64,000 nucleotides of DNA from Cristatella mucedo (lineage: Eukaryota; Bryozoa; Phylactolaemata; Cristatellidae), in contig WPIO01000001.1 of assembly GCA_009760855.2 (NCBI GenBank), positions 19,929,501 to 19,993,500 of the forward strand, read 5' to 3'. This document shows positions 1 through 64,000 of the stretch, piece after piece; positions within the stretch are counted from its first letter, which is position 1; every line of letters starts with the position of its first letter. The notes beneath the pieces were generated by a model that saw only the letters and a list, made by a program, of their open reading frames with translations, was not told the origin of the DNA and made no database searches. A program made the position numbers and the translations under genes.

Positions 1-204
1 CAGAGAATATGATGCAGTGAAACTTATAGGAAATTAATGAGAGCGAGAATGCTAGCAAAACCTTGCTAAAAGGTTGACAAAACCATACAGTCTCTGAAAA
101 ATAGTCTTCGTGCTTCATATCTTTTAACGTGCTAGGCTTCTTTAATAGCTATTGATTTAATAGCAGAGTATTGATGCGAATTGAAGAAGATCATTCGAAG
201 TACT
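1..204. other. No gene recognised
   Basis: Lies upstream of the first LINE-B copy. It may be decayed reverse-transcriptase sequence of that element, but I cannot align it with confidence. Confidence 0.3.
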
Positions 205-1396
205 GCTGAAATATGGGACCTCAGGCTTTCGTACTTGGTCCAATTTTTTTTACGGCTTATGCTCTCCCTCTTGTCGATTTGATCGCCGAATACAATCTAG
301 GCTCTCACTTTTGTATAGATGACACTCAGTTGTACCTTTGCTTTCATCCTTCCATCACTCCAGCACGTCGAACTCTCTCAAATCTCTTGCTGCATGCATT
401 GATGACATCGGCACATAGATGGCAGCGAGTTTTCCTTAATTGAATGAAAATAAAACTAACTCATAAGTTATGGGCAACCAGGGGGATTCAGAAATTGAAA
501 AAGCTAAAGCTAAAAATCAGCTATGCCAGCATATTGTCTGTTGAATATGCGCAAAACCTGGATGTCATGCTCCGAAATGACCTTTCATTAGACGACCACA
601 TCAGCTCCTCAGCCAAGTCTGCCTACTTTCAGCTACATAGCATTGCTAATATCCGGGCTTGTTTAGATAGGTATAGCACATCTAAATTGATCCCTGCATT
701 AGTGACATCCCATCGTGACTTCTGTAAGTCACTGCTCGCTGATCTGCCGGCCTGCACACTCCTTCTTTTATAGCGTGTGTAAAATATTCGACAGCCAGGC
801 TTCTCCGTCGTGAGCTTCGCAGTTGCCACCTCACACAAATTCTCGCCGACCTGCACTGGCTCAGAGTCAAGACGCGCATCAACTACAAGGTTTTGTCACT
901 CACTTTTAGGTTCCTTCATTCTTTGGCGCCAGCCTACCTATCAGATCTACTTCCCCACCAGGCTAAGCATTATACTACCAGCTTTTTGGAATCCAACTGT
1001 TTACATATGCCTATTACAAATCTTAAATCCTTTGGAGACTGTATCTATAGCTCGCATGCTTGCAAAAAATGGTACTCACTTCTGAATTGCTTCATGACAT
1101 CTCCTGACTTGACCACATTCAAAAGGAAACTAAAAACGTAACAATGTATTGCAGCATTTGGTGGGTCCCTGTATCTCGCCCTTTATGTTCTTATGCGTGC
1201 TGACACTATGCATGCTTTCACTAACCATACTTGCATGCTGACCCTGTGCATGTCACGCCTAACCATGCTATTCTTGTTATTTATTGAGCCCGCTACCACT
1301 AACCAGTCGATCGGGCTTCTTTCGATCGAGCTTGAGAGATATTGAGTTATATGATGGCGCTTTATCAAATGTATTATTATTATTATCATTATCATA
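205..1396 (+). mobile_element. LINE-B copy, 5' truncated, decayed
   Basis: This is the longest LINE-B copy here. At 213 a degenerate GVPQGSVLGP box of reverse transcriptase is visible (read as GPQAFVLGP), followed by IDDTQLYL, a damaged catalytic YADD box. The rest is the RT thumb and C-terminal region: an LLADLHWL-type stretch near 850, then KSFGD and a final FKRKLKT. Several frameshifts and stops show it is dead. It ends at about 1360-1395 in a decayed GGCGCTTTATC plus ATT-repeat tail. The family resembles CR1/L2-type non-LTR elements. Confidence 0.8.
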
Positions 1397-2429
1397 GCTG
1401 ATGCGCATAACGATTTTGAAAAATTGATTCACCAGCTTAAGTTCTCCGATCGCTTGAAATTGGTGAGACACTTATAAATGCTTGAATTCAAAATCCCCGT
1501 CATTAAATGAGCGAAATAAAACATTCTAACAGAACCCAACGGCCTTTCAGGCAGCTTTTACATCAGGCACTCACTTGTTGGGCGCAGATGTCTCGGGCAG
1601 TGATGAATGAGGGTGTGTACTCAAATAAATAATCAAGCAGGGGGTATAGATTGGCAGCATGCAAACCGAGCCCTCGTTTCTCTGTACATACTGATAAAGT
1701 GGGAACTTGACAGGAGTTTTAAATAAGCAAACTAGTCTCAAGCGGTGAGCTATATGATCTAAAAGAAATTTACAGCGGAACAGCTAAAATAGTTTCTTCT
1801 ATTTCCAACGGATTTGATTTATAGGGCGACGTGTTCAGTTCGATGTGCCAGGCTGTGTGATTAGCTACCCTGCTCTCAGATGCTTTCTGTGTAAGTCAGG
1901 CAGTAAGTTTTTACCTCTACAGAACTTTGATGGAAAAAATAAATTGTATGTGATGAAATTCAAAGTTAAACTGTAATTAATAAAAGAAGAATCAGGCTTT
2001 CAAGTTAATTCCAAGAAATAACTAACAAAAGTTAGGCAGCACCTAATATCAACGTGTTTAGGCAAGCACGGGAAATATTCCATGTAGGGTTACCGAGGAA
2101 TTTTTAAAAATTCTGCAATAAATATTGATCACAAATACGTGCACAAATTGTAAGAGCCTTCGTGGCTACACAAAGTTAGTTGTTATTTTGCATTCGCCTA
2201 AAGCGTCGCGAAATAAACTAAACTGCTTAGAGCTAATGGCACTAAAATCGGGAAGCCAATACTGCTATGAAATTTAGCTGAATGAAGGTGCTGCTGTGAA
2301 TGTGAAGCATTAGATCAAATAACACAATATCTATTTTCAATCATCTTCAATTTTTACAGTAAAAATAGTAAATTTAAATGCATGTAGATATATAAAAAGT
2401 CTCAGCTACGATTACCATAGTGAAAAAAG
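1397..2429. other. No gene recognised
   Basis: AT-rich sequence between two LINE copies. I see no long open frame, repeat or RNA gene. Confidence 0.4.
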
Positions 2430-3325
2430 GTGGACTTAAACACATCGTGAAAGTGGCTGAACTAGAAGGCTTTGCTCTTTTAATATGCAATGCCATTGTG
2501 CAAAAAATCCACTTATTCTCGGAATTTAGGTGTCGTCTTTGACAGCTTCCTAAATTTCGAAAGCTTCGTTAGGAAGATTGCTATCGTAGCTAGCCATCAC
2601 GTTCGATCCCTATCTAAGATAAGGAATTGTCTTCGGTGGAGGCTTGCAAACATTTAGCTAGCTCCTTGGTTCTGTCACGACTATATTATTGTAATTCTCT
2701 TTGGCTGTGCTAAACAAAGCCATTAGGCCACTGCACCTGGTGAAAAATAAGGCTGCAAGGCTAGTTTACACATCCCATAGGTTTGATCATGTGTCTCTTT
2801 TGCTGAAAGAGCTTAGATGGCAGCTGGTTGGTCAGCCGATAGAGTGCAAAGTTCTTACGTTGCCCCACAAGACCCGCCGCGGCTTGACTCCTTCACCTTA
2901 ACTGCTTCATCACTTTCAACCTCCTCGTTTCCTCAGGTCCTATATGGATGAGAAATAATCTTTTTCCTTCCTCCGCCTAAAGATCGTTGGCAATAGGAGC
3001 TTTTGCTGCGCAGGTTCTAGACTATAGAGCTTACGTCCACATTGCTTACGCAACGACATCTACTCTCCTGCTGCCGACTATGGCACATTATTTCCAGCCG
3101 TTGGAAGCTGCTACTTCCATCCATGCTACGTCAACTGTTATCCTGACTCGGCTAGGCTACTCACTTTCTCTATGTTGCATGAAATGAAGTCCGTTAGCTA
3201 CCGAATGCATACTGAAAGCCTCTTAGGCTTCGAGTGTGCTATACAAAATTATCCTGCATAACACCCACATAGTCTTTTCGGCTTTATGGAATTACAGGCG
3301 GAAATACATTACATTGAATTGTAGA
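2430..3325 (+). mobile_element. LINE-A copy, 5' truncated, heavily decayed
   Basis: Matches the other LINE-A copies from the VAxLxGFA stretch (about 2445) through the RLVYTSHRFDHVSLLLKEL stretch (2760-2820) to the tail with TTACAGGCGGAAATACATTAC near 3290-3315. Many frameshifts and stops make it one of the oldest LINE-A copies in the window. Confidence 0.75.
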
Positions 3326-3622
3326 TAAATTATAATCAAAAGCAATGATTGCTCTCCTAATGTTATCTGGAAGCTACATTACAGATCAGTTAATAGTTTT
3401 TATTATGAGCAGCACAAGTTCACTCATTAGAGATTAAGACATGATTTTTTATGTTACATAAGTATTAGTTTGTGCCAGTAATTTTGCTTTAGCCTTTTGT
3501 AACTTGACTAATAGATAAATCTGAGGTATCGCTTCTGGAGATGTTAATAATGATAATACTACTTTTGTATAGCACCCTCAGAGAACTGAATCTCTTTCTA
3601 GGGACTTTACAGATGCTGCAAA
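3326..3622 (-). mobile_element. LINE-B 3' tail only
   Basis: Positions 3545-3622 read on the minus strand as the LINE-B tail: CTTTACAG, CTAGAAAGAGATTCAGTTCTC, GAGGGTGCTAT, then ATT-type repeats. Such very short copies are typical of abortive target-primed reverse transcription. The 220 bases before it show nothing recognisable. Confidence 0.55.
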
Positions 3623-4236
3623 TAAAGTATTACCGAATTTTGGTGGTAAATCCCTCAAAGAAGGACAACAGATGAAAGGAGAGGTCAGATCCGGGCTGCA
3701 GCAGGCAGAAAAAAGAAGCACCCGCTTAGCCCAAGCAGTGCGAAAAGACTGTTCTTTGTTTGCCTCACTATATTGATATTGGATCGGGCTTTGTTGACCT
3801 GTACTGGGCTGATCTCCCAGATGGACAAGCAATAACTTTGGATAGCCAACAATTGCTACACAAACTGTAATTAACATCAGTATGGAGGGTAAGTTACAGT
3901 GAACATTTTAAGCAGTCCCTCTACAAAAGAAGCACGTGTACCGGTGACAAAATGCAAATTTAAAAGCCTCATATAATAAGCTTAAATGCACCTACATTTA
4001 GGCATACAAAATAGCAAATAAATTGCTGATAGGCATGTATTTGTAGTGTGCCTACAAAGGCATACAATTTTTTTAAAGTAAAACAATTTTGTATTACGAC
4101 AAGCCTATTTGAGGAACATCAAGAAAATGATCTTGATGGAAATCCTCATTACCTGCCGCTCATCCAATGAACAATTATCATTAACTAAAGAGTTTAGTCC
4201 AAGATGGATATCGTTCTTAAGAATGAATAGGATTTA
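3623..4236. other. No gene recognised
   Basis: A minus-strand open frame of about 99 codons (3578-3877) overlaps the LINE-B tail and has no recognisable domain. It is probably chance. Confidence 0.35.
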
Positions 4237-4367
4237 GTCCTACATATACCTTGTGTCGGAACTTGGAAATCTCCAGTATGATTATTATGGATAGGAAATT
4301 TACTTAGATGATTACTTTACTTAGTTCTACTACGTGTAGAATTAATTTTTGGTTCAACTAGCGTTGG

Positions 4368-4662
4368 ACATCTCCCGACTTGTCCAGATTAAAAAAGAAA
4401 CTAATAACGCATCTATTTATCACTGCATTTAGTGGGTCCCTGCGATTTGTCCTTCGTGTGCTTATTAGTGCTGAGACTGTGCATGCTGCCACTAACCAGA
4501 CATGCATGCCAATGCTGTGCATGTCACCCCTAACGATATCATCCGTGTTGTTTATAGAGCATAATACCATTACCATTCGCTTGTTTTGCAGTAAGTGTAA
4601 GTGCCTATAAAGAGATCGTGTTCTCGGAGGGCGCAGTATCAAATTTATTAATATTATTATTA
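4368..4662 (+). mobile_element. LINE-B 3' fragment in left palindrome arm
   Basis: Begins at the C-terminal codons of the LINE-B ORF (SRLKKKLITHLF, matching the FKRKLKTHLF end of other copies). It runs through the 3' untranslated part with CATGCTGCCACTAACC to a tail of CTCGGAGGGCGC plus ATT repeats. Confidence 0.75.
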
Positions 4663-5347
4663 AATACTTTTTATATGTACCACTTAACCTTCCTATTATT
4701 ATTATTATTGTATTAATTAGGCGATGTTAAAAAAATTGTAGACCTATTTTTTATTAATAGAATCGTAGAATGAATTTTTCTGGATCGTGCTTTTATTATA
4801 ATTCTCTATTCTGCCTGTAAATTCCGGTAATGTGTTTACCACTCCTTTGTTCTGGAGATTAAACACAGGAAAATAAAATTTTATTCGTTGCTACTGGACC
4901 AGGCATGGTCATGCATACTTTCAGAAGACTGAAGATTAAAAACTCGGGTCCTGTCTTTAGAATTTCTCTCATCTACAGTAAGTTAGTGAAAAAGCTTCCC
5001 AAGAGTAGGCATATTCCATAATCTTTTTCACTAACTTGCTTTAGATGAGAGAACTTCTAAAGACAGGACCCAAATTTTTAATCTTCAGTCTTCTGAAAGT
5101 ATGTATGACCACGCCTGGTCCAGTAGCAACGGATATAGTTTTATTTTCCTGTGTTTATTTTCAAGAACGAAGGAGTGGTAAACACATTACCGGAATTTAC
5201 AGGCAGAATAGAGAATTATAATAAAAGCACGATCCAGAAAAATTTATTCTACAATTCTCTTAATAAAAAATAGGTCTACAATATTTTTAACATCGCCTAA
5301 TTAATACAATAGAAATAATAGGAAGGTTAACTGGTACACATAAAAAG

Positions 5348-5652
5348 TATTTAATAATAATATTAATAAATTTGATACTGCGCCCTCCGAGAACACGATC
5401 TCTTTATAGGCACTTACACTTACTGCAAAACAAGTGAATGGTAATGGTATTATGCTCTATAAACAACACGGATGATATAGTTAGGGATGACATGCACAGC
5501 GTTGGCATGCATGTCTGGTTAGTGGCAGCATGCACAGTCTCAGCACTATTAAGCACACGAAGGACGAATCGCAGGGACCCACTAAATGCTGTGATAAATA
5601 GATGCGTTATTAGTTTCTTTTTTAATCTGGACAAGTCGGAAGATGTCCAACG
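5348..5652 (-). mobile_element. LINE-B 3' fragment in right palindrome arm
   Basis: Mirror copy of the fragment at 4368-4662 and part of the inverted duplication, not an independent insertion. Confidence 0.75.
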
Positions 5653-5880
5653 CTAGTTGAACCAAAATATAATTCTACACGTAGTAGAACTAAGTAAAGT
5701 AACCATCTAAGTAAATTTCCTATCCATAATAATCATGCTGGAGATTTCAAAGTTCCGATACAAGGTATATGTAGGACAAGGTCCGGTTTCCCTTACAAAA
5801 GTACTAATTAACTGAAGATCTATTAGATAATATTAGAAAATCAAGTGCATATAATTGAAAATATGCAAATTATAATTTAT

Positions 5881-6205
5881 CCCGCTCTATGACTCCACAA
5901 AACTGCAAGAACTAAGAGGGTGTTACCCAGACTTTTCTGAGGTTTACTGAAAGCCTAAGCGGCTTTCGATGGGCATACGGAAGCCAACAGACAACGGACG
6001 GATTCCGATGGCTGAATCAAATAATACAGTCGTGTATCGTCAGCATAGACGTGATAGTCAATAGTTAGAGCCTGACTAGTTTTTCAAGAGGTTCGGTATA
6101 AATGGAGAGCATCAAAGTTGATTGGTCTGAACTATGAGATGTAACCTTCACAAGACTCAGATTGAACAAGTTCAGACAAGTACAATTTGAATTGACTGGA
6201 ATACT
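5881..6205 (-). mobile_element. LINE-A copy with a large internal deletion
   Basis: Read on the minus strand, the 3' end of LINE-A (5881-5995, with the CCTAAGCGGCTTTCG stretch) is joined directly to sequence around the YADD box (6001-6060, with GTATCGTCAGCATAGACGTG) and further upstream RT sequence to about 6205. Compared with the copy at 13630-15105, about 0.85 kb between these parts is missing. Confidence 0.65.
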
Positions 6206-7609
6206 CGTAATTAATAGCAATTTTTTAAGGAAAAAGATCCTCTTTGATAATTAACCCAATCTAGATACAAGAATATTTGTTGGTCTGTCGCGAATTAAAA
6301 GGTGTGTAAACAATTAAAGCCACAGCAGTCTTTCACTCTTCTTTATTGGTTTTTTTGATCACGATCAAGGACATATCGATCATGGCAATCAGGATTGAGA
6401 ACTGCATTAAACTCAATTCAAACACAGATTGATTTATATCCCGTACATTTTAACACATCTAAGCATACCTTGGCCACTGCAAAGAACTAAGCACATCAGT
6501 AGACCATCGTAGGACAAGCACAGCAAATCAAGACTGATACTTTCTTGTGAAGGTCTCTTTGACTGGTACTTTTAAGCAGTGTGTCATTTTCATAATTAAG
6601 GCAGAGCCTATGCAGATGATAGTGCTCAATATGCCTCAACAAAAACGATGGCCTCTCTGAATAACATTTTTTATTCAGACTTGTTGCATCAACTAGGGGA
6701 ATAACAAGGAAACTATGTACTACGAGATATTGGCTGCATATTATCTTTGGTACGTATTTCAAATTGAAGGATAATGTGATAATTTTCCCAATAAAATTTA
6801 GGTCAAGTTTGCGTTTTGATTATTCAGCATAGCCAAGACGAATGTGAACGTTCCTAAAATAAAGTGCGCCACGAATTTATTGATAGCGGCCAAAATCGCC
6901 AGCATATTGATGTTCTTGGATTTATCGTAATACGTATTGCCCACAGGCATAATCACTGTAGGTTAGCAGGAAAAGAGACACTGCAAATTTTCCTGGCATA
7001 AAGCTAGTTGCTACATGTTTATGGTTAGCCCGGATTGGTGTGTAACTATGTAGGAGTGCTTTAGTTGATCACTTTTGCGATGTCTATAGAAAATCGAAAG
7101 AAACCTCTGCAAAGCTACTCAGTAAAAGGAAAAACTCGTAGATCCAGCGATGCAGAATTAAAGCTGCACTTATTCTAAACAAGAACAATGTGAACAAAAA
7201 ACTTACCTCTGATCGGCAGTTATAAAATTAGGTTGCAGATTGATAGGGAACTAGTCCTTGAAGGATCCATACGCTATTCAGCTTTCTGTCGGCGCATGCA
7301 ATATACCTAGGTAGAGATTTACTTTTCTTAGGGCGCTATGAAAAAATCTTGTGATTATTATTACTATTAAGCTGACGGTAAGGTTTGTAGATGGGCTACG
7401 TATTTATAAACTGACCCACAGTCGGCCACGATGTGTACAGTTGCTCGTTGCAGTTGCTTAAAGAATCTTAATTTTTTTTACACGAGCGGCTCAGCCTGAA
7501 GCAGGCTTTTAAAAAGTGATTGGCTCTATTATTCAGTAGTAGAAAGAATATACGTAGAAAATATAGCGGCATTTTCTTTTAAATGAATTAAATTTCAGTT
7601 ACTGATATT
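6206..7609. other. No gene recognised
   Basis: About 1.4 kb of AT-rich sequence. A minus-strand open frame of 88 codons at 6496-6762 has no recognisable domain. I see no repeat or RNA gene. Confidence 0.4.
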
Positions 7610-7700
7610 TTCGCTAATTCCCTTACATTAAATATAAAGCACCTAGAAAGAGATCGAGTTCTCTGAGGGTGCTTCAAAAAGTGTATTACTGTTATCATTA
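7610..7700 (+). mobile_element. LINE-B 3' tail only
   Basis: Contains AAAGCACCTAGAAAGAGAT, GTTCTCTGAGGGTGCTT and an irregular ATT tail. It faces tail-to-tail towards the longer minus-strand LINE-B copy that begins at 7742. Confidence 0.7.
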
Positions 7701-7741
7701 TCTGGCTCGGGTGTTCTTCTTGCAATAATTCACGAGACCAA

Positions 7742-8737
7742 ATAATAACAATAATATCAATAATATGCATTTGATATAGCGCCCTCTGAGAACTCAATTT
7801 CTTTCCATGCACTTTACATTTGTTGCCAAGGAAGCGCAATAAAAAGGATTCATGAGAGCTTGATCAATGACACCAAGAATAACATGGTTAGTGGTGACAT
7901 GCAAAGGGTCGGCATGCAAGTTTGGTTAGTGGCAGCATGCATAGTGTCAGCACACGTAAACACATAAAGGACGAATCACAATAAACCACTAAATGCTGCA
8001 ATAAATAGGTGCATTTTTAGTTTCCTTTTAAAAGTGGTCAAGTCAAGAGATGTCGTAACGGAAGTCAGGAGTGAGTTCCAGGCATTGGCAGCATAGGTTC
8101 TAACAGCACGGTCTCCAAATCATTTGAGATTTGTACGAGGAATGGCTAAATAGTTCGATTCCAAAAAGTGGCAGGTACAAAGCTCAGCCTGGTGGGCGAG
8201 TAGAACTAATAGGTAGGCTGGAACTAAAGAATGAAGAGACTTAAATTTGAGTGACAAAACCTTGAATTCGATGCCTCGCTTGGCTGAGAGCCAGTGCAGG
8301 TTAGCGAGAAGTGGTGAGATGTGGCAATTGCGACCCTCACGACAGAAAAGCCTAGCTGCAGAGTTTTGCACGAGCTGTAAGCACGTGATTGCTCAGACCG
8401 TTAAATCAGCTAGCAGTGAGTTACAGAAGTCAAGAGGCGATGTCACAAAATCATAAACCAATTTAGATATGGTATCCCTGTCTAAAAAAGATCCAATGCT
8501 TAGCATTTTTAGGTTGCTGAAAGTAGGAAGACTTTACTGTGGAGCTGACGTGGTAGTCTGATAAGAGGTCACTTTGAAACATGACACCTAGATTTCTCGC
8601 ATATTCAACAGGAGATACGCTGAGAGTGCCAATTTTGACCGTTTGCTTTTCCAATTTCTGAATCACACTTGGTTTGCCCATAACTAGTAAGCTGGTTTTA
8701 TCAGTATTCAATTTAAGAAAATTTTCCACCTGCAACG
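7742..8737 (-). mobile_element. LINE-B copy, 5' truncated
   Basis: On the minus strand this starts in the RT thumb region (NFLKLNTDKTSLLVMG, near 8735), continues through VEYARNLGVMF, and then in another frame through the LLANLHWLS and FKSLHSLVPAYL stretches (8120-8371). It ends at the GAGGGCGCTATATC tail with ATT-type repeats at 7742-7790. Frameshifts separate the two readable parts, so it is inactive. Confidence 0.85.
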
Positions 8738-8796
8738 ATAGGCACCTTTGATTAGGAATGAGATCTGCAGTTCAAATACGGTTATGAGGATTTCTA

Positions 8797-9606
8797 CTGT
8801 ATCTCCGTCAGTAAGTCAACAAAGTCATAAAGACCATGTAGGTGTTACGCAGGAGAGTTTTGTATAGCGAACTCACAGCCTAAGAGGCTTTCGGTACGCA
8901 TTCGGTACCCAACAGACTTCGTCTCACGCAACAAAGAGAAAGTGGGAAGCATAGCAGACCTAGGAGAGCAGTTGAGGTAGTGAGTAGCATAGGAGTAGCA
9001 GCTCAGGACCGCTGAAAAAGATGTGCCATAGTCGGCAGTCGGAGAGTAGATGTCGTTGCGTAAGAATTGTGGAAGCAAGTTCCACAGTCTAGGACCTGCA
9101 GAGCTAAAGCTTCTGTCGCCAACTGTCTTTAAGCGGAGGAATGGGACAGCTAATTTATTGTCCACACAGGACCTGAGGGTGCGAGCAGGCTGAAACTGAT
9201 GCAGCAGTTCAGCTAGGTACGAAGGAGCTAAGCCGTGGCGGGCCTTGTGGGTCAGCCTAAGAACTTTGTTCTGTATCCTTTGCTCAACCGGCAACCATCC
9301 TAGCTCTTTCAGCAAAGGAGACACGTGCTCAAACCGCTTGGACTTGAAGACCAGCCTTGCAGCCATATTCATAGTCCGCTGTAGTGACCTAATAGCTTTC
9401 TTTGGCAGCCCAGCCAAAAAGGAATTACAATAATCAAGCCGAGACAGAACTAAAGAGCTAGGGAAATTTTTTACAAGCCACTGTGGGAGACAGCTTCTAA
9501 TCTTGGATAGGGATCGGATGTGATGGCTAGCTGTAGAGGCAGTCTTTTGAATAAAGCTTTTGAAATTGAGGCAGCTGTCGAACACGACACCTAGATTACG
9601 AGCATA
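8797..9606 (-). mobile_element. LINE-A copy, 5' truncated
   Basis: A well-preserved 3' portion. From ARNLGVVFDSC at about 9604 the frame stays open for about 250 codons on the minus strand, including MNMAARLVFKSKRFEHVSPL and the PRLWNLLPQFLRN stretch, and stops at 8845. The LINE-A tail (GGAGATACAG) follows. The 15 codons upstream of 9604 in the same frame are flanking sequence, not LINE. Confidence 0.88.
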
Positions 9607-10264
9607 GACGTACAGTTTTGATGAGCGGTGATTAGGACAAGTTGACAGCACATATTTCTCTATTTATTCTCCGTTGAATTCGGGGGTTTCTGTTTACAGA
9701 ATGTAAGCACGGACGACTTGAGTTATCGGAATCATCGGTTGCAAGACCTGCCACATAAGATTGAGCATGCCAAGAGAATGAATGCTGGAAATTCTGATAA
9801 TGCCCTAATGCCACAATTGTTCCATCAGAATGCTTACAAAGAGTGCAGTGAATGTGTCAATGGGACCATCGGTCTCATTGAACTGATCTGATGACTAGCT
9901 AGGATGGCATGGCCACCAAACGCAACGGTTCAGCCTTTCTGCAACTGGATGTTCCGGACAAAGTCACGGTCTGGCCCCCTCCTCGGCATATTCCTGAATA
10001 CCTCGTGTTGTTTTTTTATCTACAAGCTGAAATCTACAGTCGCTTTGTTAAGAAGATGCACTCCAAATATTTGGCTCGTTTGCAGTTTCAACTACTCATG
10101 TATCTACCTTTTCAAGGATGCCATCAGCCTCAGCGTAAGAATGTTTTACTTTCTGTCCTCTCGTTGCACATGTGGCCTGCTGTTACATACATTAGCTTGC
10201 ATACAAGTCATAGTTACTGTATGCTCACTGACACTACTGCAAGGACAATATAGATTCAAGCTAG
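9607..10264. other. No gene recognised between LINE-A copies
   Basis: A plus-strand frame open from 9904 runs into the LINE-A frame downstream. The first 120 codons show no similarity to LINE-A or to anything I know, so the fusion is probably chance. A second overlapping frame (9909-10253) is equally anonymous. Confidence 0.4.
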
Positions 10265-11340
10265 GCTTACACATGAGCTTGTATGCTGACGATACTCAGT
10301 TGTGTTTGTCATTCAAACCGTCGGAATCTGCTGCAGCAACTGTGAAACTGAATGCTTGCCTTGCCGAAATTCGATCCTGGATGTCGGAAAACTTCCTGAA
10401 ATTAAATGATGAAACAACCGAACTGCTGCTCATAGGACACCCTAAGCGTGTGGCTGGATTGAAATGCTTTGCTGTTCTAATAGGTGACGCTATTGTGCGA
10501 CCATCACCACGTGCTCGAAATTTAGCTGTCGTGTTCGACAGCTGCCTCAATTTCAAAAGCTTTATTCAGAAGACTGCTTCTACAGCTAGCCATTACATCC
10601 GATCCCTATCCAAGATTAGGAGCTGTATCCCACAGTGGCTTGTAAAAAATTTCCCTAGCTCTTTAGTTCTGTCTCGGCTTGATTATTGTAATTCCCTTTT
10701 GGCTGGGCTGCCAAAACAAGCGACTATGCTACTACAGTGGACTATGAATATGGCTGCAAGGCTAGTCTTCAAGTCTCAGCGGTTTGAGCACGTGTCTCCT
10801 TTGCTGAAAGAGCTAGGATGGTTGCCGGTTGAGCAAATGATACAGAGCAAAGTTCTTACGTTGACACACAATGCCCACCACGGCTTGGCTCCTTCGTACC
10901 AAACTGAACTGCTGCATCAGTTTCAGCCTGTTCGCACCCTCAGGTCCTGTGTGGACAATACATTAGTTGTCCCATTCCTCCGCTTAAAGACAGTTGGCGA
11001 CAGAAGCTTTAGCTCTGCAGGTCCTAGACTGTGAAACTTGCTTCCACAATTCTCACGCAACCACAACTACTCTCCCACTGCCGACTTTGGCTCATTCTTT
11101 TCAGCGGTCCTGAGCTGCTACTTCTATGCAACTCACTACCTCAACTGCTCTCCTGACTCTGCTATGCTTCCCACTTTCTCTTTGTTGCGTGAGACGAAGT
11201 CTGTTGGGTACCGAATGCGTACCGAAAGCTGCTTAGGCTGTGAGTACGCTATACCCAACTCTCCAGCGTAACACCCGCATGGTCTTTATGACTTTGCGGA
11301 GTTACAGACGGAGATACATTACATTACATAACATCACATT
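10265..11340 (+). mobile_element. LINE-A copy, 5' truncated at the YADD box
   Basis: The catalytic box is intact (YADDTQLCLSF near 10283). The frame is open through LNACLAEIRSWMSENFLKLN, the thumb, and the HVSPLLKELGWLPVEQ region to a stop at about 11034 in SSAGPRL. One stop there interrupts a frame that other copies read through to the ORF end near 11271. The tail is GGAGATACATTACATTAC. Lacking the upstream half of the RT domain and the endonuclease, it cannot be autonomous. Confidence 0.9.
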
Positions 11341-11561
11341 ACTGGAGCTTTCTGTTGAATGTGCTCCGAACTCTACAAGCCATGCGGTCTTCTGAATGGC
11401 AAGCTAAGGCTAAAATACGTTGTTTTTGGAGCATTAATGCACTCAAAATAACTTAATAGCGTTGAGACTTTAATTAGTTACTATTATACATGCTTTAAAA
11501 ATTCATTGCGTGTTGTTGCTCTCGTAGATGCTTTGATTGCTGTTCAGTTAATACCACTAAT
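11341..11561. other. No gene recognised
   Basis: Short AT-rich stretch between LINE copies; nothing seen. Confidence 0.4.
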
Positions 11562-11625
11562 ACTAATAGAAAGAATAATACATTTGTTATAGCACCCTAA
11601 GAGAAATCAATTTCTTTCTAGAGCC
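11562..11625 (-). mobile_element. LINE-B 3' tail only
   Basis: On the minus strand it reads CTAGAAAGAAATTGATTTCTC, TAGGGTGCTATAAC, then a decayed ATT tail. Confidence 0.6.
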
Positions 11626-12509
11626 ATGCCAAAGCCAACGAGACTGAACTGCAAAACAAGTAGAGCCAGGAGCCTCATAATCCGTGGTTAAAGTGCACAG
11701 AAATAGTGCTGCTAAAACATTTGTGGCGAAAGTGAAAATCGGCGCTCAACTCTACTTGTCTTATAGAGTCGAAAAGCTGTACTAGTCAGCTTCCTTAGCG
11801 GCATACGCTTAACAGCCTCCCTGTTGCAAATCGAGCTGCGAACAGTGGCTAACGAGCCGAAGTACCCCTGAGACCACCGGCAACGAAATATCCATAGCAT
11901 GCTCTGCCAGCCGGCTAATTTGAGTCTGGCCAATTTGTTAGCCGGTGATCTCGTTATAGATCTATCAGACAGGCTGCCGCGTTGCCATCTCCAGGGTAGT
12001 CGATAGCAGAGGATGCTCGACTAATCTTCTTACGGGCGCCAGCTCTCCTCAGGAGTAGGATGCGGCTAACTGCGTTTCAGCATTCTCTAATGCAATCAAA
12101 ACCAGAGATGAAGCGGCAGCCGATGTGTTAACCCGTCTCCTTGTCGCTTCGGAGAAAATAGTCAAAAGATTTTAGGACCTCGACATGTTTGGAATAATCA
12201 GGGTATCAGATGCGTTTGCCATGGTAGGCTGAGGTGCAGGTGATGCAGATGCTGATGCAGATGCAGGTGCCTAGCATTTCATTCTTATTTAGTGGACTAC
12301 TGTTGCATCGTACCACCACAGCTGGGCTCGTGACTTTACCCGAACTAAGAATTCTCCCGTATTATGTGCTTTGGTTGCTAGACTAGTTAGTCCTCGAAAT
12401 AATGCTGCAAAAGGACGCCTACTTACACACTTGCAGAATGTATGGCTTGACCTTAAATAGTCTCAATTGATTTAATGGAATGGATAGGTCGATGAAGCAG
12501 TTTTTTATT
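11626..12509. other. No gene recognised; short GATGCA repeat
   Basis: A small imperfect hexamer array (GATGCAGATGCTGATGCAG) lies near 12238-12265. A 73-codon minus-strand frame at 11712-11933 has no recognisable domain. Confidence 0.4.
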
Positions 12510-13520
12510 CCCTGCAAGCAAGAGCTCGGAAGAAGCAACTGAAAAACTGAGTGCTTGCCTTGTCAACATTCGATCATGGATGTCGGAAAATTTCTTGAAA
12601 GTAAATGATTATGAAACTGAAATACTGCTCATACGGCCCTAGCGTATAGGACATATTATGACCCCCTAAGCCTGTGTGCTCTTTTAATAGATGATGCAGT
12701 TGTGCGACCATCCCCATGTGCTCGAAATTTAAGTGTCGTTTTCGACAGCTACCCAGATTTTCGAAACTTCATTCAGAATACTGCTTCTATAGCTAGCCAC
12801 CATGTCCGATCCCTATCTAAGATCAGGTGATGTCTTCATGGCGGCTTGCAAGCGATTTAAATAGCTCCTTAGTTCTGTCTCGGCTTGATCGTTGTAAGTC
12901 CCTTTTGGCTGGGCAAACAAAAAAGCAACTAGGCCACTAAAAATTGCTATGAATATACGGCTAGTTTTCAAGACCCAGAGATTTGACCACGTGTCTCCAG
13001 TGCTAAAAGAGCTAGGATGGCTGCCAGCTGATCAACGAATCCAGAGAAAAGTTCTTAAGCTGACCCACAAGGCTTGCCACGGCTTGGCTCCTCCATACCT
13101 ATCTGAACTGCTGCACCAGTTTCAGCCTGCTCGTGCCCTCAGGTCCTGTATGGACAATAAATTAGCCGTTCCATTCCTCCGCTTCAAGACAGCTGGCGAC
13201 AGAAGTTTTAGCTCTGCAGGTCCTAGACTGCGAAACTCGCCTCCACGATTCTTAGGCAACAACTACTCTCCTGCTCCCGACTACGGCTAATTCTTTCAAG
13301 CGGTTCTGATCTGCTAATTCCATGCTACTCACTATCTCAACTGCTCTCCTGACTCTGTTATGCTTCAGAATTTCTCTTTGTTGCGTTAGATGATGTTTGT
13401 TGGCTACCGAATGCATGCCGAAAGCCTGTTAGGTTTTGAGTGTGCTATGCGAAACTCTCCTGCCTAACACCCACATAGCCTTTATGGCTTTGTGGAGTTA
13501 CAGACGGAGATACTTACGCT
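12510..13520 (+). mobile_element. LINE-A copy, 5' truncated, decayed
   Basis: Begins at the SESAAAT-type stretch (SEEATEKLSACLVNIRSWM, 12527 on). It is frameshifted in the middle and has one clean frame at 12949-13290 covering the thumb and C-terminal region, with FDHVSPVLKELGWLP. It ends with GGAGTTACAGACGGAGATAC near 13490-13513. Confidence 0.85.
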
Positions 13521-13629
13521 GGGTTGGACTTTCGAAGTCCTGCAATCGCTCGATTCTACCTGCAAGACCTTCTTTGATAATGCCTAAGTTACGTTAGCAC
13601 TATGGCCGATAAAGATGCCACTCCGCTTA

Positions 13630-15105
13630 TGTAATGTAATATATCTCCGTCTGTAACTCCACAAAGTCATGAAGACCATGTGGGTGTTACGCAAGAGAGT
13701 TCTGTATAGCTCACTCACAGCCTAAGCGGCTTTCGGTACGCATTCGGTACCCAACAGACTTCGTCTCACGCAACAAAGAGAAAGTGGGAAGCATAGCAGA
13801 GTCAGGAGAGCAGTTGAGGTAGTGAGTTGCATAGAAGTAGCAGCTCAGGACCGCTGAAAAGGATGTGCAATAGTCGGCAGTAGGAGAGTAGTTGCCGTTG
13901 CGTAAGAATTGTGGTAGCGAGTTCTACAGTCTAGGACCTGCAGGGCTAAAGCTTCTGTTGCCAACTGTCTTTAAGCGGAGGAATGGGACAGCTAATTTAT
14001 TGTCCACACAGGACCTGAGGGTGCGAACAGGCTGAAACTGATGCAGCAGTTCAGCTTGGTACGAAGGAGCCAAGCCGTAGCGGGCATTGTGGGTCAGCGT
14101 AAGAATTTTGCTCTGCATTCTTTGCTCAACCGGCAACCATCCTAGCTCTTTCAGCAAAGGAGACACGTGCTCAAACCGCTTGGACTTGAAGACCAGCCTT
14201 GCAGCCATATTCATAGTCCGCTGCAGTGGCCTAATAGCTTTCTTTGGCAGCCCAGCCAAAAGGGAATTACAATAATCAAGCCGAGACAGAACTAAAGAGC
14301 TAGGGAAATTTCTTACAAGCCACTGTGGGATACAGCTCCAAATCTTGGATAGGGATCGGATGTGATGGCTAGCTGTAGAAGCAGTCTTCTGAATGAAGCT
14401 TTTGAAATTGAGGCAGCTGTCGAACACGACAGCTAAATTTCGAGCACGTGGTGATGGTCGCACAATAGCACCACCTATTAGAACAGCAAAGCCTTTCAAT
14501 CCAGCCACACGCTTAGGGTGCCCTATGAGCAGCAGTTCGGTTGTTTCATCATTTAATTTCAGGAAGTTTTCCGACATCCAGGATCGAATATCGGCAAGGC
14601 AAGCATTCAGTTTCACAGTTGCTGCAGCAGATTCCGACGGTTTGAATGACAAACACAACTGAGTATCGTCAGCATAGAAGTGATATCCTATTCCATGTGC
14701 CTTAATCACTTTTCCCAGAGGTTGTGTATAAATGGAGAACTGCAAGGACCGAGAACAGGCCCTTGAAGGACTCTACAGGTGAACCTTCTCGTGCCTGAGA
14801 CCTGACCCCCACACGACACGGATTGAACACGATCAGACAAGTATGATATAAACCACGTCAGTGCTTCGTCTGCCAGACCGATTGTTGTTCTCATTCGTTC
14901 AAGCAGAACTTCGTGATCAATGGTGTCAAAGGCAGCAGACAGATCTAGCAAAGCTAGGGCAGTGACATTCCCGACGTCGTTGCCACGTAGAATGTCGTTG
15001 TTAACACGGCGGAGAGCCCTCATACGAATGCAGGACTTGGACAGTCCCATCCTACTTTAGTCTGATGTGCGAAACCGCTCACTTTGATTCGCACGAGATC
15101 TCGGA
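13630..15105 (-). mobile_element. LINE-A copy, longest, includes RT palm
   Basis: The most complete LINE-A copy. On the minus strand the frame 15050-14706 contains RT palm motif A, DLSAAFDTIDHEVLLERM, and a GPVLGP remnant of the GVPQGSVLGP box. After a frameshift near 14745 the frame continues to 13924 with FYADDTQLCLSF (motif C, 14657-14680), the thumb and the C-terminal region. The tail contains ATTACAT repeats at 13630-13642. The endonuclease and 5' part are missing. The motif A residues are what place it in the CR1/L2-like group. Confidence 0.9.
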
Positions 15106-15154
15106 CCACTCTAATATATCTCCTAATCAGCTCCAAGTGTGTCTACTGAACTGT

Positions 15155-15200
15155 GCGTGAACCTTTGTGGAGTTGCAGACGGAGTTACATTACAGTACAC
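15155..15200 (+). mobile_element. LINE-A 3' tail only
   Basis: CTTTGTGGAGTTGCAGACGG followed by AGTTACATTACAG is the LINE-A terminus in plus orientation, next to the 5' side of the minus-strand copy. Confidence 0.55.
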
Positions 15201-16121
15201 TAACTATTCATTCAGGTTCCCATACACCCAAAAATTCCTTTGGCTTCTTAGCTGTGCCTGCGTCTAATCTCAGATCTTTTGTCAACCTTGACTTTTGTCT
15301 GTAAGCCACCATCAAGTCCTGAACTTGTTCCGGCTGAAATTAAGACTTCCCATGATTTAAGGACATTTAAAATGAAGCTGAGTACCCTCTGACTTCCGAA
15401 GATATTTTCTCTGTCCATTTCGATCTGCTATTTGGCAAGCAAGCTGGAATGATTGTTAAATACGATAAACTATTCGTCATTTAACAGTTTACAACTTCTC
15501 ATTGTTACTTAGCACAACTAAGTTTCTATACCAAGATTTATTTTCCTTAGGGCTATACAAATGTAATAACGTTAACATTATATTGAAATTGCAGTATTCT
15601 TTAAAATATGTATTAATTGTTGAGTTATCTTCTGTATGACATATAATGAAATGATATTTTAGCTGAGAGGCTATAAGGAATAGCAGCCAACACACCCTAT
15701 AACGGTTCGTGACTCTAAAGATCTCTCAGTGAAATTTTTGCTTTCCTTCAACTGGAATAAGATGTTGCTGCTCCGTACAGCTACAGTATGATATCAAAAT
15801 TATTTCATTGCTGCTGTCAGTGGTGATATCCTAGGCAGCTGTGAACGAATTGCGATAATCGTGTATGCCCTGCTTCACCTTTTTCTTACCTTTGACATCA
15901 CCAATCACTCGATACTTCGCAAGAGATGGCGAACGACATTCAACCCCGCCGACTAAGCATATTATGAAGCACACTTGCAGCTTCCATTCTGTATAATTTG
16001 GATTGTGGCTTCATGTAGCAGTCCAAATTTGTTGCAGGGATCAGCTTAGATTTTGTTGGTCACAAATTGTGATTTATCTATATTAGTAAGCAAATCAAGA
16101 CTCACGACTGCACCATTGCTC
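15201..16121. other. No gene recognised
   Basis: AT-rich. A minus-strand frame of 68 codons (15489-15695) is anonymous. Confidence 0.4.
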
Positions 16122-16265
16122 TGGCTTGACCTAGTGGTTAAGGTTCTCACCCCGACCAAGGTTATGTTGAATGTATTTTAATACCGAAGTCATGGACTCA
16201 ACCACCGTGGCAAATGTGAAGCACCTGAATAGAGAATAATTTCTCTTGTGCCTCTGTACTTATGA
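16122..16265 (+). mobile_element. SINE1 copy, decayed
   Basis: Weakly preserved tRNA-like head (GACCTAGTGGTTAAGGTTCTC, then CACCCCGACCAAGG) followed by a tail like CACCTGAATAGAGA, ATTTCTCTTG and TGAATTATTTT. The spacing matches the better copies at 32842-33130. Confidence 0.6.
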
Positions 16266-16369
16266 ATTATTTTGTACTAGCTTTCACTTTTAGGCCAAAA
16301 ATCTGTTCTTGTCATTCAAGCCATCATAATGAGCTATTGCAACCAAAAAACTACCAACAGCATGTGTAC

Positions 16370-16440
16370 AGTACCTGGAAAGAGTTGAAGTTCTCTGAAG
16401 TGCTATACAAATCTATTATTATTATTATTATTATTATTAG
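16370..16440 (+). mobile_element. LINE-B or SINE1 3' tail
   Basis: GAAAGAGTTGAAGTTCTCTG, AAGTGCTATACAAATC and (TATTAT)n. LINE-B and SINE1 share this end, so the source family cannot be told. Confidence 0.5.
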
Positions 16441-19400
16441 AAACATAGCCTGAATCAATTGCAACAGACCTTTTATCTAAATTACAATAGTAAAATGATA
16501 AGGCGATCAGTCGTATGTTTTATTTCCACTTTGACTAATCCCTAATATTTAAAATTTATACTCCGAAAAACCTCTACTGTTAATCCCTTGTTTTAGGATT
16601 TCGCTCTACATGCCTCATCGGCTACTTGCAACTCTTAATAGCTCCCAGCTTCTCTCAATTCTATTGTAGTATAACTATTATGGCTGCTAAGAAGTGCCTA
16701 TTGAAACCACTAATGTGTAGTACTAGTCAGCAGAGACAGAGTAAAACTCTCACTTGACGCAAAAATGTAGCCACGGCTCATCGCTTTCATGCCTCGTTAG
16801 ACTGCTTTCCAGGGTGTCAGCCTCCCTATGCCTGATGCAGCCTTGTAAGTATCGCATATCAGCTTTTCCTTGTTTTAACTGAAACCCTGTGGGAGGCAGC
16901 CTACTTGCTGCACCGGCAAAAAATAGTCAACATATATCACATCTAAAACTCTTGTGGTGTGTTCTTCTCTCCTGCTGCCGAGTTGGGCACCTTCTTACTA
17001 GATTGCATTTGATATTCCAAGACTACTTACTTCCTGGCTTCTTGAATCACCCATGCGTTTTACTGCTCTTTGTAGCTTGAGCTGAAGGCTTTCGGATTTG
17101 ACTGGGATTTTAAAAACTATACAGCATACCACCTAATCATACTTGGCAGCATTCTTGGATTACCCGAGCAGGTGCACGACTGTGCATAAACATGCTTTCT
17201 GTATCTTTTACGTGGTCCATATTTTCATGACCAGCGATGTCGAACTCGGTGGCATTGTCAATGTTTAACCAAAATGTGATAAGAAAATTGCATTCACATG
17301 TTCGCTAATGCATATTGCCGAACTATCCTGTATTCGTTAAGCATTAATTATGTTCATGCAATAAGACCAGGGCTAATCAAGATCAGGTCCGGACTCAAAA
17401 TCATGTACACCTGACTGAGGTCGCGACCAGATCAGGTGATAAAGCTAGATGACGAGGAGCCCTTTAATGTGGTACTACAGCCAGAATGCACCTGAAGCTC
17501 GGTATGCGTTCGATTGGCTGTAGTTGACAGGTTCAGGCCCAGGCTGACTAAGGAGAACTAGAAACTCTTTATGTTCTACTGCCAAATGCTGGTAGCAGCA
17601 CGAGATAGAACATCGTTATCAGCATACACATCATGCAGGGATATGTAATCATTAACCATGGGCAACAGTGCAGGAATTTCGTGGTTTCGCATGCCTTCTG
17701 CTGAATAAATAATAACCTTGCCTTCTAGGGTATTTAAGAATTGTCTCATGATGATTGGGCTGTCTGCTTGCTGCATTAGCCAAGGATCTGGGTGCATGCA
17801 GCAGCAGCATCAGGCAATAAGGTTAATTGCCCTGGAAGCCTTTCAGCCTGACGACTGCTGATGAGCCCACAATTTCGGACGATATCCATGCTTGCTTTGC
17901 AGCTCGATTGGCACCCTTTCGTTATTATTGCAAGCCCTAATTGCGGGGCCTACTGAAGCAAAGCTGTAGGAGCCAGTCACTCGATCCTGCTGTCATTGCA
18001 GCCAAATGTCTGGCACTTGGAGAATACTAGTTTGGTTTCGCTTCTTGAACTTGACAGTAGATGAGAGCTATCTGCACATGCACACCGAACAGACTTGATT
18101 GCTCCAGACAGTTGTTGTTGCATGCACAGGCCTAACCGACTAGATGGCCTCTTCAACGACTGGCTTTCTTGGACAAGACCTTATGTGTGCCAGTGGTTGC
18201 ATAGTTTCAAGATTGCCTGTCATGCACTTTTATTTCTAGACCCCAGCTTTTTATTGGCAATTTGCTGTGCAGGTGTGTGTTTTTATAGCAGGGAGGCACC
18301 TTCTTTGCATCTGTGCATGTGGTGAAAGATTTTGTTCTTTCACTGGCTGAGAAGCCATGACGATAGTAGAACAAAAAAGGCTCCTTTGGAATGGAAAAGG
18401 AAGTGACACCAATGACCTGATGTAAATATGCCTGCTCATACTGTTTCCTGAGTTTTCTATTCTCATTTTCTTCAATGAGGTGGGGCGAACAGCAATAGAT
18501 ATGGTCAGACTGGTCTAGGGATCTCTATGATCTAGGGATCAGCAGATCTCTTATGTGAGCTATAGAGTGCTGGACGTGATACTTCCGTGGTAGACGAAGC
18601 AGCAGCAGCAGCTGCACTGATTCTACAGATGCGACAGCAGCAGCAGTTGCTACAGCAGCATGTTACCACCACTTTAGTCCGGTAGACTGCTTCTCGGAAA
18701 TTCTTTTGATGTGCATCTATGAATCAGCTTGCATGCCAGACTGTTATGGTGGCTACACTCCCTCTCTTTGCTACTGACTGTCGGCTTGGTGCTCAATCGT
18801 GGATGTGCCTACCTCTTGTTGAATATAAGCAAGCCAGCATGAGAGGCAATTGCCATCTTTGTAGTGCTAATGAGTCTAACTTGTACCTGCACTCAACGGC
18901 ATCCCTGCATTTGAGCAAAGTTTGCTCTACAACAGCATCACCACAGTAAATGCTGCGATAGTGGCTCCTCCGGCAGACGGCTTGCAGCTAAGACAGAGAG
19001 TGTGCGAGCTGTGCAGCTCAGCAAAAGCTACAGTGTGCAGCTGATTGTGCACAAGCTGACTCGCCCAGCTGTCGAAGTGCTGCACTCACTGTAGATAGAA
19101 CAAGGGGACTCATATCGGCCTACACTGTGAGCACTGCTTAGCACAGCTGCAATGGGCTACTGATAGGAGATAGCCAGGTCTGAGCCTGCAGCAAGAGAAT
19201 GCAGCTGGTCGCAAAACTCGTTTGCCGACATGATGCAGTAGCGCTTGCATGAAGGCATGCGACTTGCTAAATGCTAACAACAAATGCTAATCTTTATTGG
19301 CAGGGCAAGACTCTGCCTGCTTAGACTAGTGCTCTTTGGCCATCGACGTTGGAGCCTGGAGTGGCAGCTCAGAGAACGGTCCAGCTATGACTGATCTACA

Positions 19401-19692
19401 CACAATAAGCAAGTGCTACTTACTCTATGTGTGGTGACCTTGGCTAATGCATACCCTGGATCAACATAATGAAGACGCCTAGCCTGTAGCTTTAACTTGA
19501 CAGCCGACGGCAAGAGAACAAAAGCCTGCTACAAGAGCTGGACAGCCTTAAGCCATTTGCATGCTGAAGCCAGGTGCTGTTTCTGTCTTTGCACAAACCT
19601 ATTCTCTACAGGTCATCGTATCATGTGACAGGAAGCCTTATGCAGTGAGTTGAAAGTAATAATAATAAGAATAATTATAAAGTATGTGTATC
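16441..19692. other. No gene recognised; anonymous 3.2 kb
   Basis: Several short open frames on both strands, none with a known domain. At about 18592-18690 a plus-strand frame reads a run of Ala then MRQQQQLLQQH (CAG-type triplets) before a stop. It could be a relic of a Gln-rich coding exon or simply a triplet repeat. A minus-strand 73-codon frame at 17576-17797 is similarly unexplained. Confidence 0.35.
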
Positions 19693-19872
19693 GCACTCTT
19701 TCTGAAAAAATACTAGCTCATTAAACAACATCTTCCGTGCAGCGACAGAAGAGTCTTGACGGTTATCACAACAGCATCAGTTTTTGCAGGATTTAAACCT
19801 ACGACCTCAGAACTGAGGTCGTGAAAAGCAATCTAGCTTAATAGCCACTCTACGTATGCTGTAAAGGAAGCC
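19693..19872 (-). mobile_element. SINE2 copy
   Basis: Read on the minus strand: a tRNA-like head, GAGGTCGTAGG with decayed B-box sequence, then the body GTGATAACCG and the end AAGACTCTTCTGTCGCTG. It aligns along its length with the SINE2 copies at 25945-26113 and 49945-50128. Confidence 0.7.
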
Positions 19873-19894
19873 TGATGAAATGGTTATTAGTTAC

Positions 19895-20046
19895 ACCCAG
19901 ATGTCAACGAGACTAATATTGTGACGGATAACATGTACAATTTAACCATGTAAATGTGGTTAGTGGCTGTATGCATCGTAGCAGAATTTAGCATATCAGC
20001 ACGGATAAGCATGTAAAGAACTAATCAAAAGCAACCACCAATTGCT

Positions 20047-20053
<7 letters not shown>
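19895..20053 (-). mobile_element. LINE-B 3' part, interrupted (first piece)
   Basis: Minus-strand match to the LINE-B 3' untranslated region (GCTTATCCGTGCTGATATGC, GCATACAGCCACTAACC). The same copy resumes at 20255 after a dinucleotide repeat and a SINE1. Confidence 0.65.
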
Positions 20054-20080
<27 letters not shown>

Positions 20081-20082
20081 GT
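20047..20082. repeat. AC/AT dinucleotide microsatellite
   Basis: About five AC units followed by about twelve AT units, at the junction between the interrupted LINE-B copy and the inserted SINE1. Confidence 0.9.
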
Positions 20083-20087
20083 ATAAT

Positions 20088-20239
20088 TCCTTTGTATAGC
20101 ACCCCAAGAAAACTTAATCTTTGTTCAGGCGCTTAGCAATGCCTTCACAATGCTTCACAATGCCTCTGGGCTTGATCCCACGACCTAAGCCAGACCTTGG
20201 CCGGGGCGAGCACCTTAACTGGTGGACCAAACCAGCTCG
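20088..20239 (-). mobile_element. SINE1 copy inserted in LINE-B
   Basis: Minus-strand reading: AGCTGGTTTGGTCCACCAG, TTAAGGTGCTCGCCCCGG, a damaged B-box region, then GCGCCTGAACAAAGATTAAG, TTTCTTGGGGTGCTATAC. It separates two pieces of one LINE-B copy, so it is the younger insertion. Confidence 0.8.
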
Positions 20240-20254
20240 CCAGTCACCAGAAGT

Positions 20255-20485
20255 TTCATTTAAGCTTCTCGTTGAAAATTGTCAAGTCGTGGAATGTCAT
20301 CACACTATTCTCTGGCAAGTTCCGCGCTTTAGTAGCATAAGAGCTAAAGGCACGGTCTCCACCGGATTTGAGACCATCCCGAGATATTGCTCAGCGATTT
20401 GAGTGAGAAAAGTGCAAGGTAGGGTGCGTAACCACTCGGGAGAGGAGTTGAGATAGGTAGGCTGGAGCACAGTGGGTCAACTCTG
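20255..20485 (-). mobile_element. LINE-B 3' part, interrupted (second piece)
   Basis: Minus-strand match to the LINE-B C-terminal coding region: PAYLSQLL, then RTLHFS, then GDRAFSSYATKA-like residues in broken frames, and the start of the 3' untranslated part at 20255-20290. Confidence 0.7.
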
Positions 20486-20649
20486 GACAGCAGGTGCTAG
20501 CATTCGGCATTCTACCCATTTTGATCTGCAGTTTTTTAATTTGATCTTGCTTTGGCCAGGCAAATGTTCGTTCCAAAACTTATGTTCTTGCCACTGGAAC
20601 TTTACTGAGTGGATCAGACCATGGCCTCAATCAAGGTTGAAGCTAATAA

Positions 20650-20800
20650 AATGTAGCCCCTGGGTCTTTGCCAAGGAGGTAAAGTGCTTGCTCTTCATTA
20701 TTTGGGTCGTGAGTACGAGTCCAGCAGTGGGCGATCTTTTACTGTGCACTGCAATAGGTGCGTTACTGTAGTAATAGCCGTTAAGGCTCTTCTCATGCTT
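20650..20800 (+). mobile_element. SINE2 copy, decayed
   Basis: Follows the SINE2 order: AAGTGCTTGCTCTTCA (head), GGGTCGTGAGTACGAGTCC (decayed B box), GTGGGCGATCTTTTA, then TAATAGCCGTTAAGGCTCTTC. No sharp ends. Confidence 0.45.
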
Positions 20801-23800
20801 TACAAATCAGGCTGTTGAATCATTTTACCTCGTTGATGACTATAGCTTACCATGTAATTTCTTGGCCTTGTAAATGTCCACAACGTGTCAAGTAACATGA
20901 TTTTTTGAATGGCTTTTGATGGGGTTAACCATTTATTTCCTAGTTAGTGCTACATAGTATAACCTAATAATTATGAAAGGTTATTAGAAAAAAAGCTTGA
21001 CATATTCACTTCACTGAATGCTAGATAAGCACAGACGACCAAACGCATGAAGCATACTTTGCTACCCAGATAGCTAATCCACTCCAAGTGCAGAGAAAAG
21101 ACTCGAGTCATATGGGAGATACCTCTTTTAAGCATTAATTGCATAATAAGCTGAATGCAGGCTTGGCTTTGCTGACGTTGGTTACAAATTGGCCTAAGCC
21201 TGTCACTGTCCTACCACAGATAATCGGATAGAATTAATTTTGGAAGGCCAGTCATAAGTATGCCTTTCTTACATTGCTATCCCGTGATAGCTGTTGCTGA
21301 CCTGGGCAGTAAGCAAATCGTGGCAGCATGAGGATGGTGCAAATTTGCAGTCTGGCTTAAGCACCTCGTACTGTTGAAGATCTTGCTCTTGCTTTTGCCT
21401 CATGATTAGAGTCTGTGCTCGATGTACTCTCTCAGCTCTACTTGGAAGTCAACGACCAACTTTGATATCTCTGCTGGGCTGAAGCGACTCTCAGCAAATC
21501 ACTATTGATTTTCGGGCTTTACACAGCCGGTCACTGGTGCTATAACTCTTCGCTGTCTCGTTTTGCTCTGTCACTGGGCCTGCATGCATGGACAGTATAT
21601 CAGACAACGGTAGTGTAGCTACTGCAAACTATACCAACTTTTTTGTTTGGTTGTTTGGTACACTAATGGTCAATGGATGCCGACCCAATAGATGCAAACC
21701 ATGCTGTCTCCATACAAAGTGCCTAGCCGGAGGCGGCCCAAACTTAATCATTGAACGAGGTAAACAGCCACAGCACCAAGAAACAAAAAGAGCAGTTAGG
21801 CTAAGACAGAGATACTTTGTGCTTTGATTCACACAGATACGGCTGGGTTTTGTCTTTTTTGCTAGCTGCCTGCTGCAGCTGCAATGAGACATGTACAGTT
21901 TGAACAATCTCCAGGTATTGCATGCATGCGACTTCTCGGGGTACGTGCTTCGGATGATGTCATAGATGTCAGTGTGGCTCTCTCAACGACAAAAAGTTGG
22001 CATGCTGCACTAGCCTGTTATGAAAACTAGATTACTATTATTCATGGCTCCTGAATTAAAATGATTAGGGTCCGGTTATGTCATAGTCTATAGTAAGGCT
22101 GCACAAAAGCCTGATTCATGTAGTAGTTGTTGGATGAGCTTTGGGTTTCGGAGAGCTTATGCCATCGTAGGTGCTGTACACTCACAAAATATCGTGAGTT
22201 TGCAATAGACTGCACAATGTTATGGACACGGGCTAGTTATACTAAGGCAACAGTGAATGCCTAGCGAAGCTTCAACACCAACAAAATAACTTCAGCATAC
22301 TCGTCTGTTCACTTAAAACTAAGATTTGGGTTATGATTTTCAAGAAGCTTCAAGAGAGTAATCAGTCTCTGCAGAGACTGGTGTGAGCTTAACTAAGTCG
22401 CATGGATGGGTATAAGCGACGGGAAGGGCCACACTGAAAAGATTCTAGAATGCTACATGGAATTTTATAAGGCTATTAATGCTAAAATCACTGTGAGATA
22501 CTAAGTTGCCATATGAGGCATACCGGGAAGTGGGTTGGCCGGCCGTAAACTAGAGACTGGGATTCAGTGGTGTTTAGTGCTGGTGTGCTCCATCGGATCG
22601 GTTTGCCGATTTAAATTAATGCATTTTGCATTTTAGGTTATCTGAAGATTTATGATATGGCAAGGGCGCTCTGCATTGTAACAAACGTGGTGTGGGGCCT
22701 CGCCTTCAGGTCAGAACAGGGCCGCAAACACAGCGCTCGCAAGGGTCTCGCCAGTCTAGGCCGATGCACGACAAATACTATCGACGCTTGAACCTAGTGG
22801 CACGGCTAGTTACTTGCAGGTGCTGCACCAAAACGCACACAGGCGTGCTGATGGGAGCAGAAACGCTGCAGTGATGACGAGCGCTGGTACCTTAGCATTT
22901 CAAATCCCTATCTATAATGTAGACAAGTCTATTTAACAGCGGCGAACTGTTACAGCCCGTTCAGCAGCAGCTACGACTTAAACCACTGGCTGAGTGGCCT
23001 AGAGCACACATCAGTACCAATACCAGTGCCCCGAGTCTCAAAACCTGACTTCCTATTATCTCAGGGTGCCGACCTTCTATACGACCTTGACAATAATCTA
23101 TCGCACAAGCAATCGGATAATCTCGAATAATTGTGAACTGTCATCATCATGTCATCATTCGGCTGGTTTAGTTAGGGCTGCCGTTACAGCACGAACCCTC
23201 TTCAGCGCCAGCCGCCTGCAACCAGGACGTCTGTTCTGCCGTTTCCGTTGTCACTATGTAAATTAAAAAATGAACAGGTCACTTTCAAGATTTTACTTAA
23301 AACTTTATAAACGCGTAGCTTTTATAATCCTTTTAGCTAGGGCAAGGGACATTCGGCCACCCCTCAGCGCCTAATGAGGGGCTGCGATCTGGACCGCCTC
23401 TGATTCCCGTGCTCCATCGGTTACAAGCAACGAAATTATACCTCAAACTCAAATTGATGAGCTACCGCCTAGTTCATGTCGATTAAGCTCTGCAATTTTG
23501 AGCTAAACCTTTTCATTAATTGTTTCCTTCGCACGCGTGCATGACAATTTTACTGGCCTTGCCACTTTGCACTAATATTCTGGCTTCGCGACTGCTGTTG
23601 GCCATTGATGATCCCTACACAAAAAAACATGAATCCTGCACTATATTTTCCTACGAAAATGGAGTCGGGTCAGCGGTGTGCAGGTTGTCTTGTACGCAGA
23701 TTGGTGGGGCGTACGCATCGGTCGCGGTGCGATCGGAAACCAAGTAAAAGCGAAAGCATTTAAAAAACTAAGGCTAGCGACTCAAACTCCAACGGAAGGG

Positions 23801-24348
23801 CATCGTCCCGTCGGGACACTAACGGAATCTTATGGCGGCGCTATTCGTTGAAGTCGACTTCGCAGGCCAGCTCCCCCCTCTCTCTCTCTCTTTCTCTCTC
23901 CCTCTCTCTCTTCTCCTTACTCCAGAGCGCATTCAGGGAACGGCAGGATATCTGCGGGAGGGGAGGTGGATAACTTCCAGGTAACCCACATATGTGCCTC
24001 AACTGACTCGATCACGCTACTCCATAGCATAGCGAGGCCGAACATGGAACTCGCCCACAGCGAAATCTGCCGCTTTCTCTTCCATTATTTCTGCTTTCTC
24101 GTCAGCTCACGCCATTCGGCCGTTACCGGTCGGCCCTCGGGCTTTCGTAGCTTCGAACGAACTTGGAACGAAGATTCGTTCGCTGTTGTAGTGTTGACTG
24201 CCACCGCTTCTGGTTGAAGCCGAGCTTTGCTGCTGCCTTCAGGTGCCTTCTGCCCTATCAAATCGCAATTCTCTTATATGGGTCTTAGAAATTTCATTGC
24301 TGAATGTAAGTTGCATTAAGAGATTGTGATCGGATGCGGATTCGCCGC
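20801..24348. other. No gene recognised; anonymous 3.5 kb
   Basis: No long open frame with a known domain. The stretch from about 23790 to 24240 is more CpG-rich than its surroundings. A plus-strand frame at 23966-24217 (83 codons) and one at 23520-23747 (75 codons) are unrecognised. Confidence 0.35.
23870..23931. repeat. Polypyrimidine (CT-rich) tract
   Basis: About 60 bases of almost pure C and T, mostly CT repeats, in an otherwise mixed, CpG-rich stretch. Confidence 0.85.
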
Positions 24349-24356
24349 CTGTAGAC

Positions 24357-24514
24357 CAGCGGTTCTCAACCTGTGGGTCGCGACCCCCCTTTGGGGTTTA
24401 AACGACCCTTTTCGCGGGGGTCACCTAAGACCATCGAAAAACACGCTTTTCCACATTTTGCACGCAATAATTTCATTGTTGGGGATGCGGCATTTGGAAG
24501 GTTGAGAATCACTG
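24357..24514 (+). mobile_element. SPIN-like hAT miniature transposon, copy 1
   Basis: A 158-bp element with inverted ends CAGCGGTTCTCAACCT at the left and AGGTTGAGAATCACTG at the right. The left interior, TGTGGGTCGCGACCCC then GGGGTCACCTAAGACCATCG, matches the start of SPIN-type hAT elements as I remember it. It is flanked by 8-bp sequences CTGTAGAC (24349-24356) and CTATAGGC (24515-24522), a target duplication with two mismatches; 8 bp is the hAT hallmark. There is no transposase frame, so it is non-autonomous. Confidence 0.85.
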
Positions 24515-24522
24515 CTATAGGC

Positions 24523-25039
24523 GATAGTATAGACTCTAGCATGTGAGTCGAATAAGATGTTTATTACGCCAATGCACGAATAAAGATCCGACCTCCGAAG
24601 ATCTTCATAGTCGGTAAAACTTGGCCGCTGCTGTATAGTGTGTATTTTAAAAATTACTGTCGCGCTACGAATAATTTCAGATTCAACATTCGGAATGACC
24701 GATTATCGTGCTATCAGTGAGGTCATGCAATGTATTTAAATTTTAAATACAGTCTGCTAAGAGTCTGATTATGAAAACCATGACATTTCCTTTGTTAAGA
24801 GCGAGGAATGTTTAAATACACCCATCGCCATCTATAAATCAGCCAAATGCAAAATGGAACCCACTTATCCGTGGTTGTAAGATTTTGTGTACACGGTTTA
24901 GGGTTTCTTTCTCAAACTGTGTGACGAGAAATCAACTTACTAGCTATAGGCAAACCAAGTATTACTCTGAAATTGAAAGGTTAGTGCCCAAAATTGGCTC
25001 TGCCCGAATATCTGCTGTTGCCGCCGGACGAAGTTTGTC
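24523..25039. other. No gene recognised
   Basis: AT-rich; no open frame or repeat identified. Confidence 0.4.
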
Positions 25040-25925
25040 TTTTTTTCCAAAGTGACCCTTCGCTTAATAATCACTTCATCTCCACACTCAAATCTGCCTA
25101 TTTTTAGCTATGTAGTAACATGTCTAAAACTAAGGCTTGCTTAGATAGGGGCAGTACACCTACATGGGTCCATGAATTCGTAACATCCCGCTCGACTTGT
25201 TTGTGTAACTAACTACTAGCTGGTACTACAACCGGCGTGTACAACTAGGCGCTTACAGTGAGCGCAGCAGCCTGCAGCTAGGGTATGTCTGTCGCGAGCA
25301 ATCGTCGCAGTTACCACAACACTCACCTTCTCATCGACCTTCGCCTGTTTTCAATCGAAAAGCGTATCGACTTCATGGTTCTGTCACTCACTTTTGGGCG
25401 CCTTCATTCTCTGGCTGTAGCTTACCGATCAAAGGCGATGATCAGTGATCAGGCAGTGATCGGGCCTAGGCGTCGTACCGCTCACTTTTCGGAATCAAAT
25501 TGTATAGCTACATTTCGTACGAGTATAAAATCCTTTGAAGACCCTGCCTGTAGTTCCATTTAGCTCCTTATTTCCCCAGAGTCTTGAACTTACCCCCCCC
25601 CCCCCCCCGCTGATGTCACGACATTCCCTGACCCGACTACATTTAAAAAGAAGCTTAAAGTTCACATTTGTATCACGGTTTCTTAGTGAGTCATGTGATT
25701 CGTCCTCTGCATACTCCTCTGCTATTGTGCGCTGATACTAAGCATGCTACTAATAACCGTATCGTACATGTCGCCGCTGTGCATGTTACCTCTAGCCACA
25801 TTATGCTTGTTGAAATCTTGCATGTTACCACTTATAAGTTGATGTCACGTTTCCTTTACAGCTTACGCAGAGCGCCTAGAATGAGATTACGTTCTCTGAG
25901 GGTGCTATAAAAATCTATTATTATT
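25040..25925 (+). mobile_element. LINE-B copy, 5' truncated, decayed
   Basis: Decayed thumb region from about 25040 (HFISTLKSAYF-like residues), then RIDFMVLSLTFGRLHSLA at 25350-25410, FKRSLKFT-like end and the tail CCTAGAATGAGATTACGTTC, GAGGGTGCTATAAAAATC with ATT repeats. A 16-base C run at 25593-25608 and an insertion near 25435-25470 (repeated GATCAGTGATCAGGCAGTGATC) are private to this copy. Confidence 0.8.
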
Positions 25926-25944
25926 AACATTATAATTAATTAAT

Positions 25945-26113
25945 CCTAGCTGATTAAACAGCCTCTTTTTGGATAGCGACAGAAGAGCCTTTACGGCTAT
26001 CACCACCGCTTGCAGCGGCGATAAAGGATCGCCCACCGCAGGAATCGAACCCACGATCTCGGGACCGAGGCCGTGAAAGCAACCGCCTTACATAGTGTGC
26101 CATCACGGCTCTT
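25945..26113 (-). mobile_element. SINE2 copy, well preserved
   Basis: Minus-strand reading starts GAGCCGTGATGGCACACTAT, has GTAAGGCGGTTGCTTTCACG, B box GGTTCGATTCC, GGTGGGCGATCC and ends near GGCTGTTTAATCAGC. A and B box-like sequences mark an RNA polymerase III tRNA-derived head. It sits directly after a LINE-B tail. Confidence 0.8.
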
Positions 26114-26231
26114 TATCAGGGTTTAGTGGTTAGATCGTATGTTTTTACTTTGAGTATGATTAGGCTTATAAGGTGAAGTGCTTAGGTTTTAGGGAGAAAC
26201 CCTAAGCAGAGAGAATATCTGCTGTAAATGT

Positions 26232-26290
26232 CTGAAGGGTCTTTACTTCTTCATTATAGCTGTGTAGAGTTACAGGTGGAGATCCAATAA
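26232..26290 (+). mobile_element. Possible LINE-A 3' tail
   Basis: AGCTGTGTAGAGTTACAGGT then GGAGATCC resembles the LINE-A terminus (CTTTGTGGAGTTACAGACGG, AGATAC). No further LINE-A sequence is seen upstream. Confidence 0.35.
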
Positions 26291-26956
26291 GTCCTTGAGA
26301 CAGGTTAACTCGTGTGCAGTTTCTTAAAAATTCGTACTCAGCAACCGGCTCAACCGCACACTGATATAATATGAGGAGGGCAGACTTGTGCATCTCACAA
26401 ATTATAAATCTATTGCATTTTATGTCTTAGCCGTTAACATTTTTCATGCACCTGCAGACCTATAGCACCATAAGACAAGATATATTTGATAATCTAGCAG
26501 CCTTCCATGCAGAGGGATTGATTTATCACCCGTGACCGAGAGTAGGACGAATAACAGCAAGAAGAGTTATCAATGTAAGCGAGCCTGCACAAACAAGTTG
26601 GCTGCACAGCCACATGAGCTGCCGACTTGAGATACCTTGCTGGCTGCTAGTCCACTAATGAATCAGGCTGGTAAGAGCATAAGTTTACATGCTCAAACTT
26701 ACAGAGCTGACGAGTCTCGAGCTAACCCGCCCTCGTAGCTGGCTTATGTCCTGCGACCGGCTCCATGACTTTACTGACCGCAGCATCGAAGCTCCAAACT
26801 CTAACAGGAGCGTGTATTCTCAATTTGAAACATTCCGAAGGACAAAGTACTAGCTATAGCAATCGCAGCTCAAAGTGTAGCCTGCTGGAGCCGCCGCCGA
26901 CGCGCCAGTTTGCCATATGAAGTCGCATCGGCTGCGATCACTTCGATTGAGTTCTT
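26291..26956. other. Downstream region of tetraspanin 1
   Basis: Presumably includes the 3' untranslated region of the minus-strand tetraspanin that ends at 26957. I see no clear AATAAA on that strand. Nothing else recognised. Confidence 0.35.
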
Positions 26957-27235
26957 TCAGTCAATGGAGCAGCAGAGACCTATGGCAGCTATCAAGACGA
27001 TTAATTCGAGCACTGCGATGCCAACGCCTACACCGATGAATACTACTCCAGCATATTGCAGCGAGTCAATTACTCGAGGCTTACAGCCAGGAAAAATGGT
27101 GCCCGCCGTGACATTCGAGCTCTTGGCGGCCGCATTGCAGGAAGCGTACGCTGTCGAGTTCGAGCAGCAAGGACGTGGAAGCTGCTGTACGGTAAGGTTG
27201 AAGTCCGCGTAGCCTGTCCAGCCACAGCAACTCAA
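26957..27235 (-). CDS. Tetraspanin 1, exon 2 (large loop and TM4)
   Basis: Last coding exon, 279 nt, 92 residues plus stop (TGA at 26957). The acceptor is CCTTTGACCTGTTGCAG just above 27235, a good polypyrimidine-CAG site in phase 0. The exon opens with LSCCGW, the CCG signature of the tetraspanin large extracellular loop. Further on are PRPCC (equivalent of PxSCC), a cysteine at SC and the GC pair, giving six loop cysteines for three disulphides. Glycosylation sequons NLT, NST and NVT are present. TM4 follows, with the conserved Glu in AVLELIVLI, and a five-residue tail ending CCSID whose cysteines are potential palmitoylation sites. Joined to 29677-30138 it gives a 246-residue protein, a usual tetraspanin length. 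An open frame continues upstream of 27235 (to 27322) but lies in the intron. Confidence 0.85.
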   Translation of the reverse strand: MSCCGWTGYADFNLTVQQLPRPCCSNSTAYASCNAAAKSSNVTAGTIFPGCKPRVIDSLQYAGVVFIGVGVGIAVLELIVLIAAIGLCCSID

Positions 27236-28024
27236 CTGCAACAGGTCAAAGGCTGCCCGTGCCCATAATGCATTGAGGAGTCTTACATTCGCTGACAGCA
27301 ACAACTTTGATACAGTAGACACTCCGTTGTGATTTCCTTATTATGCCTGCTAGAAATTCTTTGCATTTAAGGAGCGTTGTCTCTGGTTAGAAATAGCCAT
27401 GGATTGCAATAAATCATCATTGTCCGTGCAATGGTGTGGGTAGGTGCATCACTCAAAGCAGCTGAATAGAATGCACTGCACATTATTAGCACTCAGGAAG
27501 TTTTAACAAACTGCAGTTCATCCGAACGGCCTGGACAGGTGTTCATACATTAGTAGTACTTCGGGCCAAGTATCGATATTCCGAGCATGGAAGTGTGATA
27601 AAATAATGCAGACGATGCTGAGTGCTACGTCTGATGGATACAGAAAACTAAGGCTGGAGAGTATTGGTAGTGAATTAAAAACTATGGCACTAAAAACTCC
27701 ATAAGAAATATCTCTAAACAAGTTTTGCACGAGTAAAATCTTTAAAGATCATTGAGGTTGCATTTTGAAATGCTTGCTGAAATCACAAGACTGCCTACCT
27801 GACTCTGAACCATAAGGGTCAGCAAAAACAGCACAAGGTCTGTGTATTGACGAAGGACTCGAGTTTATAAAAAAAATAAGGAGTTTCACCGAACAGTCTG
27901 CTAAGCTTATGAAAATGCTCAGCAAGCGATCTGCGAGAAGTATTCGAACCTGGATGATGCCGAAAATCGTCTACACGAATCTTTTTGAGACTATTACTCA
28001 TCATTCAATTCGGTCTCCCTTTGC

Positions 28025-28084
28025 AGCAAATGTAAAGCGCCTAGAAAGAGATTGAGTTCTCCGAGGGTGCTTTATCAAGTGAAC

Positions 28085-28118
<34 letters not shown>

Positions 28119-28119
28119 T
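28025..28119 (+). mobile_element. LINE-B 3' tail only, in the tetraspanin 1 intron
   Basis: CCCTTTGCAGCAAATGTAAA, GCGCCTAGAAAGAGATTGAG, GAGGGTGCTTTATCAAGTG and about ten ATT units. The tail is close to the family consensus, so this is a young insertion. Confidence 0.8.
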
Positions 28120-29229
28120 GGAGATGCAGTGAAAGCGCTGTGCTAATGTCAGCTAATACAAGCCATTTTCACGCATACACAAGGCCGAATCAACTTTTTT
28201 TGCGAGATTACACTAGAGTTACCCACTTAGATAGCAAGAGAAATGGTAAATGGAGCTGCTCCTGCTCAAAGCTTATTGTAGGGTCTAATTGTATCGTAGC
28301 TAAGTGTTTTTACTGCATAGTTGGCTGCTTAATCAAATGTCATAATTAGCCAAGCCTTTCTTCATTTTTAAAGAATATTGGCAATACAGGACTTAAATTT
28401 CCCGCCGATATACTGTCGCATTACAATAATGTATTTAAACAGGACTCAAGAAAAAATCTCTGAACACTATTTCCACGAACATCACGATTACGAATGGAAA
28501 TCTTATCGGCAGATTATCAACAGTACAATGGACAAATTCAGAAAACATAAGCACATTACTGATAGATTCAAATGTTTGAAGCCATACCGAGTACGATTAC
28601 TGTAAGCAAACGCACTAAAACGACACGTCACATAGTGTAAGTAAACGATATCAGATAGAAGCAAGTTTTGGCTTTCACTAGAAGTTTCGTTTAATCGGGA
28701 GCCTACGTGGTGGCAGTCGATTACAAATTCCGGATTTTCGGTACATAGAAACTGAGGGCATGATCTATCAACGCTCTTTGATTAATAGGACCTGAACAAG
28801 TGGAATCAGATGAGCAGGTGGTGTGAGGGGTGAAACTAGGATTAAGTAGCTTCTCTAGAGAATTAGTAAACATACAAGTGAACTAAAAACTCGATTCTCT
28901 TATAATGGAAAGCTCGCGAAGGTCTATGACAGCAGGCACAATGCAGTCGTTTCGACTAGTGGGAATGACTGATCAAGCTTATGAAGTTCGAATTTTTCAT
29001 GAATTAGCAAACCACTTCCTAGCGAGAAAACTGGGTCTACCTAAGCCTAAACCTACCTAAACCTAAGCTGGCAGCCTTGTTTGTGAGCGGGTTTAGTTCC
29101 CAAGTCCGTCAGGGAAGGCAGATGTGATTGAATGGGCTCTAGCTTCAAAGCTTCCTTCCCTACTCTTCCCTCGTGGTATGTGTCGAATGGAAGCAGAGAT
29201 TGACAGCCTTTGGCCGCCTTCCCGTACTG

Positions 29230-29560
29230 TAATGTAGCCAACACCCGGCCTCTCACAAAGTCAGAGGGAGGGGTTGGGTTGTTCGATGTTCAGCCTGTAT
29301 TCCATGTCCATTAATAGAATGCGGCCGTCACCTCAGGGAATATCCGGCTTGCATGCGTCACATCTAAGGCCTACCCCAAACCTCTATAAAAGGCTGTCTC
29401 GAACATCACTTTAGTGCTCTTTGCCCATTTATCTTACTTACTCAGAGCTGCAGCTACTTCTCTGGATGTTTTATAGACTTGTGGTACACGTACGAGTTAT
29501 GCTGGTTTGCTGCTCGGCAGTTTCAGGGCATGCTGGTTTGCTACTCATGAGTTAACCACA
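29230..29560 (+). promoter_or_regulatory. Strong TATA box; possible solo LTR
   Basis: CTATAAAAGGCTGTCTC at 29382-29398 is a near-ideal RNA polymerase II TATA box with a pyrimidine/CA start region about 28 bases downstream (ACATCACTTTAG). No coding exon follows on the plus strand. A promoter with no gene, inside an intron of the opposite strand, suggests a solo LTR; TGTAATGTAGCCAACACCCG near 29229 could be its left end. I found no target duplication, so the limits are guesses. Confidence 0.3.
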
Positions 29561-29676
29561 AGACCAGAGGTCATTTAAAAAATAGGTCATCTGAACCGTC
29601 CATCCTTGGATCGGAATGAGCACACGCTCTAAGCGCTCCACTTTGCTGGGACCCGAGACCTGAACGAGCTGCTTAC

Positions 29677-30138
29677 CTCAGTCATAAGTAGGTCGCTGAT
29701 CAAGCTCGAGTTGTTCGGGTAATTGTTCCTAGTGTCATTCGTTATGGCAGTGTCAACGGCTGCCGAGAAATCCTTGAACTTGACGTAGGCATATATTCCG
29801 CCACCGAGTTCACCAGCGATGGTGACGACTATTAATGCTGTGTAGAGGCTCAGCAGGCATTTGCTTTCCCGAATAGCGCCGCAGCAGCCACAGAAGCCGA
29901 CGACGAAGACAAATGCACCGAAAGCAATGAAGATGGCCCAAGCTGTCTGCAGTGCCACAGCGAGCCCTAGGGCATCGGCTACCGTGCTACTTGGGTTGTA
30001 CCTGAAGTACCGATCGATAGTCTTGTCGAATCGCAACCACAAACCGACGGCGAGAATAACTCCGCCGGCGAGGAAGAAAAGTGTGTTCAAGATGAACAGG
30101 AAATACTTGGCACACTTGGCTCCGCAGCTCTTGCCCAT
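29677..30138 (-). CDS. Tetraspanin 1, exon 1 (TM1-TM3)
   Basis: First coding exon, 462 nt, 154 residues, phase-0 donor GAG|GTAAGC. The start ATG at 30138 has a good context (GAG before, G after) and leaves the usual short N-terminal cytoplasmic tail, MGKSCGAKCAKY, with two cysteines for palmitoylation. TM1 is about residues 13-34 with the buried Asn of FLFILN, the small loop 35-63, TM2 64-85, the GCCGAIRESKCLL signature between TM2 and TM3 (84-96), and TM3 95-117 with Glu at 110. The large loop then starts and is broken by the intron after SDLLMTE. Tetraspanins are membrane scaffolds that laterally organise integrins, receptors and other partners at the cell surface or in endosomes. The GCCGA/YP pattern is like the CD63/CD151-type group, but orthology cannot be decided here. 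Confidence 0.92.
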
Positions 30139-30194
30139 CTCGTCAGAGCCGACGAACGTTCAGCAATGGACGACTGCACGAGCACCGCCTTCGC

Positions 30195-30232
30195 TCCGGG
30201 AATGATTGACTGACACATTTGCAGGTATTTAA
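30195..30232 (-). promoter_or_regulatory. Candidate core promoter of tetraspanin 1
   Basis: On the minus strand TTAAATA (30232-30226) is followed by TCAGTC (30213-30208) and TCATT (near 30203). The latter lies at TATA-to-start spacing and would give a 5' untranslated region of about 65 bases before the ATG at 30138. Confidence 0.3.
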
Positions 30233-30612
30233 GTGGCTCCACCAACGTCCGCAGGACTGTTGGGGAGGGGCTACTGAGCCGGTGACTAAGGGTCACGCTG
30301 GGTCGGCGTCACGCTGCAGTGCACCGAGCTGGGCTCAGGCAGCCGCCGGCGAGTTTCGTGACGTTCGTGGCCCCCCTAGCTATCCCTTACATCCTGGTTG
30401 CTTTGACTCTAGGGAGGAGCGAATCGGGCCGGCGTCTGCAGCATCCACACGGATCACGTGTCGAGCGGCCTCAGCTGATGCTAACCCCGATTTTGAGCGC
30501 ACTCGTAGTGCCCAGGAAAGGTCATTGCCTAGACTCTCCACAATGAGGCTGGGAGCGATCGCGAGCTCCGAGAGTGCCGCTTGTCTAATATTAATATTCG
30601 TGAGCCTCTACC
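30233..30612. other. GC- and CpG-rich upstream region of tetraspanin 1
   Basis: Rich in CpG compared with the surroundings, as expected for a promoter-proximal region. Plus-strand open frames here (30219-30644, 30319-30546) have no domain and are probably composition artefacts. Confidence 0.35.
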
Positions 30613-30620
30613 GACTAGGT

Positions 30621-30740
30621 CAGTGGTTCTCAACCTGTGGGTAGCGAACCCTTTGCAAAGAATAATTTTACGGTTGGGGCTCGCCACGCATGAGGAACAG
30701 TATTAAAGGGTCGTGGCATTAGGAAGGTTGAGAACGACTT
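30621..30740 (+). mobile_element. SPIN-like hAT miniature transposon, copy 2
   Basis: A 120-bp element with ends CAGTGGTTCTCAACCT and AGGTTGAGAACGACTT. Its right interior, AATAATTTTACGGTTGGGG, CATGAGGAACAGTATTAAAG and GGTCGTGGCATTAGG, matches the 3' part of SPIN-type elements as I remember it. Flanking 8-mers GACTAGGT (30613-30620) and CACTAGGT (30741-30748) form a target duplication with one mismatch. The left part is much shortened, so this is an internally deleted derivative, different from copy 1. Confidence 0.87.
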
Positions 30741-31080
30741 CACTAGGTGCTGTACACTAGGTCAGCCTAAGGTCAGGGGTAATTGACAGTTGCTGGGTTA
30801 TTATCGTAGGAGCCTCGACGCGTTACGAGTTACGAGTTACAACCGTAGCTGTAAGGATGCTGTAAGCTGCTGTTAGGAATCCACTGTGGCAGCTTCCAAG
30901 GAATCCTTTGCAGCAAGCATAGCGAATGCAACGACGCTAGACCTCGAGGACGTACGATAAAAACAGGTGGAGCAGGCGCCTGGAAGCAGGGCTTGCGAGC
31001 AGATGACATTGCTACACTGACACGTGCAGGCACGCCCACGTATGCAGAGCGCGGCCGGCAGCAAAATAGAGCGCCCTTAA

Positions 31081-31123
31081 ATTGATACGGAAGTCCATGC
31101 AATTCGTGGACTTCCGTATCAAT
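31081..31123. repeat. Perfect 17-bp stem-loop
   Basis: ATTGATACGGAAGTCCA pairs perfectly with TGGACTTCCGTATCAAT across a 9-base loop. No U-tract follows and this is not a bacterial terminator context. It could be the fused terminal repeats of a deleted DNA transposon. Confidence 0.85.
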
Positions 31124-31886
31124 CTGTAGCTAAAGAGAAGCGCGTGTATGAAGCACCACCGCAATACCGTAAAGCTCCTTAATTTCAAGCCTAAAGGGCA
31201 ACTGACCGTCTTTACAGAATTCCTTTGTATATGGTTTAGACCACGGGTTACGACATATCTGAGTCCTAGCGCTTATACAAATAGGAACCGCTAATAACAT
31301 CAAGCAATATCATAACCTGACCGGTTTGTCATGCACACGTTTCGTAATTAGGTCAATGGGTAAAGATGCTCGCTATTAATTTTCCCTTACCGAGACGACG
31401 GAATGCTTGGGGTGGGATGGGGGAGTCCAAATCGGTGGAACATTCAACTAAAAACTGGCCTTGTTCTGTCACAGGGAGATTCAAAGACACTGTGATCAAA
31501 TTTTGAGGACGGTAGGATTTTTCTTAAAATTAAAAGTAGCATCAAGTTTTAAATATATATGTTTATTTTTATTAATTTATTAATCAATACGGGCGTTGCA
31601 TGGCTGCAGTTGTGGCACATACAGCACCCCTTCGCGATAGCCGTGCTTGCCACGGTGGGTATCCATGCCCTAGATGAGCCGTATCTATGGGACTCCAGGT
31701 TAGCATCCTGCGATTTGCAACAAATACCTTATATGAAAGTTTTAGTTTAAGCCATTGGATATTGCGCAGTAAAAGAATATCGAATAGCAACATAGAACAT
31801 TGAATAGTAATAGAACAATAGAACAATAGAACATTGATTAGCATATTCGATTAAATAGTCACCTATAGGTTGTTCATACCCAAAAC

Positions 31887-32095
31887 ATGCGTTTTGCCAC
31901 GTATGGAAAATGTATCGAGATAAGAGCTGGAAAGGAATCCGTGAAGGCGTCTGCTAAGATGTGTGGGAAATGTAAAGCATCCTTCAGCCTGCCTGCTGCG
32001 GATCAGGGCAAGATACGGCCGAGTGTTTAAACTGCAAGAGAACTCTTAAAAGTAAGATGAACTATGCGCTGGCTAGATGGAATTTCTTGCACAGC
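31887..32095 (+). pseudogene. Possible relic of a zinc-ribbon protein
   Basis: Two frames joined by a frameshift near 32020 give CGKCKASF in the first and CLNCKRTLKSKMNYALARW in the second: two CxxC knuckles about 24 residues apart with basic residues. Codon choice looks protein-like over about 65 codons. I do not recognise the family; a transposon-encoded protein is possible. Confidence 0.25.
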
Positions 32096-32521
32096 ATTAA
32101 GAAATATGTGAAATTTTATTTTGAATGTATGTAGCTCTGATATTTTTAGAGGACTGTCATCTGTAGAAAATAGCCGCGAAGTTTGCTATCAGGAGAGTTT
32201 GGAAGGAAGTGACTGAACATTCAAGCAACTGCTACTTCTTCTTGGTGAGACCCTTCAAAATGTCCAAGTATTCTGGGCACTGCCGCTATAATGCATCTTC
32301 GCAGTCTCGCTTCCATCGCTTCAGTGGCACACCGCTCTGAGCTCTCCTTCAGCTCTCTTCCAGAGGGGCAGCAGCCGTCTTCAGTCGAGATCAGCAAGTC
32401 AAACAGCTAGGAATATAGTGCAGATCGAGATTTTAATTTCAGAGATGCAGCTGCTGAGAATAAAAACCATGCTTTCTCAGCCAGAATGAACTCGAATATC
32501 TGATCAGAGATTTGAGTTCAT

Positions 32522-32564
32522 TCAGGACTGATTTGGTGAGTTTGTCTCAATAAATCAGTCCTGA
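32522..32564. repeat. Perfect 13-bp stem-loop
   Basis: TCAGGACTGATTT and AAATCAGTCCTGA pair perfectly across 17 bases. No associated gene. Confidence 0.75.
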
Positions 32565-32841
32565 GCGTCTGACAGCTACGCTCAAGGATTCGAACTTGCT
32601 AGATGAAAGAGTGAAGACACCAGATAAGAGAAATCGTCGCAGACTTCTTTTGCAACTTCCTCATTTGGCAAGATGTGATATGCTTCTGCAACATTGTTGC
32701 TCGTCTATTCGATGTTGTAGGATTCAGCAGTAACCATTCAATGGTTCCTATTCATTGACAGCTTACCCATGAGCCTCAAAGCTTTTCTGCTTCCTAACAT
32801 ACAGACGCACCCGTTTCCCTCTACGGTTAACGTTTCATATC

Positions 32842-32985
32842 TCTGCCAAGCTGGGTTGGTCCAGTGGTTAAGGTGCTCTCCCCGACTAAGGTCTGGCTGA
32901 GGTCGTGGGCTAGAGCCCAGAGGCATATGTGAAGCGCCTGGATAGAGATTTAGTTCTCTCGGGGCGCTATACAAATGAATTATTT
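32842..32985 (+). mobile_element. SINE1 copy (first of a tandem pair)
   Basis: tRNA-derived head GGTCCAGTGGTTAAGGTGCTC (A-box region) and GTGGGCTAGAGCCC (B-box region), then the tail GCGCCTGGATAGAGATTTAG, TCTCGGGGCGCTATACAAAT, GAATTATTTT. Confidence 0.85.
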
Positions 32986-32989
32986 TTCT

Positions 32990-33130
32990 GCCGAGCTGGT
33001 TTGGTCTAGCGGTTAAGGTGCTCGCCCCGACCAAGGTCTGACTGAGGTCGTGGGCTCGAGCCCCGAGGTATATATGAAGCGCCTGAATAGAGATTAAGTT
33101 CTCTTGGGGCGCTATATAAATGAATTATAT
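32990..33130 (+). mobile_element. SINE1 copy (second of a tandem pair)
   Basis: Head-to-tail with the previous copy. GGTCTAGCGGTTAAGGTGC, B box GGGCTCGAGCCCC (intact palindromic core), tail GCGCCTGAATAGAGATTAAG, TCTTGGGGCGCTATATAAAT. It is the best-preserved SINE1 here. It probably arose by insertion into the A-rich tail of the first copy. Confidence 0.87.
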
Positions 33131-33414
33131 TATTGTATAAATGAATTACATTATCTCAGAGAGGTTAATAACAGTTTCCAGATGTTGCTGGGTGCCTTTA
33201 AGTATGGTTACTATGGCCGGATGTTTATAGGAGACTTTAGAATGTATCATTCATGGCGGGCGTGTAAGGCAGTTTCTTGAAGTTTCATTGTTTTCTCTGC
33301 TTACGGGACATAGTGGCTGCTAATATACAGTATTAAAAAGGAGTTGGGTGTGCTGGATCGAGTTATCTGTAGGGAAGAACAAAGGAAGTGAGTGCCCTGG
33401 CAGACATTTAGTAG
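33131..33414. other. No gene recognised
   Basis: Short region before the broken coding relic; it may hold the decayed upstream part of the same gene, but the frame is closed by a stop at 33412. Confidence 0.3.
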
Positions 33415-33656
33415 GTAATGATGGCACCATTGCATACCAAGTTCTACCTCATCAAGCAATTTGCCTCTGCTCTAGACACTGAGTCAACAGCTTTCAGGTA
33501 TTCATACGACGCCGCTCCACAACTGTCTGAAGCTAAGGCCAAAGTTGGTGCCGCCGTTGGACTAAAAATAAAACAGGCCTTAGAGTGTGGTGAATTTGCA
33601 ACGAAGTTGAACAGGCAGGAGGAAGTGGCTTGAAACAGATTCTCAGCAGTTGCTCA
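33415..33656 (+). pseudogene. Broken fragment of a widespread invertebrate protein family
   Basis: The frame reads MMAPLHTKFYLIKQFASALD and then LSEAKAKVGAAVGLKIKQ with EFATKLNRQE. It resembles, from memory, a segment found in many uncharacterised invertebrate proteins (PPLHIKLGLIKQFVKAL, then LSEAKxKxGxFVGPQI, then AWNxF). The expected Trp codon after VA is a TGA stop at 33631, after which NRFSAVAHC continues the family pattern. A LINE-A insertion at 33657 then cuts the frame. The family is probably of mobile-element origin, but I cannot name it. Codon use is clearly protein-like. Confidence 0.5.
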
Positions 33657-34587
33657 TTGTAATGTATCTCCGTCAGTAACTCCACAAAGTCATAAAGACC
33701 ATGTGGGTGTTACGCAGGAGAGTTTTGTATAGCGCACTCACAGCCTAAGAGGCTTTCGGTACGCATTCGGTAGCCAACAGACTTCGTCTCACGCAGCAAA
33801 GAGAAAGTGGGAAGCATAGCAGAGTTAGGAGAGCAGTTGAGGCAGTGAGTAGCATAGAAGTAGCAGTTCAGGACCGCTGAAAAAGATGTGCCACAGTCGG
33901 CAGTTGGAGAGTAGATGTCGTTGCGTAAGAATTGTGGAAGCGAGTTCCACAGTCTAGAACCTGCAGAGCTAAAGCTTCTGTCGCCAACTGTCTTTAAGCG
34001 GAGGAATGGGACAGCTAATTTATTGTCCACACAGGACCTGAGGGCGCGAACAGGCTGAAACTGATGCAGCAGTTCAGCTAGGTATGAAGGAGCCAAGCCG
34101 TGGCGGGCCTTGTGGGTCAGCGTAAGAACTTTGCTCTGTATCCTTTGATCAACCGGCAACCATCCGAGCTCTTTCAGCAAAGGTGACACGTGCTCAGACC
34201 ACTGGGACTTGAAGACCAGCCTTGCAGCCATATTCATGGTCCGCTGTAGTGGCATAATAGCTTTCTTTGGTAGCCCAGCCAAAAGGGAATTACAATAATC
34301 AAGCCGAGACAGAACTAAAGAGCTAGTTGAATTTTTTACAAGCCACTGTGGGAGACGGCTTCTAATCTTGGATAGGGATTGGATGTGATGGCTAGCTGTA
34401 GAAGCAGTCTTCTGAATGAAGCTTTTGAAATTGAGGCAGCTGTCGAACACGACACCTAGATTACGAGCACGGGGTGAAGGTCGCACAATAGCGTCACCTA
34501 TTAGAACAGCAAAGCCTTTTAATCCAGCCACACGCTTAGGGTGTCCTATGAGAAGCAGTTCGGTTTTATCGTCATTTAATTTCATGG
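33657..34587 (-). mobile_element. LINE-A copy, 5' truncated, least decayed
   Basis: A single 291-codon frame on the minus strand (34585-33710) runs from FLKLNDDKTELLLIG-type sequence (here starting at MKLNDDKTELLLIG) through ARNLGVVFDSC, AARLVFKSQWSEHVSPLLKE and RLWNSLPQFLRNDIYS to the natural stop at 33710. No internal stop or frameshift is present, so this is a relatively young 3' fragment. It was inserted into the coding relic that ends at 33656. Confidence 0.92.
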
Positions 34588-37044
34588 CTTTCTAGGCAAT
34601 CATAATACTTAAAAACATGAGCATCTGGTTTAGGCGCTAATAAAAGCCAGGCCAAAGGGGTTAAAGAATGTCCCTTGATGTGGAAATAGTTGATGCTCCT
34701 CTTGAAAACTTTAAGGAAAACGTCAGAGCTTACTCAAGGTAGTTCAGCAGATCCAGCAAGGTACACCCAGCTAGCTGTATTGCATGTCAGCCAACTTGGG
34801 CTAGTGAACCCTACTTGGATTAACTATAGAGAATGACTAGCCACCCTTAACCTACAGCTGCTGATCAATCATACTGATTTCAGCACATCTACCTTACTGA
34901 CCAACTGTCAGTGTTGCTCTTGGTTGACATTAGTTAACATACATACACTAAGGTAAAAGACGTCTATGAATATTCATATGAATGCGTGTATACCGAAATG
35001 CTCACTTAAATAGTTATAATGCTATAACATGCATTCAGCACTTTCCAGCTAAAATAATCTGTCAGATTGGTATTATGCGTTCTCATTATCATGTAGCTAT
35101 GTTTAATTGTGCAGCAAAACCCTGTTGTGTGACTTATCGAAGGGCTCAGACATAGCTAGTGTCATGGGGGCGCGGGAGGTATGAGGTTTAGCACTAAATC
35201 GCACTTCACACTCAATGTTAGAACATGTAACGGCCAGGGGACAGAATTTCACTGTATTTCTTCACCGTTTGCTGTGTATATATTGGCTATTTTTATTGCT
35301 TCCGTATTTTTACTGTGTTTAGCAGTGCTTTTGAAGAATACTTACCTTGCATTGAAGAATGCTATCAGCTGCTTTTACATGATCGGTTTTGCAAGCCATT
35401 AGTTTTCTATCCGTTTACGAACGGAGGATATATCATGTTACAATATTTTATTACCCGTTAATTTGCCTTCAGTTTTCTATCGCTTTTCCGTCAGTCGTCG
35501 CCAAAGCTCCGCCCACAGGGTAGTCATGTTTTTTCTGAGCTTGGAATAGTAGAAAATGTCAACCTGGAATTCACCTCAGTGTCATTACCTGTTAACCGCT
35601 GCGGTTTGGGCTCCTGTTGAAGGACTCTGAAAGAGTAAGCAGGAAAGGAATGTAGGACAATGCGATATTGGGCTAGTTCTTAGAGGTTGGGCGAATGCAA
35701 TTTTTAGGTTGAGATAAGTGCGACTGTTCTTGTTCTAAAATCCAAATGCGTCTCTCTGTAAGAATAGATGAAACAGTGGTGCAGCACCCCGATCAGGAGA
35801 CACAGGCAAGCATTCTGCATGAGCTAGTTATTGGCAATGCAGCCGTCTTTAGAAACTTCCGGCAAATGGATTTACGAGACTTCACTTCTTCCTGAGCCCT
35901 TGTAGTTAAAGATACAACAGTAAGATCGAGTAGCATGAGGGTAAGAGCACACATGCAAGAGAACGACTTGCTCTGAAATTTTGATACTTAGCAGTAAGCT
36001 CGTTAAATACGGGTAGTTTAGTGCTTTCTTTGGTACTTACATGCTTATAAATTATTGAGATGGCCATCATTATAAGCAGCCTTGCAATGCAGTGCTCATG
36101 CATATTCTCCTACGCGCCTCTTCCAGCGAATTGCTAACATTCCTTGAATTATCTAGAAAACGGTGCATGTTAAATTTTTCAAATGGAAGTTTGTCAAGCC
36201 TTCAAATTCAGTTTGTAATTTCAAAGGCAGCTCTCACTCGTTGTGTCCATCGTCTTTGAAGAAATATGTCACAAAGCTTAAAGGTTTGCACAATCACATT
36301 TAAACAGACTCGCAGCTGCCAAACCCACTCAAGTGTTCTAAGAACTGCAACATTTACATGTAGACACCGAGTGCGGAAGGTGAGAGGGAGGACATCACAA
36401 GCGAGGCTTCCTTGAGCAGCGCGACTGTATGAATGTGATTGGAGCTATTCATGGTGAACACATTGCAGTAACGCACACATGCCACCGCCCAGCCCTAATT
36501 CAAGTGAAGATCTCTGCCCCTCTGTTACAAACTGCCGAGGAAGCTATCCCCATGGAGAGACTAGTGGCCAAATAAATCATGCTTAAAGTAAAAGCAGCTA
36601 CAAGGAGCATTCTCCATTTTGCTGTCTACCTAGCCAAGATAGAAATAGCCATCGCCACTCTGTGGCCTCGGTGATAGACATAATTGCAACGCGTTTCAAA
36701 GGTCAACTGCAACGGAATGACGAAGCTTTTGGAGGCCTTGCTCGAAATATATTGTGATTGCAAGATGAGAGATTGCAAACCGGTGGAAGTTTTATAATTC
36801 AATCACGGCATTTCATCTCATCCGCCTAGTGCCTTTTCGTGAGCGGCATCGGCATCTCTCATTTGGGCTCAAGCGATAAAAAAAACCCGTCAGTATACGT
36901 GCCGACTCAACGTCCGTTTCGCGCCGAGTTTCTCGGGATGCTATGGCAAACTTAGCAGGCTTTACGGTGGCCTGCTGCGAGGTTTTTCTCAGCATTTCTT
37001 GTTGCAATAGGCACGTTGTAACACCAAATACGCAATTTTTAGTC
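34588..37044. other. No gene recognised; anonymous 2.5 kb
   Basis: Open frames at 35181-35402 (+, 73 codons, one hydrophobic segment PFAVYILAIFIASVFLLCL) and 36813-37007 (-) have no known domain. No repeat family of this window is present. Confidence 0.35.
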
Positions 37045-37225
37045 AGTAATAATTATCATAAAAATAAATTTGATATAGCACTCTCTGAGAACTCAATCTG
37101 TTTCTAGGCACTTTAAATTTGCTGCAAAGGAAGCGTGATCGAATGGTTAGTGGTAGCATGCTCAATAAACGAGAAGAATAACATGGTTGGTGGTGACATA
37201 CACAGGGTCAGCACGCAAATGTTGT
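37045..37225 (-). mobile_element. LINE-B 3' fragment
   Basis: Minus-strand tail: TTTGCAGCAAATTTAAAGTG, CCTAGAAACAGATTGAGTTC, GAGAGTGCTATATC and ATT-type repeats, plus part of the 3' untranslated region (37150-37225). Confidence 0.75.
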
Positions 37226-37734
37226 CTTTCACTTTCTCTGGCATTTAAACGAGTTCTTCGGTTGATGAAATCTTACCAGGTACAGCTCTTTCTTGCTCTA
37301 GCTTGAAATGCAGCCAGATATTTCGTAGCATCTCAGTTGCATCATCGCTCGCCACTGTCCTCGGCTCGCGTAAAAGAAAACGTTTAGCACGAAGCTATTA
37401 ATCTTACCAGTTCATAATGCTTGTCAGCTGGTGTCGAAGGAATTGGAAAAACTGTGCTTCAGCGTTAGTATTGCTACCACCTACGTGTGAATATGAACGA
37501 TAGACGTTGGCCTAATAGCAGCGTTTTATCAATGGCTGACCTTACAGGCTCGGATATGAAGTGATCGCTACGAAATGGCATTTTCTCGGAGTAGAGCTGC
37601 TTCAACATATACATCTACGTCGTGAAAGCTCCACTATGTATTGAATCAGACGTTAGGGCAAGTTCCTTTCTATAAAATTCAAAATATGCAACCCTATTCT
37701 GCAGCCTGACACAAGATGTCACTGCAAAAGAATT
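37226..37734. other. No gene recognised
   Basis: About 500 bases without a readable frame or known repeat. Confidence 0.4.
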
Positions 37735-38560
37735 GTTGAAGTGAATTCTACAGTCTAGGGTCAACAAAGGAAATGATTTTGTCCCCCGCAGTCTTCAAGA
37801 AAAGCAAAAGCTAATAAATCCACCGAGAAGGAACTCAGAATATGAGGAGGCGGAATCAGGTCAAGCAGTTCAGCGAGCGGCAAAGGAGATTATCCATGGC
37901 ATGTCTCATGGATCGGAGTAAACATAGTGCTCTGCCTTAATTGGTCAACCTGGATCCGTCGCCGCTGCATCAGCAGATGAGACATGCGGTTACACTTATC
38001 GGATTGATTGATCAATTTTACATCCGTGTCTACAACCAGCTGTAGAGGCTTTACAAATATTTTTTTTAGCTCAACCGAAACTGTCATACGCTAGTCCAGC
38101 ATAGATACAACAAGATAATAGGAGCAATGTTTAGCTATCCACCGTGGTAGACAGTCCCGTATCGTTGACAGATATTGGATGCGATGTTTAGTAGTAGAAG
38201 AAGTCTTCAGAATTACGCTTTCAAGCTTTTCAAAAGTTATTAAGAGAAAACTAAAGAACATGATAAGATAATGAAGGTCGCAACACAGTCTCACCAACTA
38301 AAAAAGCTAAGTCCAGCCTCAAGTTGAGGAGTTTGGCTCAGTCTTCATTTTGGTTTGAAATATTGGCCGACATCCAGGATCAAATACCGGCAAGGTGGGC
38401 GTTCGATCCTACACATTAAAACGGATATCTCCAGCGTAGACGTATCATCCCATCCCATGAGCGTGAATTACATTTTCAAAGGTGTGGGTAAAAATAGAGC
38501 ACTGCAAAAAGAACCAAACATGGTCCCGCATGATACTTCACTGGAAACTGATCCCCCCCC
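37735..38560 (-). mobile_element. LINE-A-related copy, very decayed
   Basis: Minus-strand pieces match LINE-A in order: near 38510-38440 the sequence before the YADD box, near 38395-38360 an SWMSANI-like stretch, at 38230-38091 ESVILKTSSTTKHRIQYL followed by a CLPRWIAK match, and near 37860-37740 the C-terminal region. Every block is frameshifted. Its divergence suggests an older subfamily. Confidence 0.6.
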
Positions 38561-39513
38561 CGAATAAGACATGACTAACACCCTTATGAACTAATCATGA
38601 CGTTACCGTCATTTTTTCTGTTTAGAATTTCTCTAGTTAAATGGAATAGGAATGTTTCAGTAGATTGTGGTGACTGGAATCCCGAAAAAACATTTTATGT
38701 TAATTTATTTTTTAGCGTTGTGTTCCAAAAGCTGCTTAATTATAATTGAATGTTGGAGAATGTTTGACAAAAATGAATAATGAAGACTGGACGATAGTGA
38801 GATAGAAAATCAGATCAAATCCAGACTCTTGTAGATTTGCATACATTAATAGATTCACCAAGGTTTGACTGGTCTAAGCCATAAGACAACAGCGCACCAT
38901 CCACATGCTGCTTATATGATTAATATACTTAACAGCCCCGACTCCAATGCCTTCCTAGGCTGCTAATTAGAACCCAACTCTTATAAACGGTTGCCAAGGA
39001 CACTGAAAAGCAGCCTCTGCTTATTTAATAGTACGGGTGAGTTGATAAATAACTGAGGCAGAGATATTGCTATTAGAATCGTAAGGGAGGATGTCACTAG
39101 TCACGCCAGTATGAGTTGTTCTTGAGCTGTGTTTCTAAAAAGTCCAGACATGTTTTCAGATAAGCCATTCCTTTTATCGGTATAATAAATTGTTATTGAA
39201 CTGTCTTATTATATGTTGTTGAATTGGCTCAAGTACTTCAGACAAGCAATCCCGCACACTGATGAGCGAAAGTACAGTGTTTTCGCAAGAATGTAAAGTG
39301 CAAATTACCTTGACCTAATAGACATAAGAACCGTCCAATTTTCATTGAATATTCAAAGACTTTGAACTGATTACTCGGAAAGTTGGCCAAGGGTAAGTTA
39401 TATGGTGGAAGTATCAGTTTTGGATTTTGACCATTTTGAACTATGAGCGAATATATTCAGCTTTTCCCTTTGGGTTTATAACAAGTTGCTGAAATACCAT
39501 GTCAGCAAAATCA
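38561..39513. other. No gene recognised
   Basis: AT-rich; nothing recognised. Confidence 0.4.
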
Positions 39514-40108
39514 TGGCAGTTGCCACATTACTCCACTTCTCGCCGACCTGCACTGGCTACCAGTCAAGCAACGGATTGACTTCAAGGTTTTGTCGCTCAC
39601 TTTTAGGTCCCTTCATTCTATGGCTCCAGCCTATCTCTCAGATATACTCCCCCATCAGGCCAAGCATCGTACCACCCGCTTTTCGGAATCCAACAGACTA
39701 CAAATACCTCGTACAAACCTTAAATCCTTTGGAGACCGTGCATTTAGTTCGTATGCTCCCAAAGCCAGGAACTCCCTCCCGACCTGCGTCAGAACATCTC
39801 ATGACCTGACCACATTTAAAAGGAACTTAAAACACACCTATTTAGGACAGCATTTAGTGGGTCCCTGTGATTCGTCCTTCACGTGCTTATGCGTGCTGAC
39901 ACTGTGCGTGCTGCCACTAACCACATTTGCATGCTGGCCCTGTGCATGTCACCACTAACCAATATTATTCATCTTGTTTGTTTTTCAAGCATGATTTTAC
40001 TTACCATTTAATTGCATTTCCCTTTGCAGCAAATGTAAAGCGCCTAGAAAGAGATTAAGTTCTCCGAGGGCGCTTTATCAAGTCCATTATTATTGTTATT
40101 ATTATGGC
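39514..40108 (+). mobile_element. LINE-B copy, 5' truncated, young
   Basis: LLADLHWLPVKQRIDFKVL and FRSLHSMAPAYLSDILPHQ, then KSFGDRAFSSYAPKARNSLP and FKRNLKHTYL, with the full 3' untranslated region and tail GCGCCTAGAAAGAGATTAAG, GAGGGCGCTTTATCAAG. One frameshift (readable in two frames around 39590). Nearly identical to the copy at 57797-58392, including the truncation point. Confidence 0.9.
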
Positions 40109-40342
40109 AGCTCTACATATTATCAGGTAAGTGAAAACTGCAGAAACTGGATATTTTGGTTTTTGATAACCGCTGATATTTTCATTTTGGGCTTGGAGCA
40201 AGAGGGCTAAACTAACTAAAAAGTGGTTTTTTCATTGTACAGCCTCATTGAAATAGCAGAAGATGAGATATAGCTGTTATCACTCCCGATTAAGAATTGG
40301 CAAAAAAGAATTGTGTGCTGAATGACTCCTACCCAAGACCTG

Positions 40343-40500
40343 AGCCGTGCTGGCTCACTCGGTAAGGCGGTTGCTTTTTAAGACCTCGTTCTCGAGGTCG
40401 TGGGTTCGAATCCTGCGTGGGCGGTCCTTTATTGCCATTTCAAGCGGTGGTGATAGAAGTAATGGCTCTTCTGTTGCTATACAAAAGAGGTTTTTAACGG
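40343..40500 (+). mobile_element. SINE2 copy with intact B box
   Basis: GAGCCGTGCTGGCTCACTCG then GTAAGGCGGTTGC (A-box region), B box GGTTCGAATCC, GTGGGCGGTCC, a TTTCAAGCGGTGGTGATAG body and an end with TGGCTCTTCTGTTGC. It resembles a tRNA gene at first sight, but the clover-leaf does not close and other SINE2 copies share the whole length. Confidence 0.82.
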
Positions 40501-41799
40501 CTTTTTTGGGTTATGAATAGCTACAACCGTAAACTTGCACCAAGACCAAGAGTTTATCAGCTGCTGCACTCTGTGGCTATCAAAGATTTTGCTCTGCCCA
40601 AATGACGTGGCGTTTGTATATTAAGGTGTAGGTGCTCTTGACTGCTACTGTGTTGTGCTACCCGCTGCTAACCTGCACGTATCGAGAGGCATAATCACCG
40701 AGTCGTAAGCCTCACTTGGAGGCACTCGATCGTCACTATTGTTCATATGTCTCCGATGACTGTAGCTAACCGTTAGGCGAAACGTGTCTGTCGCAAAGGA
40801 CTTAATGAAAGAGCTGCTACACTTCGTTTGCAATAAAATACCTAATGACATTGGTTGTGTGACACATGCATTCAGATAACAAGAGCTAAACTGTAAAGGA
40901 TGCCGATGATCGTCTGAGACTCTAAATTAAAAAAAATGCATTGCTTTTTCTGCTTTGTTTTGTACAACCCATTATGCAAGGCCTGTGCAAAACTTTCGGA
41001 ATCAAAATTGTGCGCAACCACAATTCGGATCAAAGTGTCTGTGTAAGAATGTGTCTGAAAAAATATTTTATTTCGTCATGCATTGCAATGGGAGTGCAAC
41101 CTGTATGAACTGTGCAGCTGCTAAGGGGCGTCGCATTCTAAAGCTTTTTGCATTTAGAGTTTCTACGGAGTTCTACGCAACCGGTGCTAAAATGCTAAAG
41201 TGCAAGGCGACTGAATTTCTTATGGTTCGCTCGAGACCCCTCAAAGGGTTTCTGTGAGCTATTCTCGACTGCTGGCTTCTCTGCGGAGCAAGTGAGATTT
41301 TGAGCCGCGTGTTCGTTGCAAACTTGTCTATAGGCAGCTGGCATGCGTCCTCGCTTCGGATCTGGCTCTGACGGATGTGACGCATCGCCGCTCGTGTGCT
41401 AAATCCATAGAGTAGCTTCTCAGATTCTTTAATGCATAGCTCTTCGCAGGGCGCTGCGAAATACCTCTGCGGGCCTGGCGAGCTTAATCTGATGACCGCA
41501 AACGGAACATTTTGAAATGTAGGAAGAATATTTGTGCACTGTGGAGAGGCCTCGGACGTATATGGAAAACTTTCGGAGAGAGGGGACACAGTTTATTTAT
41601 CCTTTGGTCACCGATGCGTTTCGGCAGAGCTTTTTGGTGGAATATGCTTACTGGTATATGTTAAGGCTCACATGCATCTCTTCAAAAACAAGAGACGCAT
41701 GAGAAAAGATATGGTAGTAGAATATCTCTTTTATCACAATTATTTCACAAGAAAGTATGGGAAAGAAAAAGAGAATTTAAGTATGAGCAAGAATAAAGA
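40501..41799. other. Anonymous region with several open frames
   Basis: The longest frame is 41173-41589 on the minus strand (138 codons), in a stretch of higher GC than the flanks; overlapping plus-strand frames at 40955-41257 and 41534-41842 are also long. None has a domain I recognise and no splice or promoter signals decide between them. Confidence 0.3.
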
Positions 41800-41922
41800 A
41801 AGTGGGAGAGAAAGAGACAGACAGAGAGACATAGAGACCTAGAGAACGAGTGACAGAAAGATAGAGAGGCAGAGAAACAGAGAGGCAGAGAAACAGAGAG
41901 ACAGAGATAGGGACAGAGACAC

Positions 41923-42016
<94 letters not shown>

Positions 42017-42030
42017 AGAGAGATTGTGTT
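41800..42030. repeat. GA-rich array with (GA)n core
   Basis: Starts as irregular GAGACAGAGA units and becomes pure (AG)n from about 41935 to 42010. The Leu-Ser and Arg-Glu frames that cross it are artefacts. Confidence 0.92.
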
Positions 42031-42664
<634 letters not shown>

Positions 42665-42844
42665 CGTAACGACGCCTGCTGAGAGAAATAGCAAATTGAA
42701 TAGAAAAAGATGACAATCACTAAATCGGGCTCTGCACCTTGTACTGTATGCTGGCTCAGAGAGCCGCTCCACTAACGCACCACTTAATGTGCAGCATTAT
42801 GGATGCAGAATTATGGATGCTGCCGGAGCGATGCGCTCATGCAC

Positions 42845-42985
42845 GACGCCTTGGTTCGGCCCCACGGTTAAGGTGCTCGCCTTTAACGACTAAGTTCGTA
42901 GACTCGAGCCCTGCGGCACATTTAAAGCTCTAGGATAGAGATACATTTATATTAGAGAGCAATTAAAAATAAACTATGTTTTTAA
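42845..42985 (+). mobile_element. SINE1 copy, decayed
   Basis: GCCTTGGTTCGGCCCCACGG, TTAAGGTGCTCGCC, GACTCGAGCCCTG (B-box region), then GCTCTAGGATAGAGATAC in place of the usual tail. Confidence 0.6.
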
Positions 42986-43682
42986 ATTGTTTTATATGTC
43001 TTAGAACCGCCTCTGCTGCAGTAAGTATAGCACTGGTGCTGCTGGAGGGACACGGTAAATGAGTTTGCAGTTTCAATGATAACGCGTTATAACGAATGTC
43101 TAAGAAGTCGGAGCCAACCGCTTCAGCATTGACCCCCAACGGACGCACCGGAAAGCTACCGGAATCGTATAAGACTACAACAGAATTACTTCTTTAGGAA
43201 TGCCCCAGGGGGACTGTCTGCTTTTTTCAATGCATGCCTTTTTGTCGCAGTTGCCTTAATTTAGCAGTGGAGATAAAAAGATAATAATACTAGAAATATT
43301 TTGGAATTTGTAATATTTTGGGCAAGTTCTAGCTCACTTAATGTGGTCATCGAATGGAAGTCGTAGCTGTAAGTGCGTAGCAGAGGGCTTTGCAGTTTAC
43401 GAAAAATAAATCGCTCATTTGGCTTCGTTGAGGCCCGGAGCAGAGCCAACAAGACCGACACAACTTCTGAATAAGACTTTGAGGTAACTTCCGGTGGTTA
43501 ATACCAATATATCCCGTTTAACTGCGCATGAACCTGATTGAAAAAGCTTAGCGTTCTAGCTCTTAAGTAGACGGTGAGGTCAACACACACTAGAGCCCTC
43601 AATACCAAAGAGACAGACTTGGGACCTTGAGATGCCCCAAGAGACGTCGCGCACATCACGTGTTCGCCTTAATATGTGTTTA
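42986..43682. other. No gene recognised
   Basis: Anonymous, with short frames on the minus strand only. Confidence 0.4.
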
Positions 43683-43863
43683 TGAATCTCCGTCTGTAAC
43701 TCCGCAAAGGCATAAAGAATATGTGAGTGTTACGCAGGAGAGTTTTTTATAGCGCACTCAAAGCCTAAGAGGCTTTCGGTGCGCATTCGGTAGCCAGCAG
43801 ACTTCATTCCAGGCAACGAAGAGAAAGTGGGAAGCATAGCAGAGTCAGGAGAGCAGTTGAGGT
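43683..43863 (-). mobile_element. LINE-A 3' fragment, short
   Basis: Minus-strand match from CTCAACTGCTCTCCTGACTC at 43862 to the terminus with GGAGTTACAGACGGAGATTC at 43687. The junction with flanking GC-rich DNA at 43863 is sharp. Confidence 0.8.
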
Positions 43864-45753
43864 CTTAACCATCACGGATGCGCGGCGCTCACTTGTGGAG
43901 ACTGCGAGTCGGTAGATCTTTTTCGAAATGGACTTTGAATATGTGCGTCGTAGTCTCGCCGCCGCGAAGATGGGCTTTCCATCCAGACGGGAGAATCGGC
44001 ACTCTCTTTTTTTCGGGAGAGTCTGGCGTCCCACGAGGTCAACCCAGCCTGAAAAGCTTCGCAATGAGCCTATAATCTAGCGCCCTCAATCCGAGTTCGC
44101 AGGCGGCTGCAATTTCCGTCTCCGGCTCACTGCCAGCGATGTGAAGAAGCGCAGCTCTATTTGGACATTGCGTTCTTCCGCCAAAGAAGTACCTCGAACC
44201 GGATCGCCGAAAGCAGTGAACAAGATTTTTTAAGAAAGCTTGAAACTTTTCGCGAATTTTCCTCGCCTTTATAAAGCGTGTTCTGCGCCATCTAAAGGAG
44301 ACAGCGGTGCATCAAGGTGCGTCGCGAAGCCAAGCGCTTTAGAGATATTAATACGCCGTCATTCTTTGGCGCCTCCGTGAAAGTTTCCCCAAAGTTTCCC
44401 CAAGGAATGCTATGCAATCCCGCAAACTTATTCTGAACGCGTGTGACAAAAGGCATGCAGCCTCGGAAGCAGCTTTAGCCACGTGTAAATTAACTGGCTT
44501 CTAGCGACTAGAGAGTACTGCACCACAAGTTAGTTTTCATTGGCGCAGTAAAGCGACTTGAGTTAGCAATGCAGGTGGTGCCATGCACAACTCGATTGAT
44601 TAGTACGGTATTTATAATATGTAGGCCACAGCAAAAAAACGAAGTGACGTAAAAAATATATTTGACAGAACCTTGAGGTCAATGCAGCATCACTGATGGA
44701 GAGTCCATAGAGATGCGGCGTTCACGTTAGAAAGACCTCGTTGCAGAACATATCGCCGACTGAAAGTCTTACACATACAGGAAGACTTGCTATTAGTGAG
44801 CTAAAAACTTATGGACGGGATATCACAAATACTATAGATTAAACAGCTTGGCTGTGAAATCCCTATCTACAAAAGTTCAAATTTATGCAGTGTTATACGC
44901 TCAAAAGTAAGCAGGTTTGACCTTATTTCGATAACCGGTAAAAGGTCGTTTTTATAACAGACAGCCATATTTCTCACAGAGTGCACTGTAGTTTTGAAAA
45001 CTGAACGCACTTTGAAGGTGACTATTTTAACTTCTGTGCTGTACTAGATTTACCCCTTATTATTAAGTGGGTTTTTCCAAATAACTTGAGGAGCTGGCCA
45101 ACACTCAAGTGAGTGTGCGAGCAGCGCATGCTGCACATAAGTTAAGTTAGAAAGTTTGAGGTGACGGAAGGCACGAAGCAATATACTAGCCGATACGACA
45201 CTGTAAATCATCTGCTCAAGCCCTATAGCCTAGACTTGGTTTTTATATTTAAACGGCAAGAAGAAGAGATTCCGCTGTTTAGCCACATGCATGTGACTAA
45301 CATCAAAGATTTATACTCCAACCTCAAGGTGCTTCATGAGTCTCTCACTTGAAAAGTGCTGACACATTTCCTGAAAACTTGGAACTCGTGGAATTCTATG
45401 AAAGATGAAATAGCTGTTATCGTCTTGTTCTGCATGGCAATCAAGTGCATTGTATCCAATGAATTGGAGCAGCTTTGGCGACTCGCCTCGAGGTGCTAGT
45501 TCTGCCAGTTTTTGGTCAGGCAGCTGGGTACTCTTGCACCATTAGTGCATGTCTAACCCTGAGAGCTGCTTTAGAATGCAAGAGGTCTGCATTTGGGTCC
45601 AATTATACAACTCAGTAAATTGTTATGGTTAGTAAGTTTAGTTTTAATAGACGAAGAGAGATCGAACTTACAGTAAGCACACAATATTGTCTACTTGAAC
45701 TCGTGAGGTGCTTCTGTAATAACCAGCTGTGCTGATGACCAGCTATCCAAATA
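43864..45753. other. No gene recognised; first 0.5 kb CpG-rich
   Basis: 43864-44360 is CpG-rich and holds a minus-strand frame (44064-43804) that spans the LINE-A junction and so is not a gene. The rest is AT-rich. A plus-strand frame at 45161-45352 (63 codons) is protein-like but unrecognised. Confidence 0.35.
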
Positions 45754-46080
45754 CATTGGTACCTTGGCTTACGAACTTAATTCGTTCCATGACGAAGCTC
45801 CCAACTCAAATTGCTCGTAAGTAAAATCTATATTATCCCCCTTTAAATGAACTAAAATGACATTAATCCGTTCCTAAATAAAAAACAACACCGCGGTTTG
45901 TTGTGGCATGTTTTAAATTAAAAAAATGTACTTCTAAATAGCGAATAATGTTTAGCAACACGATACAAAGAGCTTACTGCAATAAACTGGTTTTATTTTC
46001 ACTTTCACCTGCAGTGTTTTACGATACAAACCCGTCCAATGAGGTCTGCTTCATCTTCACCTTCAGAATGTTGCCACAGT
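45754..46080 (+). mobile_element. Tc1/mariner (Tigger/pogo-like) end fragment
   Basis: TTGGTACCTTGGCTTACGAA, CTTAATTCGTTCC, AACTCAAATTGCTCGTAAG and a later ATTAATCCGTTCC are arranged as in the ends of Tigger/pogo-like non-autonomous elements that I remember (GGTACCTCGG...ACTTAATCCGTTCC). The matching right-hand end was not found, so the fragment is truncated and its right limit is uncertain. Confidence 0.5.
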
Positions 46081-46086
46081 AATTGA

Positions 46087-46147
46087 CTACTGGGCCCGAA
46101 GTGGCCCGACATTCTGTGCCAGCGCCAGGCTACTTTCGGGCCAGTAG
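46087..46147. repeat. GC-rich imperfect palindrome
   Basis: CTACTGGGCCCGAAGT at the left pairs with ACTTTCGGGCCAGTAG at the right with one-base differences, enclosing about 29 bases that repeat GGCCCG. It lies just right of the Tigger-like fragment. Confidence 0.7.
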
Positions 46148-47142
46148 CTCCGGCTCCAAGTCGCAGGTAATCTTACGGTCATTATTATGAAGCTGTTTAA
46201 TGAATTTTCTTTTCGAAAAGCACAGTTGCATGCCTAAACAGCAGGGCTAAGCAAGGAATCCACGTCTTCTCCATCCCGTCACAACGAGAGTGGCTCGGTC
46301 CCGTCCATTAACTGTGCAAATCTAAGGCTGACTGGACCCTAACGCACTGACCAATCGTGGCTTGCAGGATTGGTTCGGGGCTGGTGAGCTCCGGATTGAA
46401 TTGAAATGCGTCGTCTCGGACGAGCAGTTGGAGTCAATTATTACTGGCTGGCGCAAGAGAGGACCGCAGTTTGTCCGATCCGCGCTGCTCGCATCGCAGC
46501 TTGCCCGAGCTCGGCCCCCTGCTGGGTCAGGGCCGAGCTCGCGAGGATTCCACCACAAACAGCCTGCCGCTCGTCGCGGTCAGTCGTCGCGCCAACGTCG
46601 GGATCGAGGCGCACAGCGCACAGCTGGATCTAGGGAGCTGGTTCCGAGCAGAGAGCTCAGAGCTCCATTTCGGCAAGCACGGCTTGCACGGCAGCAATTG
46701 GTGGGCCGTGCTCTGACGCAGTGACTCTTCGAGGCTGTCGCTCTCTAGGCTTCGGGCCTTCCAGCCAGCTCAGGTAAACAGGCGGTCGATGCGAGGGGCG
46801 ACGGTCGGGGAGGGGTGCGCCTGGGTGCGGTCCTTCTATCGGCTTGTCCACTAGAGCCAGCGCTGCCTTAAGGGTGTAAGTCCAACAGTTAAGTGGTCAA
46901 AAATCGTAAGCATGTTGAAACCATATCGGCTACGCGACTGCTCGCGTATTGCAGCGAATTAGAGACGCTAGCTACGATTAGCAGCGAACTTCCGGTTCAC
47001 CAATCTTGCCAATGCTGATGCCGCCGCCTAGATTTTTAGGGTCTAAGCGGAGTCAACGTGGGAAGGAAGGCGTTTATTTAAAATATTATCTCTCGAAACT
47101 ATTTCGCGTGGCCGCTGAGACGCTGCGGCCAGCAATCTTTTC
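46148..47142. other. GC-rich region, no gene recognised
   Basis: 46340-46860 is strongly GC- and CpG-rich and is open in five frames, which is a composition effect. No tetraspanin or other domain is visible. On the minus strand an AATAAA lies at 47078-47073, a possible polyadenylation signal for the tetraspanin exon that ends at 47655. Confidence 0.3.
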
Positions 47143-47228
47143 CTTTGCAGCAAATGCAAAGCGCCAAGGAAGAGATTGAGTTCTCTGAGGGCGCTTTATC
47201 AAGTGCTTTATTATTATTATTATTATAT
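47143..47228 (+). mobile_element. LINE-B 3' tail only
   Basis: CCTTTGCAGCAAATGCAAAG, GCGCCAAGGAAGAGATTGAG, GAGGGCGCTTTATCAAGTGC and ATT repeats. Confidence 0.8.
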
Positions 47229-47654
47229 TCGAATGCCAGCATTCGATTCGCTCAGAACTTCGGACAGCCGAGAGCCTTAGGTGTGCAACTGTTGTCGCGT
47301 CGTCACTGGCGCACCAGTCCACTAGCGAACCAGCCACGCCCCGGCAAGAGTGCCATCGCGGCCCCGCTGCCGGGGTAGCGTGTGCCCTGCGTTTCGCTAA
47401 CTTCCAATAGACTCAGGCTGCGCCACTCGCCCTCCGTAGGGCCCCGGCAAGCCACCGGCCTTCGGTGAGCTACGGCGAGCCACCGGCCGCGCCGAAACCT
47501 CAAACTTCGCCGAAACCTCGCTCTCTGGCAGACTCGCTTTGCGCCTGCAGTAGCTTCGCCGCCGGCGCCGCGTTCGCTCTGTCTCGAACGCACCGCCGAC
47601 CGATCCGTGCGGCGTCGCGGCTCTGCGCAGTTTTGGCTAGCTCAAGTGCAGAAG
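47229..47654. other. GC-rich, probable 3' untranslated region
   Basis: Downstream of the tetraspanin stop codon on the minus strand. Open frames on both strands are unrecognised. Confidence 0.3.
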
Positions 47655-48674
47655 TCACGTGGCGACCGCTGATTTTGAGCCGCTCGACCGCTTCTTCTTG
47701 GTAGAGGGAGACTTCGCTCCACTTGCGCCGCCGCTAGCGACCCTGCCGCCGCCACTGGCACCTCCGCCGCCGCTGGTTCCACCGCCGCCGCTGGCTCCAC
47801 CGCCACCGCTGGCTCCACCACCGCCGCTAGCACCTCCTCCTCCGCCGTCGCCGCCGCTGGCTCCACCGACGCCAAGGGCGCTGCTGCCGCCGCCATTGGT
47901 TCGGCCGCCGGCAGTTCGGCCGCCGCTGGCTCCGCCGCTGGCTCCGCCGCTGGCTCCGCCGCTGGCTCCGCCGCTGGCTCCGCCGCTGGCTCCGCCGCCG
48001 CTGGCGTCTGCCTCGGTCTGCTTAGGGTCGCCGGCAGCCTGGTTCGATGCCACGGACACTGTCTTGGCGGCGGAAGGCGTCGGAGTCTCGTCCGCCGTGG
48101 CTCGCACAGCCATCGCCGCAGCCACAGCCGCCACCGCCGTCGCCGCCGCCGACGAGCTGGTGGACATGATGTCGTAGTCGGGCGGCGGGCGGATCTCGGA
48201 TGTCTTCGACCGCAGCGAGATGATAGATCGGCTCAGCTCGCTCGACACGCGAGACGCCGCGTCCACGGTTGTAGCCAGCACGCTCGTGGCTGAGGCCGCC
48301 GCCGGACCGCCGCCGCCGCGGCGGCTCGGCTTGGACTTGGCCGCGGCGGAGTTGTCGCCGCTGAGCACGGACACGCAGAAGCCCAGTCCGACGAGCAGGA
48401 CCACGATTTCGGCTAGCGCCACGCCAATGGCCGCTCCGAGGAAGACCCAGGACAGGTTGAGCAGAGTGGCGACGAGGACGCGCTTGCAGCCAAGCCAGTA
48501 GAGGCCGCGCGGCGGGCGGACGCCCTGCGAGTGGTCCCACTCCGAGCAATGGCCGACCTCGTCCTCGGCTGTGCTTTGGTGGCGGCAGCACGATTGAGGC
48601 ACCCCGATAGAGTTGCGGCGGGCAAACTTGCTGTCGGCGAAGTCTTGATGTCCGTTCCAGCCGCAGCACTGATA
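47655..48674 (-). CDS. Tetraspanin last exon with long Gly/Ala/Ser-rich tail
   Basis: A 1020-nt exon, 339 residues plus stop, phase-0 acceptor (TCTTCGGATTTAG before 48674, or CAG six bases on). It opens YQCCGW, the tetraspanin large-loop signature, followed by PQSCC (26-30), a lone Cys at 43 and WLGC (60-63), six loop cysteines in all. TM4 is about 70-99 with the conserved Glu at 89. The cytoplasmic tail of about 240 residues is far longer than the usual 5-30. It holds RRGGGG, an Ala-rich stretch, PPPDY (163-167, a PPxY motif known to bind NEDD4-type WW domains), a Gly-Ala-Ser minisatellite (about 225-315) and a basic end STKKKRSSGSK. The exon is much more GC-rich than the other tetraspanin exons. 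No first exon lies nearby, so its likely partner is 55415-55894. Confidence 0.85.
   Translation of the reverse strand, partial: YQCCGWNGHQDFADSKFARRNSIGVPQSCCRHQSTAEDEVGHCSEWDHSQGVRPPRGLYWLGCKRVLVATLLNLSWVFLGAAIGVALAEIVVLLVGLGFCVSVLSGDNSAAAKSKPSRRGGGGPAAASATSVLATTVDAASRVSSELSRSIISLRSKTSEIRPPPDYDIMSTSSSAAATAVAAVAAAMAVRATADETPTPSAAKTVSVASNQAAGDPKQTEADASGGGASGGASGGASGGASGGASGGASGGRTAGGRTNGGGSSALGVGGASGGDGGGGGASGGGGASGGGGASGGGGTSGGGGASGGGRVASGGASGAKSPSTKKKRSSGSKSAVAT
47735..48004 (-). repeat. Coding minisatellite (GGAS / GGGGAS units)
   Basis: Two in-frame arrays inside the tetraspanin tail: 12-base units (GCTGGCTCCGCC on the plus strand) at about 47925-48004 and 15-base units (GCTGGTTCCACCGCC type) at about 47745-47860. 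All units keep the frame. Length polymorphism is likely. Confidence 0.9.
48174..48188 (-). other. PPxY motif in the tetraspanin tail
   Basis: Codes PPPDY. PPxY motifs bind WW domains, for example of NEDD4-family ubiquitin ligases that direct membrane cargo to endosomes. Binding is an inference from the motif only. Confidence 0.5.
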
Positions 48675-49944
48675 CTAAATCCGAAGAAACGTTTTCTGAT
48701 TACAGAGCGAAGACGCCTTCGACGATTCGCTTTGACACTTAGCCCGCGGCCTGGGTGCAGACCTCTTTATAACGGCTCACCACAGGCGGGAAGACGATTC
48801 CTTATCGCCAAGTCGCCGCCGACGAGCGGCGAGAAAAAGATTTCGAGCAAACGGCAGAAGGGTGATCGATCTCTCGTTTTTCAGTGGCAGGCGGCCGGCG
48901 CTACCACTTACAACGCGCTGCTCCGACCCTGTCGCTCGCTACGTATGATCAGCAGCTAAAGTGATTTGGGCCTTTGTCGGTTTTTAAAATTGAACGCAAG
49001 CCTCGACCGAACGCAGAGGTAAAACTTCTTCAGTTCAGCTTCGCTGACTTAGCCGCAGCTGTATCGACTGGGCGCTGCTATTTCTACTAAGGACAGCGTC
49101 ATAGTTGATGCTTCGCTCCTCTAAACTTTAGGGAGCAATTCTTAACGTACAACGCCAGATGTTGATACGGCGCAGGTCGGGCGTACGGCGAGCGCGACAG
49201 CGCGACAGCTACAGGACGTAATGATAGGTGTGATAGCAGCGCCACCTTTGCAGTTTCCCGGCCGAGTGCGGCTTTGCATGATACAGCTACATGCGTGATT
49301 TAGAGATCTGCCAGTCTATACTTCTGAACGCAGCACTTGACCAATTCGGATTCTCGCCCGGTTAGTGTATCAACTTTTCTAATAATACTTCGCTGATTTA
49401 TTTGTGGTCGATGTAAGTACCGATAGGATCTCTAGGTCACTGAACATATTAGTGCATAGATATGGGCATTTGCTCCGCCTAGGCACATCCTAGAATCAAT
49501 GTAATTTCCTGGCAAGACAGCCCTCACGACCTAAGCTTTTGCAGCGTGAATTTTTTATGGATACGTTGTCAGCACGTAGGTATCAAATCCTAGTTTCTTC
49601 CGTCTTACAGGTCAGCTAGGGACCGCGGAAGTTTTCCGCATATTTGAAACGACTAGCGATCTATATATTCTTCTCAGCAGGTTTCAAATTTTGAGGTCAC
49701 CATTTTACAATGCTGGGGCAGAGGAAATATCTTCGCACGGGCTTGCACGTGGCTGGAACAGGTGAACAGCAGCAGAGCTAGTGACCAAGCCCTCAGACTC
49801 TGCTAGTTTGTAGGTTTATCAGCTACAAACCTTTCTAGAGTGGCTTGCTTAAATTAAAGAACCGAAATTCAAATATACTAAATAGTATCACTGGCACGAG
49901 CAAGTTTAATATTTGATTGTGGAATAATTCAAAAATATTTCTCG
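48675..49944. other. Probable intron; CpG-rich to about 49300
   Basis: Upstream of the tetraspanin last exon. No TM1-TM3 exon is readable on the minus strand here. A TTATAAAGAGG sequence (48774-48764, minus) looks like a TATA box but has no start codon downstream that joins the tetraspanin frame. Confidence 0.4.
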
Positions 49945-50128
49945 CTGGCTAAACAAAGCCAGCTGATTTAACAGCCTCTTTTGAATAGTACGTGACAGGA
50001 GAGCCTTTACGGCTATCCCCACCTCTTGCAATGGCTATAAAGGATTGCCTACAGCAGGATTTGAACCCACGACTTCGGGACCAAGTTCATGATAAGCAAC
50101 CGCTTTACTATGCATGTGCCCATTAAGT
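49945..50128 (-). mobile_element. SINE2 copy
   Basis: Minus-strand reading: GTAAAGCGGTTGCTTATC, B box GGTTCAAATCC, GGCAATCC, GTGGGGATAGCCGTAAAGGC, end AAGAGGCTGTTAAATCAGC. Confidence 0.78.
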
Positions 50129-50189
50129 CCGGCGTGGAGCGACTATCTGCTGGCTGCGAGGCGTCCATGCTGCGTAATGCAATTTATAG

Positions 50190-50338
50190 CTGGTTTGGTC
50201 CAGCGCTTAAGGTGCTCGCCCCGGTGACCAAGGCCTGGCTGAGTTCGTGAGCTCGAGCCCCGAGGCATATGCGAAGCGTCTGAGTAGAGAGATCAAGTTC
50301 TCTCGGGGTGCTATACAAATGAATTATATTATATTGTA
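50190..50338 (+). mobile_element. SINE1 copy
   Basis: AGCTGGTTTGGTCCAGCGCT, TAAGGTGCTCGCCCCG, B-box region GAGCTCGAGCCCC, tail GCGTCTGAGTAGAGAGATC, TCTCGGGGTGCTATACAAAT. A LINE-A terminus in the opposite orientation starts at its 3' end. Confidence 0.85.
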
Positions 50339-50339
50339 T

Positions 50340-50560
50340 ATTATCTCCGACTATAACTCCACAAAGCCGCGATACTTAAGTGAGCGTTACGCTGGAGTGT
50401 TTCATGTTGCACACGCAAAGCTTAAGCGGCTTTTGTTACGCAGACGGTAGCCAAAAGACTTCATGTCACGCAGCAAAGAGAAAGTGAGAAATTCTGCTGA
50501 GTCAGCAGGTCAGTTTGGGTAGCAGGTATCACTGAAGTAGAAGATCATCATAGCTGAAAA
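50340..50560 (-). mobile_element. LINE-A 3' fragment, short
   Basis: Minus-strand match to the LINE-A end: CTTTCTCTTTGCTGCGTGAC, CGCTTAAGCTTTGCGTG and GGAGTTATAGTCGGAGATAA. Confidence 0.75.
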
Positions 50561-53429
50561 AAAAGAATGCCGTGGGCTGCAATAAGAAAGCACATGTCTG
50601 GCCTGTACAATCTTACTTTTCGATGCGGTGGCAAGTGTCGGCCGCCACCACAGTGTAGTAGACGTATATCTGCACGCCCGCGCGCAAGTAATGGGCGCTG
50701 ACGTGCAAGGCAGGCAAGCTTTGCGCATAATAATGTGCCCAACTTCGTGCTCGGTGCTGAGAGTCCTTCAAAAGGCTTCGCGAAAGTGCAATCTAACTTA
50801 AACCGGTGTGCTTCTTGCCATGTGTTCAGACTCTATAGGTTAGCTGTGCACGACGGCTTGGGATTTACTGCTGCATCGTGGCGTTAGGCTACCGTACGAA
50901 TTAAATTAAAATAATAGCAGATAATGTTTTTGTACTCATGTCTTAAAGTCATGTCCCGTGGACTCAAATATACCTCATATAAAACTAACTGTAACCGTTT
51001 TAAAGAGTCAAATGGATATACAATCGGCTGGATATTCAGCTGGATTTACGATCACGATAACACTTCACTGCTTATCTTCGCGTTAAAGATAGAAATAAGA
51101 GAGAATGTGATGCCCTTTACTATTCTCCGATACCCATTACATAATGAAAATAATTAAGTCTTTTGGTCAGCGCCCAGTGAGAATAATTTCCTATCTAAGC
51201 CCTATAGAAATCGCTAGAAGATGAGCAAACTGGGGAATCATGAAATGCTAAGTATCCTGTTTACACAACAGCAAGCAAAAGGGAATTAGAATCAGGCTGA
51301 GAACAAGTTGTGCAGAATTTCTACCATGACACATCTGGGGCGTTAGGTAAAAGGTCCCATGACCATGCAAAGTTTACGCGACCAAGAAACACCGATTCAC
51401 TGAGGAAAAGAGTCAGCTGAACCAGACAGACGCTCTATAGGTGAGACTCAAGTTTTATCAAGTAAATGCAGGTGGTCACAGAGGCCATAAGCGCTACCGT
51501 TGACAGCACTGACCAGGCGAGCTGCAGTTTACCTATCGTTTGTCCCTCTTGAGATAACTCTGTGTTTGAGAAAGTGCACTCGGGTGAATCTTGTCGCCAT
51601 ACTGTTCCAGGCATTGGCTACAAACTCGTGAGCAACAGGAATGAAAAGCTGTGAGCAGAACGAAACAGTGACGTGGTGCTTTTAGTGAAATGGCAGATTT
51701 GATACCATCATCTATAGTTACTTGCAAGGAGCGTCACTTTTTAGAGATCTCTTGACTTAGACTTGACTTTTGAAAAAGTCTATTTCTACTGGACCTCTTC
51801 AAAAGTCATTATTCAAATTCATACCTCTCGCTGATTAAGATCTTCTTACCACAATGACCAACAAGGGATTTTACAAGCTCTATGGTTCTCTTGAGCGAAG
51901 ACCTTTGCCGCCATTACAGCTGCCTCCAGTGTGTCGGAGAGGCATAATTAAGTCCTCACTAGCAACATGGTTCAAGCCTTTGATTCAGGAGAAATTCGTC
52001 CACTCGTCCAGTATCCAAGAGACCTGCTAGGCTGAACAAATTAACTACACAAACTCACCCTCAATCCTCCAAGAGATACCTTGATACCTTAGCTTAGCTT
52101 CTCCTTGCTCAGCCTAGACTACTACAGGATTGCCAGTCGTCTCAAAAAATAAATTCCTACCTAGAGAATCATTTGAATGACTGTCATTTCCGCCTTCACT
52201 GATCTATTTGCAACAGTTTCTCGGGCTTTTTTGGAGCTTAAATAGTACTGTTTATAAGATTAGTGGATTAGAGCCTTCAGAGAGTTAACTTCGATGCGAC
52301 GCATTTCCAATACACTGACAAAGCATAAATATCACCTGACTCACGCCTTCCGGCTGCCTTAACCTAAGTAACTATTCAAGCTGACCAGGCAAATGCTCTA
52401 AAGAACAGATGAGTTGTTTTAGCTGTAAATTTCGTCAAGTAAGAGTGTGTCACGATTCAAGTCAAGTAAAGATTGTCAGGCTAAAGATCCGCAAGAACTA
52501 ATAGTACCGTCTCCAAATAAGTGTCTTATCAGAAGCTTATGTTAAATGAACGGTCAGAATATCTGCTAGTCTGATCTGACGTCTTCTGAAGCATTAAGTC
52601 AAGATTGTATCTGGAGTGGGATGATGGAGACCTAAAAATGAGACATCCGCTTTAAAATCAACATGGTTCCTAATAGGGGACCCGGTGAAGGTCTGCGAAA
52701 ACTGGCTCGGCAGTTGTAACGTGCACTACTGATAAATCTAGCCGCTGAGAGCTGCACTTAATGCAGGCGTCTTATTGACATGCCGGTAGGCTTTCAATAA
52801 AAGTGCTAGAAGTCTAAATAGCATCATGAATAGATGGGGACAGCAGCTTGCCGTATTCTTATATAAACCCGCTGAAGCCTATAAACAATGGTGCTTAGTT
52901 GACGTGGCTGTGATTAAGACTATTTTATAGTTTATAGTCTCTTTAAATTCCATTAGTTCGTGCGGTGATCCATATCATGGGCCAATAGTAACCAATACAT
53001 TGATATAATAAGAAACATGGACATAATTGATCAATTTGAAGCGTTTCAGCCGGTCATACCAGACAAATTGTACAAGAACATTCTTCAAGGTAGAAGGTTA
53101 GGTCGCACTTTATTTTTATAACCCCACGATCAGAAAAAGTTTTTCTTAGCATTTTTAAACAATGCAGCATCAAATTCCAACTATTTAAAAAACTGCTATC
53201 CTGAAAATTCCAGATAAATTAGTAACGTTTTTTGCGACGTACGGGTATGAAAGCTTGAGGGGCCTTGAATTAAATCCGGTAGTTGATTGATGATAAATGA
53301 TCGGCCAAATTACTGACATGACATAATGCCCTCATTTTTGGTAAGGAAGCGAAAAAGATTAGCTATTCCAAAGTGGGCATACAAACGGAAGAAAAACTAA
53401 GGTTTGCAATCGGAAAGACGTTTGAAGGA
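50561..53429. other. No gene recognised; anonymous 2.9 kb
   Basis: Short frames only, none with a known domain. If the tetraspanin exons at 55415 and 48674 belong together, this lies in their intron. Confidence 0.4.
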
Positions 53430-54080
53430 AGCAGACCCAACTTGCTGCTTTAGCTTCTGAAACGGCTTTAAATTTCCGAAATCAGCAAACTCTGCAGTTA
53501 GGCTTGTCTGTCGTGAACGTCACCGTTGCCACTTCACAATACTTCTAGCCAACCTCCACTGGCTGCCAGTCAAGCAGTGTATCGACTTCAGGGTTCTGTC
53601 GCTCACTTTCAGGTCCCTTTATTCTCCGGCTCCAGCCTATCGATCAGAGCTACTTCACCTATTGGCTAGGCGACGTGCCATCCAATTTTATGAATCAAAC
53701 GTCTAGCTATATCTCATATAAACCTCAAATCCTTTGGAGGCCGTGCCGGTAGCTCGTATACTCCGAAAGCCTGGAACTCACTCACGACTGGATGGCATTT
53801 AAAAAAAGCTATAAACACAACTATTTATCACAGCATTTAGTGGGTCCATGTGATTCTTCCTTTGTGTGCTTATGCGTGCTGACAGTGTACATACTTCTAC
53901 TGACCATATTTACATGCTAACCCTGTGCGAGTCACTTCTAATCATGCTCTGCTTAGTGGTATTGAGCACGCTACTAATCATCATTCGATCATGCTTCTAT
54001 TGCAGCAAATGTAAGTACCTAGAAAGAGCCTGGATTCTCCGAGGTCTTTATAATAAATGCATCATTATTATTATCAACCG
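53430..54080 (+). mobile_element. LINE-B copy, 5' truncated, decayed
   Basis: CHFTILLANLHWLPVKQCID, FRSLYSPAPAYRS, KSFGGRAGSSYTPKAWNS in broken frames, then the 3' untranslated region and tail CCTAGAAAGAGCCTGGATTC, TTATAATAAATGC and ATT repeats. Confidence 0.8.
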
Positions 54081-54634
54081 ATCCTTCAAGTATCTTAAGT
54101 GCTCTGCCGGACCAAGCCTAAAGGATGCCATTACTAAGATCGGGTTTGGCACGACTCTCGCTTTGACTGCCGCTTCCCTTCCAAACGGATGATTCTCCGG
54201 GCGGATTTCATCCTCTTCGACGCATCGGAGGAGCGCTGAGCTCTTATAAAATCATGTAGAAAATAGAAAGATTCTTGGTAGAAAGATCTAGCAATAGACG
54301 TCTGTCAGTTTCTGTAAACGCATTTTAAAGATCTTCAGATGGCGACACCTTACTCTTTAGCCTGAAGAGAACATAACATATGCAGGGTGTTATTTAAACT
54401 AGGGTTCTCTGTTTTTTCGTAATAAGCTGGCTCGTTGACGGCACAATAATTGCCTGAACGAAAATTGGCCAATTTTATTTGCCCAAGGACTTGTCTAACC
54501 CAAGAAAACCTTTCGCAGCCATGATCCTGCGATAAGGCATATGTTCGGTTCTTTAGTAAATACTTCAGGAATTTGGCAAAGTAAAACTAGTTTTTTTTAA
54601 TCGGAAGGGTTTTTATGTGTAAGGCGATATATCG
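54081..54634. other. No gene recognised
   Basis: Nothing recognised. Confidence 0.4.
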
Positions 54635-55025
54635 TCTTTAAGGTTCAATCACTCATTTTCAGGTCTCTCTGTTCGCATTCTTCTACCTGCGAATCCGAAA
54701 TACTTCATCAGGTTTCCCGTAATTTCACTGGCTCACCTTATTCTGATCGGTAGCCTGTGCCTCTAACCAACCTGTGACTTTGAATTCAGTTCCGATGCTC
54801 CCAGAGCCCTAAACGTCCCTCGCAACTGGCATAGCGACATTATTTGGCTTGAGGTCATTTAAAAGAAGTTACAAATCCACGCACCTTCAAGTAACCTGCT
54901 CTCCACCCGAGTGGCTTGTCCTTTGTGTGCTTATTTTAGCTGAAATATTGCATTTTGTGAAAAGCCAATTCATACGCTTCAATTGTATTATATTTAAAGC
55001 GCCCCAAAAGAAAGCTCAATCTTGT
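54635..55025 (+). mobile_element. LINE-B copy, very decayed
   Basis: Pieces in order: TTCAATCACTCATTTTCAGG (LSLTFRS region), GATGCTCCCAGAGCCCTAAA (YAPKAWN region), TCATTTAAAAGAAGTTAC (FKR end), GTGTGCTTATTTTAGCTGA (3' untranslated) and a tail AAAGCGCCCCAAAAGAAAGC. Confidence 0.5.
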
Positions 55026-55414
55026 ATTTCGCTATAGGAATTTTTAATTATTAAACAGGAAATGTAATTATTATAATGGTAAGCTGCAGGGCAGATCATT
55101 CTTTCATAAGTGGAAAATGACCTGCTGTATCGAAAGAACCAGAGGCTATCTATACACATATTTAACGATATGCATAAACGAATATAAGTAAATACAAGCA
55201 CCTGTATTTGCATCTAGTGCTCAGTGCCTTGAGTGAAAGAAAACGTTACACGGGTCTAATAGTTTTGGAAAAATAGCCTAAGCCCTAACAAAAAATTTAC
55301 GCGGAATCAACTGCATACCTAAATAATTAATTGTCGTGATTGACTCAAAAGCAAAAGACACGGCAGGATGGCTTGGTTTGCTGACACTAGTGGCAGCGGC
55401 AAAAGATTATTTAC
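55026..55414. other. No gene recognised; start of probable intron
   Basis: Downstream (minus strand) of the donor of the tetraspanin exon at 55415. Open frame continues about 31 codons past the donor, then stops. Confidence 0.4.
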
Positions 55415-55894
55415 CTTCTTCATGATATCATCGGTTATGTACCGTGAGTCTGGGTATCTTTCTGAAATGTCGTAGGCAAGAAGGTCCGAAATATAATCGT
55501 CAATAATGTTTAAGTTCATACGGGCAAATACTCCTCCCGTTAATTGACCAATAATGAGTATGGCTACCAATGCTACGTAAGCACTCAAGAGACACTTGTC
55601 TTCCTTGAATGCCCCATAGCATCCTAGAGCGCTAACAAAGAACACGAGTGATCCAAAAACGACGAAAATTGTGGACGCTGTGTAGACGAACTCTTTGATG
55701 TTCAGAAGTTCTTGTATTGCACTGCCCATTGATGAGTTCTTAACATACTCAGCATCAACGGAGATCCAGATACCGATTCCAAGTGCAATTCCTCCACCTA
55801 ATGTTAGCAGTATATTGATACTAACTAATGGCAACCTGCACCATCCGAATTTAGAAATTATCTTTTCCAAAAGTTCCTGTGTGGCAGATGCCAT
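55415..55894 (-). CDS. Tetraspanin first exon (TM1-TM3)
   Basis: A 480-nt exon, 160 residues, phase-0 donor AAG|GTAAAT. I chose ATG 55894 because it leaves a normal cytoplasmic N-terminus (MASATQELLEKIISKFGW) before TM1; the same frame is open 60 more codons upstream, without tetraspanin features. TM1 is about 21-46, the small loop 47-68 with sequon NSS, TM2 69-95, the signature GCYGAFKEDKCLL 91-103, TM3 101-124, and the start of the large loop ending ERYPDSRYITDDIMKK. The intron position and phase equal those of the complete gene at 26957-30138. The next minus-strand exon with the right phase and a CCG opening is 48674-47655, so I infer one gene with a 6.7-kb intron and about 499 residues. 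Base composition differs strongly between the two exons, which weakens the link. Confidence 0.88.
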
Positions 55895-55991
55895 GGAGAG
55901 TGTGCTGTGACCGCTGTTCCTAACAATGCAACCTAGCGGAAAGACCTGAAGGCACGTCACAATCTCAGTTTCATAAATCTGCGGTTCGCTT

Positions 55992-56417
55992 TCAAGTTTT
56001 CCTGCAAATATGATGCAAAGCACTTGTAACAGCATTTCCTGTATAAATACTTTTACAGGCGATTTTGTCAACAACGACGTTTCGGAATTTGCCTACAAAG
56101 GAAAATTGATTTATGGTTTTGGCCAACGGAACTACTCTCGGGAGTTCAGAGCAGTTACTTGTGGCTAGGATGAGCCCAATTTCACGTCTAAAGGATCTGG
56201 CTACAAGGTCCTCAAATTTAAACCACAGCTCAGTAAAACTATCCCAGATGTAAACCAGAAGCTTTAGAGGGGAAAGGCTGGTATACATGCAAGTGCCGTG
56301 GAACTTACTTTCTGACAGGATTTCTGCAAGTTTGGAAGCACCAGCATAGTTATAACATTTTTGTAAAGAGACATCCACGATATCTTCCATTGTTAACGAA
56401 ACATAGCTCAAGAACAT
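55992..56417 (-). CDS. Unrecognised 141-codon open frame
   Basis: Ends about 100 bases upstream of the tetraspanin start at 55894, on the same strand, and overlaps the upstream extension of that frame. It begins MFLSYVSLTMEDIVDVSLQK and has no signal peptide, TM segment or motif I can name. An acceptor-like CATCATATTTGCAG near 56004 (minus) suggests that part may be 5' untranslated exon or intron of the tetraspanin instead. It may be chance. Confidence 0.2.
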   Translation of the reverse strand: MFLSYVSLTMEDIVDVSLQKCYNYAGASKLAEILSESKFHGTCMYTSLSPLKLLVYIWDSFTELWFKFEDLVARSFRREIGLILATSNCSELPRVVPLAKTINQFSFVGKFRNVVVDKIACKSIYTGNAVTSALHHICRKT

Positions 56418-57796
56418 TACAACATAAAAATCTGTGACTGAGACTATGATAGGTAAGCTTTAATCTCTGCTAATAACCCTCCTTAGCCCTGTTTGCCGAC
56501 CCAAAGGCTGTCTTGGGATAAGCACTGGAAGAAAGAGGGCGTGATTCTTCAGCTCTTAATATATATCGCAGTCGAGTGTGCCATAAACAGCATAAAAAGA
56601 AGAAATACTTCTACGGATCGCTAAGAAATACACTAAAGGGAACGCGGCGAAATCCTCGGTCTGAATCTGTGGCTTTCTGCTACTTTGCCCAGGTACCATT
56701 GAGCGCCGTCGTACATACATACATAGATATGCACACATAGATATACATACATACTGTCGCCCAAGGTGCGAGGGCCTGATGCTGCCAAGCAGGACAGCAA
56801 CTTACTAGTACAGTACAGGAATCTGTCAGCCTAGTTTAGTAAAGAGGCCCTACAAGTGCGCGTAATAACGAGTGCACTCAACTTAAGCATCCACGGAAGC
56901 CTGTACCTCTTGCTATGCAGTGGCCAGACTCGGTTTACTCGCCATGCTAGCATTGACGGACGGCGACCACTAAGTACCGTGGTAGACGTCTGAACCTTGA
57001 CAGAATTATTTACCAACGTAAATGTCATAATGTATGACTTATCCTTGCCAAGTCAAAGGACAGGACTGGCCAAGCTGGGTGACCCCCTCAGCTGGCCGTA
57101 TTGTTTATCAGATGCTCAAGAGTTATCACTCCTACTTTGGTATATCACGATATGGACTGCACCCCTGTATCTACCAAATCAAGCACAGTTTTGCCATTGT
57201 GAATCAGCAGTAAGCATATTTGATAAGATGAATCAGTGTAACGGTACTTGGCAGTGGGAGCCATATAATAGCTTTTATCGGATTTGATTTCACCGTGTAA
57301 CGTAATTCTAGCATTGCGTTTTTAATGCTACTTTCTAATTGCCTATGCCTCAGAATCATAAATACGGCTATGTTTGCCTACAAACGCTTCTTTAGTGATT
57401 AGGACAGTAAATAACTGAAGTTAACTCCTTCCTGATGATAAAAACGACAAATTCACGTCTTATGGTTCAAATTTGGTCACAAAGAACAGTAAATACATTA
57501 AAATTAACATTTATCTTCACTGCAGTACGGCAACAATCATTTAAAAGGATTCAGAAATTAGTAAATTTTCTAGATTAACAGCTTTAATGGAAAAAAATTC
57601 AGAAGGAAGCCCCTAAAACCTAAAATCATTTTACGGTTTCGTTAGACTGTCCTTGATAACGACGTTTCAAGTTGAGGGGACACTTGTGAAAGTACTCGTC
57701 TTGCTCCTCTGAATAAGTTCCATTTTCTTCTTGAATATTCTAAAATGAGCATGGGATATGGAATTTGAAACACATTCTGTATCCCATTTTGGCATG
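56418..57796. other. Upstream region of the tetraspanin; ATAC microsatellite
   Basis: An ATAC/ATAG-type microsatellite lies at about 56713-56756. Frames at 56831-57028 (-) and 56997-57287 (+) are anonymous. Confidence 0.35.
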
Positions 57797-58392
57797 CGTC
57801 GCAGTTGCCACATTAATCCACTTCTCGCCGACCTGCACTGGCTACCAGTCAAGCAACGGATTGACTTCAAGGTTTTGTCCCTCACTTTTAGGTCCCTTCA
57901 TTCTATGGCTCCAGCCTATCTTTCAGATATACTACCCCATCAGGCTAAGCATCGTACCACCCGCTTTTAGGAATCCAACAGTCTAGAAATACCTCATACA
58001 AACCTTAAATCCTTTGGAGACCGTGCATTTAGTTCATACGCTCCCAAAGCCTGGAACTCCCTCCCGACCTGCGTCAGAACATCCCCTGACCTGACCACAT
58101 TTAAAAGGAACCTAAAAACACACCTATTTAGGACAGCATTTAGTGGGTCCCTGTGATTCGTCCTTGATGTGCTTATGCGTGCTGACACTGTGCATGCTGC
58201 CACTAACCACATTTGCATGCTGACCCTGTGCATGTCACCCCTAACCATATTATTCATTTCGTTCGTTTTTTCAAGCATGATTTTATTTACCATTCAATTG
58301 CATTTCACTTTACAGCAAATGTAAAGCGCCTAGAGAGAGATTAAGTTCTCTGAGGGCGCTTTATCAAGTGAATTATTATTATTATTATTATC
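57797..58392 (+). mobile_element. LINE-B copy, 5' truncated, young
   Basis: Same content as 39514-40108: LLADLHWLPVKQRIDFKVL, FRSLHSMAPAYLSDILPHQ, then a stop in place of Ser in TTRF*ESN, YAPKAWNSLP, FKRNLKTHLF, and tail GCGCCTAGAGAGAGATTAAG, GAGGGCGCTTTATCAAGTG with ATT repeats. Confidence 0.9.
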
Positions 58393-59928
58393 ATACGTCT
58401 TTAGTGAGAGCCTGAAAAAACAACTTATAGTATTCAGCCTTGTGATTTTCCGAAAAGCATAAAACGACTACAAACACTGTTTCTACCAGTTTTGTATATC
58501 CTGTTTAGCTTCTAAGTGAATTATTCGCACTCTAGGATCTTTTTTATTAATGATCCAACGAAGATACCTGCATCGAACTGTGAATCAGACAGCTGTGGAA
58601 AGACATATTAATGGCTGTTAAAAGCTGCTGTATCAATTTCATAATCAAAAGCCATGAAAATAGCCGAAGGAGACCTAAATTAGAATACACCAATCGCATC
58701 AGCATTTTTCAAGGGTCTACCCGCGGCTTACTTTTACTGCCGTTCTTCCTAAGAAATAAATTTGGTCCTCTGCAGCCAGTCCCTTCCATGAAAGTGTGCC
58801 AGAAATTTCAGGCCGTCTAATAATAATAATATAATAATAATAATAATAGGCTGAGAAAACAATCAAACTTCGTGAAGCCGCCTCGGAGGCTCATCGGGAG
58901 TGACAATATTTTGAAGTCATCAACGACCTCCTAATCTTAGTTGCCATACTTAGTAGGCAGTAAGCAATATTGACACTAGCGAAATCCTCTCTGATGTGCA
59001 CAGCATTAGCAATGCGGAGATATGAAAATCTAACTGTGAGTGGTGGCGTCTGCCATAGGATTGATTGAGCGACAAAACATCTCACCTCAATCAGGAAAAT
59101 ATCCACAATCAAGTGTTCTTATTGATTAAGCTACTGAGGCTTGATCTTAAAGACAATAAGAATATACTTAGTCTTGATTCTAAATTTTCACTCGAGTGCT
59201 TAAACAACAGCAGGTGTACTGTCTGAATGGATCACTTAATTGCCATTTGGTAAGAGACAGCAACTAAAACGGCTGATTTTTTTAATGAATAAAGACTATA
59301 CTTGAGCTGGTTGACTTGAGCGATTCTGGAAAGGTGGGAATGAATCAACTAGCTCAACCCCACTGTAAGATTGGACCCTAGCTAGTATCAATTGTCGCTT
59401 ACAATCTATTTCTTACCAGCTATGATAATAGGCTCTAGCATATGATACGGATAGCGTGGGTTAAGCACCCTAAACAAGACAGTATGTGACTTCTAAGGAT
59501 ATTTTGCATCTTAAATATTTTTGACATGCAACAACTTATAGATATCGGGCTTGTGTTAGCGGGTTCGGCCATATCTAAAGGTCCAGTTTAAGCGAAGGGC
59601 ATATCTGGAATTGTATTCAGTAAGGAGGCTACAGCTGGCACTTGATATGAAAGTTATGACACTAACAATTCATCGGCAGCAAAAAATATCAGCATCTACA
59701 AAATATTGTGTAAAAATTAAATAAGTAGACCGGCTATGAGAATCAAACAATCTGGAATGGTACCCTAGTAAGGCTATTTATCGCGCAGTACACAAATTCG
59801 TAAGAGAATAGGAGAAACGCTAACAAAATTTGGTGCACATTTTCTTATTGTGACGCAGGCTGTGCCAGTCCGTAATCAGGCTATTGTTCTGAGCAAAGAA
59901 AACATCAAAGCCAATAACCGGCGGTACA
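58393..59928. other. No gene recognised; AAT microsatellite
   Basis: An AAT/ATAAT repeat lies at about 58818-58852. A CpG-rich CAATCGCATCAGC area near 58690 and short frames are anonymous. The end is the upstream region of the tetraspanin at 59929. Confidence 0.4.
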
Positions 59929-60351
59929 ATGGTCTTGCTCGGCATTGCTAATGTTGTAATGCTAATTTCTGGGTTCGCAGTCATTGGGCTCGGTGTATGG
60001 CCATTCATAGAGACGACCATTGAAAATCGTGTAGCATTTAACCGCTCAATCGACGAACTACTCAAGTACAAATCCGCGATTAACTACGCAGCCACGCTTT
60101 TTATAGCCGCGGGAGCGATGAAGACCATTGCCAGTGCAATAGGATTGTTCGCTTCTCATCGACCCAGTCAGTGTCTCCTGAGTACGCAAGCCGTCATGAT
60201 GCCCACTTTTGTCATCGGGCAATTATCCGGCGGCATAATTTTATATCTTAACATGGCTAAATTCAGCACGGGAAAGAGCAATGCCATCGTGCAAGACCTC
60301 ACCGAGCACTATCCCGATTCGACTTACATAAACGACGCAGTCATGGTCAAG
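59929..60351 (+). CDS. Divergent tetraspanin, first exon
   Basis: A 423-nt exon, 141 residues, phase-0 donor AAG|GTAAGA. ATG 59929 has a strong context (ACAATGG) but leaves almost no cytoplasmic N-terminus before TM1 (2-24), so a small upstream exon is possible; the frame is open back to a TGA at 59890. TM2 (51-74) contains a Lys (AAGAMKTIASA), and the usual GCxGA signature is replaced by IGLFASHRPSQCLL, keeping only the CLL part. TM3 is about 83-106 with IGQLSGGI, very like IGQLTGGV of the exon at 55415. The large loop starts and ends EHYPDSTYINDAVMVK, close to RYPDSRYITDDIMKK. It is therefore a diverged paralogue of 55415-55894, divergently oriented about 4 kb away. It could be a young pseudogene, but the frame is intact. 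Confidence 0.82.
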
Positions 60352-60627
60352 GTAAGAGTCGTGTAACGCTCGTGTTCTTGCCGGCAGCTCTCACCCGTTA
60401 CAAAGTGATTGGCAAATGAAGTGCAAAGTTGAATGGCTGCTGCTTCAGAGTTACTTTCGGGCACAAGTATAGGTTGGTGCATGCGTAGGGTCAAGCCGCC
60501 TAAGCCGCCCAGTGCTATCTGTGTGCGCCCGCAATTCAAGCCATTTATCTTGGTGAAAAACTTCCACGAAGTAGCTCGTAGCTTAAAGAAATAACTCAAT
60601 GCGAAATATTAAGCTCTCTTTAGAATA
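60352..60627. other. Intron start of the divergent tetraspanin
   Basis: No in-frame CCG exon is visible here; minus-strand frame 60324-60599 is a shadow. Confidence 0.4.
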
Positions 60628-60715
60628 ACAATAATTACATAAAAATTTTTATTGCACCCAAAGAAAGGTAAATCTCTTTCTAAGTATTTTACCTACTCTG
60701 AAATAAATTAGTTTC
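60628..60715 (-). mobile_element. LINE-B 3' tail only
   Basis: Minus-strand AGAGTAGGTAAAATACTTAG, AAAGAGATTTACCTTTCTTT, GGGTGCAATAAAAAT; decayed match to the LINE-B end. Confidence 0.5.
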
Positions 60716-61504
60716 TTTTGCAAGGTGCTCGCCAGCATAAATCTTGCTTTTCAGTGAGACTTCTTTAAGATGACCTGTAGTTCATGAAAACATAAATATG
60801 TTGGAAAGTTTTTAGTTTTTTAGTGGACTTAAAAGTATCAGTTATAATGCATATCTACTTGAAGAAAGACCTTAGCAACTCTCAACCTTGCATTCAGGCG
60901 GAAATAAAGTTAAATATACTCGGTTTGAATTTACCGACCGAAGTCATGAAGTTCGACCACCTTATTGCAACGCTAACTAAATTCAAAGATCCCATCTAAA
61001 ATTCTTATAATTGTCTAATTTTTCGCTCTCAATTTTTTTATTTTTACATACGGCTGATATGCATCCCTGACTCTTCTGGAGCAGCTAAACGAAATCTTTA
61101 TTAGCTGGTCATTGCCTTATTGGCTAAGACAAATGTTTCCAAAAATGGTGCCTTAAGTCAACTTCTGACTGCCGCGATACACTTTTCGACTTGATTTTTG
61201 GTGCTTTTATCCAATTAATTAGCAAAGTACAGTTCAGCTGAATCAGATAGGTAGGGGCTTCCTGTCCTCTTTTATCTGCAAGTTGAGATATGCTAATATT
61301 TAGGCTTCATATCAGTGGCCTGGATTTAAGGCTGCTTCACTGAATACACATTTTTATAATGATTTTGCACGATGTTTACTAAAGCGTCTTGTTCAGACAT
61401 CTTCACCTTTAGGGTTTGCGGTGACCTGCCGAACAACAGCAAGCTAGCATATACTCAAGGAGAACTTTTTGCACAACCACGGTACCCGCAAGCACCTTAA
61501 ACGA
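60716..61504. other. No gene recognised
   Basis: AT-rich; probably intron. Nothing recognised. Confidence 0.4.
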
Positions 61505-61780
61505 AGTTAAAGTTCCTAGGAGGCAGTGCTCTCAATACGCATCTTTCAAAAATCTGGAATTCATTTCGACTAAGGTCAAAACGTTCCCTGAACTGATTAA
61601 ATTTAAATGAAGTTGAAAACTCACCAGTTCTTCACAGCAATTGCTGGGTCCATGTGAGTTGCAGTTTTTGCTAGTATGTGTGCTGAAATAGAGCATGTTT
61701 TCACTCAACAACTGACACGGTTGCCTATAAGTATAAAATAATTGCCTAGATATATTTAGCTCTCTTAGGGTTCCGTTAAA
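61505..61780 (+). mobile_element. LINE-B 3' fragment, decayed
   Basis: ELIKFK then a stop and KLTSSSQQLLGP mirrors the TTFKRNLKT end; GCTGGGTCCATGTGAGTTGC and GTGTGCTGAAATAGAGCATG mirror the 3' untranslated region; the tail CCTAGATATATTTAGCTCTC is eroded. Confidence 0.55.
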
Positions 61781-61830
61781 CCATCTTGTTATTTTTAATC
61801 CTATCGATACCAATTATGGTGCCGCTGCAG

Positions 61831-61978
61831 GACAGCTCTCTCAGGCATTTCTCGGCCTTCGTCCACAAGAACTGGTGTAAAATCTCCAATCGTGACGATG
61901 TCATCATCCAGCGGCATGAACTGCTGAGGAATAGCGGGCTGTTCTGTCCTGTCCTGTCTCGGGCGCTTGCGTGCTCAG
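61831..61978 (+). CDS. Candidate second exon of the divergent tetraspanin
   Basis: A 148-nt stretch bounded by a good acceptor (GTGCCGCTGCAG, phase 0) and a donor-like CAG|GTACCG, with G/C-rich third codon positions in AT-rich surroundings. It reads DSSLRHFSAFVHKNWCKISN, then RDDVIIQRHELL, LFCPVLSRALACS. The phase matches the donor at 60351, and the cysteines are spaced somewhat like a tetraspanin large loop, but there is no CCG motif. No TM4 exon is found before the window ends. The opposite strand is also open over this interval, so even the strand is uncertain. Confidence 0.35.
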
Positions 61979-64000
61979 GTACCGCGAAGCTCTGGTTGAG
62001 CCAAAAGCGAGTTGGGGATAGGAGCATTTCATTAGACCATCACCATAGCTAGTCAGCCCCTCGGCTAAGCAAGTGGAAATTGTGCAGACCACAAAAGTTG
62101 AGGCAGCATGCGTCCGTCGAGATCTACAGAAATTTGGACTTTCACAGCTATGCTTATAAAGTCAACTAAAAGCAGCTTTGCAACAGTAGATCATCCTGAG
62201 AATACTTGGCTTGAAGAGAATATATCAGACGGAAAAGTCAAATAAGACATCGAAACATTGCGATGTAACCAGCGTTTGCAAGAACTGTCTGTAGAATAGT
62301 AATAATGAACGAAACTTTCATAAAGCCAAAACACGTTTTTGACTGACTTCATTCTAATATTCAAATTAACTTCTGATTTCCATGCCTGGAATATCTAATC
62401 AGGTGTAAAAGCTTGTGCAAAAATCAAGCAATACGGTGGCTAATTTAATCGCCTATACATGCTACATTTTAGAAAACTTTTGTGTAAATCAGGGTAGTTC
62501 TAAGATTTTATACAGAATTACTTAGATTCTAGCATATCCCGTGGAATTGATAAGTAGATACTCATTTGACTAGCACTTTGCGTACCTATTCTAATACTCC
62601 AATCTATACAGTTTGTACCCAATTGATAGCACAGCCATTAGATTAATTGGCCGTACTCGCTCAGGTTGGCATTTCCTTGAATAGTACTGTAGCTCTAAGA
62701 CACTTTAATTGCGCTTTTGCAGTCACAAAAACAGCTGTTAATGCTCTGTATGTTCGTACATCTCAGAGGCATTAGCGATAATGTCTGCTGCTTTCTGGTC
62801 CCAAATTGTGCCCACTCATACGGACTTCATATCATTGGGCTTATTCTGTTCGATGCAAGACCAGGAAGAAAACGGGTGTTCAAAGATCCTAGCTTTAAGA
62901 AATTGTTCTCTATAATTGCAATCAATTTCTTATAGTGACTTGGTATTACGGTCACTTACTAAGATCGATTGAAAATTATCGGTTCAGTCAAACTTCTCTA
63001 AACAGATGAACTGCACAGTTTGCAGCAGCCAGCATCGCCATTATTGTGATTATAACTAGCAAAAAGGTTGTTGCGTTGAAATACAGATTTCTAGTGATTT
63101 TCTTTTGTAATCCGGCTGATTACATTCTCTTTAGATAGAAGTCAGATTGTATTACAAAAGCACATTCTGGTTTGATTCTCTGACCTCAGTTCCTTTTCCG
63201 ACCAATCTCTTAAAAACCTGTGGGCCCTACTAGCATGCGCTTTTCGTAGAATTTTACGACAGAGCACTCTAAGAAAATATAGGAAGACTGACGAAGATAC
63301 ATTTCCATGATGAGAAATTGACTGTTATGTCACACTATGAAAACAAAAATTGGGTGCTGGATCGTTAAAATCTCGAAGATCTTTTCTGTGTTGAATCGCT
63401 GAACGTGCGGAGTATGAGTTCTAATAGGTTTACTTGCCAGGTTGACATTAGTTTCAAGTCGTGAGCTACAAAAATTATCTCAGCTAAAACTATAACTATT
63501 GAACGAAATTAACCTTGGTGATACACATCTCAGAGTGATGCAAGAGTGATATCACCTTGCTTGGAATCGGTGAGTGTAGAAGAAATTATTAGAAGCTGCA
63601 AATCACTTTAACGGTCGGTTTGGCAGCTGTAACAAAAATCTGAACCAAACTGTCAGTGTGGCACCTGTTACAACTCCTCGCTTAAGTGAAAGTGCTGAAG
63701 TTTTTGAAATTATTCCAGGCCAGAAAAGGGCGGCATGATTGGGATCTCTCACAATATTTGAAATAGAACAGCTTGCGATCGCGTTTGATTTCCCAAAATA
63801 CCAATCAAGTACATGTTTTTTTCGCTATTTGATCGTGCCATCACAGCACCTGCCTTTATAAAGAAGCATAGCAATTTAAGTTTTCCGAATCTGCAATCTT
63901 CATTTAAACTAATTAGGGTAGGCATTGATCTGATTCTGGTAGTGTGGCTCGTTCCAGTGGTGGGCTTGCTGAGGAATTCACATCGCGTGTGGAAAGTCAG
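61979..64000. other. No gene recognised; anonymous 2 kb
   Basis: Short frames only (for example 62717-62935, plus, 72 codons) with no known domain. Should the tetraspanin at 59929 be functional, its TM4 exon must lie here unrecognised or beyond the window. Confidence 0.35.

Follow-up and report, generated by a model that had tools for sequence, protein, structure and literature searches.

We interpret the element at positions 24,357 to 24,514 of the window (the whole 64,000-nucleotide stretch of Cristatella mucedo DNA that was analysed) as a dead copy of a non-autonomous hAT MITE (187 bp at full length) from the Buster group, belonging to the SPIN family or a near sister and moved in trans. 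We put the probability of this reading at about 0.88. The family to which this copy (copy 1) belongs probably has more than 1,000 copies that arose by transposition. SPIN is possibly the right name for it, on indirect evidence, and its ends and subterminal parts presumably resemble those of SPIN. The parts of copy 1 are as follows.

24349..24356, no strand: left target-site duplication of copy 1, CTGTAGAC, central TA
24357..24514, plus strand: copy 1, MITE with internal deletions, 158 bp against a full length of 187 bp, SPIN-like family of the Buster group, from alignment
24357..24372, plus strand: left terminal inverted repeat of copy 1, CAGCGGTTCTCAACCT, read directly and found by motif scan
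24375..24386, no strand: subterminal palindrome in copy 1, GGGTCGCGACCC, part of the repeated GGGTCG motif, from motif count
24499..24514, minus strand: right terminal inverted repeat of copy 1, AGGTTGAGAATCACTG, two mismatches against the left one
24515..24522, no strand: right target-site duplication of copy 1, CTATAGGC, central TA

Direct reading found these ends, together with the interior motifs TGTGGGTCGCGACCCC and CCTAAGACCATCG, exactly as the preliminary description had given them. The imperfect 8-bp target duplication that it had proposed is likewise present, as CTGTAGAC and CTATAGGC are identical at 6 of 8 positions and have TA at the center on both sides. Aligned to the family consensus, copy 1 is 91.6% identical over 155 bases. 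Of the 187 consensus positions, 32 are missing from it (126-148 and 151-159), and it carries three extra bases. Its length is insufficient to encode a transposase. Folded as single-strand DNA, copy 1 exceeds shuffled sequences in stability (z of -3.1), as would be expected from its inverted repeats.

The window holds a second member of the family, also internally deleted.

30613..30620, no strand: left target-site duplication of copy 2, GACTAGGT, central TA
30621..30740, plus strand: copy 2, internally deleted MITE of the family of copy 1, 120 bp, from motif scan and alignment
30741..30748, no strand: right target-site duplication of copy 2, CACTAGGT, central TA

The two duplications of copy 2, GACTAGGT and CACTAGGT, match at 7 of 8 positions, and its alignment lacks 67 consensus bases, chiefly from the left and central portions of the consensus. 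When up to three mismatches are allowed, the end motif CAGCGGTTCTCAACCT has four matches in the window against 0.54 expected, a count equalled in none of 100 shuffles. These four matches are both ends of copy 1 and both ends of copy 2. A chance match of the element ends was rejected, because the end-motif count and the matching of the duplications both exceed those of shuffles.

We searched the 572-Mb assembly (688 contigs) with copy 1 as the query and obtained 1,733 first-look, unverified candidates. All 40 that were scored matched, with E values from 7e-76 to 2e-32 and on many contigs, so the copies elsewhere in the genome for which the preliminary description had suggested looking do exist. 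One extra short row among the scored matches is part of one of the 40 copies. The 40 copies had been selected for similarity to copy 1, so they do not form a random sample. Both ends were recognized in 38, and the other two (L008 and L016) were dropped because the right end was not recognized.

The family consensus, built from 37 copies with the window copy excluded, is 187 bp long and starts with CAGCGGTTCTCAACCT, and its terminal inverted repeats match at 15 of 16 positions. Identity to it ranges from 89.3 to 96.8% among the 38 copies. The 37 copies have a mean K2P distance of 0.067 from the consensus (0.059 outside CpG), and the two window copies lie at 0.090 and 0.088. GGGTCG occurs seven times in the consensus, compared with a mean of 0.14 and a maximum of 2 in 2,000 shuffles, and we regard these motifs as putative transposase binding sites.

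Copy number was also gauged from a sample by position, comprising twenty 10-kb segments taken at round positions (200 kb in all, including 2,500 N) on six contigs, all previously known to bear scored copies or the window. This sample contained one copy (L044), which is full length, 93% identical, and at a K2P distance of 0.067, with a perfect 8-bp duplication, ATTTAGTG, that has the central TA. The reversed consensus found no copy in the same 200 kb. One copy per 200 kb extrapolates to some 2,900 genome-wide, an estimate whose error is very wide. Exact element patterns had no match in the viral_contigs and genome_contigs collections, nor did a distant blastn search with the L044 copy find one among plasmids and phages.

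In the 38 copies, the octamers on the two sides of the element agree at 6.42 of 8 positions on average, compared with 3.61 in shuffled pairings, for which the highest mean in 2,000 was 4.34. Duplications are perfect in 10 of the 38 copies and match at six or more positions in 31; they match at five or fewer in seven copies, and at three or fewer in four. The central TA is found on both sides in 25/38 copies and on at least one side in 34/38. Position 4 is T in 32 left and 34 right octamers, and position 5 is A in 32 left and 33 right octamers, each out of 38.

For 39 insertions, we joined the flanks with one octamer and searched 363 kb of sequence for related sites. A spanning related sequence with an E value of 1e-10 or better was found for nine insertions. 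Six of the nine (L015, L018, L019, L033, L035, and L036) have an ungapped single-copy junction, with best identities from 69% (L036) to 84% (L015), while L003, L011, and L037 have spanning related sites and no ungapped junction. The joined-flank query of copy 1 found no spanning site in the 363 kb searched. The ungapped related sites indicate that the elements inserted into older repeats and duplicated 8 bp in doing so.

Ac-group hAT elements have the target nTnnnnAn. We rejected an Ac-type hAT, as that pattern appears in just 8 of the 38 left octamers. In PMC3942097, the hAT superfamily is described as having an 8-bp target-site duplication and short terminal inverted repeats of 10 to 25 bp, and the family has both. 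The target consensus given for TcBuster in PMC3499496, which places SPIN within the Buster family, is nnnTAnnn, and this is the preference seen in the 38 copies as well as in copy 2 and L044. The original hAT assignment is supported by the duplications and the inverted repeats, and the central TA narrows it to the Buster group.

In the mechanism that we propose, a transposase made elsewhere would bind the MITE at its terminal inverted repeats and at the subterminal repeats of GGGTCG. It would then excise the MITE and paste it in at nnnTAnnn sites, where the cuts are staggered by 8 bp. Copy 1 later lost internal sequence, and it now lies about 9% from the consensus. We infer both this cut-and-paste movement in trans and the arrival of the family by horizontal transfer.

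The likeness to vertebrate sequence bears on the latter. A sequence printed in the FDH knockout mouse section of PMC8376875, for which we take a mouse genomic origin from that section, aligns to consensus positions 107-187 with identity in 67 of 81 columns (83%) and one gap. Its alignment score of 103 compares with a maximum of 26 in 500 shuffles. The likeness includes the end AGGTTGAGAACCACTG, with one mismatch, and the left half of the MITE lies outside the alignment. The preliminary description had counted sharing of only the terminal 16 bp against SPIN; the stretch shared with this vertebrate sequence is longer than the 16-bp end, which answers that concern in part. Near relatives are probably present in tetrapod genomes, as would also be so for any close sister family. 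For the left half, a Kcnq1ot1 primer in PMC6221546, taken as mouse, shows 1 difference in 20 by eye, a weak likeness that came from a string search. A literature string search with element stretches of 13 to 19 bases matched only papers on non-SPIN subjects. Rodent hAT repeats of similar look presumably exist and are a lead only.

The MITE might instead come from a related but different Buster-group family that shares its ends and subterminal parts with SPIN, such as URR1 (a rodent hAT repeat), OC1, or an unnamed sister. We consider this possible but rather unlikely, and it overlaps our preferred reading, which admits a near sister. The mouse alignment leaves room for such a family, as it does not discriminate among mouse families, and terminal similarity is common to Buster families (PMC4298943). 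However, the termini given in that paper for Buster1 (CAGGGCTTCTTAAAC) and for Buster2 from bat (CAGGGGTGGCCAACCT) differ from those of the MITE, so the family does not share the terminal inverted repeats of either. The insertion bias of Buster1 and Buster2 in PMC4298943 is the same as that of the MITE. The Buster1 subterminal repeats printed there are TGGGTCGCG, which the GGGTCG motifs of the MITE resemble; the MITE consensus has one exact TGGGTCGCG and seven GGGTCG.

Had the family descended vertically from the ancestor shared by host and mammals, without horizontal transfer, the examined copies should not lie just 6 to 9% from their consensus (mean of 0.067; window copies at 0.090 and 0.088), nor should a non-coding sequence be 83% identical to the mouse sequence over 81 columns. 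Neutral drift over more than 500 million years would not be expected to leave non-coding sequence so alike; we found nothing in favor of vertical descent and regard it as highly improbable. Contamination of the assembly with vertebrate DNA likewise has nothing in its favor and is hardly credible, because the copies are spread over many contigs, which reach 24.8 Mb in length, and several are inside the host's own repeats, with unfilled related sites elsewhere.

A further alternative concerns the source of the transposase. A PF05699 profile search of the assembly gave 138 matches among 150 scored of 766 candidates, and a search with a transposase piece (L067) gave at least 153 matches, with 150 scored of 769 candidates. 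Among the matches listed for the L067 piece, one group has 48 to 100% identity and another 39 to 43%, and the ends read for both groups are unlike those of the MITE. We found no MITE ends beside transposase genes in the five 3' pieces that were read, two of which are possibly too short. L067 and L070 end in TTTGCCCACCCCTG (by eye), unlike the MITE ends. L071 covers the 3' end, at about 350-418, of a second Buster-like transposon, whose end AGGTTGGACACCCCTG also differs from that of the MITE. L069 belongs to the same family as L071, with a piece too short to reach its end, and neither L069 nor L068, from a young family, has a MITE-type end within 351 bp. Searching the PDB with a piece of Buster-like transposase returned no Buster structure; the best match was Hermes, at an E value of 0.47.

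The autonomous partner of the MITE may have been lost, may be unsampled, or may have been replaced by cross-mobilization, in which the transposase of another Buster-like family in this genome, and not a SPIN-type transposase of its own, moved the MITE. Cross-mobilization has been proposed for Buster2 in PMC4298943, and the end of the L069/L071 family, AGGTTGGACACCCCTG, is like the MITE end at 12 of 16 positions. However, the last ~100 bases of L071 contain no GGGTCG by eye, and we judge this route unlikely. In L071, AGGTTGGACACCCCTG is followed by GTCTAGA and then by a common host repeat, and its group has many stop-free rows. Separately, one hAT family (for example, G000 C62:104187-104423) accounts for 55 of the 138 PF05699 matches at an equal score of 76.8 bits. 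Its open frames are mostly up to 642 amino acids, with one row of 1,947. The family looks to have been active recently and has an AT-rich end region (L068).

The element shares with SPIN the Buster-type 8-bp duplication with central TA, numerous short non-autonomous copies, and occurrence in an invertebrate. No SPIN transposase was found in the five 3' pieces. The pond snail is a SPIN host. SPIN in Rhodnius is summarized in PMC11614815, and PMC5440852 describes for Biomphalaria glabrata a hAT element whose identity to SPIN is significant and whose copies number about 1,000. That snail element is of the same kind, with a copy number of the same order and a lophotrochozoan host. The preliminary description had claimed an added host for the record of SPIN transfer. 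We have probably found one more host for an element of a known kind, and the new record is weaker than was claimed because the Biomphalaria glabrata copies are already in print (PMC5440852).

If the SPIN name is confirmed, the family would add a data point to one of the best-known inter-phylum transposon transfers, with copies numerous enough for the invasion to be dated. No new mechanism emerges from it, and SPIN-like elements have already been published from a mollusc host (PMC5440852). One could speculate that SPIN proper arrived, already in the form of a 187-bp MITE, in a lophotrochozoan lineage that lies outside the pulmonate snails and is so far unrecorded as a host, and that tetrapods were invaded from or by way of such invertebrates, but we think this quite unlikely.

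The MITE copies lie near a tetraspanin gene cluster: of eight open stretches that were scanned, five gave a match to Pfam Tetraspanin.

26957-27337: open stretch matching Pfam Tetraspanin
29629-30159: open stretch matching Pfam Tetraspanin
47655-48674: open stretch matching Pfam Tetraspanin
55319-56092, minus strand: open stretch matching Pfam Tetraspanin
59893-60366, plus strand: open stretch matching Pfam Tetraspanin

Another repeat of the window, at 32842-33128, consists of two tandem 145-bp units that are 89% alike and have by eye the look of a tRNA-derived SINE. The units carry a AAGCGCCT...GAGATT...TTCTC tail that is common to other repeats of the window.

A COX1 search identified the mitochondrial contig (C688; 21,008 bp), whose first 20,000 bases we read with the invertebrate code. 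Naming the genes by eye, we found nad6, cob, nad4L, nad4, and nad5 in this order on one strand, which is part of the lophotrochozoan ground pattern as given in PMC5162086. The genes cox3, atp6, cox1, and nad3 are on the strand of this block, and nad2 is on the other. In the 20,000 bases, cox2, atp8, nad1, and the rRNAs were not identified by eye. The 21.0-kb contig compares with a Biomphalaria mitochondrial genome of 13.6 kb (PMC5162086). These data make the host a probable lophotrochozoan other than Biomphalaria, and by its gene order an insect such as Rhodnius is unlikely. The mitochondrial contig contains a duplicated segment, with the same open stretches at L065 3075-4006 and at L066 991-1922 and 3106-4037, once inverted, and a second partial nad3-like stretch at L066 2726-2965. 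COX1-like fragments with TGA codons occur on other contigs (G000:C166:4375626-4376390, C83, C549, and C299) and represent either mitochondrial DNA that has entered the nuclear genome or stray contigs of mitochondrial origin.
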